NCBI GenBank assembly: GCA_945882415.1
Contig: CAMCWC010000020.1
Location: forward strand, 1 to 44,084
Length of the DNA stretch: 44,084 nt
Direction of reading: 5' to 3'
DNA from: Chthonomonas calidirosea
Lineage (GTDB): Bacteria > Armatimonadota > Fimbriimonadia > Fimbriimonadales > Fimbriimonadaceae
A program made the position numbers and the translations under genes. Shown piece after piece: positions 1-44,084 of this stretch. Every line of letters starts with the position of its first letter. The first letter of the stretch is position 1. The notes under the pieces were generated by a model. That model searched no databases. It was not told where the DNA came from and was given only the letters and a program-made list of their open reading frames with translations.

Positions 1-1
1 C

Positions 2-103
2 ACCTGGCTCCTGTCCTTCATGGACTACGACCTCGGCTACATCGACCTAGACGAAAAGTGCCTTCAACCGCTAGACAACCCCTTCGGGGCATTCAAGGTG
101 TAA
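2..103 (+). CDS. IS481-like transposase, C-terminal end (partial)
   Basis: Only the last 33 codons are inside the window; the frame is open from base 2 to TAA at 101-103. The visible residues include MDYDLGYIDLDEK and PLDNPFG, a tail I associate with IS481-type DDE integrase/transposases, where a YDLGYxD segment is followed by a PxxNPFG terminus. The catalytic DDE core lies outside the window, so whether the element is intact cannot be judged. It is followed directly by two copies of a TGTGTCCGG-containing sequence that may be the element end, and then by tRNA-fMet. The family assignment rests on memory of a short C-terminal motif and is moderate at best. Confidence 0.55.
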   Translation, partial: TWLLSFMDYDLGYIDLDEKCLQPLDNPFGAFKV

Positions 104-141
104 CCTATGTGTCCGGAACGATTTGTTACCCATGTGTCCGG
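103..141. repeat. Direct repeat ACCYATGTGTCCGG, probable IS end
   Basis: ACCTATGTGTCCGG (103-116) and ACCCATGTGTCCGG (128-141) differ at one base and are spaced 25 bp apart. They lie just after the transposase stop codon, where the terminal inverted repeat and transposase-binding sequence of an insertion sequence is expected. The other end of the element is outside the window, so the inverted repeat pairing cannot be confirmed. Confidence 0.5.
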
Positions 142-159
142 TATGGACAGAAGTGAATT

Positions 160-236
<77 letters not shown>

Positions 237-273
237 ATGGAACTAGTATTATTCCCATGTTTGGGGCGAAAAG

Positions 274-1239
274 TCAAGCCTCTTCGGTAGAACTTCCGCC
301 GTCGTTGGTCGATCGAAGCTCGGATGGCACGAGGCCGAGATACTCTTTGATGCTTTCCCGAAGCCCTTGGGTCGTGCCGAAACCAGCGATTTGCGCAACT
401 TTGTCCACCGGCTTGTCTGAACTCACCAAAATCCGAACCGCTGATTCTGTTCGGCAGCGGTCCACGTATTCGTGGAATCCGTATCCAACCAGGCCCTTGA
501 AGACGCGGCTGAAGTGGAAGGGCGAGTAGCCGGCACGGTCTGCCGCATCGCGTAGCGGCCAAGGCCCCACTGGATTCTCTCGAACGGCTTGGACGAGTTC
601 GCTCACCGTTTCTGGAAGGTCCGGCGGAGTTGCCGAAAGCTGTACCAAGTTCGGGCTCAGCATCAGGTGCGCAGAAATCTCATAAACCACGCTTAGCACG
701 TGCAGCTCGCTGCTATCCGACGGGCGCGCAATGGCGTCTTGAAGCCGATCAATAGACTTCAGGAAGAACGGAGAAAACGGTCGGCAGGAAACGCTCCGTG
801 CCAAATTGGGATCTGACTTTGCGGTTCGAGCGAGCCAGCTTTCAAGCACTGGGGTGGACTTCAGGTTCCACGAGATAACGGTCGCCTGGTGATCTCCGCG
901 GGCGGCTTGGAGCAGAAGTTCAGAAGATCGCGCAAAAAGCACGCTTCGGGGCGGAATCAGTACCAACGGCCCGTGGGCGGTGTGCCGGGCAATAAGCGTG
1001 CCGTAATAGTTGAGCGCAACGGCAGCCATTCCCTCTGGAATGGTCAGGTGTCCGTTCGCCGTGCGCAGATTCGTTCCGCTATAGCTATCACATCGAATGT
1101 GCCCATGGCCCTGAAATTCGGGTTTTCGGTTAAACGAGGCATGCGGGCCGCAATCAAAGCTGATTTCTAAATGATTCTCAATTTCCTCTGATCGCACCCC
1201 TTTTCCCCCGGTATGGAGTGTACAACGAATACACGCCAT
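274..1239 (-). CDS. AraC-family transcriptional regulator
   Basis: The C-terminal hundred residues form an AraC/XylS-type double helix-turn-helix: a first helix pair around LRDAADRAGYSPFHFSRVFK and a second around VDKVAQIAGFGTTQGLRESI. The N-terminal two thirds resemble a cupin-type effector-binding domain, but no ligand can be inferred. The gene is divergent from asd with about 30 bp between starts. The ATG at 1239 is used here; a GTG at 1197 is a serious alternative because the first 14 residues look uncharacteristic and a purine-rich stretch precedes it. A short inverted repeat GTGTA-N7-TACAC (1218-1234) lies upstream of that alternative start and could be an operator. The family call is secure, the target unknown. 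Confidence 0.88.
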   Translation of the reverse strand: MACIRCTLHTGGKGVRSEEIENHLEISFDCGPHASFNRKPEFQGHGHIRCDSYSGTNLRTANGHLTIPEGMAAVALNYYGTLIARHTAHGPLVLIPPRSVLFARSSELLLQAARGDHQATVISWNLKSTPVLESWLARTAKSDPNLARSVSCRPFSPFFLKSIDRLQDAIARPSDSSELHVLSVVYEISAHLMLSPNLVQLSATPPDLPETVSELVQAVRENPVGPWPLRDAADRAGYSPFHFSRVFKGLVGYGFHEYVDRCRTESAVRILVSSDKPVDKVAQIAGFGTTQGLRESIKEYLGLVPSELRSTNDGGSSTEEA

Positions 1240-1271
1240 GTTGGTGACGAACCTCAGGTATCACCTTTGTC

Positions 1272-2303
1272 GTGTCAACAGGATTAAAGGTTGCGGTTCT
1301 CGGCGCAACAGGTGCGGTCGGCGGTGAATTTCTTCGACTGTTCGAACAGAGAAACTTTCCCGTCAGTGAATTGAGACTTCTCGCAAGCGCGAGGTCGGCG
1401 GGCAAAACCGCAGATTTTCAGGGCGAGTCACTGCCTATTCACGCGGTTTCGGCCGATGCCTTTGACGGCGTGGATGTTGCCTTCTTCAGCGCGGGGGCGA
1501 CTCGGTCCAAAGAATGGGCATCTGTCGCGACCTCCGCTGGGGCGGTTGTGATTGACAACTCGAGCGCGTTTCGAATGGTGGATGATGTCCCTCTGGTTGT
1601 TCCCGAGATCAATGGCAATGCCATCACGGAATCGACGAAGTTGGTGGCAGTCCCAAATTGCACCGCAATCATCTTGTGCATGGCGCTCGCGCCCTTGCGA
1701 GCGCTGGGCTCAATTCAGCGCGTGATCGTGAGCACCTACCAGAGCGCAAGCGGGGGCGGGGCGGCAATGATGCAGTACCTGCTCGATGACACCAAGGCCT
1801 ACTTGGACGGTGAAGAAGGCACTGACAATCGACCCGAGGGATTGCCTCCCTACGCCTTTAATGTTTTCAGCCACAACACCCCGATCTTGGAGTCCGGAGC
1901 GAATGAGGAGGAAGCTAAGGTCATGGCGGAATCTCGGAAAATTTTGGGCGATGAATCCATCCGGTTCAACGTGACTTGTGTTCGAGTGCCGGTTCTTCGG
2001 GCTCACTGTGAATCGGTGACGGTGGAGTTCGTCGAAGAAGCGCCAACCGTGGAAGCGGTTAGAGACGTGCTGACCGATGCGGCAGGCGTCCGGTTGGTGG
2101 ATGTTCGTGAGGCGAACCGATTCCCGATGCCGCGCTTGGCTGGAGAACAGAACGATGTCTTGGTCGGGAGAATCCGTCCGGATGTTAGCAACCCTAACGG
2201 CCTTTGCATGTTCATCGCGGGGGACCAGCTTTTGAAAGGTGCCGCGTTGAACGCCGTTCAAATTGCAGAATTAATGCAAGATCGCGGTTATCTCCCAACC
2301 TAA
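1272..2303 (+). CDS. asd: Aspartate-semialdehyde dehydrogenase
   Basis: This enzyme reduces aspartyl phosphate to aspartate semialdehyde with NADPH, the branch point to lysine/diaminopimelate, methionine and threonine. The 343-residue product has the N-terminal nucleotide-binding motif GATGAVG (residues 11-17), the catalytic cysteine in VPNCTA (Cys130), and the C-terminal NDVLVGRIRPD segment typical of the family. The start is a GTG; an alternative ATG is not available upstream because of the divergent AraC gene. No strong Shine-Dalgarno is visible. The product is cytoplasmic. It is followed by a strong hairpin at 2383-2425 and is therefore probably monocistronic. Confidence 0.97.
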   Translation: MSTGLKVAVLGATGAVGGEFLRLFEQRNFPVSELRLLASARSAGKTADFQGESLPIHAVSADAFDGVDVAFFSAGATRSKEWASVATSAGAVVIDNSSAFRMVDDVPLVVPEINGNAITESTKLVAVPNCTAIILCMALAPLRALGSIQRVIVSTYQSASGGGAAMMQYLLDDTKAYLDGEEGTDNRPEGLPPYAFNVFSHNTPILESGANEEEAKVMAESRKILGDESIRFNVTCVRVPVLRAHCESVTVEFVEEAPTVEAVRDVLTDAAGVRLVDVREANRFPMPRLAGEQNDVLVGRIRPDVSNPNGLCMFIAGDQLLKGAALNAVQIAELMQDRGYLPT

Positions 2304-2382
2304 GCCCTAGTAAGAGTTGCTGGGATTTCGTTGGAAACGCGGGGGTGTCACACTTTTCTGCACCGAAACCCAAATTAGTGCC

Positions 2383-2425
2383 TAAAATGATCTGAGCCGC
2401 AGGCTATGCGGCTCAGATCATTTTA
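2383..2425. terminator. Perfect 18-bp hairpin, terminator or leader attenuator
   Basis: An 18-bp perfect inverted repeat (arm TAAAATGATCTGAGCCGC) surrounds a 7-nt loop AGGCTAT. The A-rich left and T-rich right arms allow termination in either orientation. It lies 80 bp after asd and only a few bases before the ribosome-binding site of the DUF1800 gene, so it may end the asd transcript and also sit in the leader of the next gene. Confidence 0.8.
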
Positions 2426-2445
2426 TTGGGAAGGGAGAGACGAAC

Positions 2446-3963
2446 ATGAGTCAAAACACTGCGGATGGCGCCTCGAGGCGCGCGTTTTTGCAAGCTGGGG
2501 CAGCGTCGATTGGTGCGCTCGCTTTGGCACAAACTTCGAAAGCCCAAGACTGGGCCGGCGGTCGAATTCAGCCTGGACCCATTGGCACCGAGCGGGGCAT
2601 GGGGACCTACGGCCTTGTGAACCGAATAACTTACGGACTCACAAGAGAAGAGGCCGATCGCTTCGACAACATTGGCTACGCGGCATATCTCGAAGAGCAA
2701 CTTAGCCCGCTCGAAATCGATGACTCGGAATGTGCATCGCGGCTCCGACAATTCCAGTCGCTCGACATGACTCCGTACAACTGTTTGCGCGGCTTGGATG
2801 AAAGTATCGATCCAAGTTGGGAGTGCGTTCAGTCGCAGATCGTTCGGGCAATCTACTCAAAACGTCAGCTTCAGGAGATCATGGTCGAGTTTTGGCTTGA
2901 CCACTTCAACGTCTACATCCACAACTCTGCGAGCGAGTTGATGCCGACGCACATCGCCACGATTCGCAAGTACTGCTTGGGTAGTTTCCACACGCTTCTC
3001 ACAAATGTCGTGAAGCAGGTTCAGGTGATGTGGTACTTGGACAACCTCAACAATGTGAACGGCTTTACGAACCAGAACTTTGGCCGAGAGCTTTTGGAAC
3101 TCCACACCCTTGGCGTGGACGGCGGATACACCCAGCGCGACGTTGAAACCGCTACCGCAGTCTTCACGGGATGGGGAATGGACGGCTACTACGAATGGCC
3201 GTGGGACCAAACGACCAACCGAAACTGGGGCAAGTTTAAGTTTTACGCGGACCGGCACGACACGAGTCAGCGCTACTTCATGGGTGATCTGCCAGAACAC
3301 CTGATCCCGGCCGGTGGCCAAGCTCAGGGCGACTTGCTATTGCAGCGATTGGCAACCCACCCATCAACGGCTTGGAACATCGCACGGAAACTGTGCCGAA
3401 AGTTCCTGTCTTACGAACCTAGCTACAACACGATCGAGGCGGCGGCCAATGCCTTCCTGTCTTCGAACGGCAACATTCGAACGGTTCTGAACTACATCCT
3501 TCGAGACATCCGTTTGTCGAAGTGGTACAAGCCGAAGTTCAAGCGTCCGTACCACTACACTATTTCATCCCTCCGAGCAATGAAAGCGGAAATGACCGAT
3601 TCGGAATCGATCATTTGGGAACTGCTCAACAACATGCGACAAGTGCCACTGCACTGGGCACCACCGAATGGATACCCAGATGCGATGAACGTGTGGGTCG
3701 AAAACCTTCGGCCGCGCTGGTACATGGCGTTCCAAATGCCGATGAACTGGCTGTGGAACGCCCGGGTGGATGTCTACGGATTGTTCAAAGATCGCACCCG
3801 AGACGGCGTCATTAGGGGAATCGAGCGAAACCTCTTTGGCGGCCCAATGAGCGCCGTTCGTCGAGAGCAGTTCCGTGGGGTTCTAAACAGCACCGCGACG
3901 AATACGCAGATTCGAGAAGCTTTTGGCTTGGCCCTTGCCTCGCCTGAGTTCCAGATGTATTGA
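2446..3963 (+). CDS. DUF1800 family protein, Tat-exported
   Basis: The 505-residue product begins with a twin-arginine signal (SRRAFLQAG, then a hydrophobic stretch and an SKAQ cleavage region), predicting export of a folded protein. The mature part matches DUF1800: a helical, tryptophan- and tyrosine-rich domain with NRITYGLTREEADRF near the N-terminus, FWLDHFNVY, and NFGRELLELHTLGVDGGYTQ in the middle. The start is supported by GGGAAGGGAGA just upstream. Ten bases separate it from a DUF1501 gene, the standard two-gene arrangement of this pair in Planctomycetes, Armatimonadota, Proteobacteria and others. The biochemical role of the pair is not established; none of the sequence suggests a specific substrate. 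Confidence 0.93.
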   Translation: MSQNTADGASRRAFLQAGAASIGALALAQTSKAQDWAGGRIQPGPIGTERGMGTYGLVNRITYGLTREEADRFDNIGYAAYLEEQLSPLEIDDSECASRLRQFQSLDMTPYNCLRGLDESIDPSWECVQSQIVRAIYSKRQLQEIMVEFWLDHFNVYIHNSASELMPTHIATIRKYCLGSFHTLLTNVVKQVQVMWYLDNLNNVNGFTNQNFGRELLELHTLGVDGGYTQRDVETATAVFTGWGMDGYYEWPWDQTTNRNWGKFKFYADRHDTSQRYFMGDLPEHLIPAGGQAQGDLLLQRLATHPSTAWNIARKLCRKFLSYEPSYNTIEAAANAFLSSNGNIRTVLNYILRDIRLSKWYKPKFKRPYHYTISSLRAMKAEMTDSESIIWELLNNMRQVPLHWAPPNGYPDAMNVWVENLRPRWYMAFQMPMNWLWNARVDVYGLFKDRTRDGVIRGIERNLFGGPMSAVRREQFRGVLNSTATNTQIREAFGLALASPEFQMY

Positions 3964-3973
3964 GGAGAGCAAA

Positions 3974-5323
3974 ATGCAACGAAAAGTTGGTTGTCAAGAG
4001 TACGAAAATCTTAGTCGTCGTGGCCTTATCGAAAAGATGGGTCGCCAAGCTCTCCAAGGACTTGCTCCCGCGTGGATGCCGTCCGTTACTTTTGGAAGCG
4101 ATTACCGCGGCAAGTTCGGCCCGGCAGATCGCGACGTTCTAATCTCGGTCTACCTTCGTGGTGGGTGCGATGGTCTGACGGTGTGCGTCCCTTACGGCGA
4201 TCCGGCCTACTATCAGCACCGATCCTCGCTGGCTGTACCGCCACCAGACCAGACCACGAACGCAAACCGCGCCGTTGACCTCAACGGATTCTTTGGTCTC
4301 CCTCCGGCCATGCAGCCACTCAAGGAACTGTATGACCTTGGGCACTTCTTGGTCGTTCACGCAACCGGACTTACGAACAATACGCGCTCGCACTTCGATG
4401 CGCAGCAGTTCATGGAAGCGGGTAAGGCAGACAAGAATCTCTGGACCGGTTGGCTCGGAAGACACTTAGCCAGCATCGGGGAAATGAAAGAGGGTGCGTT
4501 GCTGCGTGCCGTTGGATTAAGCGGTACGTTGGCGCTCACTCTGGAAGGCGGCCCGAGAACCACGACGCTCGCAAACATGGAAGACACTCGCTACGGCGGG
4601 CGGTCCGAATCTGAGGCGGCTCGTGTGAACTGGCTGCGCCAGGCATACGCCACCGCTCAGCCGGGTCTGGCCGAAGCGGCAGATAACACGTTCAAGACAA
4701 TTGACCTGTTGCGCAGTCTCAACTTCTCGAACTATCAACCCGCGGGCGGAGCGCAGTACAACCAGCCGATGCCAAACGGCGGCGGAACCTACGGCTCGGC
4801 GAGCGACTTTGGCAACTCTTTGAGGGCGGCAGCCTCTCTGATTCGCGCCGATGTCGGGGTTGAAGCGGTGCACGTGGACTTTGGTGGATGGGATACCCAC
4901 GAGTATCAAGCCCCATTCGAGTACTACGGTCCGATGTACATGGGGATGTACTCGCTCGCAACGAACTTGCGCGCGCTCTACACCGACTTGGAAGCTTCCG
5001 GATTTATGGGCAACGTGACGGTTGCCATCGTTTCGGAGTTTGGTCGAACTGTCCAACAGAACGGAAACTACGGCACCGACCACGGCCACGGAAACGTGAT
5101 GATGCTTCTCGGAAAGAACGTAAACGGCGGACAGGTGCTTGGCACTTGGCCGGGACTCGCGTCCGAGCTCTTGCACGAGCACAACGCTCTGGCCATAACG
5201 ACGGACTACCGCGACATCATTGCGGAAGTTGTTCAGAAGCGACTTAAGAACACGAACTTGAGTGCCGTCTTCCCAGATTCCGGCTACACGCCAACCTTCC
5301 GTAACGCTGTCCGCGCAGCATAA
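3974..5323 (+). CDS. DUF1501 family protein
   Basis: The 449-residue product belongs to DUF1501, a family with an alkaline-phosphatase/sulfatase-like fold. Visible family features are SVYLRGGCDGLTVCVPYGDPAYY near the N-terminus (in part), HATGLTNNTRSHFDAQ, DFGGWDTHE, VAIVSEFGRT and GTDHGHGNVM, whose Asp/His residues look like metal ligands. A weak twin-arginine-like SRRGLIEKMG lies close to the N-terminus without a classic hydrophobic core, so export may be by co-transport with its DUF1800 partner. The ATG at 3974 is preferred because GAGGAG overlaps the preceding stop at optimal spacing; longer forms lack such a site. It ends at a strong bidirectional terminator. Confidence 0.92.
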   Translation: MQRKVGCQEYENLSRRGLIEKMGRQALQGLAPAWMPSVTFGSDYRGKFGPADRDVLISVYLRGGCDGLTVCVPYGDPAYYQHRSSLAVPPPDQTTNANRAVDLNGFFGLPPAMQPLKELYDLGHFLVVHATGLTNNTRSHFDAQQFMEAGKADKNLWTGWLGRHLASIGEMKEGALLRAVGLSGTLALTLEGGPRTTTLANMEDTRYGGRSESEAARVNWLRQAYATAQPGLAEAADNTFKTIDLLRSLNFSNYQPAGGAQYNQPMPNGGGTYGSASDFGNSLRAAASLIRADVGVEAVHVDFGGWDTHEYQAPFEYYGPMYMGMYSLATNLRALYTDLEASGFMGNVTVAIVSEFGRTVQQNGNYGTDHGHGNVMMLLGKNVNGGQVLGTWPGLASELLHEHNALAITTDYRDIIAEVVQKRLKNTNLSAVFPDSGYTPTFRNAVRAA

Positions 5324-5329
5324 ACAAAA

Positions 5330-5363
5330 AGAGCCCAGCCCCGAATATTCGGGGCTGGGCTCT
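5330..5363. terminator. Bidirectional terminator between DUF1501 and ahcY
   Basis: A perfect 34-bp palindrome (arm AGAGCCCAGCCCCGAAT) is flanked by an A-run on the left and CTTG on the right. It serves the convergent DUF1501 (plus) and ahcY (minus) genes; for ahcY the transcript ends in a U-rich tail. Confidence 0.9.
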
Positions 5364-5376
5364 CTTGTACGTTCGA

Positions 5377-6669
<1,293 letters not shown>

Positions 6670-6694
6670 CTAAAACGCCCGGCACAGGTTCAAT

Positions 6695-6952
6695 TCAGTT
6701 TTCGGAGGGAGCGCCAGGTGCGGAGTTTGGCTGGTTCGTTGGCGTAACGTCGCCAACGGTGTAGCCATCTTTCTCCATATCGGCTTTTGTCTTGGGAGAC
6801 ATGGTGTCCCAAACGTAGCGAGGAATGACCTTGCTCGTTTTTGGAGCTGTAAATTCTTGCGTGCCATCTCCTCGGGTCAGGAAGTAACCGGCTACTGCCA
6901 ATACAGCGACAACGGAGACGACGATTGCGGGGACAGGAATGGGTTTTTTCAT
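6695..6952 (-). CDS. Small single-span membrane protein, unknown function
   Basis: An 85-residue product with a lysine start (MKKPIPVP), one hydrophobic segment at about residues 8-25 and a polar, proline- and asparagine-rich exported tail that ends SAPGAPSEN. No domain is recognised. The soluble part contains IPRYVWDTMSPKTKADMEKDGY, cited here only in part, which looks like a compact helical motif. It lies downstream of the LacI/prepilin pair in the same orientation, separated by a hairpin at 6963-6989, and could be cotranscribed by readthrough. Codon use and hydrophobic pattern support a real gene, but function cannot be given. Confidence 0.6.
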   Translation of the reverse strand: MKKPIPVPAIVVSVVAVLAVAGYFLTRGDGTQEFTAPKTSKVIPRYVWDTMSPKTKADMEKDGYTVGDVTPTNQPNSAPGAPSEN

Positions 6953-6962
6953 GATTCAGGAT

Positions 6963-6989
6963 CTCGGGCCGACAATTTATCGGCCCGAG
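6963..6989 (-). terminator. Hairpin after the prepilin gene
   Basis: CTCGGGCCGA and TCGGCCCGAG form a perfect 10-bp stem with a 7-nt AT-rich loop. There is no T-run on either side, so it may be a weak terminator or an mRNA-stabilising 3' structure between the prepilin gene and the small membrane protein. Confidence 0.6.
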
Positions 6990-7018
6990 CACTGGCGGTC
7001 AGATGACTATCGTCTAGA

Positions 7019-7885
7019 TCACTGAGGAACGATGCAGTCGTTGGTGTTCGGTCGGAATGGATCCGCATCGAGACACACACCGGCGAGGGTGTTGTCAACT
7101 GGCGAGTTCATGTTCAGTCGTCGCTGGTAGCCAGGGAAGATGAATCCTCGGCCACGCGAACCGACGTGGAGGTCAGTGAACAGGTAGTTGGCTCGGTCGG
7201 ATCGCTGGAAATCGATGCCTGAAGTGTATCGATGAGTCTCTCGAGTTTCGGTCCCGTATGCCAGCGGGTCTGTGTTTGCAAGCGTGTTCGAGGATCGGTT
7301 CCACCAAACGTTGCACTCGTAAATCCAAGCACCTACCCACCACGTGCATTCGTAGATCGCTGGGTTTCTTTGCTCTGTCAACAAAATGGTGTCGGCCGGT
7401 GCCGGGATTGATGTGGCGTTAGTTGGCGTGAAGCCGTAATCCTGACCATCCCAAGTGTTAACGCCTGCCCAACCTCGGACGACGTTGCCAGCGACACGGA
7501 AGCTCTTCTTAACCTGTCCGTAAGCAGAGAATCCGGTTGGAACGCGGTCAAAGTCCGAGCGGAACAGCTCGAAGTTTTTCATGTACGGGAACATGATGTT
7601 GTCCCAGCCCGGGCATCCGCCCTTGGCATCGGAACATGCTCCGGTGCCCCAAGAGGCGCCGTTGCCGTTCATGGTTCCAGAGAACTGGAAGGTGTCGTCA
7701 TAGTCACCCTGATACAGCGCAAATGCGGTACCGGTCTGCTTGATATTGCTGATAGTTTTGGTGTTCTTAGCAGCAGCCTTTGCCTGAGCGAAGACTGGGA
7801 ACAGAATGGCAGCGAGGATCGCAATAATGGCGATCACGACGAGGAGTTCAATGAGAGTGAACGCGCTTCGCGTTGATTTAATCAT
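7019..7885 (-). CDS. Prepilin-type protein with H-X9-DG-like C-terminus
   Basis: The 288-residue product starts MIKSTRSA then FTLIELLVVIAIIAIL, a type IV prepilin signal: the peptidase would cut before Phe, with Ala instead of the usual Gly at -1, and Glu at position +5. FPVFAQAKAAAK after the hydrophobic helix is characteristic of Armatimonadota pseudopilins. The rest resembles DUF1559/type II secretion G-like proteins, with SNIKQTGTAFALYQGDYDD and many tryptophans and cysteines. The start at 7885 is fixed by the prepilin signal; a GGAGG lies about 12 nt upstream. The gene overlaps the LacI-type gene by 8 bp (ATGATTAA), so translation is probably coupled. It is likely a surface or pseudopilus-like subunit under LacI control. 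Confidence 0.9.
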   Translation of the reverse strand: MIKSTRSAFTLIELLVVIAIIAILAAILFPVFAQAKAAAKNTKTISNIKQTGTAFALYQGDYDDTFQFSGTMNGNGASWGTGACSDAKGGCPGWDNIMFPYMKNFELFRSDFDRVPTGFSAYGQVKKSFRVAGNVVRGWAGVNTWDGQDYGFTPTNATSIPAPADTILLTEQRNPAIYECTWWVGAWIYECNVWWNRSSNTLANTDPLAYGTETRETHRYTSGIDFQRSDRANYLFTDLHVGSRGRGFIFPGYQRRLNMNSPVDNTLAGVCLDADPFRPNTNDCIVPQ

Positions 7886-8909
7886 GAGTTTTGGTGTCCT
7901 CCGATGGACGGCTTGCAGAGGCTCTGACAATGAGCCGGGTAGAAAACGTTTGGTTGCGGACCGGTAGGCCGGAGATGAGTGCAGAAAGTGCCAGGACCGC
8001 GGCCCGTCCCATCTCTTCCAACGGTTGTCGCATCGTGGTAATCGTTGGATGAACCGATGATGCCATCGGGGAATCATCGAATCCCACAACACTGATTTGG
8101 TCCGGGACAGAAATCTTCAGTTCTGCGGCAGCTCGAACAAAACCAACCGCCATTTCATCGTTGCAGCACATAACGGCTGTCGGAATGCGATCTTGCGTGA
8201 GCAAGGAGTATGCCGCCGTGTATCCGCCAGCTGGAGTGAAATCGCCATCCTTGATCCACTCCGCTCGAATCGGCAGTTGGGCGTCAGTCATGAACTCCAT
8301 GAACGCCGCGTGCCGCTGGATTCCGTCGTCAAGGTCAAGCTTGCCGTATAGCATGCCGATATCCCGATGTCCTAACTCAACTAGGTACTTGAGCGCATCT
8401 CGGATTCCAGCTTCGTTATCGCAGTTAATGGCCGGTACTGAGCAGTCGAGCCAACAGTTGGTCATGACATGAGGAACTTTGGTCAGTTCTGGGTGAGCAA
8501 AGATTTGAGTTCCTTTTGGAGGGGCGAGGAAGATCAATCCATCAACTCGACCGTCGAGGACATTGTCAATAAATCGATCCTCGTTTCCGTCTCTAAACCC
8601 CGTAAAGATCAGAACATCGTGATCCACTTCATCCGCCGCTGAAAGAATTCCGTTCAGAACGATTTGGAAGTACGGACTCGCCGCCGCCAAGATTGAGGTA
8701 CCGGGCGGCACGATGCCAAAAGTGCTTGTTTTCCCCGTCACCATCGACTTCGCCAGTCGATTCGGCCGGTAGCCGAGATCTGCTGCTGTAGCGAGCACAC
8801 GTGCCTTAACACCCTCAGGGACGGTTCGAGGGCCGCCGTTAAGCGCGTAGCTCACGGTACTGGTGCTTATGTTAAGCACTCTTGCTATATCTTTGATAGT
8901 GGCCGCCAT
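7878..8909 (-). CDS. LacI-family transcriptional repressor
   Basis: The 343-residue product has an N-terminal LacI helix-turn-helix (IKDIARVLNISTSTVSYALN, about residues 5-24), a hinge helix region ending in YRPNRLAKSMVTG, and a periplasmic-binding-protein-like effector domain ending with the family segment SVVGFDDSPMASSVHPTITT. The start at 8909 is chosen because MAATIKDIA is the usual beginning; longer forms would run through the operator. A 30-bp near-palindrome lies 6 bp upstream of the ATG, indicating autoregulation. The downstream prepilin gene overlaps it, so the repressor probably controls its own mRNA and that gene. The effector is probably a sugar by family habit, but none can be named. 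Confidence 0.95.
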   Translation of the reverse strand: MAATIKDIARVLNISTSTVSYALNGGPRTVPEGVKARVLATAADLGYRPNRLAKSMVTGKTSTFGIVPPGTSILAAASPYFQIVLNGILSAADEVDHDVLIFTGFRDGNEDRFIDNVLDGRVDGLIFLAPPKGTQIFAHPELTKVPHVMTNCWLDCSVPAINCDNEAGIRDALKYLVELGHRDIGMLYGKLDLDDGIQRHAAFMEFMTDAQLPIRAEWIKDGDFTPAGGYTAAYSLLTQDRIPTAVMCCNDEMAVGFVRAAAELKISVPDQISVVGFDDSPMASSVHPTITTMRQPLEEMGRAAVLALSALISGLPVRNQTFSTRLIVRASASRPSEDTKTHD

Positions 8910-8915
8910 GACACT

Positions 8916-8945
8916 TTGAGAAACGATTCGCGAAACGTTTCTCAA
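8916..8945. promoter_or_regulatory. LacI-type operator, 30-bp near-perfect palindrome
   Basis: TTGAGAAACG (8916-8925) and CGTTTCTCAA (8936-8945) are perfect inverted arms, and the centre TTCGCGAA is also palindromic; only one symmetric pair is mismatched. TAATAT (8949-8954 on the minus strand) is a candidate -10, which puts the operator across the transcription start and the ribosome-binding region of the LacI gene. This fits steric autorepression. Confidence 0.8.
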
Positions 8946-9117
8946 CTGATATTACGCCAGTGTTTGGAAAGAAATGGCGCGAATCCAGAAAAGTGTCTGA
9001 CTTTTTTAGCTATCCATGAAAGGATCAATGCAGGCAGAAGCTTTCAGATTTGAAGCCTGTCGCCAAGAAATCCCAATGAGGGCGCCGGAGCGGCACGAAC
9101 GAGTCGATGGTCTCGGT

Positions 9118-9123
9118 CATAAT
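9118..9123 (+). promoter_or_regulatory. -10-like CATAAT of guaB
   Basis: CATAAT ends 5 nt before the guaB ATG and no Shine-Dalgarno is present, suggesting a leaderless start. No clear -35 is visible. The 170 bp between here and the LacI operator contain no other recognised element. Confidence 0.4.
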
Positions 9124-9128
9124 TTCTT

Positions 9129-10607
9129 ATGCCCACGTTTAGAGAAGGCCTCAGCTTTGATGACATTTTGCTCATCCCAAAAAAGACCGAGGTGCTTCCT
9201 AGCGACGTAGACCTTTCCACCGAATTCCTCCCATCCATTAGGCTCCGAGTGCCTATCGTGTCTGCGCCAATGGATACGGTTACGGACGCCCGTCTAGCAA
9301 TTGCCATCGCACGAGAAGGCGGCGTTGGGGTCATTCATCGCAACATGACCATCGACCAGCAGACGGAGCAGGTCGACCGTGTGAAACGATCCGAAAGCGG
9401 CGTTATCACCAAGCCATTTAAGCTCGGGCCGGACGCCTCGATTCAGGATGCGGTGAACCTGATGGAGAGATTCCATATTTCCGGTGTCCCCATCATCGAC
9501 GAAGACGGAACGCTTGTCGGGATTCTGACCAACCGGGATATTCGATTTGAGACCGATTACACCGCGTCGATCCGATCTCGAATGACGAGTGAAGATTTGA
9601 TCACCGCGCCGGTAGGCACCGATCTCGCCGCCGCGCAGGAAATGCTTGCAAAGCACCGGATTGAGAAGCTTCCGCTGGTTGACGACAATTTCAAACTGCG
9701 CGGCCTCATCACGATCAAGGACATCCTGAAGGTTCAACGTCACCCGCTGGCTACGAAAGACCAAAAGGGGCGGCTTGTTGTTGGGGCGGCGATCGGTGCA
9801 CTGCGAGAGCCATTTGAGAGAGCCAAGGCTCTTCACGATGCAGGTGCGGACTTCATCGTCATCGACGCGGCGCACGGCCACTCGAAGGGGGTTATGGACT
9901 GCTTGAAGATGCTGAAGGACAAACTCCCTGACCTTAAAGTGGTGGCAGGAAACGTCGCCACGAAGGAGTCGGTCCGAGACCTGGTCGCTCTTGGTGCCGA
10001 TGCGCTCCGCGTCGGAATCGGCGCAGGTTCGATTTGTACAACGCGAGTTGTTGCCGGCGTTGGTGTGCCGCAGTTTTCGGCGGTGTTGGACTGCTGCGAA
10101 GCGGCGAACGAGCTTGGCATCCCAACGATCGCAGACGGCGGAATCCGATCGTCGGGCGACGTTGTCAAGAGCATGGCCGCCGGCGCCAGTTGCGTAATGA
10201 TGGGCAACATGTTCGCCGGAACCGAAGAAAGCCCCGGCGAGATCGAAATTTATCGAAACCGCGCATACAAGGTTTATCGAGGCATGGGGTCTGTCGGCGC
10301 GATGCGGCAGGGAAGCAGCGACCGATACATGCAGGTCAAAGAGAAAGGCGGCGTCCTCGTACCTGAAGGTGTCGAAGGACGAGTGCCATTCAAAGGTTCG
10401 CTTGCCGACACGATGAATCAGCTGATCGGAGGTCTTCGCTCTGGGATGGGCTACGTGGGAGCGAGCACGTTGAGTGAACTTCGAGAGAACGCCGAGTTCC
10501 TGAAAATCACTAATGCTGGACTTCGAGAGAGTCATCCGCACGACGTGATGATCACGAAGGAGCCACCCAACTACAGCTCTCCGTACGCCGACAGCGACAA
10601 CGACTGA
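9129..10607 (+). CDS. guaB: IMP dehydrogenase
   Basis: IMP dehydrogenase oxidises IMP to XMP with NAD+, the committed step of GMP synthesis. The 492-residue product has the N-terminal TIM-barrel start [16 protein letters not shown], a tandem CBS (Bateman) insert at about residues 95-205, and the catalytic loop [11 protein letters not shown] with Cys303. Most bacterial enzymes have GIGPGSICTTR; Ala replaces Pro here. The phosphate-binding [13 protein letters not shown], the [12 protein letters not shown] segment and the [10 protein letters not shown] flap region follow. The ATG is preceded by CATAAT rather than a ribosome-binding site. A T-run follows the stop but no clear stem. The protein is cytoplasmic and tetrameric or octameric by family knowledge. 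Confidence 0.98.
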
Positions 10608-10658
10608 TTTTTTTCTCGGCTTCCGGCCAAACTAAGGGCTCGTTCAGGAGCAACAACG

Positions 10659-11819
10659 ATGTCGGGAAAGAAAACAGTCAACGTCGGTTTAATCGGTTAT
10701 CAGTTCATGGGGAAGGCGCACTCAAACGCCTACCGACAGGTCAATAACTTCTTCCCAGATTTGCCGGTGGAGGTTCATATGCACACGATCTGCGGCCGAA
10801 ATGAGGCCAAGGTCAAGGAAGCCGCCCACCAGTACGGCTGGAAGCACGTCGAAACCGATTGGCGAAAAGTCATCGCGAACCCGGATATCGATGTGATCGA
10901 TATCTCGACCCCGGGGAATTTGCACGCCGAAATCGCAATCGCGGCGGCAGCCGCCGGAAAGGCCGTTTTCTGCGAAAAGCCGATTGGCAACACCTTGCCA
11001 GAGGCAAAGGCGATGCTGGAAGCCGTGATGGAGCACACCGTTCCTCACGCCGTCTTCCACAACTACCGGAAGGCGCCCGCCGTCGGCCTCGCTAAGCAGA
11101 TGATCGAAGCAGGAGAGCTCGGCACGATTTATCACTGGCGCGCGACCTACCTGCAGGACTGGATTGCAGATCCAAACTTCCCGCTGGTCTGGCGGTTGCA
11201 GAAAGAGATCGCCGGTAGCGGAACGCACGGCGACATCAACGCGCACATCATCGACATGGCTCGACACTTGGTCGGCGAGATCGACGAGGTTTGCGGCTTG
11301 TTGCACACGTTCGTGAAGCAGCGACCGATCGCGGGCGAAATCGATGCCTCCCTCGGCGCGAAGGCTACGGCGGAGATGGGAGACGTTACCGTGGATGATG
11401 CGGCGATGTTCTTGGCCAAGTTTAAGAACGGCGCTCTCGGCACCTTCGAGGCTAGTCGCTTTGCGGTGGGTCGAAAGAACTATCACCGATGGGAGATAAA
11501 TGGCTCCAAGGGCTCGATTGTTTTCAACCTCGAGCGCATGAACGAACTGGAGTATTACAACGAAGGCGCAGCCGATGGACGTAAGGGCTTTACCGTCATC
11601 CAAGCGACCGAAAGCGTTCACCCATGGGCAGGACAGTACTGGCCAGTCGCCCACATTCTCGGTTACGAGCACACATTTGTGAACCTGCTGGCGGATGCTT
11701 TCGCGGCGATGGCCGATGGTCGCCCGATCAGTCCGAACTTTGTGGATGGCTACGAAAACCAGCGCGTTTTGGATGCGGTAGAGCGATCCAGCGAGACTCG
11801 CTCCTGGGTTCAACTCTAA
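10659..11819 (+). CDS. Gfo/Idh/MocA-family NAD(P)-dependent oxidoreductase
   Basis: The 386-residue product has an N-terminal Rossmann fold beginning VNVGLIGYQFMGKAHSNAYR, the family EKP motif in VFCEKPIGNTL (around residue 107) with the conserved lysine, and a C-terminal dimerisation and substrate domain with GSGTHGDINAHIIDMARHL in which Asp and His probably act in catalysis. Such enzymes oxidise or reduce sugars and inositols; the exact substrate cannot be read from sequence. CAGGAG precedes the ATG at suitable spacing. It stands alone between guaB and a hairpin at 11843-11875. Members of this family are heavily expanded in Armatimonadota and Planctomycetes. Confidence 0.93.
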   Translation: MSGKKTVNVGLIGYQFMGKAHSNAYRQVNNFFPDLPVEVHMHTICGRNEAKVKEAAHQYGWKHVETDWRKVIANPDIDVIDISTPGNLHAEIAIAAAAAGKAVFCEKPIGNTLPEAKAMLEAVMEHTVPHAVFHNYRKAPAVGLAKQMIEAGELGTIYHWRATYLQDWIADPNFPLVWRLQKEIAGSGTHGDINAHIIDMARHLVGEIDEVCGLLHTFVKQRPIAGEIDASLGAKATAEMGDVTVDDAAMFLAKFKNGALGTFEASRFAVGRKNYHRWEINGSKGSIVFNLERMNELEYYNEGAADGRKGFTVIQATESVHPWAGQYWPVAHILGYEHTFVNLLADAFAAMADGRPISPNFVDGYENQRVLDAVERSSETRSWVQL

Positions 11820-11842
11820 AGAAATTCCATAAAACATCACAC

Positions 11843-11875
11843 TTCCGGGCCGGGTTGTGAAACTTGGCCCGGGAA
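11843..11875 (+). terminator. Probable terminator of the oxidoreductase gene
   Basis: TTCCGGGCC pairs with GGCCCGGGAA (one bulged G) around a 14-nt loop, 23 bp after the stop codon. No immediate T-run follows, so efficiency is uncertain. Confidence 0.5.
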
Positions 11876-11917
11876 TGCACGTCATTTCTTTCGGGGAATC
11901 GCTCTTTTAGGGAATTA

Positions 11918-11936
11918 ATGGCTCAGGAAGAGCCAT
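11918..11936 (+). other. Small leader hairpin
   Basis: ATGGCTC and GAGCCAT form a 7-bp stem with loop AGGAA, 28 bp before the start of the large secreted-protein gene. The loop resembles a Shine-Dalgarno but is too far from the ATG to be used. Possible regulatory role; I recognise no known riboswitch. Confidence 0.3.
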
Positions 11937-11964
11937 ACTAAGACTGGGTGGATTGCATCTAAAA

Positions 11965-14900
11965 ATGAGAGGAGCACGGCGAAAGCAGACATGGACGAGT
12001 TTGCTTGCCTTCGCAACCGTATCGGTTGCATTTGGGCAAGCGCCGCAAGTCGTGCCTGATGCTCCTAAAGTTGCCCTCGGCGGAACGCCTACCGTTGATT
12101 ACGTTTCGGTCCAAGCTTCCACTCCCGGATGCCCTCTTCGCTACAGCAACATCATCGCCGGGTCCGAAAGGATCGACCTTAATGGCCGCAATCTGAAAGC
12201 ATCTGAGGATTACGCCATCGACTACGAGTCGGGCGTTATTTACCTGAAGGTTGCAGCGAAGGCAGGAAGCGTTCTGACCGTCGCTTACCGCTACAACGAA
12301 AAGGCAGACCCTAACGCGCCAAAGGCGGTTAAGGGGCTTGCTGGATTCAAGTTTGATCTCGTCCCGGGTGGCCTAAGCTTCATGACCGGTCTCGGCGTTG
12401 CCGAGCGAGCCGGCGACGGAAGCGTGCTCATGGGCAACACCTTTGGCTTGAACAACGCGTTCAAGTTGAACGGTGGCGGAAAGCTCAGCGGCGTCTTTAT
12501 GATGGGCGAGCGCTCCCAGTCCGGCAACCGAGCCGGCATGAACATGCGCGGTGACACCGGTGGCAACTCTCTCACCGATACTGGCAAGTCGCAACTCATC
12601 CTTCAGAACCTGTCGACCAAGGCGCTCGGCGGCAACGTCTCGTTGGACTACCAAGACGTCAGCAAGAACTTCACTTCATTCTCGGCCCTTGGAGATTCTG
12701 GGCTTGATGATGCGGCGATCAACCGACTGCGATCCGAACGCGGGTTGACCCGAATCGGCTTCAACGCAAACGGACTCAAGATGGGTTCGGCTTCGGTCAG
12801 CTCGTCTTTCCGAAAGGTGTCGGACGAAGCGGGAACGATTGACTGGAGAAGCTACGGAGTCGCCCAGGGCGGATTTAAAGCCAACTTCAGCAGCCAGTAC
12901 GTTGAGTCCGGATTTGCACGATTTAAGGACATTGCCGAGCAAGACCGCGAGCAACTCATGCGCGAGCGGGGGATTCGACGCGAGAATTGGGCAAGTGAGT
13001 TCGCCAGCAAGACGAACAAGATTAGCTACGTCTCCTCGCGCATTGAGGACGTTGGGCAAAGCAAGGCGATCGATCGCAGCGAGTTGAGCCTTTCTTCGGC
13101 GCTCGGGAAGCTGAGCTTCGGCAGCCAAAACGTTTCGAGTGCTTTTGGCCGCATGGATAGCTTGCTTGGCCAAGAGAAGGCAACCTATGGACTTGAAGCG
13201 GGGCTAAGTCGGCAGTGGACGAGTCTTAACACCTCGCTCTTCGGTAAAGCAACAGAATTCTCGTTTGATTCGAGATCTCTGTCCTCTAATGCGGGTGCGT
13301 TCAATTCTAAGAACATCGCATTGAAGACGAAAACTTGGAGCATTGAATCCGTTGGTCGAAGCGCAGATAAAGGCTTTGCCGGCTTCAATGGGATGAACGA
13401 CGCCGAGAAGGATCAGAACATTGTTCAGATCGCTCGGATGTACGGTCCGGGTTCTGCGCCGCGTCCCGAAGATCGACACTACTTTGGCCAAAGCGCTGGC
13501 GTCGATCGTAACTTTACGTCGCTCACCGCTCAACCCTTCAAAGGATGGAACCTCAACTTCTCGGAGCTCAAGCTCACGGGACAGACCGATGGTGGCTCCG
13601 TTCAATCAATGAGCGTCAATCGAGACAAGTTTGAAGCAACTTATCGGCGCCAGCAGCTTGGAGACCGATTTAGCGAACTGAATTCCTTGATGAGCTTCGA
13701 GAAGATGAAGCTTGGAAACGTTGCTGGACTTGACCGAAGTGACTTCGGGCTCAAGATGTCGCTTGGCGGCCACAAGAACTTTGCCTTCTCGCGAACTACC
13801 GCGGGCGTGGCACAGAACGGCTTCGACCGAACTTCTGGCGAGTTCAAAGATAAGAAAATCGAAGTCAAGTTCAACGCCCGTGAAGTGGACTCGAGCCTGC
13901 AATCTTTCAACGGCTTGGTTGATTCCGAGAAAGACCTGCTGATGTCTCTGCAGGGCTATCGGCAGCGCGATGCCTCGCTGAAGTGGCAGATCATGCCGAA
14001 CTTCAACATTGAAGCTTTTGGCTACGACGCGGCGAGCGAAGCGCTAAACGTTGATGAACGGATTCGCACGTACAATCTTGCTTGGTCTCCGCTGAGCAAG
14101 ACGCAGGTTAACTACACCCGAAACGAGCGGTCTAGAGGCACTTCGGCCTCGACCCTGTTTGCGGAAGTGGTTGAGCGTATCTCCTTGAGCCGAGACTTCG
14201 GCAAGCTGGGGCAGATCGCGTTCCTGGACGAAAAGATTGATTTCGATGGTTCAGAAACGAAGGCGCTGGACTCGCGCAAGCAGTACATCGCTTGGCAGAC
14301 AAAGCTGAACCAGAAGACAGATTTGCGAACCGCTCAAACCAACACGGATTTCCAAGACGGAACTTCGGAAAAGGTGAGCGAGAACACGGTGTCGACGAGC
14401 GTTTCGAAAACCCTTAGCTTGAGCGTCACCGATGTTAACGTGGATCGCGAAGGCGACGAGCGCGACGAGCGCCGACGTAACTACGGCTTCTGGTGGGATC
14501 TTGGAAAAGGTCTGCGCATTAGCTATGGTTACGCTCGACAGTTGGTTGGCGAGAACGTTGGACAGCTTTCCTCAACCGTTGCAATTGGCAACACCAACGG
14601 AAACATGAATCCGGACCAGATTGGTCAGGTGCAGGGCAGCGAGTTGCAAGGCGTGCGAGTTGGCGGCGGATACGGCGTTAACCAATGGGACCAGAACGCG
14701 CGAACTCAGGCGTTCTCGAACTTTAGCCTTGCGACCGCAAAGCCGGTTCAAATGGGCATGTTCAAGGAAGTCTCGTTCCGATTCGGAATGGACCAGGCCT
14801 CGGACTACTCAACCTTCTTGCGTGAGAACCGATTGGTCAGCTTGGATGGCAAACTCGGGTCCAACAAACTGGGCTATCAGTACGTGAGCCAAATGCACAC

Positions 14901-15495
14901 GTCTGGAACGCGAGGCATCGATCGAATCTTCCGACTTGATACCGACATGTCGGACAAGCGAATGCTCACCGCGTCGGTCTTCTACAAGGTTCGAACCTTG
15001 CCTTGGAACGACCAGATCATGGTTCGCAACTTCAACTTTGCGGTTCGACCGGCTAAGGCTCTCGAACTGGTGCATCGCATCGAAACGAATCCAGAAATCG
15101 CTCGTGCCGATGTTTTCCTCGGCTCCTTGCCGCAGGCTTCGCGAAGCAACAAGTGGGAGCTGAACTGGAAGCGCTCGAGCGCAATGACGGTTGGTGCGAA
15201 CTGGCAAGAGTTGGTGAACGATCAGAACGGCGCCACGGCTCGGACGGCAGGCGTCTCGTTGGCCCTGTTCGAGAACTCGGGCAGCCCGCTCCGATTGTTC
15301 TACGGACTTGAACAGGCCGATGGAAACGTGCTTCGAAGCACGAAGAATCGCTATAGCGTTCAGTTCGACCAAAGGGCCGGGCCAAACCAGTCGCTCAGTT
15401 TCTTCTTGGGCAACTTGAGCTACCAGCACCGAATCGATAACGGCTTTGACCGAAACAACTGGTCGATGCGAATGAACTACCAGCTACGATTCTAG
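11965..15495 (+). CDS. Giant secreted repeat protein, probable outer-membrane beta-barrel
   Basis: The product has 1,176 residues and I do not recognise a named family. The N-terminus (MRGARRKQTW, a hydrophobic stretch, then AFGQA) is a signal peptide. A first domain contains GSERIDLNGRNLKASEDY and IDYESGVIYL, a small beta-domain seen at the front of several bacterial envelope proteins. The rest is rich in alternating polar/hydrophobic strands, with aromatic residues and turns, and ends MRMNYQLRF, a terminal phenylalanine typical of outer-membrane barrels. Between nucleotides 12660 and 13990 a motif of the form F-x2-F-x2-L-x3-E-K-x2-L-x4-G-x2-R recurs six times. The ATG at 11965 is preferred to the TTG at 11953. 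Outer-membrane location is inference from composition and terminus. Confidence 0.8.
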   Translation: MRGARRKQTWTSLLAFATVSVAFGQAPQVVPDAPKVALGGTPTVDYVSVQASTPGCPLRYSNIIAGSERIDLNGRNLKASEDYAIDYESGVIYLKVAAKAGSVLTVAYRYNEKADPNAPKAVKGLAGFKFDLVPGGLSFMTGLGVAERAGDGSVLMGNTFGLNNAFKLNGGGKLSGVFMMGERSQSGNRAGMNMRGDTGGNSLTDTGKSQLILQNLSTKALGGNVSLDYQDVSKNFTSFSALGDSGLDDAAINRLRSERGLTRIGFNANGLKMGSASVSSSFRKVSDEAGTIDWRSYGVAQGGFKANFSSQYVESGFARFKDIAEQDREQLMRERGIRRENWASEFASKTNKISYVSSRIEDVGQSKAIDRSELSLSSALGKLSFGSQNVSSAFGRMDSLLGQEKATYGLEAGLSRQWTSLNTSLFGKATEFSFDSRSLSSNAGAFNSKNIALKTKTWSIESVGRSADKGFAGFNGMNDAEKDQNIVQIARMYGPGSAPRPEDRHYFGQSAGVDRNFTSLTAQPFKGWNLNFSELKLTGQTDGGSVQSMSVNRDKFEATYRRQQLGDRFSELNSLMSFEKMKLGNVAGLDRSDFGLKMSLGGHKNFAFSRTTAGVAQNGFDRTSGEFKDKKIEVKFNAREVDSSLQSFNGLVDSEKDLLMSLQGYRQRDASLKWQIMPNFNIEAFGYDAASEALNVDERIRTYNLAWSPLSKTQVNYTRNERSRGTSASTLFAEVVERISLSRDFGKLGQIAFLDEKIDFDGSETKALDSRKQYIAWQTKLNQKTDLRTAQTNTDFQDGTSEKVSENTVSTSVSKTLSLSVTDVNVDREGDERDERRRNYGFWWDLGKGLRISYGYARQLVGENVGQLSSTVAIGNTNGNMNPDQIGQVQGSELQGVRVGGGYGVNQWDQNARTQAFSNFSLATAKPVQMGMFKEVSFRFGMDQASDYSTFLRENRLVSLDGKLGSNKLGYQYVSQMHTSGTRGIDRIFRLDTDMSDKRMLTASVFYKVRTLPWNDQIMVRNFNFAVRPAKALELVHRIETNPEIARADVFLGSLPQASRSNKWELNWKRSSAMTVGANWQELVNDQNGATARTAGVSLALFENSGSPLRLFYGLEQADGNVLRSTKNRYSVQFDQRAGPNQSLSFFLGNLSYQHRIDNGFDRNNWSMRMNYQLRF

Positions 15496-15521
15496 TCGCC
15501 TCAATTGGGTAGAACGCGTTG

Positions 15522-16415
15522 ATGCCCAACACTTCCTTCCCTGGTCAAGACGACGCCATCTGGATTCCAAGCGGACGCGCGACCCTTGCTGTTCCTCAAG
15601 CTTTCGGACCAAGAATCCTTTGGTTTGGTGTGGCGGATGGAACCAACCTGCTGTACCTGGCCGACGAATCTAAGCTTCAGCTTGGCGGCGAGGGTTACCG
15701 ATTCTATGGCGGCCACCGGTTGTGGATTGCACCAGAAAGCCCGGCGCGCAGTATGCAGCCCGACAACGATCCGGTAACGGTGACTGAAGTCGCTGGTGCG
15801 TTCACATTCCGCAGTAACGTTGATCAATTCGGGGTGCAAAAGTCGCTCGAAATCATGCCGTTGGGTGCGGAGTCGTACTCGGTGGTTCACACGGTGACGA
15901 ACCACTCGGCTTACGATTTAGAACTAGCGGCCTGGGCACTTACGATGATGAAGTCCGGAACAACGGTTCACTTTCCGCAACCAGAATTCGAGCGGCACGT
16001 GGATCGGCTAACGCCCAATCGTCCGCTGGTCACATGGGGTTATACAAAGATTGGAGACCCAAGATGGACCTGGGGAGATGAGCTTGCGTCGTTGCGTCAA
16101 GATTCCACGCTCGGGCCAGTAAAAATCGGTACGTTCCTGATTCAGGGCTACGCCGCGGCAGAAAGCGACGGGCACTTGCTGGTCAAGAAATTTAGTGTTT
16201 CGCCAGGCGAGGCTCACACCGATATGGGTTGCAACTTCGAGACCTTCACAAACGAGGACATGATTGAAATCGAGACCCTAAGTCCGCTCGTGAAACTCGC
16301 GCCAGGTGAGGCGCTCGTTCATGTGGAGACGTGGCGGCTGTACATCGACACCACGCTATCCGGCACAGACGCCGAGCGTGCGAAGCAGCTTGCCGAACTT
16401 GCGGCGGCTATTTAA
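15522..16415 (+). CDS. DUF4380-like / aldose-mutarotase-like protein
   Basis: The 297-residue product is a soluble all-beta protein without a signal peptide. GGHRLWIAPE, TVTNHSAYDLELAAWALTMM and TWGDELASL are features I associate with DUF4380-type, galactose-mutarotase-like beta-sandwich proteins; these bind or epimerise carbohydrates, but no catalytic residues can be identified with certainty. It starts 26 bp after the giant secreted protein and is probably cotranscribed. Its last 8 bp overlap the end of the convergent pseudopilin-like gene. The family assignment is moderate, the gene itself is clear from its length and codon use. Confidence 0.75.
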   Translation: MPNTSFPGQDDAIWIPSGRATLAVPQAFGPRILWFGVADGTNLLYLADESKLQLGGEGYRFYGGHRLWIAPESPARSMQPDNDPVTVTEVAGAFTFRSNVDQFGVQKSLEIMPLGAESYSVVHTVTNHSAYDLELAAWALTMMKSGTTVHFPQPEFERHVDRLTPNRPLVTWGYTKIGDPRWTWGDELASLRQDSTLGPVKIGTFLIQGYAAAESDGHLLVKKFSVSPGEAHTDMGCNFETFTNEDMIEIETLSPLVKLAPGEALVHVETWRLYIDTTLSGTDAERAKQLAELAAAI

Positions 16416-17244
16416 CGAGGGTTCGGGCCGGAACAGTCCAGCGGCCAAGGGGAGTCCCGTCGCGGTTCAAGCGAACGACGGCTTCCTTTGGCTTGAGGAT
16501 CACGAGCTCGCCGGTTGCAGTCAGGGCGTGGATGCCCTCGTTGTGACGGCCAATCGCACCGTCGAACACGCCGGTGCTGGACTTCCGGAAGGCAAGACGG
16601 GTTACCGCCTTTGTCTTCTTGTTCGGGAAGAAGTTATCGTTGTCGAATCCAATGACGACACCATCGGGAATGGCTTCACCGGATTCAGATTTGAATGGCA
16701 GTGGGTCATACGAATCGCTGGCTCCGGCAGAAGAGGTCTCGGCGATGATAATCGTTGTGTCTGGCGATTCGATGTTGAAGATCTTCTCCGCAGAGTAGGG
16801 AAGATACATGCCGTATGAGGCTTTGATCGTCTTTTTCGAATCGAGTGGATCTTCAACCGTGATGATTTCATCAGGATGCGCGGATGGGCAGACAAAGCTG
16901 GCACGCGTGTTCATGTAGGGTGCCAAGTCGGAATGCCAACTATAGATCAGGCCACTCTCACCGAGGCTAGGCGTTCCGTCGCCGTTGGCGCGAAAGGCTG
17001 GCGGAAGGCCGTCATCGTGGTCCTTAGCGTATAAGCCGAGGGCCGTGAACATTGCCTTGAAGTTTCCGACGCATTGTGCCTTTTCGCTTTTCTCTTTTCC
17101 GATTTGATAGATGGGATAGAGTGCAACTGCTAATACGGCGAGGCCAATGAGGATAATGCGCCAGTCCTTAACGGACATGTACTGACTACGGGCGGCAGCA
17201 TCATCTTCTGTCGCTTGGGGATCAAATGCGGAATTCTCGCTCAT
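16408..17244 (-). CDS. Pseudopilin-like (DUF1559/H-X9-DG-type) membrane protein
   Basis: A 278-residue protein with a cytoplasmic N-terminal tail of about 25 residues, a transmembrane helix (about 28-47) and an exported domain. KAQCVGNFKAMFTALGLYAKDHDD after the helix (cited in part) matches the start of DUF1559-type pseudopilins, and RHNEGIHALTATGE near the end corresponds to their H-X9-DG motif with TG replacing DG. It lacks a prepilin peptidase site: no FTLIE follows the leader, so it would stay membrane-anchored. The ATG overlaps the stop of the LCP gene as ATGA, indicating translational coupling. A role with the LCP protein at the cell envelope is inference. Confidence 0.8.
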   Translation of the reverse strand: MSENSAFDPQATEDDAAARSQYMSVKDWRIILIGLAVLAVALYPIYQIGKEKSEKAQCVGNFKAMFTALGLYAKDHDDGLPPAFRANGDGTPSLGESGLIYSWHSDLAPYMNTRASFVCPSAHPDEIITVEDPLDSKKTIKASYGMYLPYSAEKIFNIESPDTTIIIAETSSAGASDSYDPLPFKSESGEAIPDGVVIGFDNDNFFPNKKTKAVTRLAFRKSSTGVFDGAIGRHNEGIHALTATGELVILKPKEAVVRLNRDGTPLGRWTVPARTLVK

Positions 17245-18290
17245 TGTCGGCTCACCTTTGGTGGAGGTAGTAAGTTGAACTCTACGAGCTTCGCAGAAAG
17301 TTCCCGTTCGTTAACCAATAAATTTGTGCCGCGACCGGGTCTAACCGGCACCTGACCCATTTTGATCGTTTCCGGCTTTACTCCCCGGGCGAAGTAGGCA
17401 ACGCTGGCGATCTGATCCTCTGAGAGAGAATTTCCGAGCACCTCTACCGCCTTGTCCATGACCTGAGGGAGGCGCAACGGATCGCGCATGATTGAGTTCT
17501 TGAACGAGACCAAAAACTGCTTCTGACGATTCTGCCGTTCAAAGTCACTGTCCCCGCCGCCGGAGTTGCCTTTGCGGAAGCGCACGTACATGAGGCTGTC
17601 ATAACCGTTCAACACATGCCGGCCGGGTGCTAAGTGGATGTGGACATTCCCAGCGTTGTCGTCGTAATCCATCTTCTTGTCAACGGTGATTGGGACCCCG
17701 CCAACAATGTCCACCATCTCTTGAAAAGCTTGATAGTTGAGCACGATTGTTTTGTCGATCTTTACCCCTTTCAAAACGTGCTCAACCGCGTTTCGCATGT
17801 GCTTCGGTCCGTCCTCGGCACCGTTAACGCGGTAGTAGGCGTTGATTTTTCTTGCTCGGTAGCCAGGTACTTGGGTGTACACATCCCGGGGAATGCTGAT
17901 TCCAGTGATCGTGTTATCCCGGAAGTTCAGGCGGGCGACTAAAATCATGTCCGCGCGAGCAGAACCTTTTATAACCGTTCCTGGTTTGCTCACAAAGCCA
18001 TCGTCGGTAAACCGTTCGACTCCGCCCCATTTTCGATCTTCATCGGTGCCAAGTACCAGCATGGTGATACCGTCTTGGTCGTTAAAGACTTCCTTTGCTG
18101 GTTTAGGCTGAAACGCTTGCGCGGCAAGCGCGCGAAACATGCGGCTCTTCATGGCCCAGCCGGCAATCGTTCCGACGCTTAGGACAACCGCCAGGAAGAG
18201 AACGTAACCAAAAACGCCGAGGGCCTTTTTCCAAGCTGGCTTTTCGTTGCCCGATTTCCGGTTGACGGTTTTTGATGGACGCTTCTTCAA
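17241..18290 (-). CDS. LytR-CpsA-Psr (LCP) family protein
   Basis: LCP proteins transfer undecaprenyl-linked glycopolymers onto peptidoglycan or other acceptors. The 349-residue product has a basic cytoplasmic tail, one transmembrane helix (about residues 27-48) and an exported LCP domain with LVLGTDEDR, SARADMILVARLN, ITGISIPRDVYTQVPGY, KINAYYRVNG and YVRFRKGNSGGGDSDFERQNRQK (cited for its Asp and Arg residues), covering the pyrophosphate-binding arginines and acidic residues. It begins with TTG; a CATAAT is 12 nt upstream. The neighbouring wecA, wecB and uppP homologues supply exactly the lipid-linked sugars such a protein would use. Coupled to the downstream pseudopilin-like gene by ATGA. 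Confidence 0.94.
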   Translation of the reverse strand: MKKRPSKTVNRKSGNEKPAWKKALGVFGYVLFLAVVLSVGTIAGWAMKSRMFRALAAQAFQPKPAKEVFNDQDGITMLVLGTDEDRKWGGVERFTDDGFVSKPGTVIKGSARADMILVARLNFRDNTITGISIPRDVYTQVPGYRARKINAYYRVNGAEDGPKHMRNAVEHVLKGVKIDKTIVLNYQAFQEMVDIVGGVPITVDKKMDYDDNAGNVHIHLAPGRHVLNGYDSLMYVRFRKGNSGGGDSDFERQNRQKQFLVSFKNSIMRDPLRLPQVMDKAVEVLGNSLSEDQIASVAYFARGVKPETIKMGQVPVRPGRGTNLLVNERELSAKLVEFNLLPPPKVSRQ

Positions 18291-18338
18291 AATTGGCTCT
18301 TCATTATGACTAACTGAGTTTCGAGTTCAAAAGTGCCG

Positions 18339-19718
18339 CTAGGCTCCGGCGGCGAGGCGCGTCAGCCAGTCATCCAGCCCGGCCTTTGCGGCCTGAAGCT
18401 TCTGCTCGCGGCGCAAGCTTTTGTCCTTCAACTCGATCTCCGGGAACAAGCCCCAGTTAATGTTCATTGGCGCAAACTCTCGCGGCGTATCGTCGGCCAA
18501 ATGCGCCATCAGAGAACCGTAGGCGGTTGATCTGGGTGGCTGTTCGATGCTCTGACCGTTCAACAGGCGGGCAACGTGCAAGCCGGTGAGGATGCCCATT
18601 GCCGCGCTTTCGACGTACCCTTCCACGCCCGTGAGCTGACCGGTGATGAAAAGGTTCGGAACATCGGTCATTTGGAGGATCGGGTCAAGCACTTTCGGCG
18701 CCTCGACATAGGTGTTTCGATGGATGACGCCGTAACGCACAAACTCCGCCTTTTCCATTCCGGGGACCATTTGGAATACTCGCTTCTGCTCGCCCCACTT
18801 CAGCCGGTTTTGGCAAGCGACGAGGGAGTACAGCGTCTTTTCCTTGTTCTCGGGTCGAAGCTGGAGAGCAGCGTATGGGCGGCGACCCGAGCGAGGATCG
18901 GTGAGACCCATGGGTTTGAAATTGCCAAATGCGAGCGAGCGCGGTCCCTTCTCGGCGATTGCCTCGATGGGGGTGCAACCGCTGAAGTACTTGATCTTTT
19001 CAAGGAATGGACCTTCGAGCTCATCCTGAGTTGCGTCACGCTTTCCGCCTGCTTCAAAGGCGCGGATCGGCACTCGCTCGGCCGCGACGAGGGCCTCGAC
19101 GAAGGCGAAGTACTCGTCCTTGTCGAAAGGACAGTTGAGGTAGTCGTCACCCTCGCCTTTGTCGTATCGGCTTTGTGCAAAGACCACGTCACGATTTAAA
19201 GATGCCGCGTCCACCGTGGGACTGACTGCATCGTAGAAATACAGATTTGCTCGTCCGGTGATCTGGGCGAGCCAAGCGGCTAGGTCCGGACTCGTTAGGG
19301 GCCCGGTTGCCAGAATGACCTTCTGGCCAGCATTCAGAAACGCCGTACAAGCGTCAGGGGTGAACTCGGAGCGCTCAATGGTGATGAGCGGATGGGTTGA
19401 GAGGGCCTGGGTGATCGCTTGGCCAAACGCCTCACGGTCCACGCAGAGGGCTTCGCCGCCTGGGACTCGATGCTGCGCAGCGATATCCAGCACGACCGAG
19501 CCAAGCGCTCGCATTTCATTCTTCAGTTGTCCTGCCGGGGAAGTATCTGAGTTCGATTTCAGGGAGTTCGAACAAACGAGTTCGGCAAAAAAGTCCGTAG
19601 TGTGGGCGGGCGTTTGCACCACCGGGCGCATTTCGAACAAACGAACCGACACTCCTCGCGATGCGAGCGCCCAAGCCGCCTCGACTCCGGCGAACCCCGC
19701 GCCGACAACTACTACCAT
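18339..19718 (-). CDS. trmFO: tRNA m5U54 methyltransferase, folate/FAD-dependent
   Basis: TrmFO uses methylenetetrahydrofolate and FADH2 to make 5-methyluridine at position 54 of the tRNA T-loop. The 459-residue product begins with the FAD-binding VVVVGAGFAGVEAAWALA and contains the family signatures ELVCSNSLKSN, GGEALCVDREAF, LATGPLTSP, YLNCPFDKDEY and FITGQLTGVEGYVESAAMG; the cysteines needed for catalysis are in CSNSLK and among these motifs. The length matches the family. It is divergent from the larA homologue with 23 bp between starts. The downstream LCP gene follows after 48 bp and may be cotranscribed. Confidence 0.97.
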   Translation of the reverse strand: MVVVVGAGFAGVEAAWALASRGVSVRLFEMRPVVQTPAHTTDFFAELVCSNSLKSNSDTSPAGQLKNEMRALGSVVLDIAAQHRVPGGEALCVDREAFGQAITQALSTHPLITIERSEFTPDACTAFLNAGQKVILATGPLTSPDLAAWLAQITGRANLYFYDAVSPTVDAASLNRDVVFAQSRYDKGEGDDYLNCPFDKDEYFAFVEALVAAERVPIRAFEAGGKRDATQDELEGPFLEKIKYFSGCTPIEAIAEKGPRSLAFGNFKPMGLTDPRSGRRPYAALQLRPENKEKTLYSLVACQNRLKWGEQKRVFQMVPGMEKAEFVRYGVIHRNTYVEAPKVLDPILQMTDVPNLFITGQLTGVEGYVESAAMGILTGLHVARLLNGQSIEQPPRSTAYGSLMAHLADDTPREFAPMNINWGLFPEIELKDKSLRREQKLQAAKAGLDDWLTRLAAGA

Positions 19719-19741
19719 CTCTAATCATTGTGTCGCGTAAG

Positions 19742-21046
19742 ATGGCAACGATGAAGGTTCGGCTGGAGTACGGCAAAAATGGCTTGGAGGTGGAACTACC
19801 CGACAAGAACGTCGTCGGCGTTCTTCGACTGCAAGAAGCAGTGAGAGCCGCGGATGCGGCAGAAGCAGTACGGACGGCAATTCAGACCCCGATTGGAGCC
19901 CGCCCGCTGACGGAGCTTGCCCAGGGAAAGACCGATGCCTGCATCGTGGTGTGCGACGTCACTCGCCCTGTACCGAATCCGATCGTGCTGAGCGAGGTTC
20001 TCGATGCCCTTGAACTTGCTGGATTAGCTTCGAACAAGGTTAAGGTGCTGATCGCTACGGGTACACATCGCCCGAACGACGACCAGGAGCTTCGGAACAT
20101 GCTCGGGTACCGTGTGATGGCCGAGTGCGAAGTCATCAATCACTTTTGCACGGACACCGACGACATGGTGCACCTCGGCGTTTCACCCAATGGCGTCCCG
20201 ATTTGGCTCAACCGGCACTATGTTCACGCCGATTTGAAGATCACCGCCGGGATGATCGAGCCGCACTTTATGGCGGGGTTCGCGGGTGGACGAAAGATGG
20301 TCATGCCTGGCGTGGCGGCACTGGAGACCATTCAGGCATGGCACTCGCCGCAGTTTTTAGAGGATCCACTGGCAACAAACGGAGTGATTGAGGACAACCC
20401 GGTGCACGTTGAAGCCACTTGGATCGCGAACCAATGTCGCCCGGACTTCATTGTCGATGTTGCCCTCGACAATGAAAAGAAGATCGCGAAAGTGTTCGCC
20501 GGAGATATGGAGCAAGCCTGGGAGACGGGCGTTCGGTACGTTCAAGGGCTCACTCAGGCGGAGATTGAGGGACCGATTGATATCTGCGTCACCACCTGCG
20601 GCGGGCACCCGCTAGATTTGACCTACTACCAAACGGTGAAAGGAATGGTCGGCCCGTTGCCGATCGTACGACCGGGAGGAGCGATCATCGTCGCGTCAGA
20701 GTGCTCCGAAGGCATCGGAAACCACCACTTTCGAGATGCCCTGTTCCGAGTGGGCGATATCCGGACTTGGCTTGAACGCGCGATCAGCGGGGAATGGGAA
20801 CGCGTCGCGGATCAATGGCAAATTGAGGAGCTCGCGAAAGCGGTCCGACATCACCGGGTGTACGTGGTCGCTTCGGGGATTTCGCAAGAGGAACTCGCCC
20901 AACTTCACGTTCGGCCAGCTCCGACGGTGGAAGCGGCGGTGGAGGAATGTATGCGAGACTTTGGGCCAGAGAGCCGAATCTGCGTGATTCCGAAAGGACC
21001 GTACGTCTTACCGGTCCTGAAGTCCGTCTCTTCCTCTGATTCATAA
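19742..21046 (+). CDS. LarA-family nickel-pincer racemase/epimerase
   Basis: The 434-residue product belongs to the lactate racemase LarA family (DUF2088). All key residues of Lactiplantibacillus plantarum LarA are matched with an offset of one: DVTRP (Asp72/Arg75), His109 in TGTHRP, His175 in EPHFMAGFAGG, Lys185 in GGRK and His201 in AWHSP. Lys184 and His200 of LarA attach and coordinate the nickel-pincer cofactor. The substrate may be lactate or another 2-hydroxyacid, since the family is functionally diverse. Cofactor synthesis genes larB, larC and larE are not in the window. The ATG at 19742 is used; ATG 19751 is an alternative. First gene of an overlapping operon (its TAA shares a base with the next ATG). 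Confidence 0.93.
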   Translation: MATMKVRLEYGKNGLEVELPDKNVVGVLRLQEAVRAADAAEAVRTAIQTPIGARPLTELAQGKTDACIVVCDVTRPVPNPIVLSEVLDALELAGLASNKVKVLIATGTHRPNDDQELRNMLGYRVMAECEVINHFCTDTDDMVHLGVSPNGVPIWLNRHYVHADLKITAGMIEPHFMAGFAGGRKMVMPGVAALETIQAWHSPQFLEDPLATNGVIEDNPVHVEATWIANQCRPDFIVDVALDNEKKIAKVFAGDMEQAWETGVRYVQGLTQAEIEGPIDICVTTCGGHPLDLTYYQTVKGMVGPLPIVRPGGAIIVASECSEGIGNHHFRDALFRVGDIRTWLERAISGEWERVADQWQIEELAKAVRHHRVYVVASGISQEELAQLHVRPAPTVEAAVEECMRDFGPESRICVIPKGPYVLPVLKSVSSSDS

Positions 21047-21531
21047 TGACCGCAATGCTGGAGCGCCCGAGTTGGGACGCCTATTTCATGCAGATCGCCC
21101 ACCTCGTGGCTACGCGGGCCACGTGTCCACGGCGGTCGGTAGGCGCACTGATTGTCAAAGATCGACACATTTTGGCGACTGGCTATAACGGCGCCCCATC
21201 GGGCTTGACTCACTGCCCGGAAAATGGCGGAATCAACGACTGGCCGAAAGGTTGCCTACGCGCGGGGCACTGTATTCGCTCGCTGCATGCCGAACAAAAC
21301 GCCCTGCTACAAGCGGCAAAGTTTGGAATTTCATGCGACGGTGCGACAATGTACGTGACCTGCCAGCCCTGCAACGCTTGCGCGAAGATGGTCATCAACG
21401 GCGGCATCAATCGAGTGATTTATGAAGGCGACTATCCAGACGACTTTAGCAAGGAGCTTTTCCGAGAGTCGAAAATGGAAGTCTTGCGTTTTCGGGATGG
21501 AGAGCTGGAGCCGGTGGATTTGAATGTTTGA
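21046..21531 (+). CDS. dCMP deaminase (ComEB-like)
   Basis: The 161-residue cytidine/deoxycytidylate deaminase-fold protein converts dCMP to dUMP, feeding dTMP synthesis. It has the zinc and catalytic motifs LHAEQNA (His and Glu) and TCQPCNACAK (two Cys ligands), plus PRRSVGALIVKD and GYNGAPSGLTHC, both typical of dCMP deaminases; an extra Cys/His-rich insert (CPENGG to GHCIRS) may bind a second, structural zinc as in phage T4 dCMP deaminase. It starts within the larA stop (TAATG) and its end overlaps the next gene by 8 bp. No signal peptide; cytoplasmic. Confidence 0.95.
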   Translation: MTAMLERPSWDAYFMQIAHLVATRATCPRRSVGALIVKDRHILATGYNGAPSGLTHCPENGGINDWPKGCLRAGHCIRSLHAEQNALLQAAKFGISCDGATMYVTCQPCNACAKMVINGGINRVIYEGDYPDDFSKELFRESKMEVLRFRDGELEPVDLNV

Positions 21532-22561
21532 GTTCGCCGATCTGATGGCGCAGGCTAAGAGCGGCATTCTGCAAGGCTTTCGTGCGCCGTTGCTCACCGG
21601 CTTTGTCGCGCTGTTGGTGAGCTGGTTTGCGACCCCTTGGATGCGAATGCTGGCTTTCAAATATGGCGCGGTCGACGATCCGAAACAGGATGACCGGCGC
21701 ATTCACAAAGAGCCACTCGCTCGATGGGGCGGAATTGCGATTTACCTCGGCATCCTCGCCTCTTTGCTTGTCGTACTTCCGTTCGCGTTCCCGACCACCG
21801 AGCCTTTTCCGCGCTACCTGATCGGGATTTTGGTTGTGGGAGGCGGTCTCGTCGCGTTTGGGGCGATGGATGACCTCAAGCAATTTTCGGCTCGCAAGCA
21901 GCTCATCGCGCTTCTCGGCGCAGGCTTAGTGGTTCAGTTGTTCACTGGCAGCATCGGCCGAGTGCAGATCGGCTCGCTGGTGATTCCGCTATCCTCGCCT
22001 CCAAGCTATCTGATTCTCGGCTGGGCGGCGTTCCCGATCACGGCCATTTACATTTTTATCGTCACCAAGACGATGGACACCATCGATGGCGTGGACGGGC
22101 TGGCATCGGGAATCGCCACGATCACCGCCGCGACGTTGACGGTTGTCGCCGCTTATGGCGAACAGCCGCGGGTCGCGATCATCGCCGCCAGTATCGCCGG
22201 CGCATCGCTCGGGTTCCTCCGGCACAACTACAACCCAGCGAAGATCATCATGGGTACCGGCGGGGCCTACATTCTTGGGTTTACGTTGGCCTGTCTCAGC
22301 ATCGTCGGCGCACTGAAAACGGCGGCGGCGGTTTCGATCCTCATCCCGGTTCTTGCGTTCGGTGTGCCTATTTTTGATGCGTTCTTCGTCATCTTCCGAC
22401 GCTGGAAAAGCGGCGTTCCAATCACTACCGCAGACAAGCGGCACGTCCACCACACCTTGCTTGGGCACGGACTTTCTCAGCGGCAAACAGTTTGGGTTCT
22501 GTACACCGTGACTGCGCTCCTGTGCGCCGCGCTGCTGATTATTGTGAAGTTTTATGCCTAA
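21524..22561 (+). CDS. Undecaprenyl-phosphate N-acetylhexosamine-1-phosphate transferase
   Basis: An integral membrane glycosyl-1-phosphate transferase of the MraY/WecA/TagO group that loads a UDP-GlcNAc-derived sugar phosphate onto undecaprenyl phosphate to start glycopolymer synthesis. The 345 residues span about ten hydrophobic helices. Diagnostic loops are VDDPKQDDRRIHKEPLARWGG (in part; RRIH, then P-x2-RWGG), MDDLKQFSARKQL, TMDTIDGVDGLASG with metal-binding aspartates, and the cytoplasmic HVHHTLLGHGLSQRQ, typical of WecA/TagO rather than MraY. It overlaps both neighbours by 8 bp, and the next gene makes UDP-ManNAc, as in teichoic-acid or enterobacterial-antigen pathways. Confidence 0.94.
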   Translation: MFEFADLMAQAKSGILQGFRAPLLTGFVALLVSWFATPWMRMLAFKYGAVDDPKQDDRRIHKEPLARWGGIAIYLGILASLLVVLPFAFPTTEPFPRYLIGILVVGGGLVAFGAMDDLKQFSARKQLIALLGAGLVVQLFTGSIGRVQIGSLVIPLSSPPSYLILGWAAFPITAIYIFIVTKTMDTIDGVDGLASGIATITAATLTVVAAYGEQPRVAIIAASIAGASLGFLRHNYNPAKIIMGTGGAYILGFTLACLSIVGALKTAAAVSILIPVLAFGVPIFDAFFVIFRRWKSGVPITTADKRHVHHTLLGHGLSQRQTVWVLYTVTALLCAALLIIVKFYA

Positions 22562-23684
22562 GCCAAAGGTCGTTCTCGTCGTCGGTACGCGCCCGGAGGC
22601 GATCAAGGTCGCGCCGGTCGTTTTGGCGCTTCGAAAGAGCGACGCGATTGAAACGATCCTGGTCTCCACGGGCCAGCATCGGGAGATCTTGCACAGTGCC
22701 CTAGCCGCGTTCGGAGTGTCGCCAGATTACGACCTGGACATCATGCAGCACGGCCAGACGCTGTCTCAAGTGACTTGCCGCGCGCTTGCTGGTCTAGATT
22801 CTCTGATGGCGGAGTTGGAGCCGGCAATGATGGTGGCGCAAGGGGACACAACAACTACGTTTGTTGCCGCTCTGAACGCGTTCTACCGCCGAATTCCATT
22901 TGCACACGTCGAGGCTGGGCTCCGCACGGAAACGGTCCAGAATCCGTTTCCGGAAGAGTTCAACCGCCGCGCTGCCGGACTGATTGCCGACCTTCACTTT
23001 CCGCCGACGGATTGGTCGGCCGACAATCTTCGGCGAGAGGGGAAGGACCCGTCGACCATTTTTGTTTGTGGAAACACCGGCATCGATGCCGTCCAGCAAA
23101 CCGCCGCACAGACCCAGGCGGACTGGTTCCCAGAGCATAAAGGCCGAGTCGTTTTGTTGACCACGCATAGAAGGGAGAACTGGGGTGAGCCGCAGGCTCA
23201 GATCGCCCGAGCGGCGTTGCGGTTGGTCAACGAGTTTGAGGATGTCCTGCTCGTCGTTGCAATGCATCCGAACCCGGTTGTTCGCGAGACCTTGCTGCCG
23301 ATACTCGGCGACCACCCGAGGATTCGCTGCATCGAGCCGCCGGACTACGCGCCGTTTGTGAAGCTGATGCAGCGCAGCTTCCTGATCCTATCGGACAGCG
23401 GCGGAGTTCAGGAAGAAGCCCCGGCGTTTGGCATCCCGGTCCTGGTCCTCCGAGACACGACAGAGCGACCAGAGGGCGTCACCGCCGGAACGGCGAAGCT
23501 CGTCGGAACCGAAGAATCGGTGATTTATGCTGCCGGCAAACTTCTCCTAAAGGATGAATCGGCTTACAAATCGATGGCAAACGCGGTAAGCCCTTACGGG
23601 GACGGTCGCGCCAGCGAGCGAATTCGGTACATCATCTTGCGGCGACTCGGAATTGAGTCGCCGCCGGAGACGATGTGGATTTAA
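22554..23684 (+). CDS. wecB: UDP-N-acetylglucosamine 2-epimerase (non-hydrolysing)
   Basis: WecB interconverts UDP-GlcNAc and UDP-ManNAc. The 376-residue product shows the family motifs VVGTRPEAIKVAPV, QGDTTTTFVAAL, HVEAGLRTE, NPFPEEFNRR, TTHRRENWG and SDSGGVQEEAPAFGIPVLVLRDTTERPEG (in part), covering the UDP-binding and catalytic Asp/Glu/His residues. Cytoplasmic, GT-B fold. It starts 8 bp before the end of the WecA-type gene, and the GTG of uppP lies inside its last codons. Together these genes suggest synthesis of a ManNAc- or GlcNAc-containing envelope glycan. Confidence 0.96.
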   Translation: MPKPKVVLVVGTRPEAIKVAPVVLALRKSDAIETILVSTGQHREILHSALAAFGVSPDYDLDIMQHGQTLSQVTCRALAGLDSLMAELEPAMMVAQGDTTTTFVAALNAFYRRIPFAHVEAGLRTETVQNPFPEEFNRRAAGLIADLHFPPTDWSADNLRREGKDPSTIFVCGNTGIDAVQQTAAQTQADWFPEHKGRVVLLTTHRRENWGEPQAQIARAALRLVNEFEDVLLVVAMHPNPVVRETLLPILGDHPRIRCIEPPDYAPFVKLMQRSFLILSDSGGVQEEAPAFGIPVLVLRDTTERPEGVTAGTAKLVGTEESVIYAAGKLLLKDESAYKSMANAVSPYGDGRASERIRYIILRRLGIESPPETMWI

Positions 23685-24550
23685 TCGAAGCGATTTTGTA
23701 CGGGATTGTTCAAGGACTGACGGAATGGCTTCCAATTTCCAGCACGGCGCACTTGCGCATTTTGCCCGCGCTGTTGGGCAAGCCTGATCCGGGGGCCGGA
23801 TTTACCGCGGTCATTCAGCTCGGCACGGTTTTGGCGGTCCTGATCTTTTTTAGAAGCGACATTGCCCAAGCACTCTCTGCATTCTTTAAGAGCCTGCGCG
23901 GCGAAGGTCGGGACACTCCAGAGGCGAAGCTGGCGTGGGGGGCATTTTATGGCACCTTGCCCATTTTGATCATCGGCTTTGCGCTCAAGGACCTGATCAA
24001 GAGCAACCAGGTGCGCTCGCTCTACGTTATCGCCGGGACTCTGATTTTCATGGGCGTGGTCATGCTGATCGCAGAGAAAGTTGGCAAGCAGAACCGTGGA
24101 AAGGAGGATCTCGAGGTCAAAGATGGGATCATCGTGGGTTGCTGGCAGGCGCTCGCGCTGCTGCCCGGAATGTCGCGCAGCGGCAGTACGATCTCCGGCG
24201 CGTTGTTCCAGGGTCTGGACCGAACCACTGCCGCGCGCTTCTCGTTCTTGCTGAGCATTCCGAGCATCACGGCGGCGGGAGTTTATGAGCTCTATTCGGA
24301 GCGAAAGGAAATCTTTGGCCCGCTCTTGATGCCGGCGTTGGTGGCCACGGTGGTTTCGTTCGTGGTCGGATACGCCAGTATCGCTCTGTTGCTAAAGGTG
24401 ATCCAGAAGCAGGGAATCGGAATTTTCGTTGGCTATCGAATCGTGCTTGGAATCGTTTTGCTCGTGCTCCTGAGTCAGGGCAAGCTGGTCGCGACGGAGC
24501 CAGAAACGGCACCGGGCGAAAAAGTGGTGGCGTCTCGTGTTTCGCCGTAA
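23675..24550 (+). CDS. uppP: Undecaprenyl-diphosphatase (BacA/UppP)
   Basis: UppP dephosphorylates undecaprenyl pyrophosphate to regenerate the lipid carrier. The 291-residue polytopic protein has both signature motifs: GLTEWLPISSTAHL near the N-terminus (glutamates and SSTAHL) and LLPGMSRSGSTISG in the middle (PGxSRSGxT). Seven to eight hydrophobic helices are apparent. The start is GTG, inside the wecB reading frame's last codons, giving a 10-bp overlap. The C-terminal tail after the last helix is short and polar. Its position directly after wecA and wecB gives a self-contained lipid carrier module. Confidence 0.96.
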   Translation: MDLIEAILYGIVQGLTEWLPISSTAHLRILPALLGKPDPGAGFTAVIQLGTVLAVLIFFRSDIAQALSAFFKSLRGEGRDTPEAKLAWGAFYGTLPILIIGFALKDLIKSNQVRSLYVIAGTLIFMGVVMLIAEKVGKQNRGKEDLEVKDGIIVGCWQALALLPGMSRSGSTISGALFQGLDRTTAARFSFLLSIPSITAAGVYELYSERKEIFGPLLMPALVATVVSFVVGYASIALLLKVIQKQGIGIFVGYRIVLGIVLLVLLSQGKLVATEPETAPGEKVVASRVSP

Positions 24551-25136
24551 AGTCGTACCGGTTGGTCCGCCGACTTGGCTAATCGTCGGTCTCGGGAACC
24601 CCGGACCCGAGTATCGCGGCACGCGGCACAACGTTGGCTTCGAGGTGATCGACCACCTCGCAGACCAACACCGAATCAAGCTGGACCAAAGCAAGCATAA
24701 GGCGCGATTCGGAATTGGCGTTGTCGAGGACACGACGGTCGTTTTGGTTAAACCGCTGACCTTCATGAACCTCAGCGGGCAAGCCGTTGCACCTTTGGCG
24801 AAGCAATTCGACATCAAACCCGACAAGATTCTTGTCATCGCCGACGACCTAGATCTGCCGGTCGGAAAGAACCGGTTGCGTCCGAAGGGAAGCGCCGGCG
24901 GGCACAACGGGCACAAGAGCTTGATTCAGCACCTGGGAACGGAGGATTATCCGCGCCTCAAGATCGGGATCGGTAATGTCGGTAAGACGCAAACCATCGA
25001 TCACGTGCTCGGAACGTTTCCGCCAGATGAGCGAGACATCATTAACAGCGCAATTGACCATGCCGTAATGAGCATCAAGATCGTGCTGGATCGTGGGCTA
25101 GAAGCCGGGATCAGCTGGGCTAACGAATCGAAATAG
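24537..25136 (+). CDS. pth: Peptidyl-tRNA hydrolase
   Basis: Pth releases tRNA from prematurely dropped peptidyl-tRNA. The 199-residue product has the bacterial Pth signatures LIVGLGNPGPEYRGTRHNVGF (in part; catalytic His in TRHNVGF), KPLTFMNLSGQAV, IADDLDLPVG with the catalytic Asp, and GSAGGHNGHKSL. An N-terminal extension of about 12 residues (FRRKVVPVGPP) precedes the usual first strand. It begins with GTG and overlaps uppP by 14 bp; the true start could be slightly later. Its last 17 bp overlap the convergent small gene. Last gene of the larA-to-pth operon. Confidence 0.97.
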   Translation: MFRRKVVPVGPPTWLIVGLGNPGPEYRGTRHNVGFEVIDHLADQHRIKLDQSKHKARFGIGVVEDTTVVLVKPLTFMNLSGQAVAPLAKQFDIKPDKILVIADDLDLPVGKNRLRPKGSAGGHNGHKSLIQHLGTEDYPRLKIGIGNVGKTQTIDHVLGTFPPDERDIINSAIDHAVMSIKIVLDRGLEAGISWANESK

Positions 25137-25491
25137 GCGTCGGTCGCTCGACGTACGAGTGCTGAATGGAAAGCACGTGGATCGGGCCGCAGCCCTCACC
25201 CCACACCGATTGGTCGCGGTTCATGAAAGCGTGATAGACCAGAGCACCTTCCTTGGTGCGGCCCCATCGGGGCTCCCCAAAACCAGTGCGAAGCAGAACG
25301 TACATGCCGGGCGGGACACCGATGTCGTCGTGGAACACGTGACCGTTCGCTAGGCCCGCGATCGAATCGATGGATAGGTCAGAAACGATGGCATGGCCCC
25401 GGATGTTGATCCGCATCGACCCCTGATTCTGAAGAAGAATGAATTCAGAATTGGGTGTTTGATTTCGCTGAACCCCGATGATTCGTATCAC
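25120..25491 (-). CDS. Small lamin-tail-like domain protein, hypothetical
   Basis: The 123-residue product has no signal peptide or membrane segment. NSEFILLQNQGSMRINIRGH resembles the core of the lamin-tail (LTD) beta-sandwich, where EFIxLxNxG precedes an Ile-x-Gly turn; GVPPGMYVLLRTGFG and WGEGCGPIHVLS would be later strands. Such domains in bacteria are often attached to secreted nucleases, but here the domain stands alone and appears cytoplasmic. The GTG start is well supported by GGGAGG seven bases upstream. Its 3' end overlaps pth on the other strand. The gene is convincing; the fold is inference. Confidence 0.65.
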   Translation of the reverse strand: MIRIIGVQRNQTPNSEFILLQNQGSMRINIRGHAIVSDLSIDSIAGLANGHVFHDDIGVPPGMYVLLRTGFGEPRWGRTKEGALVYHAFMNRDQSVWGEGCGPIHVLSIQHSYVERPTPISIR

Positions 25492-25555
25492 TGATCGCCT
25501 CCCTACGACACGCTTTCAGTGTATGACGGCTGACCCGGCTTGTAAGCACCTAACG

Positions 25556-26008
25556 CTAAGAGTTTTGAGATTTTTTAGCGATGATTTCCGCAAGGGATCG
25601 ATTTAGGGTTCGAAGCGTTCGCAAAGCGTTCTCCCAGTCTTCGGCGGGAATGCGGTCTAGGGCTTCCCGTTCCGCAGCCTTGATGCTCTGGAATGTCGTT
25701 CGGATGACGGCTCGGCCTTTGGCGGTGAGGCTGATGCGCTTGAGGCGGGCGTCGGAGGGGTCTGGGCTGCGCTCGATCAGGCCCGCTTGGATAGTCTTTT
25801 GAATGGCTTCGCTCATGGTGGCAGGGGCGACGCCGAGCCGACGGGCAAGCTCTGCCTGGGAGGCGTCGCCTGCGCCCGCCACGGCAGAGATGAGGTCAAA
25901 CGTCGCCCGAGAGATGCCGAGCTCTCTGAGAATCGGATTCGCGACCTCCGCCAAAAGTTCGGTCAATAGGCCCGCTTGTCCCGAAAGCGTATCGCCGACA
26001 CCATCCAT
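25556..26008 (-). CDS. MarR-family transcriptional regulator
   Basis: The 150-residue product has a winged helix-turn-helix of the MarR type: ISRATFDLISAVAGAG, SQAELARRLGVAPATMSEAI (recognition helix), then the wing GLIERSPDPSDARLKRISLT with the conserved Asp-x-Arg, and a dimerisation helix at the end. The ATG at 26008 is preferred: CATAAT lies 6 nt upstream, and longer forms would run into the start of the divergent gene. It probably represses itself and the divergent membrane protein gene, whose start is only about 20 bp away. The ligand is unknown. Confidence 0.92.
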   Translation of the reverse strand: MDGVGDTLSGQAGLLTELLAEVANPILRELGISRATFDLISAVAGAGDASQAELARRLGVAPATMSEAIQKTIQAGLIERSPDPSDARLKRISLTAKGRAVIRTTFQSIKAAEREALDRIPAEDWENALRTLRTLNRSLAEIIAKKSQNS

Positions 26009-26013
26009 GCGTT

Positions 26014-26020
26014 TATTATG
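26014..26020. promoter_or_regulatory. Shared -10-like element between divergent starts
   Basis: The sequence TATTATG reads TATTAT on the plus strand (10 nt before ATG 26030) and CATAAT on the minus strand (6 nt before the MarR ATG at 26008). With 21 bp between the two start codons both transcripts would be leaderless or nearly so, and the two promoters overlap face to face. Confidence 0.45.
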
Positions 26021-26029
26021 CGGTTCGGG

Positions 26030-26899
26030 ATGAATAGTAATAAGCAATGGTTTCCGCTTGCGATTGTCGGCTTGGTCGTTGCGGGGGTGGGCTACGCATT
26101 CCTGGTCCGGCCAAACGTGGGTAAGTCGGTTTCATCCGAAATTGGCGGCAAGAGCGCACCGATAAACCTGGCGGCCGGGACACAGATTCCCCTGACCCTG
26201 ATGCAAGAGCTGGAATCGGGCGGAACGCCGACGGGCACCAAAGTCTCGTTCATGGTGAATCAGGACGTTCAATCTGATGGCACGGTCGCGATCCCGAAGG
26301 GGTCCGTAGTTATTGGTGAAGTCAGTTGGAGTCGCCGGGAAGGCTCGCTGGATGGCCTAATGCAGCGGCCGGCGCGGCTAAATCTGAAGTTCAAAGAAGC
26401 GATCCTGGCCGACGGGAAAACCGTACCCATTGGTGGCAGCCCAGATTCGGACGAGTTTGAGTTCAACCGAGATAACACGACACCAGATCAGCAACCGGAG
26501 GCAGCCGCCGAGAATCCTGCCGTAGAAGAGGCGCTGACAAAGCTCCGAACCAAGCTGCTGGAATCCGATCCAGATTTGCGAGAAGAAGATCTGAGCCCGC
26601 TGCTGGAAGGGCTCGCGGGCAACCTGAAGCTCCAATCGACCGAGCGCATCTTGAAGCAGAAGGAACTTGGCGAAGTGAACCAATTGCTGAAGCAGCTGAA
26701 GGGAACCGGTGGCGTCGCAAGTTTGGCGACCGGGCAAGCGGAGTTGGCCATCGCGGCGGTTCAGGAACTTGCTCAGGTGGCAAACGGGGTCGGTAGGCGC
26801 ATGGATCGGATGCTTCGCGGGCGGAACATAAAGGCTTACATGGGCACCGAAATCGAACTCGTGGTGCGCGATTCCGCGAGCCTGAGCAAGAAGAAGTGA
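26030..26899 (+). CDS. Single-span membrane protein with TrbI/VirB10-like segment
   Basis: The 289-residue product has a short cytoplasmic tail, one membrane helix (about residues 7-25) and an exported region. The part from AGTQIPLTLMQELESGGTPTG through DGTVAIPKGSVVIGEVSWSRR resembles the strand pattern of VirB10/TrbI-type beta-barrels, where a protein states its threshold as G-T-x-I-x-L then V-x-I-P-x-G-S-x-x-x-G; this is a weak pattern match. The second half is charged and helical (EEALTKLRTKLLESDPDLREED), possibly coiled-coil. No secretion-system genes are nearby. ATG 26018 in the same frame is an alternative start. It is divergent from marR and overlaps the next gene by 4 bp. Confidence 0.65.
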   Translation: MNSNKQWFPLAIVGLVVAGVGYAFLVRPNVGKSVSSEIGGKSAPINLAAGTQIPLTLMQELESGGTPTGTKVSFMVNQDVQSDGTVAIPKGSVVIGEVSWSRREGSLDGLMQRPARLNLKFKEAILADGKTVPIGGSPDSDEFEFNRDNTTPDQQPEAAAENPAVEEALTKLRTKLLESDPDLREEDLSPLLEGLAGNLKLQSTERILKQKELGEVNQLLKQLKGTGGVASLATGQAELAIAAVQELAQVANGVGRRMDRMLRGRNIKAYMGTEIELVVRDSASLSKKK

Positions 26900-27384
26900 A
26901 GCGAACGCTCCTGCTCATCCGCGGAGACTGCACCGGAAGTTTCGGCCTAATCTCGGCCTATTGGCAATGGTTTCGATTCGAACAACGCCTCCGGCACGGT
27001 CGTTGTTATATCCTTCGAGAGTTGATCGAGCCGTCCGTAGAAATGGTCCTTGCCGCAATGGCCAGCGCCGACGCCGTTATGATCTACGGGCACGGATCTT
27101 CTGATGGTCGGGGTGCACTTTTGCAGGCTGGGACGGGATTTCGACACACCGACGTTGCGAAGTCTGGCGTCGCTTTGTTGGATGCGGCGGTCTTAAACAA
27201 GCTCGAGACCCTTCGAACGGCACCGCTTGACTTTGTTTTCAGTGCGACGTGTTTTGGCGCTAGCAACCCTGGACTGGTTTCTGCTTGGCTGCGAGTAACG
27301 CGTGAGTACACGAGCTACCCCGGGACGACCTTTGACGTCGACCCGCGGAGGATCACTTTTCCCGTTAAGTTTGCTCAGGAGTGA
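26896..27384 (+). CDS. Small protein with caspase-like His/Cys motifs
   Basis: The 162-residue product is unrecognised by name. It opens with a beta-strand LLLIRGDCTG, then helices, then DAVMIYGHGSSDGRG with His66 and, after 53 residues, LDFVFSATCFGAS with Cys119. A strand ending in a G-H-G and a later strand ending in A-x-C-x-G is the arrangement of the catalytic dyad in caspase-fold peptidases (C14, CHAT, clostripain). The protein is shorter than usual caspase domains and has no signal peptide. It starts with GTG inside the stop of the preceding gene (GTGA), so it is translationally coupled to the membrane-anchored protein. The protease assignment is inference; a non-catalytic role is possible. 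Confidence 0.6.
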   Translation: MKRTLLLIRGDCTGSFGLISAYWQWFRFEQRLRHGRCYILRELIEPSVEMVLAAMASADAVMIYGHGSSDGRGALLQAGTGFRHTDVAKSGVALLDAAVLNKLETLRTAPLDFVFSATCFGASNPGLVSAWLRVTREYTSYPGTTFDVDPRRITFPVKFAQE

Positions 27385-27430
27385 CCCGGTGCCCTCTGCA
27401 GAAATACGCGAGAGCAACGGGACATTGGCT

Positions 27431-28699
27431 TTAGTCGATGGCTTGGGTGTAGACGGCTTTGATGACTTCTTCCGGTGTCGTCCAGCCTTGCATGACCTTG
27501 AACTTTCCGTCTTGCATCATGCTGCGGAAGTCTTGGCGAGCGGCGATTTCGGCCATTTCTGGGAAAGTCGCGTTGCGGGCGATGCCAGCGCGGACTTCTG
27601 GCGTTCCGAGTAGCAGCTCAAAGACACCGAGTCGACCTCGGTAGCCGGTTCCGCGGCAATCGGCACAGCCGACGCCTTTCGCGAACTTGCCGTCTTCAAG
27701 TTCTTGCGCGGTGAGCTTGAGAGTCTCGATTTCATCGGCACTCGGCGTGTAGCGCTGTCGGCATTTGCCGCAGTTCAGACGCACGAGTCGCTGCGCAAGG
27801 ATGGCAACGGCAACGCCGGCAACCAGGTACGGCTCCGCGTTCATGTCCACCATTCGGCCAACCGTTTCGATCGCGTTGTTAGTGTGAAGGGTGCTGAGGA
27901 CCAAGTGACCGGTGAGGCCCGCTTGGATGCCGATCGCAAGGCTTTCGGCGTCTCGCATTTCACCTACCATCATGACGTCGGGGTCTTGACGAAGGAAGGT
28001 TCGCATGACCTTAGGGAAGGTCAGCTTTTCAGAGACTTGAACCTGCGCGATGTTGTGGTCGAATTCGTATTCAATCGGGTCTTCGACGGTGACAATGTTC
28101 CGGTTGCGGGCATCGAGCTGTTGGAGCGACGCGTAAAGCGTCGAGGTTTTTCCGGAACCAGTTGGACCCGTTACGAGAATGAGGCCGTAGGGCACCTTGA
28201 TCACACGGCTCCACTTGCGGAGCACGTCTTCCGGCATTCCAAGCTTGGCAAGGTCCACCTTCATCGCGTTCGGGTCGAGAAGTCGCATAACGAACTTCTC
28301 GCCGTTGAGACAGGGGATACAAGAAGCACGAGCCGAGAGCCGTCGTCCGCCGTACTCCATGTCAATTCGTCCGTCTTGCGGTTCGCGGTTCTCGTCGATT
28401 CGCATCCCCGCGGCGAGCTTCAATCGGGCGAGGGCGTTTTGCGCTTGCTCGGGCGGGAGCTGTCCGGTTTCGTGGAGCACGCCGTCCTGTCGGAAGCGAA
28501 TCTTGAGCTGCTCTCGTTCCGGCTGCAAGTGGATATCCGACGTGCCGGTATCAAGCGCGTTCATGAAGATGCTGTCGACGATTTGCACCGCGATGGACAT
28601 GTCCTCGCCGCCGAGTTCCCGAACCATCCCTGATTCGCGGAGAATGAGCCGAAACTTTTTCCCGGCTCCGAAATTACCAATGGCTTGATCCGAAATCAT
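27431..28699 (-). CDS. GspE/PilB/PilT-family secretion ATPase, N-terminally short
   Basis: A hexameric ATPase that powers type II secretion or type IV pilus assembly. The 422-residue product has the N2-type domain (ALDTGTSDIHLQPE), Walker A GPTGSGKTST (178-187), Asp box VTVEDPIEYEF, Walker B-like DPDVMMVGEMRD, His box LSTLHTNNA and a C-terminal four-cysteine zinc site (CGKC and CADC), which is typical of GspE/PilB rather than PilT. It lacks the usual N-terminal MshEN/GspE-N domain that docks to the inner-membrane partner: only about 30 residues precede the N2 domain. AAAGGA precedes the ATG at 28699. No other pilus machinery gene adjoins it. Confidence 0.93.
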   Translation of the reverse strand: MISDQAIGNFGAGKKFRLILRESGMVRELGGEDMSIAVQIVDSIFMNALDTGTSDIHLQPEREQLKIRFRQDGVLHETGQLPPEQAQNALARLKLAAGMRIDENREPQDGRIDMEYGGRRLSARASCIPCLNGEKFVMRLLDPNAMKVDLAKLGMPEDVLRKWSRVIKVPYGLILVTGPTGSGKTSTLYASLQQLDARNRNIVTVEDPIEYEFDHNIAQVQVSEKLTFPKVMRTFLRQDPDVMMVGEMRDAESLAIGIQAGLTGHLVLSTLHTNNAIETVGRMVDMNAEPYLVAGVAVAILAQRLVRLNCGKCRQRYTPSADEIETLKLTAQELEDGKFAKGVGCADCRGTGYRGRLGVFELLLGTPEVRAGIARNATFPEMAEIAARQDFRSMMQDGKFKVMQGWTTPEEVIKAVYTQAID

Positions 28700-28726
28700 T
28701 TCCGTTTGAATCCTTTCTGCGCACTC

Positions 28727-28755
28727 ACAATACAACAACCGGCATACTTGCTCAA
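28727..28755 (-). promoter_or_regulatory. Sigma-70-like promoter of the PilB-type gene
   Basis: On the minus strand TTGAGC (28750-28755) and TATTGT (28727-28732) are separated by exactly 17 bp, giving a leader of about 20 nt that contains AAAGGA. The -35 abuts the GTG of the divergent transporter gene. Confidence 0.6.
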
Positions 28756-29682
28756 GTGTCCCCGCCTCGTGAAAGCGAATCTCGGCCCTCTGTTTGGAGT
28801 TGGCCGCTCGTGGTCACGGTGCTTTTTTGGGGTTACAACTTCGTTTCCGTAAAGTTGGTGTACCAACAAGTGACGCCCGCAGCCCTCGCGCTGGTTCGCT
28901 ATTTGGCGATGTGGGCGCTTTTGCACCTTGTTTGTGCGGTGCTCAAACGACCGGTAAAGGTTGATACGTCTGATCGGGCCAAGGTGTGGGCTGCTGGACT
29001 CGTATCGATGGGGGTCTACATGATCTTCTTTTTAGAGGGAATGCGAAGAACCACGGCGCCGGAGGGGGCGATCCTTCTCTCCACAACCCCACTGCTCACG
29101 TACATTTTTTCGCTGATCGCGAAGATCGAAGAACCCAAGCCGCTCGCGATGGCGGGCACCGTCGTGGCCTTTGGTGGGGTTACGGCAGTTATCCTCGGCG
29201 GTGTCAAGGCAACGGGCAACGGATCGCTTTTGGGGAACGCGCTGGTCTTCACCGGTGCCGTTGTTTGGGCCCTCAGCACAATGCAGATGCGGCCACTCCT
29301 AGCGAAATATGAGGCGCTGCCGCTCTTCACCGCTTCGATGCCCGGGGCTCTATTGGTGCTTCTACCGTTCGGACTGAGAGATTCAATGGCCGTGGCCTGG
29401 AGCAGCCTCACCCCGCAAACGTGGATCAACCTAATTCAGATCACGGTCGGTTCCGGCACGATTGCCTTTGTCTGCTTCTATCTCGGGGTGAAACAGGTCG
29501 GTCCAGCAATGGCAACGCGCTACCAGTTCTTCGTGCCGATCTTTGCAGCTTTTGTGGCTTGGCTGGTACTCGGACAGACCCTAAACGTGGTGCAGTGGAT
29601 CGGGATTGCGGTCGTGATCTCGGGCGTGTTTTTGACTTCGTATGCCCGCTTTGCCGGATCAAAGCCGAGAGCCGCGGCGTAA
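28756..29682 (+). CDS. EamA/DMT-superfamily transporter
   Basis: The 308-residue polytopic protein has ten hydrophobic helices organised as two EamA repeats of five: the first starts VVTVLFWGYNFVSVKLVYQQ (in part), the second starts at about GSLLGNALVFTGAVVWALSTMQMRP. The end QTLNVVQWIGIAVVISGVFLTS is typical of the family. These proteins export or exchange amino acids and other metabolites; the substrate cannot be inferred. The GTG start has no ribosome-binding site; CATACT lies 7 nt upstream. It is divergent from the secretion ATPase and followed after 9 bp by msrB. Confidence 0.9.
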   Translation: MSPPRESESRPSVWSWPLVVTVLFWGYNFVSVKLVYQQVTPAALALVRYLAMWALLHLVCAVLKRPVKVDTSDRAKVWAAGLVSMGVYMIFFLEGMRRTTAPEGAILLSTTPLLTYIFSLIAKIEEPKPLAMAGTVVAFGGVTAVILGGVKATGNGSLLGNALVFTGAVVWALSTMQMRPLLAKYEALPLFTASMPGALLVLLPFGLRDSMAVAWSSLTPQTWINLIQITVGSGTIAFVCFYLGVKQVGPAMATRYQFFVPIFAAFVAWLVLGQTLNVVQWIGIAVVISGVFLTSYARFAGSKPRAAA

Positions 29683-29691
29683 ACTACGGTT

Positions 29692-30099
29692 GTGAGCGAG
29701 TACCGAATTCAGAAAACAGAAGAAGAGTGGCGGGAGCAGCTAGATCCGGTGCAGTACCGAGTGTTGCGCGAGAAGGGCACCGAGCGACCGTTCACCCACG
29801 AGCTCTGGAAGGAATCGCCCAAGGGGACATATCTTTGCGCGGCTTGCGAAACTCCGTTATTCAAAGACACCGCGAAGTTCTTTAGTGCCTGCGGTTGGCC
29901 CGCGTTTTATGAGGCAGCAGAAGCGGGAACGGTGAAGGAGATCGAAGACTTCACCCACGGAATGCACCGAGTTGAGGTGGTTTGCGCGGCATGTGGCGGT
30001 CACCTCGGCCATGTGTTTCAGGATGCACCTCACACGCCAACGGGCTTACGCTATTGCATTAACGGCGTAAGCCTGAAGTACGTGCCGCCGGCTGAGTGA
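29692..30099 (+). CDS. msrB: Peptide-methionine (R)-S-oxide reductase
   Basis: MsrB reduces the R epimer of methionine sulfoxide in proteins. The 135-residue product shows the complete MsrB pattern: YRVLREKGTERPFTHE, zinc ligands in CAAC (49 and 52) and CAAC (98 and 101), FFSACGWPAFYEA, GHLGHVFQDAP and the catalytic cysteine in LRYCINGVSLKY (Cys122). Cys67 could serve as resolving residue. No signal peptide, so it is cytoplasmic. The start is GTG with TAAACT 6 nt upstream; that hexamer includes the stop codon of the EamA gene, so it may have its own leaderless transcript in addition to readthrough. Confidence 0.97.
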   Translation: MSEYRIQKTEEEWREQLDPVQYRVLREKGTERPFTHELWKESPKGTYLCAACETPLFKDTAKFFSACGWPAFYEAAEAGTVKEIEDFTHGMHRVEVVCAACGGHLGHVFQDAPHTPTGLRYCINGVSLKYVPPAE

Positions 30100-30102
30100 T
30101 CC

Positions 30103-30339
30103 TCAGGCGGCCTTGAGCATTGACGAAAGGCGATCGTTTAAGTCCGCAGGAACTGGAACTTCGGCCAAGTTTTGTGCGACGTATCGCAACACGTTGGCCT
30201 CGAACCGGTACTCGCCTGAGCACATTGTACAGTTCTCAAGGTGAGCGTCGACCGCGGCGATCTCTTCTGCGGAGAGCTCGCGGTCTAGATAGTCCTGAAG
30301 TCTTTCAAAGACCTCGCCACAAGTGAATGGTTGATTCAT
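30103..30339 (-). CDS. Zinc-finger anti-sigma factor (zf-HC2)
   Basis: The 78-residue product has the zinc-binding anti-sigma motif H-x3-C-x2-C (His33, Cys37, Cys40 in AHLENCTMCSGEY) preceded by the helical EVFERLQDYLDRELSAEE typical of ZAS domains. No transmembrane segment follows, so it is a soluble, RsrA/ChrR-like regulator, possibly redox- or metal-sensitive. Its ATG overlaps the stop of the upstream sigma-factor gene as ATGA, and the pair is surely cotranscribed. It is expected to bind and inhibit that sigma factor. The position next to msrB is consistent with, but does not prove, an oxidative-stress link. Confidence 0.92.
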   Translation of the reverse strand: MNQPFTCGEVFERLQDYLDRELSAEEIAAVDAHLENCTMCSGEYRFEANVLRYVAQNLAEVPVPADLNDRLSSMLKAA

Positions 30340-30908
30340 GAGTTGATTTCCTCCGAGATAAGTCCTCGGTCTACGGCTAGTTGCCAAAGTGAAACTTGAA
30401 GTTGCTTTCTTGCGCGATGAAGTCTCGACCGGACGGTTCCGATGGGAATGTCAAGTGCTACGGCGATGTCCTCATAAGGCATCGCAGTTAGATAATGCAT
30501 GATTGCGACGGTGCGATAGTCATCAGACAGTCGGTCAATCGCATCGCGTACGGTTTCCTGATCCATTTTCTCGAGAATCGCGGCGGCCGGATTGTCTCCT
30601 TCCATCGTGTGCCCGAGTCTAGCTGCCTGATCGTACAAATACAGATCAGGGGCATCGTCTAGCGACTCCGTCTGGTGTCGCTTGTTCTGTTGAGAAACTC
30701 GATAAAAGCGATTCGTCAAGATTCGCAGGAACCACGCACGGAAGTTTGAATCCGGCTGGAACGACTCGATTGCTTTGTAAGCAAGGAGAACGGCGTCTTG
30801 GAGCAAATCCATGGCGGCGTCTGCATTCCCGGTGAGCCGAAAGGCGTACCGATAAGCCACGTCTTGGTGTGGCTTCAGCAAGGATTCGAAGGTTGCTTGC
30901 GGATTCAT
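30336..30908 (-). CDS. ECF-type RNA polymerase sigma factor
   Basis: The 190-residue product has sigma region 2 (YAFRLTGNADAAMDLLQDAVLLAYKAI, cited in part, through NFRAWFLRILTNRF) and region 4 (IDRLSDDYRTVAIMHYLTAMPYEDIAVALDIPIGTVRSRLHRARKQL, cited for the GTVRSRLHRAR helix), with no region 3, so it is an ECF sigma factor. The ATG at 30908 is chosen because GGAG sits 6 nt upstream; ATG 30914 and TTG 30920 are alternatives. It is translationally coupled to its anti-sigma factor. A 32-bp palindrome lies just upstream, between it and two DM13-domain genes, so it may be transcribed by readthrough from them. Confidence 0.95.
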   Translation of the reverse strand: MNPQATFESLLKPHQDVAYRYAFRLTGNADAAMDLLQDAVLLAYKAIESFQPDSNFRAWFLRILTNRFYRVSQQNKRHQTESLDDAPDLYLYDQAARLGHTMEGDNPAAAILEKMDQETVRDAIDRLSDDYRTVAIMHYLTAMPYEDIAVALDIPIGTVRSRLHRARKQLQVSLWQLAVDRGLISEEINS

Positions 30909-30924
30909 TGGCATCTCCAAAGCG

Positions 30925-30956
30925 AAAGGACGGAGGCCAGCTGGCCTCCGTCCTTT
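30925..30956 (-). terminator. 32-bp perfect palindrome, terminator or attenuator
   Basis: Arms AAAGGACGGAGGCCAG and CTGGCCTCCGTCCTTT are perfectly complementary. It lies between the DM13 gene (stop at 30969) and the ribosome-binding site of the sigma factor, in the same orientation, with only 12 bp on the upstream side, too little for an independent promoter. Partial readthrough would link sigma expression to the DM13 operon. Confidence 0.75.
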
Positions 30957-30968
30957 CAGGCTACCGAA

Positions 30969-31406
30969 TTATCGGCTGACCGCCTTCGAGAACGTGGCCT
31001 CTCCGAGGTTGACTTCAGCGAACGAGCACCAGATTTGCACTGACTTCACGTCGGCGATGTAGCTAGGCACGGTGACCATTCGGTTCATCTTGTTTCCGGC
31101 AATCTTGAGCTGCTTGAGAAGGTAGGTGTTGCCCTTGGAGTCAACGATCTGCCAGTGTGGCGCTGGGGTCTTTGGCAGGGTGAAGTCCTTGCTGAGCATG
31201 AGGACGATTCCCTTGTCGGTGACCTTTGCGGAAACCGAGCCCTTGTTGACCTCGATGCCCTTGAACTTGCTTGAGTTCATCATCATCGAGTCGTTCATCA
31301 TGTCCTGGGTCTTGGCGAGGACGGTTACGGGAGTTGCCGAAGCGACCGCGAAAGCGGAGAAAGCGACGGATGCGATGACGAATTTGGAGAGGTTGTTGAG
31401 GTTCAT
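30969..31406 (-). CDS. Secreted DM13-like domain protein
   Basis: The 145-residue product has a signal peptide (basic start, FVIASVAFSAFAVASA, then TPV). The mature part resembles a short electron-transfer DM13 domain: VLMLSKDFTLPKTPAPHWQIVD, LKIAGNKMNRMV, then the ending VQIWCSFAEVNLGEATF, in which the IWC-x-x-F-x-V-x-x-G-x-A pattern and its cysteine are the family hallmark. A methionine-rich stretch (MMNDSMMMN) follows the signal peptide. AAGGA supports the start. It lies 51 bp after a larger DM13 protein gene and before the sigma/anti-sigma pair. A role in periplasmic redox or surface binding is inference from the family. Confidence 0.75.
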   Translation of the reverse strand: MNLNNLSKFVIASVAFSAFAVASATPVTVLAKTQDMMNDSMMMNSSKFKGIEVNKGSVSAKVTDKGIVLMLSKDFTLPKTPAPHWQIVDSKGNTYLLKQLKIAGNKMNRMVTVPSYIADVKSVQIWCSFAEVNLGEATFSKAVSR

Positions 31407-31457
31407 GGTTTTTTCCTTGGAACAGTTTTTGGAACAGGGTTTGAGTGGTTAAATCGA

Positions 31458-32342
31458 TTAGGCGAAGAGGAAAGACTCTTCTTTACGGTTGCGCTCTTGG
31501 GCAGATCGAAGTTCGGCGGTACCGAGGATCTTCTTGCCAGCTTTATCCGTGATGACGATGGTTCGGTAGAGCCAGATGTCTAAGTCTTTAGAAGTGGGGA
31601 ACTTTGCGTTCTTGCTTCCGGACTTGATTTCTCCGAGCTTCACCTTTTTGCTTTTCAAGAACTGTGAATACGTCGGAGCGTTTTCCAGTTCCACAATAAA
31701 TGCGGTTCCTGCGGTGTCAAGCTTGAGGCCCGTGAATTCGGTTGCTCGCTTTCCGCCGTCTTCGACCAGGGCTGCTTTGCCGCCATTTGAAAGCTTGCCA
31801 TCCGTGACGACGATTCGGTCATAGGAGGCTAATGTGAAGCCGGCATCTGAGCGGAAAGAGGTCTTTTCGACTTCTTTCAGGTTCGATCCGCCGAAGTTGA
31901 CGGAGAATCGTTTGCACCAGATGGCGACGGCACCGTACTGTTTGAGGTCTGTCCCGGACGGAAGCTCGTAGTTCTGATCGCCTTGGTTACCCTTGATGGT
32001 CCCGAGATCCAAGAACCCGTTCTTATCAACGCCTGCCTGGCTTCCGTCATTGCCCTTTACGAGGTAGACGTGTACGTCTGGACCGTTGGAAGTGTGGAAT
32101 TCGCTAAGTCTTAAGTAGGTCTTTTCACCAACCCGAACAACTTCGGCCTTACCCTTAGTTTCGTGACCGTAGGACGTGAACTCTCCTGTCTTCAAAGTTT
32201 GCTTTGTTTCGTTGGAATTTGAAACAGGAAGCGTCTCATTGACCGTAGAGTTAATAAAGAGTAGTTCAGGGCGGAAGAGGAACCAACCGACGGCTACGAC
32301 GGGGATCGCTGCTAGGGCGATGGTCTTTTTGTTCAGGGCCAT
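31458..32342 (-). CDS. Membrane-anchored DM13 domain protein
   Basis: The 294-residue product has an N-terminal membrane anchor (about residues 7-22) and a clear DM13 domain: TGEFTSYGHETKGKAEVVR, YLRLSEFHTSNGPDVHVYLV, DLGTIKGNQGDQNYELPSGTDL and VAIWCKRFSVNFGGSNL, with the conserved cysteine after IWC. The C-terminal 130 residues form a second beta-rich region that may be a degenerate repeat. DM13 is proposed to carry a redox-active cysteine or haem-like electron-transfer function, but experimental evidence is limited. Upstream of the smaller DM13 gene in the same orientation. The 107 bp upstream are shared with divergent natA. Confidence 0.88.
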   Translation of the reverse strand: MALNKKTIALAAIPVVAVGWFLFRPELLFINSTVNETLPVSNSNETKQTLKTGEFTSYGHETKGKAEVVRVGEKTYLRLSEFHTSNGPDVHVYLVKGNDGSQAGVDKNGFLDLGTIKGNQGDQNYELPSGTDLKQYGAVAIWCKRFSVNFGGSNLKEVEKTSFRSDAGFTLASYDRIVVTDGKLSNGGKAALVEDGGKRATEFTGLKLDTAGTAFIVELENAPTYSQFLKSKKVKLGEIKSGSKNAKFPTSKDLDIWLYRTIVITDKAGKKILGTAELRSAQERNRKEESFLFA

Positions 32343-32431
32343 GTGACGTCTAAGTCAGGCGCGTTCGGGCCAGTTCCAACTATTTCTGCAGCACTCCAAT
32401 AGGGGCTTAGGCCCCATGTTGCCCCCTGCTT

Positions 32432-32446
32432 CCGCTAGACTAGCGG
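32432..32446. promoter_or_regulatory. 15-bp palindrome over the natA -10 region
   Basis: CCGCTAG-A-CTAGCGG is a perfect inverted repeat around one base. It contains TAGACT, a -10-like hexamer 8 nt before the natA ATG. A repressor bound here would block the promoter; no such regulator is adjacent. A second small hairpin, GGGGC-TTAG-GCCCC, lies at 32402-32415. Confidence 0.5.
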
Positions 32447-32449
32447 CAC

Positions 32450-33181
32450 ATGGTCATTGCAAAGGAACTCACCAAAGAGTTCAGCGGCGGCAAGCTCGCG
32501 GTGAGCAACGTTTCCTTCACCGCACGGCCGGGCGAAATTTTTGGACTGCTCGGGGTGAACGGGGCAGGGAAGACGACAACCCTTCGAATGCTTTCTACCG
32601 TCCTCACTCCGACGGCGGGGAGCGCTACCGTACAAGGCTTCGACGTTGAAAAAGAACCCACCAAGGTGCGCGAGAGCATCGGATTTCTGTCCACGAGCAC
32701 AGCCCTCTACGGTCGACTGAGCGGGAAAGAAGTCCTGCAGTATTTCGGTCGGCTCTACGGGATGTCGAGCGATAAGATCAAAGAAAGGATCGAAATTGTC
32801 GAGTCCCTGCTCAAGCTCGGGGAGTTTTGGAACCGGAATTGCGACTCGTACTCGACTGGCCAAAAGCAGCGAGTCAGCATTGCTCGCACGATTCTTCATG
32901 ATCCTCCCGTTCTGTTCTTTGATGAGCCAACTGCCGGGCTAGACATCGTTTCTGCTCAAACCGTCATGGAATTTATTGAGTCCTGCAAGGCGGCGGGAAA
33001 AACGGTGATCTTTAGCACCCACATCATGAGCGAAGTGGAGCGGCTCTGCGACCACATCGCCGTGATTCACGACGGCAAACTCGTGGCCGACGGTCGAACC
33101 GAGGACATCCGCGCTGGCCGGCGCCTGGAAGAGGCGTTCCTTGACCTAGTTGGATACAAGAAGGAGTTGACTCATGCGTGA
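32450..33181 (+). CDS. ABC transporter ATP-binding protein (NatA-like)
   Basis: The 243-residue ATPase has Walker A GVNGAGKTTT, a Q-loop region at FLSTSTALYGRLS, where the usual glutamine is not obvious, signature YSTGQKQRVSIAR, Walker B LFFDEPTAGLD and the switch histidine in STHIMSEVERLCD. The SxGQKQRVSIAR form and the partner's architecture match NatA, the ATPase of the NatAB Na+ exporter group, although the ABC-2 family also exports drugs and polysaccharides. Its end overlaps the permease gene by 8 bp. The ATG lacks a Shine-Dalgarno; TAGACT 8 nt upstream suggests a leaderless transcript. Confidence 0.93.
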   Translation: MVIAKELTKEFSGGKLAVSNVSFTARPGEIFGLLGVNGAGKTTTLRMLSTVLTPTAGSATVQGFDVEKEPTKVRESIGFLSTSTALYGRLSGKEVLQYFGRLYGMSSDKIKERIEIVESLLKLGEFWNRNCDSYSTGQKQRVSIARTILHDPPVLFFDEPTAGLDIVSAQTVMEFIESCKAAGKTVIFSTHIMSEVERLCDHIAVIHDGKLVADGRTEDIRAGRRLEEAFLDLVGYKKELTHA

Positions 33182-34340
33182 GGTCTTTCTAAAGGAACTG
33201 CGCGAAATGTTTCGCGACAAGCGAGTGCGCTCGACTGCCTTCCTTGGTCCCATCATTCTGATCTTCGGACTGCTGTTCCTCTTGAGCACGGTCATTGGCA
33301 ATTTGGCCAAGCCGCAGAGCGTCAAAGTGCACCTTTTGGAAAGCACTCCATCCGCTTGGGTGAAGCGGTTCGAAGCCGAAAAGTATCAGGTTCAGTTTGT
33401 GAAGTCCGAGCCTGAGGGACGCAAATTGATCACGGACGGAAAAGCCCGGACGCTCGTGATCTTTGATGCCCCTGGTTCGGGCAAGGTTCTTAAGGTTCGC
33501 GTTCTGTTTGATGAGTCCGAGCAGCTGGGCCAAATTGGCAAAGAGCGCATCCTCGGCGTCTTCCGAGCGGTGAATGAGAAGAAGCTCGCGGGCTACCTGA
33601 AGGGGCAAAATGTCACGCCGGAGATGGTATCGGAAATCGTTCCGGAGGCCGTCAATATCGGCGTTACCAAAGACAAGGGTGCCGGTGAATTCCTCGTCGG
33701 ATTCTTGCCGTACCTGATCGTGATCTGGGCCTTCTATGGCGGAATGAGCAGCGCGAGCGACCTTGTTGCGGGCGAGAAGGAGCGGTCAACCTTGGAGACT
33801 TTGCTGATCTCGCCGGTCTCGCGGACCCAAATCGTGCTGGGCAAAATCTTTGCCCTCGGAGTGATTTGCTTCTTGTCCTCACTCTCCAGTCTGGTCGGGC
33901 TCGGGCTATTCGTTGGCGTCCGACCACCCGGAAGCGAGATGATGCTGAACAAGGGGCTCGGAATCAATGGCAGCACGGTGGTACTGGCCATCGCGCTCCT
34001 CATCCCACTGGTGCTCATGATGGCGAGCTTGCTGATCCTGATCTCGAGCTACGCGAAGAACGCTCGAGAAGCTCAAACTTACCTAAGCCTTGGAAGCTTT
34101 GTGGTCATCATGCCGGCAATGTTCAGCCAGTTCATCGGGCTGACGGAGTTCGGCAAAGCAGCGTGGGTTGACTACGTGCCGGTGCTGAATGTGGCAAACC
34201 ATCTTCGACTGGCCCTGTTGAGCAAGCCGGACTTTGCCGGAGCCGGTGTCGCCATTGTGGTGAACTTAGTGCTCGCGCTTTTGGCCGGTTGGATAGCGGT
34301 CCGGATGTTCCACAAAGAAACAATCATCACCCGGGCTTGA
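33174..34340 (+). CDS. ABC-2 type permease (NatB-like)
   Basis: The 388-residue membrane partner of the preceding ATPase. It has an N-terminal helix (about residues 24-44), a large extracytoplasmic domain of some 130 residues, and a cluster of five C-terminal helices. SDLVAGEKERSTLETLLISPVSRTQIVLGK (in part) between helices is the hallmark ABC-2/NatB coupling segment. The arrangement with one helix, a big loop and then five helices is the usual NatB/CcmB-like topology. A weak inverted repeat spans its stop codon. Substrate unknown; sodium or an antibiotic are family possibilities only. Confidence 0.93.
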   Translation: MREVFLKELREMFRDKRVRSTAFLGPIILIFGLLFLLSTVIGNLAKPQSVKVHLLESTPSAWVKRFEAEKYQVQFVKSEPEGRKLITDGKARTLVIFDAPGSGKVLKVRVLFDESEQLGQIGKERILGVFRAVNEKKLAGYLKGQNVTPEMVSEIVPEAVNIGVTKDKGAGEFLVGFLPYLIVIWAFYGGMSSASDLVAGEKERSTLETLLISPVSRTQIVLGKIFALGVICFLSSLSSLVGLGLFVGVRPPGSEMMLNKGLGINGSTVVLAIALLIPLVLMMASLLILISSYAKNAREAQTYLSLGSFVVIMPAMFSQFIGLTEFGKAAWVDYVPVLNVANHLRLALLSKPDFAGAGVAIVVNLVLALLAGWIAVRMFHKETIITRA

Positions 34341-34355
34341 CACAACCGCCCGGGT
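34329..34355 (+). terminator. Weak terminator-like inverted repeat at the natB stop
   Basis: ACCCGGGC and GCCCGGGT form an 8-bp stem with an 11-nt loop that spans the permease stop codon, followed by ACCTTTCCC. The missing T-run makes termination uncertain. Confidence 0.4.
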
Positions 34356-34369
34356 ACCTTTCCCGTGGC

Positions 34370-35170
34370 ATGAGCATCAAACTCGTCGCAATTGACTTGG
34401 ACGGAACTCTCCTGAATCATCGTAAGGAGATTCCGTTCGAGGTCGCGCAAGCGGTCCGAGAAGCAGGCGCGAAGGGGATCCGAGTGATGATTGCCAGCGG
34501 GAGGCTTTCGGTCAGCGTTCGGCACTATGCAGCTCAGCTCGAACTGAACGGCCCCCATATCTGCTGCAATGGCGCGGATATCGTGATGGGTAACGGTGAG
34601 ATTCTCCACCACGTTGAGTTGCCACTGTCCGAAGCCAGAGTCTGTGCCGAGTTCGCTCTTGAACACGGGCTTCAGATCAACATCTACACGGCAACTGAGG
34701 TCTTGTTCTTCGATCGATCGGAGTGGACGGAGCGGTACTTGCAGCGTGTCCCGCATCTTAATCCGAGGTTCATCGACTTGCCTGAACTCGAAGAAGTAAG
34801 CGTGTCGAAGGTTCTTCTCATGGACCACGCGGATCGGATTCCATTGCACCGCGCGCAGCTCACTGGACTCCTCAACCACGACTTGTGCCGAATTACGGAA
34901 TCGGAGCCCGAGTACCTGGAAGTGCTGCCGCTTGGCGTAAGTAAGGGAGCGGCGCTAAAACGGGTCGCGGAGTCGCTGGGAATTCAACAGCAAGAGACCG
35001 CCGCCATTGGCGATTACATGAACGATTTTGAAATGGTGGAATGGGCAGGGTTTGGCGGCTCAATGGAAAATGCGACCCCTGCCCTAAAATCTATTGCAAA
35101 GTTGGTCGTTTCGACCAATGATAACAACGGGGTAGCAGAATTTCTGGCTGCCGTCGGCGAGGATCGCTGA
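34370..35170 (+). CDS. Cof-type HAD-superfamily phosphatase
   Basis: The 266-residue HAD-IIB hydrolase has motif I DLDGTLL with nucleophile Asp9 and acid/base Asp11, motif II IASGR, motif III lysine in VSKGAALKRVAESLG and motif IV IGDYMNDFEM with the magnesium-binding aspartates. The C2 cap region in the middle sets specificity, usually for sugar phosphates, FMN or pyridoxal phosphate; it cannot be determined here. The ATG at 34370 begins right at the first strand. No Shine-Dalgarno is seen. It precedes the secreted Ig-like gene by 30 bp and may be its operon leader. Confidence 0.93.
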   Translation: MSIKLVAIDLDGTLLNHRKEIPFEVAQAVREAGAKGIRVMIASGRLSVSVRHYAAQLELNGPHICCNGADIVMGNGEILHHVELPLSEARVCAEFALEHGLQINIYTATEVLFFDRSEWTERYLQRVPHLNPRFIDLPELEEVSVSKVLLMDHADRIPLHRAQLTGLLNHDLCRITESEPEYLEVLPLGVSKGAALKRVAESLGIQQQETAAIGDYMNDFEMVEWAGFGGSMENATPALKSIAKLVVSTNDNNGVAEFLAAVGEDR

Positions 35171-35200
35171 TAACCTGAGAACGAGCCAGGAAGGCACTTC

Positions 35201-36172
35201 ATGAAAGGAATCGGGAATAAGTTTTTTGCTGCGGGCGTTTTGTGCCTGCTCAGCGCCTTGGCTAATGCTGGGACGCTGACGGTGCAGTCTCCGACCGCGA
35301 ACGCCTTTCTTGGGCAAACCAACACTTTGCGGTTTATCATTACCGGCGCAAAGCTGGAGGTGACGGTGAAGGCTGAAATTACCGGGCCGACCGGAACGAC
35401 CACCATCGAACGCAAGTTCACCCCGGATGGCGACGGCGAGATTTCGAACAGTCTCGCATTGAACTTTAGCGAGACGACCTCGGAAGGTGACTACTCGATC
35501 AAGGTTTCCGCGACCGAGCCGGCCAACACCTATGAGCCAACTACCATTCCGGTGAAGGTGGACGTCAAGGCACCGAAGGTTCTTGAGTTCTATCCGGCCA
35601 ATGGACAGCACAAACGCGGACTGGTCAAGATTCGCGCGCGATTGCTGGAGCCAAACCTCAAGAGTTGGGAAATTCTCGTTAATGACCAGCCCATTGCCAA
35701 CAACACCGGGAGCACCACCGACGTTTCGGTCGATTGGAACACGGCCGGTATCGCCAGAGACGGGAACCAGTCGATCAGTTTGAAAGTTACGGACGAGGCA
35801 GGCAACGAAACGAGCCGGTCGGTGAACATTACGCTTGACCGGGTTCAGCCGACCGTGACGATCGTGTATCCGCAGGCTGGAAACCGAATTACGCCGCAGA
35901 CGACGATCCCCGTTATTGTTGATATCGCAGATGCTTCAACGAGCTCGGTCGATGTGACCGGAGTTGAAGTTGTGTTGCGACGGATGGACGGATCCTACTT
36001 GGGGTCGGTAGCTCGAGTATCGGTCACGAATCAAGGCAGCACGACGCTTCGCTGGACGGGCCGAATTCGTAGTAGCGTTCCGCTTCCCAGCAGGTTTAAA
36101 GTTGTGGTGGACTGCATTGACAAGGCAGGAAACCGGGCGACGAGACAAGAAGTTTCCGTCACCATCGGTTAG
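35201..36172 (+). CDS. Secreted Ig-like fold protein
   Basis: The 323-residue product has a signal peptide (MKGIGNKFF, hydrophobic core, ALANA cleavage). The mature part is made of about three beta-sandwich domains: one at residues 25-120, a second beginning APKVLEFYPANG and ending with ISLKVTDEAGNETSRSVNI, and a third starting QPTVTIVYPQAGNRITP and closing DCIDKAGNRATRQEVSVTI. The D-x-AGN-x-(T/S) ending followed by alternating valines is characteristic of bacterial Ig-like (Big/PKD-like) domains. AGGAAGG supports the start. It is followed by a barrel protein and a caspase-like protein in one direction, suggesting a joint envelope function. Confidence 0.82.
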   Translation: MKGIGNKFFAAGVLCLLSALANAGTLTVQSPTANAFLGQTNTLRFIITGAKLEVTVKAEITGPTGTTTIERKFTPDGDGEISNSLALNFSETTSEGDYSIKVSATEPANTYEPTTIPVKVDVKAPKVLEFYPANGQHKRGLVKIRARLLEPNLKSWEILVNDQPIANNTGSTTDVSVDWNTAGIARDGNQSISLKVTDEAGNETSRSVNITLDRVQPTVTIVYPQAGNRITPQTTIPVIVDIADASTSSVDVTGVEVVLRRMDGSYLGSVARVSVTNQGSTTLRWTGRIRSSVPLPSRFKVVVDCIDKAGNRATRQEVSVTIG

Positions 36173-36219
36173 TCGCGCCGTTCGACGTTCGCGCGTCGTC
36201 CGGAATCAAGGAGAGATTG

Positions 36220-37386
36220 TTGACGAACAGGAAGTTCATCGCGTTCTTTGGAACGTTTATATTGTTTGGATCGGCTTCGGCACAAGTGCCGGACCTTTTG
36301 AACGCGTTTGACTCGGGTGCCCGATCGCAAGGTGCTGGCGGTGCGCTCAATGGTGCGGCGGCCGATACTTACTCCACCGTCTACAATCCGGCCGGGCTTG
36401 GCTACGTCAATCGTCCGACCTTGCAGCTTGGACAGCGCAATCTTCCCTCAACCCGAACCGCGGTGGGTGGGACTTTTAACGAACAAAACCGTACGGCAAC
36501 CCGGCGAAATGGGAGCACGAGTTTTGTGCACTTTGGCTATGCCATTCCGGGAAGCGCGATTCGGAAGGGTGAGAAGGGAAGCTTCGGCGTTAGCTACAGC
36601 ATCACCGGATTGGTTGACGACCTCGCCACCGCCGCGGGCGATTTGACTTTTGCACCGGGAATTCGAGTTCGAGACTTTACGGAGACCAAGCGAGTTCGAA
36701 CCGACTTCCTTTCGTTCGGCTATGGCCGGACCAATGCGGCGGGGAATCTTGCCGTCGGTTATGGAATCGTGTTTGCGAACCAGTCTTTGACCTTCCGGCA
36801 GACGGGGTCGCTGGTGGACGGTAACGGTGATCCGATTTCTGGCGGACCGGCGGTGATCAGTTTCCCGAATGTCAAATCGCGAAGATCCGGGGTTGGTTTA
36901 ACGGCGGGTGTTCAATACTCGCCACCGAATAATCCTACTGCCAGCTTCAACGCCAGCGTTCGTAGCCCGATTCGGGTAGGTGGCGGTGGATCGGGAGTCA
37001 ATTTCAGCACGATTCCGGGGCGCTTGATGCTCGGTGCTGCCCTACGGTACGAGGGATACCGGAAGGGCAAAGATGACTACCTCGTTGTTGGAGCCAACAC
37101 GCAGTTCTTCTTCGGCGGGCAAGGCAGTTCGGACTTTGAGCGCGGAAGCCAGGGCGGATTTGGCCTAGGGCTTGAGTACAACCTGGACTTCGGGCGAACT
37201 CGGGTCCCTCTTCGGCTGGGATACCAAACGATTGGCTCGAGCGGAACGGGTTACGATAGCTACCAGACCCTGACTTATGGCATCGGATATCAGCCGGGTG
37301 ACGGTCGGTACACGATAGACTTCAGCTACGCGCGGCCTCGCTCGGGTGGGCAGGACACTTACATTACGGCGACGTATCGATTTTAA
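36220..37386 (+). CDS. Outer-membrane beta-barrel protein, PorV/FadL-like
   Basis: The 388-residue product has a signal peptide ending SASA-Q. It continues SGARSQGAGGALNGAAADTYSTVYNPAGLGYV (in part), the N-terminal pattern G-x-G-G-A, then A-D-x-x-x-x-x-N-P-A-G-L, of PorV/PorQ, UPF0164 and FadL-type barrels. The remainder has repeating amphipathic strands and ends DTYITATYRF with a terminal aromatic, as expected for BAM-assembled proteins. TTG at 36220 is preferred over TTG at 36217 because AGGAG lies 6 nt upstream. It precedes the pseudo-caspase gene by two bases and follows the Ig-like gene by 47 bp. Confidence 0.85.
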   Translation: MTNRKFIAFFGTFILFGSASAQVPDLLNAFDSGARSQGAGGALNGAAADTYSTVYNPAGLGYVNRPTLQLGQRNLPSTRTAVGGTFNEQNRTATRRNGSTSFVHFGYAIPGSAIRKGEKGSFGVSYSITGLVDDLATAAGDLTFAPGIRVRDFTETKRVRTDFLSFGYGRTNAAGNLAVGYGIVFANQSLTFRQTGSLVDGNGDPISGGPAVISFPNVKSRRSGVGLTAGVQYSPPNNPTASFNASVRSPIRVGGGGSGVNFSTIPGRLMLGAALRYEGYRKGKDDYLVVGANTQFFFGGQGSSDFERGSQGGFGLGLEYNLDFGRTRVPLRLGYQTIGSSGTGYDSYQTLTYGIGYQPGDGRYTIDFSYARPRSGGQDTYITATYRF

Positions 37387-37388
37387 CC

Positions 37389-38753
37389 ATGCGAATTCTT
37401 CCTGTTCTTGGCTTTTTGATTCTGGCAACGGTTGGACACGCCCAAGCATGGAAGGACAATTACGAGCGTGGTTTGACCTTGGCGAAGGCCAACGATTGGT
37501 CCGCGGCGCGGATGGCCTTTAAGGACGCGCTGAAGACTCGGCCGAACGATGAGTCGGTGCCGACGCCGTTTCCGGGACCGATTACTGAGCGGCGGGTTTG
37601 GCGCGGCGGGGCGCCATATTCGGCAAATCTGTTGGCCGCTTACAGTGCAATTCGGCAAGCAGCTCGGCTCGAAGAGAAAGCAGCCCAAGATGCGCTGCTG
37701 AAGGAAGCGCAGACCGAACTTGAGAACTCGCTGACCAAGCGACAAGCGGGAAGCAATGCCGTGTTCTTGCTGGGTGAGGTCTACACGATGCTTGGCTTGG
37801 CGGATAAGCGGGTTGAGCTTCAGCAGAAGGGGATCAACCGGAACTGGCGCGAAGATACCGAGATCATCGCGCCGGAGCAGATTGCGATTGTGAACCCGAC
37901 GGGGAACTCTGCGACGACTCCGACGAATCCGCCCACCAATCCACCGACGAACCCTCCTACGAACCCGCCGACGAATCCTCCAACCAATCCGCCGGTGAAT
38001 CCGAACGCGGGGACGGTTTCGCAGGCACCGGTGGTCGGTGGCGTGCAGACGCTTTCGAACAAATACGCCTTCATCATCGGCAACTCCGAATCGGGCTTGG
38101 GTGAATTGAACTTGCCGTTTGCGGTGAACGATGCGCAGTTGGTCGCGCAGGAGATCAACATGTACGGCGGCTACCCGAAGGAGAACATCGTGGTCGTTGA
38201 GAACGCCACGGCCGACGTAATGCGGCAGAAGATGACGGAGCTGGCGGCACGGATACCGGCGAAGGCGACCGTGATGATTTACTTTAGCGGCGTCGGATCG
38301 AACGTGAACGACCGGGATTATATGGCCGGGACCGATGCGACGGGCCTGTTGGATACGGCGCATATGCTCTCGAAGGCCGAGCTGTACCAAGCCTTTGCGG
38401 CGCGGGAAGCGATTGTTTTTGGCTTCTTCCAAGCGAATCGACCGGAGCGGACGCCTACTCGGGTGTTCGGCTACGAACTGCCGACGGCCGGGGCATATTC
38501 GCAGTGCCAGGCGACTTTTGCCGGTGGATCGGTTTATAGCCTGGTTCGCAATGGCAAGCCGGTTGGGGTTTATACCGACGCGTTTGTCGCGGTACTGCGT
38601 GAGTTCCGGACCAACCAGATTCCGATTATCGAGTTCGGCTGGAAGGTGTTCTACCGAGCTCGCCGAGGCGAGAACGGCACGACGGGCGGCAGCGCGGTGC
38701 AGGCTCCTACTTTGCCTGAGTTGAACCTGTTGGGTTCAGACGCGCGTTTTTAA
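37389..38753 (+). CDS. Exported caspase-like protein lacking the catalytic dyad
   Basis: The 454-residue product has a signal peptide (about 1-18, ending GHAQA), a TPR-like helical region (about 20-150; YERGLTLAKANDWSAARMAFKDAL in part), a linker of six N-P-P-T units (about 179-203) and a caspase-fold domain from 225: KYAFIIGNSES, LPFAVNDAQLVAQEI, NIVVVENATADVM, VMIYFSGVGS. In active C14 peptidases the last is YFSGHGS; Val302 replaces the catalytic histidine. Where a D-x-C-x-S-G is expected the sequence reads FGFFQAN (344-350), so the cysteine is missing too. It starts two bases after the barrel gene and is presumably cotranscribed. The 3' end overlaps coaX by 18 bp, convergent. Confidence 0.82.
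   Translation: MRILPVLGFLILATVGHAQAWKDNYERGLTLAKANDWSAARMAFKDALKTRPNDESVPTPFPGPITERRVWRGGAPYSANLLAAYSAIRQAARLEEKAAQDALLKEAQTELENSLTKRQAGSNAVFLLGEVYTMLGLADKRVELQQKGINRNWREDTEIIAPEQIAIVNPTGNSATTPTNPPTNPPTNPPTNPPTNPPTNPPVNPNAGTVSQAPVVGGVQTLSNKYAFIIGNSESGLGELNLPFAVNDAQLVAQEINMYGGYPKENIVVVENATADVMRQKMTELAARIPAKATVMIYFSGVGSNVNDRDYMAGTDATGLLDTAHMLSKAELYQAFAAREAIVFGFFQANRPERTPTRVFGYELPTAGAYSQCQATFAGGSVYSLVRNGKPVGVYTDAFVAVLREFRTNQIPIIEFGWKVFYRARRGENGTTGGSAVQAPTLPELNLLGSDARF
37923..37997 (+). repeat. 12-bp coding repeat encoding N-P-P-T
   Basis: Six consecutive units encode the Asn-Pro-Pro-Thr linker between the TPR-like and caspase-like regions. Codons vary (AAT/AAC, CCG/CCA/CCT/CCC, ACG/ACC/ACT), so the repeat is kept at protein level rather than by recent slippage. 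Confidence 0.85.
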
Positions 38754-39509
38754 TCGCTCGAAGGCGAGCACCAGACCGTCGAGGGTTAGGCTCGGCTCAT
38801 ACGAGTCGATGCAGTCGCAGAGATCGAGGAACAAGCCACCGAGGCCTCCCGTGGAGATGACCTTGGCGTTGCATCCCAGCTCCTTCTGAATCTCGTGCGC
38901 GAGGCGGTCGATCGATCCGGCGTAGCCCAGCATGATTCCGCTTTGGAGCGCGGAGACGGTGTTCCGGCCGATGGCAGTTGTTGGCGGGCGGAATTCCACG
39001 CTGGGGAGCTTGGCCGCCCTTTGGAAGAGCGCATTGGCCGAGAGTTGGACGCCAGGCAGGATGGCTCCGCCAACGTAATCCCCTTTGGCGTCGATCGTGT
39101 CGAAGGTCGTGGCAGTGCCGAGGTCGACGACGATGATCGGCGGCTCGAAGCGGGCCAGGGCGGCGATGGCGTTCGCGATGCGGTCGGACCCGACGGCGTG
39201 CGGAGGGTCGTAGGTGACGGTTAGGCCGACATCGGCGCCGGTGGTTAGGAACTGAAGCTTCGTGTCGAGATGCTTCTGGGTGAGCTTCGAGAGGGAATCA
39301 TTGATTCCGGGCACGACGGAGGCGCAGATGGCGCCATCGATTTTCCAAGGGATGCCTTTGAGCAGGAACAGTCCGCTGAGCCAGGAGGCGAGTTCGTCCT
39401 CCGTGGTTTGGATGTTGGTGGTTCGTCGCCAGGTCGCGAGCCAAGTGGATCCGTCCCAGAGTCCGAAGACGGTGTGGGTGTTACCGACGTCGATGGCGAG
39501 AAGAGGCAC
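38736..39509 (-). CDS. coaX: Type III pantothenate kinase
   Basis: CoaX phosphorylates pantothenate, the first step of coenzyme A synthesis. The 257-residue ASKHA-fold product has the type III signatures LAIDVGNTHTVFGLWDG, the P-loop-like phosphate motif, ASVVPGIND, PHAVGSDRIANAIAAL with the catalytic Asp of GSDR, IIVVDLGTATTFD, and VGGAILPGVQLSANAL. The start is GTG at 39509. Its end overlaps the convergent caspase-like gene. The region upstream holds a tandem 10-bp repeat array, so its promoter is not obvious. It is cytoplasmic and the last clearly core gene in the window. Confidence 0.97.
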   Translation of the reverse strand: MPLLAIDVGNTHTVFGLWDGSTWLATWRRTTNIQTTEDELASWLSGLFLLKGIPWKIDGAICASVVPGINDSLSKLTQKHLDTKLQFLTTGADVGLTVTYDPPHAVGSDRIANAIAALARFEPPIIVVDLGTATTFDTIDAKGDYVGGAILPGVQLSANALFQRAAKLPSVEFRPPTTAIGRNTVSALQSGIMLGYAGSIDRLAHEIQKELGCNAKVISTGGLGGLFLDLCDCIDSYEPSLTLDGLVLAFERLKTRV

Positions 39510-39575
39510 CGCTTATTCTGGCCCGGGGGGCCTTGGGGGCGCTTTGAGCTTCTTTGGGGGCGCTTTGTGCTTCGC

Positions 39576-39738
39576 GCCTTGCATTGCCTTGTGTGGCCTT
39601 GAGTGGCTTTTTCAGGAGACGCTTTGAATGGCCCTGCGTTGCCTTGCTTGGCTTTGAATGGCTTTTTTGGGGGCGCTTTGGGCTTCGCGCCTTGCGTGGC
39701 TTTGTATCGCCTTGAGTGGCTGGGGAAAGCCTTTGGGG
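39576..39738. repeat. Degenerate 10-bp tandem repeat array, GCYTTGNNTG
   Basis: At least ten units fit GCYTTGNNTG, many exactly abutting: for example 39576-39605 holds three, 39621-39660 four, 39689-39718 three. Two GGGGGCGCTTTG-x-GCTTCGCGCCTTGC segments (about 39557 and 39670) are longer repeats inside it. No reading frame of note runs through it. It lies between coaX and a RepA-like ATPase gene and has no CRISPR-like spacers. Confidence 0.8.
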
Positions 39739-39740
39739 CG

Positions 39741-39781
39741 TAATTAATTAACGTTCCCCCCCAGGCAGATTAATTAATTAA
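39741..39781. repeat. Paired TAATTAATTAA tracts
   Basis: TAATTAATTAA (39741-39751) and TTAATTAATTAA (39770-39781) flank an 18-bp segment containing eight C residues in a row. They are almost pure AT within a GC-rich region, each is self-complementary, and they sit 24 bp past the end of the ATPase gene. They could be an attachment site, a protein-binding site or an element edge. Confidence 0.7.
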
Positions 39782-39805
39782 GCGACAATTTAGGTTCAAA
39801 TCACT

Positions 39806-40789
39806 TCATGCGGGGTCTTCTAGGAGGACGTAGGGGTTGGACTGGGCGTTGGTGCTTAGGGGCATGGTTTTGCCTTTTCGGCTTAGAACGCTGAGGTTGA
39901 CGCGGACCGATTCTAGCTTTAGGCCGAGGGCTTCGGAGATTTCGGTGGCGGTGGCGGGGCCTTCTTTTAGGAAGTTCATGATTTGTTCGGTGATGGTTTG
40001 GGGTCGTTCGGCGGTTGATTCATCGGCGAGGCGCCAATCGAAGAAGCCGCGGCTTTCGACTTCCACTCGGGGCGGCGGGGCAGGGTGTCGGCCTTGGCCG
40101 TGGATGGCGTAGCGGCGCGGGTTTTCCCCGGTGCCTAATCTTTCGAAGAAGAGGTGGGTGCTGCTTGTGGCGAGGATTTGGGCGGAATCGGCGAAGCGCT
40201 CGGGGTAGTAGCCCCGGTGGGCGCTTTTGGTGAGGTGGTGCAGGACGAGGGTGGCGCAGCCGAAGTAGTAGCTCCACTGGCTGATTTTTGCCATGATGTG
40301 CCGGGCGGACTGGTTGTCGGCGAGGTTGGTTCGTTCGACGGCGGCTTGGAGGCAGTCGATGACGACGAGCTTTGCGCCGAGCTTCATGGCCTCGACATAG
40401 ACGTAGTGGGTTCGGTCTTTGTCGGGTTCGTACTTGGGTTGGTTTAGGAAGCAATCGGGGTCGTCGAGGCGCGGGATGCCGCGGCGGTAGCCGATGTAGA
40501 ACGGGTCTTCGGGGGTGAGTCCAGCGTGAAGGGGCACGCGTTCGCGCGGGGATTCCTCGTGGGCACACCAGACGACGGGGGCAGCTTGTAGCTGGTGGCC
40601 GAGGAAGGACTCGCCGCGACACAGAGCGCGGGCGAGGGCAGTGGCGAAGACGGTCTTTCCGACTTTGGGGGCGCTGGCGAGGACAACCATGCCCTGGGTG
40701 GGGATGAGGTTGGGGACGAGCCAATCGGGCTCGGTGGTGTGGGCGTGTTTGGACGGTTCTCCGGCACGCTCAAGGAAAATGGGTCGCAT
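39806..40789 (-). CDS. RepA/AAA_25-like ATPase with C-terminal winged helix
   Basis: The 327-residue product has a RecA-type fold: Walker A SAPKVGKTVFATALA, Walker B-like AKLVVIDCLQAAVE, and a sensor-like VLHHLTKSA. This matches AAA_25/RepA-type replicative ATPases found on plasmids, phages and integrated elements. WLVPNLIPTQGMVVLASAP just before Walker A is typical. The C-terminal 70 residues (TITEQIMNFLKEGPATATEISEALGL and RVNLSVLSRKGK) form a winged helix that may bind DNA. Neither a primase nor an integrase is present in the window. A TTGACT lies upstream of the start but no matching -10. Presumed accessory gene. Confidence 0.82.
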   Translation of the reverse strand: MRPIFLERAGEPSKHAHTTEPDWLVPNLIPTQGMVVLASAPKVGKTVFATALARALCRGESFLGHQLQAAPVVWCAHEESPRERVPLHAGLTPEDPFYIGYRRGIPRLDDPDCFLNQPKYEPDKDRTHYVYVEAMKLGAKLVVIDCLQAAVERTNLADNQSARHIMAKISQWSYYFGCATLVLHHLTKSAHRGYYPERFADSAQILATSSTHLFFERLGTGENPRRYAIHGQGRHPAPPPRVEVESRGFFDWRLADESTAERPQTITEQIMNFLKEGPATATEISEALGLKLESVRVNLSVLSRKGKTMPLSTNAQSNPYVLLEDPA

Positions 40790-40911
40790 ATCTTATCAGG
40801 CCGTTGGCAGGGGAAAAGTCAACCATGGATATTTTGTACAGGGAAGTTGAGACCGCATGCTGGCAGATCTCATTCGTTGGAACAGTCTCAATTTGATATA
40901 AGCTATTCGCC

Positions 40912-43050
40912 GTGGTCAACCGCCTCTTCGCGACAATACTTGCAGCCCTATGCGCTCTTAGCACTGCAGCGGCTCAAGAGGCAGAGCGCATCTTTGCCAG
41001 TTCCGAGCGGGCTGTGTTTACCATCGATACGCCCAAAAAGGTAGGAACTGGTTTCGTACTTTCCAATGGACTTCTTGTCACGTGCTATCACGTCGTGAAG
41101 GGTGTTGGGGGGCGTGTGAAACTCCGAGAGGCGCCTTCAGTTCGTCTCGCCTACCTGGCCCACGACGAGAAGGCGGACATTGCGGTCTTCACCTTAAACT
41201 CTGCGATGCCCGCGTATTTGCGGCTTCGGGAGGGTGTCCCTATTGTCGGTGCAACCACCTACGTGATCGGTTCGCCGCTGGGAGAGTTGCAGCGGTCTAT
41301 CTCTAACGGGATCATAAGCCAGGTCCGCAGGATCAGAGGGTTGGAATTTCTGCAAATCACCGCTGCCATCAGCCCTGGAAGTTCGGGCAGCCCGGTGCTT
41401 GACGAGAAAGGGTTGGTTACGGGGATGGTGACCAGCACATTGAAGGAGGGGCAGGCCAACAACTTTGCGATTTCATCTGGCGAGATTTCTAGGTTTCTCA
41501 CATCTCTCAAAGCCAAAGAGCCGAGGACGCCCGCAATCGCGAAGGCCCCTGCGAAACAACTTAAGTCCGTTGGGCCGTCGCTGATTTGCCAGTTTGTCCG
41601 GCCGACCTCATGCTACCGAGAGCCCAATCTTGCAACTCAACCTCGTTTGTTTGTACGGGCTAAGCGCCTTACGATGGGCCAGCGCACTGCGAGCCCAGAA
41701 TGGATTGCGATCAAAGCGGAAACCGGGACCGCCCTTGAATTGCTTTACGTACCGGCAAAGGACGTAAGGCTTTACAGCATGAAAGACCGGAACAACCCAA
41801 ATCTCAGAGACCCTTTTGATGCTGCGCCGCCCAACGGCTTTGAAAAGCTGGTATCCGACCTCCACCACGGTGATGACAATAGGAGATCTGCTGCACGGAG
41901 AAAGTTGCTCTCCTACGGCCCGGCAATTGTCAAGCACGTTCTTTCACTATTCGAGCATGCTTGGGACCCGGAGTCATATCGCGCCTTGTTATCACTTCGT
42001 GCGTTGGGAAGAGCTGCAAAACCTTACGTTTTGGTCTTTCTCAAGGATGGTAGTGAGACGCAAAAGGAAGCCATTGCCCGACTATGGGAGGGCATGGCGA
42101 AGAGCCTTTGGGAAGCGGAACGGATCGCTAGCGAGCAAACGGCCCACGATGCATCCTCTCGAGTTTTTCGTCAAGACGCTCTTGAAATGATCAAGAACCT
42201 TTCGTGGCTCCGAGACGCTGACATGGTGAATCTTTATTCAGCGTTGCTTAGCTCCAACCGAGCAAAACGGCACGGGGGAATGCTCGTTGCTTATCTGCAA
42301 TTGAAGGAATACAAGAGCGAGATCGCCAAAATAACGCAGTCTAAAGACGACGATGAGGCAGCATCCGGCTTTGAGGCATTCTGCCTACTTGCGGATAATT
42401 TCGACACCTTGCTGATCAAAGAACAATTTTATAGAATTGCAGCAGTTGATATTTACACGACCAAGCCTGTACAGAATAAATACACGTTCGATTTAATCGG
42501 GCATCTGTCTTCTAGCAGAAATGAGGCGTGCTACAAAGTGCTCTTAGACTTCTTGGACAACGAGAACGAGTGGGTGAGAAAAAATGCCGCCTCCCGGCTC
42601 AGGTTGTGGCCCCGAGAAGAAACGATTAGTCGGATGAGTCCTCTTGTCAACGACAAAAGTCAGGACGTTCGAGCGGAGGCTATCTTAACGTTAGCTGAGA
42701 TTGCGCCAGATCGCTTTATCGAGGAGGCGATTTCTCTTTCTAAAAGCAAGGACACTTACGACCGGGCTATGGCTGCCCACGCTCTAGGCGCTACGAAGCT
42801 TGACCTTGCAGCATCCCATCTTGAAAAGCTTTGTCAAGACGAAGATGAAACCGTTCGTGTGTCGGCTAGGACGGGTCTGGCCGCGAACGGAACGCCTATG
42901 GCCGTGGAAGTACTGGTCCGGTTGCTGGAATCGGCGGACCCGAGGGCACGAAAGGAAGCTCGGGAGGCACTCAAGAAGTTGGGTAAGGAACCTCCAACAA
43001 CTTTCAGTCATCCCAAGATCTTGTCTCTTTCGGCGAAGCCTGAGGCTTAA
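40912..43050 (+). CDS. Secreted trypsin-like protease fused to HEAT-like repeats
   Basis: The 712-residue product has a signal peptide (LFATILAALCALSTAAAQEA). Residues 28-205 are an S1C-type (DegP-like) serine protease with an intact triad: His60 in TCYHVVKG, Asp89 in KADIAVF and Ser158 in SPGSSGSPVLD. It lacks a PDZ domain. A linker of about 120 residues leads to a helical repeat region (about 325-700) with HEAT-like units such as NEWVRKNAASRLRLW, SQDVRAEAILTLAEI and DETVRVSARTGLAANG. The start is GTG, with TATAAG 9 nt upstream and no Shine-Dalgarno. Codon use is more AT-rich than upstream genes. The HEAT region presumably recognises substrates or partners. Confidence 0.88.
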   Translation: MVNRLFATILAALCALSTAAAQEAERIFASSERAVFTIDTPKKVGTGFVLSNGLLVTCYHVVKGVGGRVKLREAPSVRLAYLAHDEKADIAVFTLNSAMPAYLRLREGVPIVGATTYVIGSPLGELQRSISNGIISQVRRIRGLEFLQITAAISPGSSGSPVLDEKGLVTGMVTSTLKEGQANNFAISSGEISRFLTSLKAKEPRTPAIAKAPAKQLKSVGPSLICQFVRPTSCYREPNLATQPRLFVRAKRLTMGQRTASPEWIAIKAETGTALELLYVPAKDVRLYSMKDRNNPNLRDPFDAAPPNGFEKLVSDLHHGDDNRRSAARRKLLSYGPAIVKHVLSLFEHAWDPESYRALLSLRALGRAAKPYVLVFLKDGSETQKEAIARLWEGMAKSLWEAERIASEQTAHDASSRVFRQDALEMIKNLSWLRDADMVNLYSALLSSNRAKRHGGMLVAYLQLKEYKSEIAKITQSKDDDEAASGFEAFCLLADNFDTLLIKEQFYRIAAVDIYTTKPVQNKYTFDLIGHLSSSRNEACYKVLLDFLDNENEWVRKNAASRLRLWPREETISRMSPLVNDKSQDVRAEAILTLAEIAPDRFIEEAISLSKSKDTYDRAMAAHALGATKLDLAASHLEKLCQDEDETVRVSARTGLAANGTPMAVEVLVRLLESADPRARKEAREALKKLGKEPPTTFSHPKILSLSAKPEA

Positions 43051-43730
43051 GCCGTTTATTCGCTTGCTTTGAGCGGCTGAGAACGTCATCTCAACAGCGA
43101 CGAGTCGACCAAATGACCACCCGTCTGCCAGCGCAGGTCAACGGCTACTTGGACCTAACGAAACAGCGGACTTGCTAGATCGTCCAACGGCATTCTTGGT
43201 GGAAGGTGTCTGAGCAAAGCTAATGACGGAAGACTGTCGACGCGAGATTGACCTTTAAGGCCATGCTCGAGCGATCTTTACCTGTCCTGCAGGAATCATC
43301 GAGAGGGCGGTCAGTTCACGTAATCTCTGTTTCCTGCCTCTTCTCGGTCGGGATTTGGACAAGGTACGTGCGAAGTTTGGTTGGTCCGGTTTTGTCGGCT
43401 CGAATGGTTACTCAGAGATGAGGGGGATGTTGGCATTGTGTCTTCGTCGTTTCTTGCGCGGACCGCGAGCGTGTTCCTTCAGTTCCATTCGGCGACCGCT
43501 CGGTCCTTGTTAACCAGAAGTCAACTACGGAGACGGCGGAGTTTCGGTATGACCGCAAGGCGCGATTGCGCGCGTGAAACAGCACCGCTGTGGTGATCTT
43601 ATGATTTGTCGTTCCTGAGTGTTCACGTGGTTAATGAACATTGCGCGATTTGGTGCGGAATAACATCGAGTGAAAGGTTTTGAGAGGCTCAAATCCGAAG
43701 TTCAAAAATGAAAAACGTATACTTCTATTA
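43051..43730. other. Non-coding stretch of 680 bp, nothing recognised
   Basis: No reading frame here shows protein-like features and many stops occur in all frames. A weak stem-loop (43053-43079, AGCC to GGCT) follows the protease gene and may be its terminator. The rest has no tRNA-like, riboswitch or repeat pattern I can identify; it may be decayed coding sequence in an accessory region. Confidence 0.6.
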
Positions 43731-44006
43731 ATGAAGACTCAAACATCAGTTTGTTTTCGATTTGGCGGGGACGTCCATCCTTGCTTTGAATCATCTTTTG
43801 TTCCTATCGTTGGCAGCGAAGTCGAGTACGAATTCGAGTGCTCAGAAGAAGATGCTTCTAGCGAAGGCATCCCTAGGGATGGCTCGGTCTACTACGCGAG
43901 TAAAGTGCGTGGCACTGTCGAGAAAGTTGTCCACTTGCTTAGCAGCCTTGGCGGTGGGCAGTCTTATATTGTGCACGTGCACTTAACGGAGGTAACCCGG
44001 GAATAG
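43731..44006 (+). CDS. Small hypothetical protein
   Basis: The 91-residue product (MKTQTSVCFRFGGDVHP at the start, SYIVHVHLTEVTRE at the end) has no signal peptide, membrane helix or recognised domain. It appears beta-rich, with VGSEVEYEFECSEED and SKVRGTVEKVVHLL, and acidic. The ATG at 43731 has no ribosome-binding site, but TATACT lies exactly 7 nt upstream, the same leaderless arrangement as other genes in the window, which supports both the gene and this start. It lies in the accessory end and precedes a gene with a strong Shine-Dalgarno by 40 bp. Function unknown. Confidence 0.6.
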   Translation: MKTQTSVCFRFGGDVHPCFESSFVPIVGSEVEYEFECSEEDASSEGIPRDGSVYYASKVRGTVEKVVHLLSSLGGGQSYIVHVHLTEVTRE

Positions 44007-44046
44007 CCAGTAAGTCTTTTGAAGGTTGTTTCAGGAGGAGTCAACC

Positions 44047-44084
44047 GTGCAACCCCTTCTCTCTCGGAAAGGAGAAAGTGTTCA
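44047..44084 (+). CDS. Start of a further gene, truncated by the window
   Basis: A GTG at 44047 is preceded by AGGAGG (44033-44038) at ideal 8-nt spacing, the strongest ribosome-binding site in the window. Only VQPLLSRKGESV can be read before the window ends, so nothing can be said of function. Probably in one operon with the small gene at 43731. Confidence 0.5.
   Translation, partial: MQPLLSRKGESV

Follow-up and report, generated by a model that had tools for sequence, protein, structure and literature searches.

A predicted catalytically dead caspase homologue encoded beside a FadL/PorV-like outer-membrane barrel in Fimbriimonadales

Out of 9,994 bacterial orthocaspases, 858 are without one or both residues of the catalytic dyad, and 90% of these belong to alphaproteobacteria and cyanobacteria (PMC6426788). 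Such pseudo-orthocaspases (Klemencic et al. 2019, PMC6426788) have a p20 caspase fold with substitutions at both dyad positions and no separate p10 domain, form vertically kept clades mostly of the YS or YN type, some of them with N-terminal export signals, and in cyanobacteria keep both Asp residues of the S1 pocket. Bacterial pseudo-caspases have hardly any assigned functions, and discussion of them has so far mostly concerned photosynthesis. In bacterial caspase homologues, TPR is among the commonest partner domains, and members with an N-terminal signal peptide have been described (PMC3501461). A second precedent is the PorU-PorV pair, in which the PorV barrel tethers PorU, a gingipain-like protease, within a system that also contains Ig-like domains (PMC5562754).

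Here we analyze a gene located at positions 37389 to 38753 of a 44,084-nucleotide stretch of DNA from Chthonomonas calidirosea (hereafter the window). Its product, the pseudo-caspase, has a p20 caspase domain with both dyad residues replaced, as in the pseudo-orthocaspases. In contrast to the clades described so far, it is neither a YS nor a YN form with an intact pair of S1 Asp residues: both dyad columns vary freely and the second S1 Asp is replaced by Gln or Glu; it is moreover found in Fimbriimonadales rather than in cyanobacteria or alphaproteobacteria, and its gene is linked to one encoding an outer-membrane barrel. Compared with active family C14 peptidases, orthocaspases and MALT1 (PF00656), it has the fold and a profile score over the cut-off but lacks the His-Cys dyad. 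Judged from its sequence, the protein is a catalytically dead caspase homologue, that is, a predicted pseudo-orthocaspase. The first-pass annotation of this DNA had called the fusion of such a domain to an exported TPR-like region an unusual architecture, a judgement that does not survive the TPR partners, signal peptides and pseudo-orthocaspases already described in bacteria. What does appear new, as far as we searched the literature, is a clade spread across the order Fimbriimonadales whose dyad columns vary freely, the pairing of its gene with a FadL/PorV-like barrel in one operon, and the occurrence elsewhere of this gene order with a dyad-bearing caspase; a search for PorV together with caspase or Armatimonadetes returned nothing relevant. 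The features of the window are as follows.

35201..36172, plus strand: exported Ig-like-domain protein, first gene of the trio (Big_13, 8.1e-8; colinear in orthologous loci)
36217..37386, plus strand: FadL-fold outer-membrane barrel related to PorV/PorQ (FadL/PorV structural matches; NF033709)
37389..38753, plus strand: pseudo-caspase gene, 454 amino acids, stop codon included in the coordinates (open reading frame, PF00656 match, orthologues)
37389..37442, plus strand: residues 1-18, a putative Sec signal peptide that would be cleaved ahead of Q19 (read from the sequence)
37443..37883, plus strand: N-terminal helical, TPR-like domain, residues 19-165 (AlphaFold2 helices, weak TPR_9 match, invariant residues)
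37884..38045, plus strand: disordered linker with N-P-P-T repeats, residues 166-219 (pLDDT below 50 at 171-216; variable in orthologues)
38046..38750, plus strand: caspase-fold domain, residues 220-454 (MALT1 structural match; conserved terminal Phe)
38130..38132, plus strand: D248 codon, equivalent of the first S1-pocket Asp (Asp in 70 of 78 orthologues)
38292..38294, plus strand: V302 codon, catalytic His position (His in 0 of 78)
38436..38438, plus strand: N350 codon, catalytic Cys position (Cys in 0 of 78)

Export signal, domain layout and caspase fold

The pseudo-caspase starts with a signal-peptide-like sequence of textbook form, read by eye as MRILPVLGFLILATVGHA, which ends in GHA and is followed by QAW. 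The A-x-A-Q-x-W pattern of the putative cleavage region is kept in orthologues and W21 is invariant; signal peptide and conservation together point to export, as the first-pass annotation had proposed, probably via Sec. An AlphaFold2 model of the protein was built from 32 sequences and has a mean pLDDT of 85, with a caspase core at about 95-98 and a disordered stretch at residues 171-216. The N-terminal part is modelled as paired helices (pLDDT mostly 84-98), is rich in residues that are invariant in the orthologue alignment (W37, D54, W71, R72, Y77, Y85) and gives a weak match to the Pfam family TPR_9 (1.4e-3, under the cut-off). Matches to this domain beyond the order (G245, G267 and others) turned out to be generic multi-TPR proteins. 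The N-P-P-T linker reported earlier between the TPR-like and caspase-like regions is real, but this type of repeat occurs only in the nearest relatives, the other orthologues having a variable Pro/Thr/Gly-rich linker.

Residues 225-407 match Peptidase_C14 (PF00656) with an E-value of 2.3e-9 and 37.7 bits (cut-off 21.4), and 27 of the 32 aligned family members match this profile individually, the best at 8.4e-13. No relative was found in the PDB by sequence alone. The modelled domain superimposes on the MALT1 paracaspase (3uo8) with a Z score of 23.5 over 208 residues at 2.8 A, and a Foldseek comparison of the model with MALT1 gave an E-value of 8e-9; the alignment runs across MALT1 residues 340-560 and scores any p10 region together with the rest. 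The predicted structure thus clearly has the caspase fold that the first-pass annotation had assigned to it. A PADLOC anti-phage caspase profile matches the pseudo-caspase partially (86 residues, E 6.3e-5), and neither the barrel nor the Ig gene has a PADLOC match. The protein ends in Phe (window 38748-38750), as do 82 of 83 rows, and the one row that does not comes from a truncated contig; though the pseudo-caspase is no barrel protein, this terminal Phe could be a docking tail.

Loss of the catalytic dyad

To follow the dyad positions we used 78 distinct orthologous sequences of the order Fimbriimonadales (Armatimonadota) collected from relatives of the source genome, from the phylum and from named genomes, the latter being Armatimonadota filed under Fimbriimonadaceae, Fimbriimonadales or related names plus one record titled Methanoregulaceae archaeon. 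That record (L083) carries a clear Fimbriimonadales orthologue and the whole module, and is probably a mislabelled bin. Aligned with active caspases, the protein reads YFSG-V302-G for YFSG-H-G and Q-A-N350-R for D-A-C-R. This register is supported by seven more distant caspases from the same searches, all of which have SGHG or AGHG and, in the three that reach the Cys region, DACR. The His column of the 78 orthologues contains V (26), A (22), Q (6), P (5), S (5), T (4), N (3), I (3) and four singletons, and the Cys column N (36), S (13), D (9), H (8), P (5), A (3), R (3) and G (1); the commonest pairs are V/N, A/N and V/S. Out of 209 columns, these two rank 164th and 139th in conservation, respectively. 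Flanking residues are in contrast kept, G301, D310 and R351 being invariant and F346 being present in 77 of the 78 sequences. A shifted dyad was considered and rejected: Cys349 occurs in 4 and His305 in 10 of the 78 orthologues, no displaced pair is conserved, and His and Cys are found together near the site, both displaced, only in L107. The claim that V302 and N350 mark the loss of both catalytic residues is consequently upheld, and extends uniformly to all 78 orthologues. Following the assignment of S1-pocket residues in PMC6426788, the first Asp corresponds to D248, and the second (residue 348) is Gln in 60 and Glu in 18 of the 78 sequences.

Comparison with an orthologue of 96% identity gives a dN/dS of 0.018 in the caspase domain and, over the gene as a whole, of 0.037, similar to the 0.035-0.051 of neighbouring genes. 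Because this purifying selection is strong (dN/dS about 0.02), the caspase domain is not decaying, and a pseudogene is ruled out by these values together with intact frames throughout. Placed in a tree beside 38 dyad-bearing caspase rows from the phylum, the dead sequences form one clade with a support of 100/100, which fits a single loss of the dyad.

The gene trio and its dyad-bearing counterpart

The pseudo-caspase gene is the last of three, after the genes for the Ig-like protein and the outer-membrane barrel, and its ATG lies 2 bases after the barrel stop codon. The trio is colinear in all 20 genomes first checked, where the barrel-caspase join of G025 is only an assembly gap, and in 30 of 31 named contigs with upstream sequence, the exception being L103. 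An apparent barrel-caspase fusion in G025 (an open frame of 858 amino acids) was discarded, as the frame crosses a stretch of N between the genes. Among 85 Fimbriimonadaceae genomes, 67 have both barrel and pseudo-caspase, 4 the pseudo-caspase only, 1 the barrel only (an incomplete genome) and 13 neither; for the Ig-like protein the corresponding numbers are 65, 6, 1 and 13. The co-occurrence of barrel and pseudo-caspase has a Fisher p of 4e-11 when genomes are counted as independent and kinship is ignored. The pseudo-caspase is able to persist without the barrel, as three genomes show: G148, where the order is HAD, caspase, CoaX and both Ig and barrel genes are missing, G131, with the caspase alone, and G149, with no detected partners. 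A promoter scan at the locus was uninformative and terminator-like sites were no more frequent than expected by chance.

A similar arrangement occurs in f12, a distantly related family within the phylum, where two genomes (G091, G095) encode a multi-Ig protein, a barrel and then a protein of 1376-1518 amino acids with a C-terminal PF00656 domain whose dyad is intact (AGHG; DACR). In a further genome (G094) the locus is split: one contig holds the barrel gene with the beginning of the third protein, and the caspase end with its dyad sits on a second contig. In the tree these active module caspases are not sister to the dead clade, both standing on long branches; an AU test does not reject their grouping with it (p 0.48), and a profile comparison of the f12 caspase with the pseudo-caspase covers only the caspase region. 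Common descent of the two modules is argued mainly from the shared gene order, which in these three genomes suggests that a catalytic envelope module has lost its catalysis. In another genome (G211), the genes behind Ig-barrel pairs encode a sulfatase or proteins with no Pfam match, and there is no caspase.

Possible roles of the pseudo-caspase

The explanation we favour, at slightly better than even odds, is that the dead, exported caspase has become a structural or binding component of a conserved envelope module together with the Ig-like protein and the FadL/PorV-like barrel. After Sec export, its TPR-like and caspase domains would contact proteins, most likely the barrel, the Ig protein or both, at the outer membrane, and the dead domain would hold or position a partner or client polypeptide in place of cutting it. 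The pseudo-caspase may descend from a cutting version, given the intact dyad in the three distant-family genomes. For the binding or scaffold role put forward by the first-pass annotation, dyad loss combined with purifying selection is what is expected of a binding pseudo-enzyme, but the binding of a partner is itself something we infer, as a probable non-catalytic contact at the outer membrane modelled on PorV and its tethered PorU. An order-wide clade of single origin, tied to a barrel and lying outside cyanobacteria, points to an envelope role with two concrete candidate partners, and because another family has an intact-dyad caspase at the matching place in the gene order, the change from a protease into a pseudo-protease can be put to the test.

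The barrel model places this protein in the FadL/OMPP1 superfamily fold, with matches to FadL (Z 33.2, 329 residues, 3.2 A), the BamG-type FadL-fold subunit of Bacteroidota BAM (28-29) and PorV (25). This makes the scaffold reading less secure, because the best structural match is FadL, a channel for hydrophobic molecules, and not PorV. By sequence, 25 of 26 barrel members match NF033709 (PorV/PorQ) at E-values up to 0.01 (best 3.9e-13, below the cut-off), the barrel of the window scores 25 bits against a curated cut-off of 90 bits, and a sequence search of the PDB found PorV at an E-value of 0.021. Like PorU-PorV, the locus places an exported protein of protease fold beside a FadL-fold barrel, with Ig-like domains; it differs in that the protein matches C14 instead of C25 and is predicted to be non-catalytic, and that the barrel is under the PorV cut-off. 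A C25 profile search of the genome gave zero matches, as it did in the controls, and the pseudo-caspase itself matches C14, not C25. Membership in a type IX secretion system was tried and rejected: SprA scored 33.2 bits against a cut-off of 200 in the source genome, with no control genome matching either, and Por_Secre_tail had no match there, while the control genomes did match. These results give no indication of a type IX system. A broader proposal, which we regard as tentative and rather doubtful, is that this outer-membrane module is unrelated to the type IX system and that the whole order swapped proteolysis for a structural use of the caspase fold, the distant family keeping the cutting version. 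If true, this would provide a natural before-and-after pair for a bacterial protease turning into a scaffold.

It is less probable, though worth weighing, that the pseudo-caspase is a peptide receptor or chaperone whose old groove, with its one S1 Asp, still takes up basic peptides or unfolded proteins of the envelope and hands them over, needing no stable complex with the barrel. D248 is kept in most orthologues, as in cyanobacterial pseudo-orthocaspases, and the gene persists without Ig and barrel genes in G131, G148 and G149; the second S1 acid is however replaced, unlike in the pseudo-orthocaspases with both Asp, and the trio is otherwise strongly linked. An improbable alternative makes the pseudo-caspase and Ig protein accessories that gate or feed a FadL-type channel importing or exporting a hydrophobic molecule. 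The barrel shares its fold and the conserved NPA motif (N57 and P58 invariant, A59 near-invariant) with FadL and TodX channels (PF03349), but differs from them in its linked Ig-like and pseudo-caspase genes and in that its transport role is putative; the PorV/PorQ sequence matches also speak against this explanation, as does the occurrence of FadL-fold barrels as non-transport subunits (PorV and the BAM subunit).

Still more improbable is a regulatory action on a true caspase of the same cell, in the way cFLIP acts on caspase-8. The source genome does encode one other C14 protein, L032 (G000:C1:138952-139404), with an intact dyad (FCGHG, VDACRN), and most relatives carry several; such regulation is made less likely by several near-complete genomes (among them G021, G029, G033, G163 and G042) that have the pseudo-caspase and no PF00656 match in an imperfectly sensitive search, and would require the exported protein to meet the caspase in the envelope. 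An enzyme with a different catalytic set is very improbable, as the surroundings of the active-site position hold no conserved His, Cys or Ser and the nucleophile column holds N, S, D, H, P, A, R or G, even if K225 and Y262 are, like D310 and R351, invariant polar residues.

Five genomes of the source's genus (G004, G005, G008, G013, G019), among the larger ones at 4.9-6.5 Mb, are without all three module genes. One contig (L174 of G039, positions 1-6774) carries a further cluster of Ig and barrel genes. Its third gene, of 1077 amino acids before the contig breaks off, has an N-terminal domain in common with the pseudo-caspase and no caspase domain in its sequenced part. Near the module, window positions 40912-43050 encode a probably exported protein of 712 amino acids with a trypsin-like protease domain followed by HEAT repeats.
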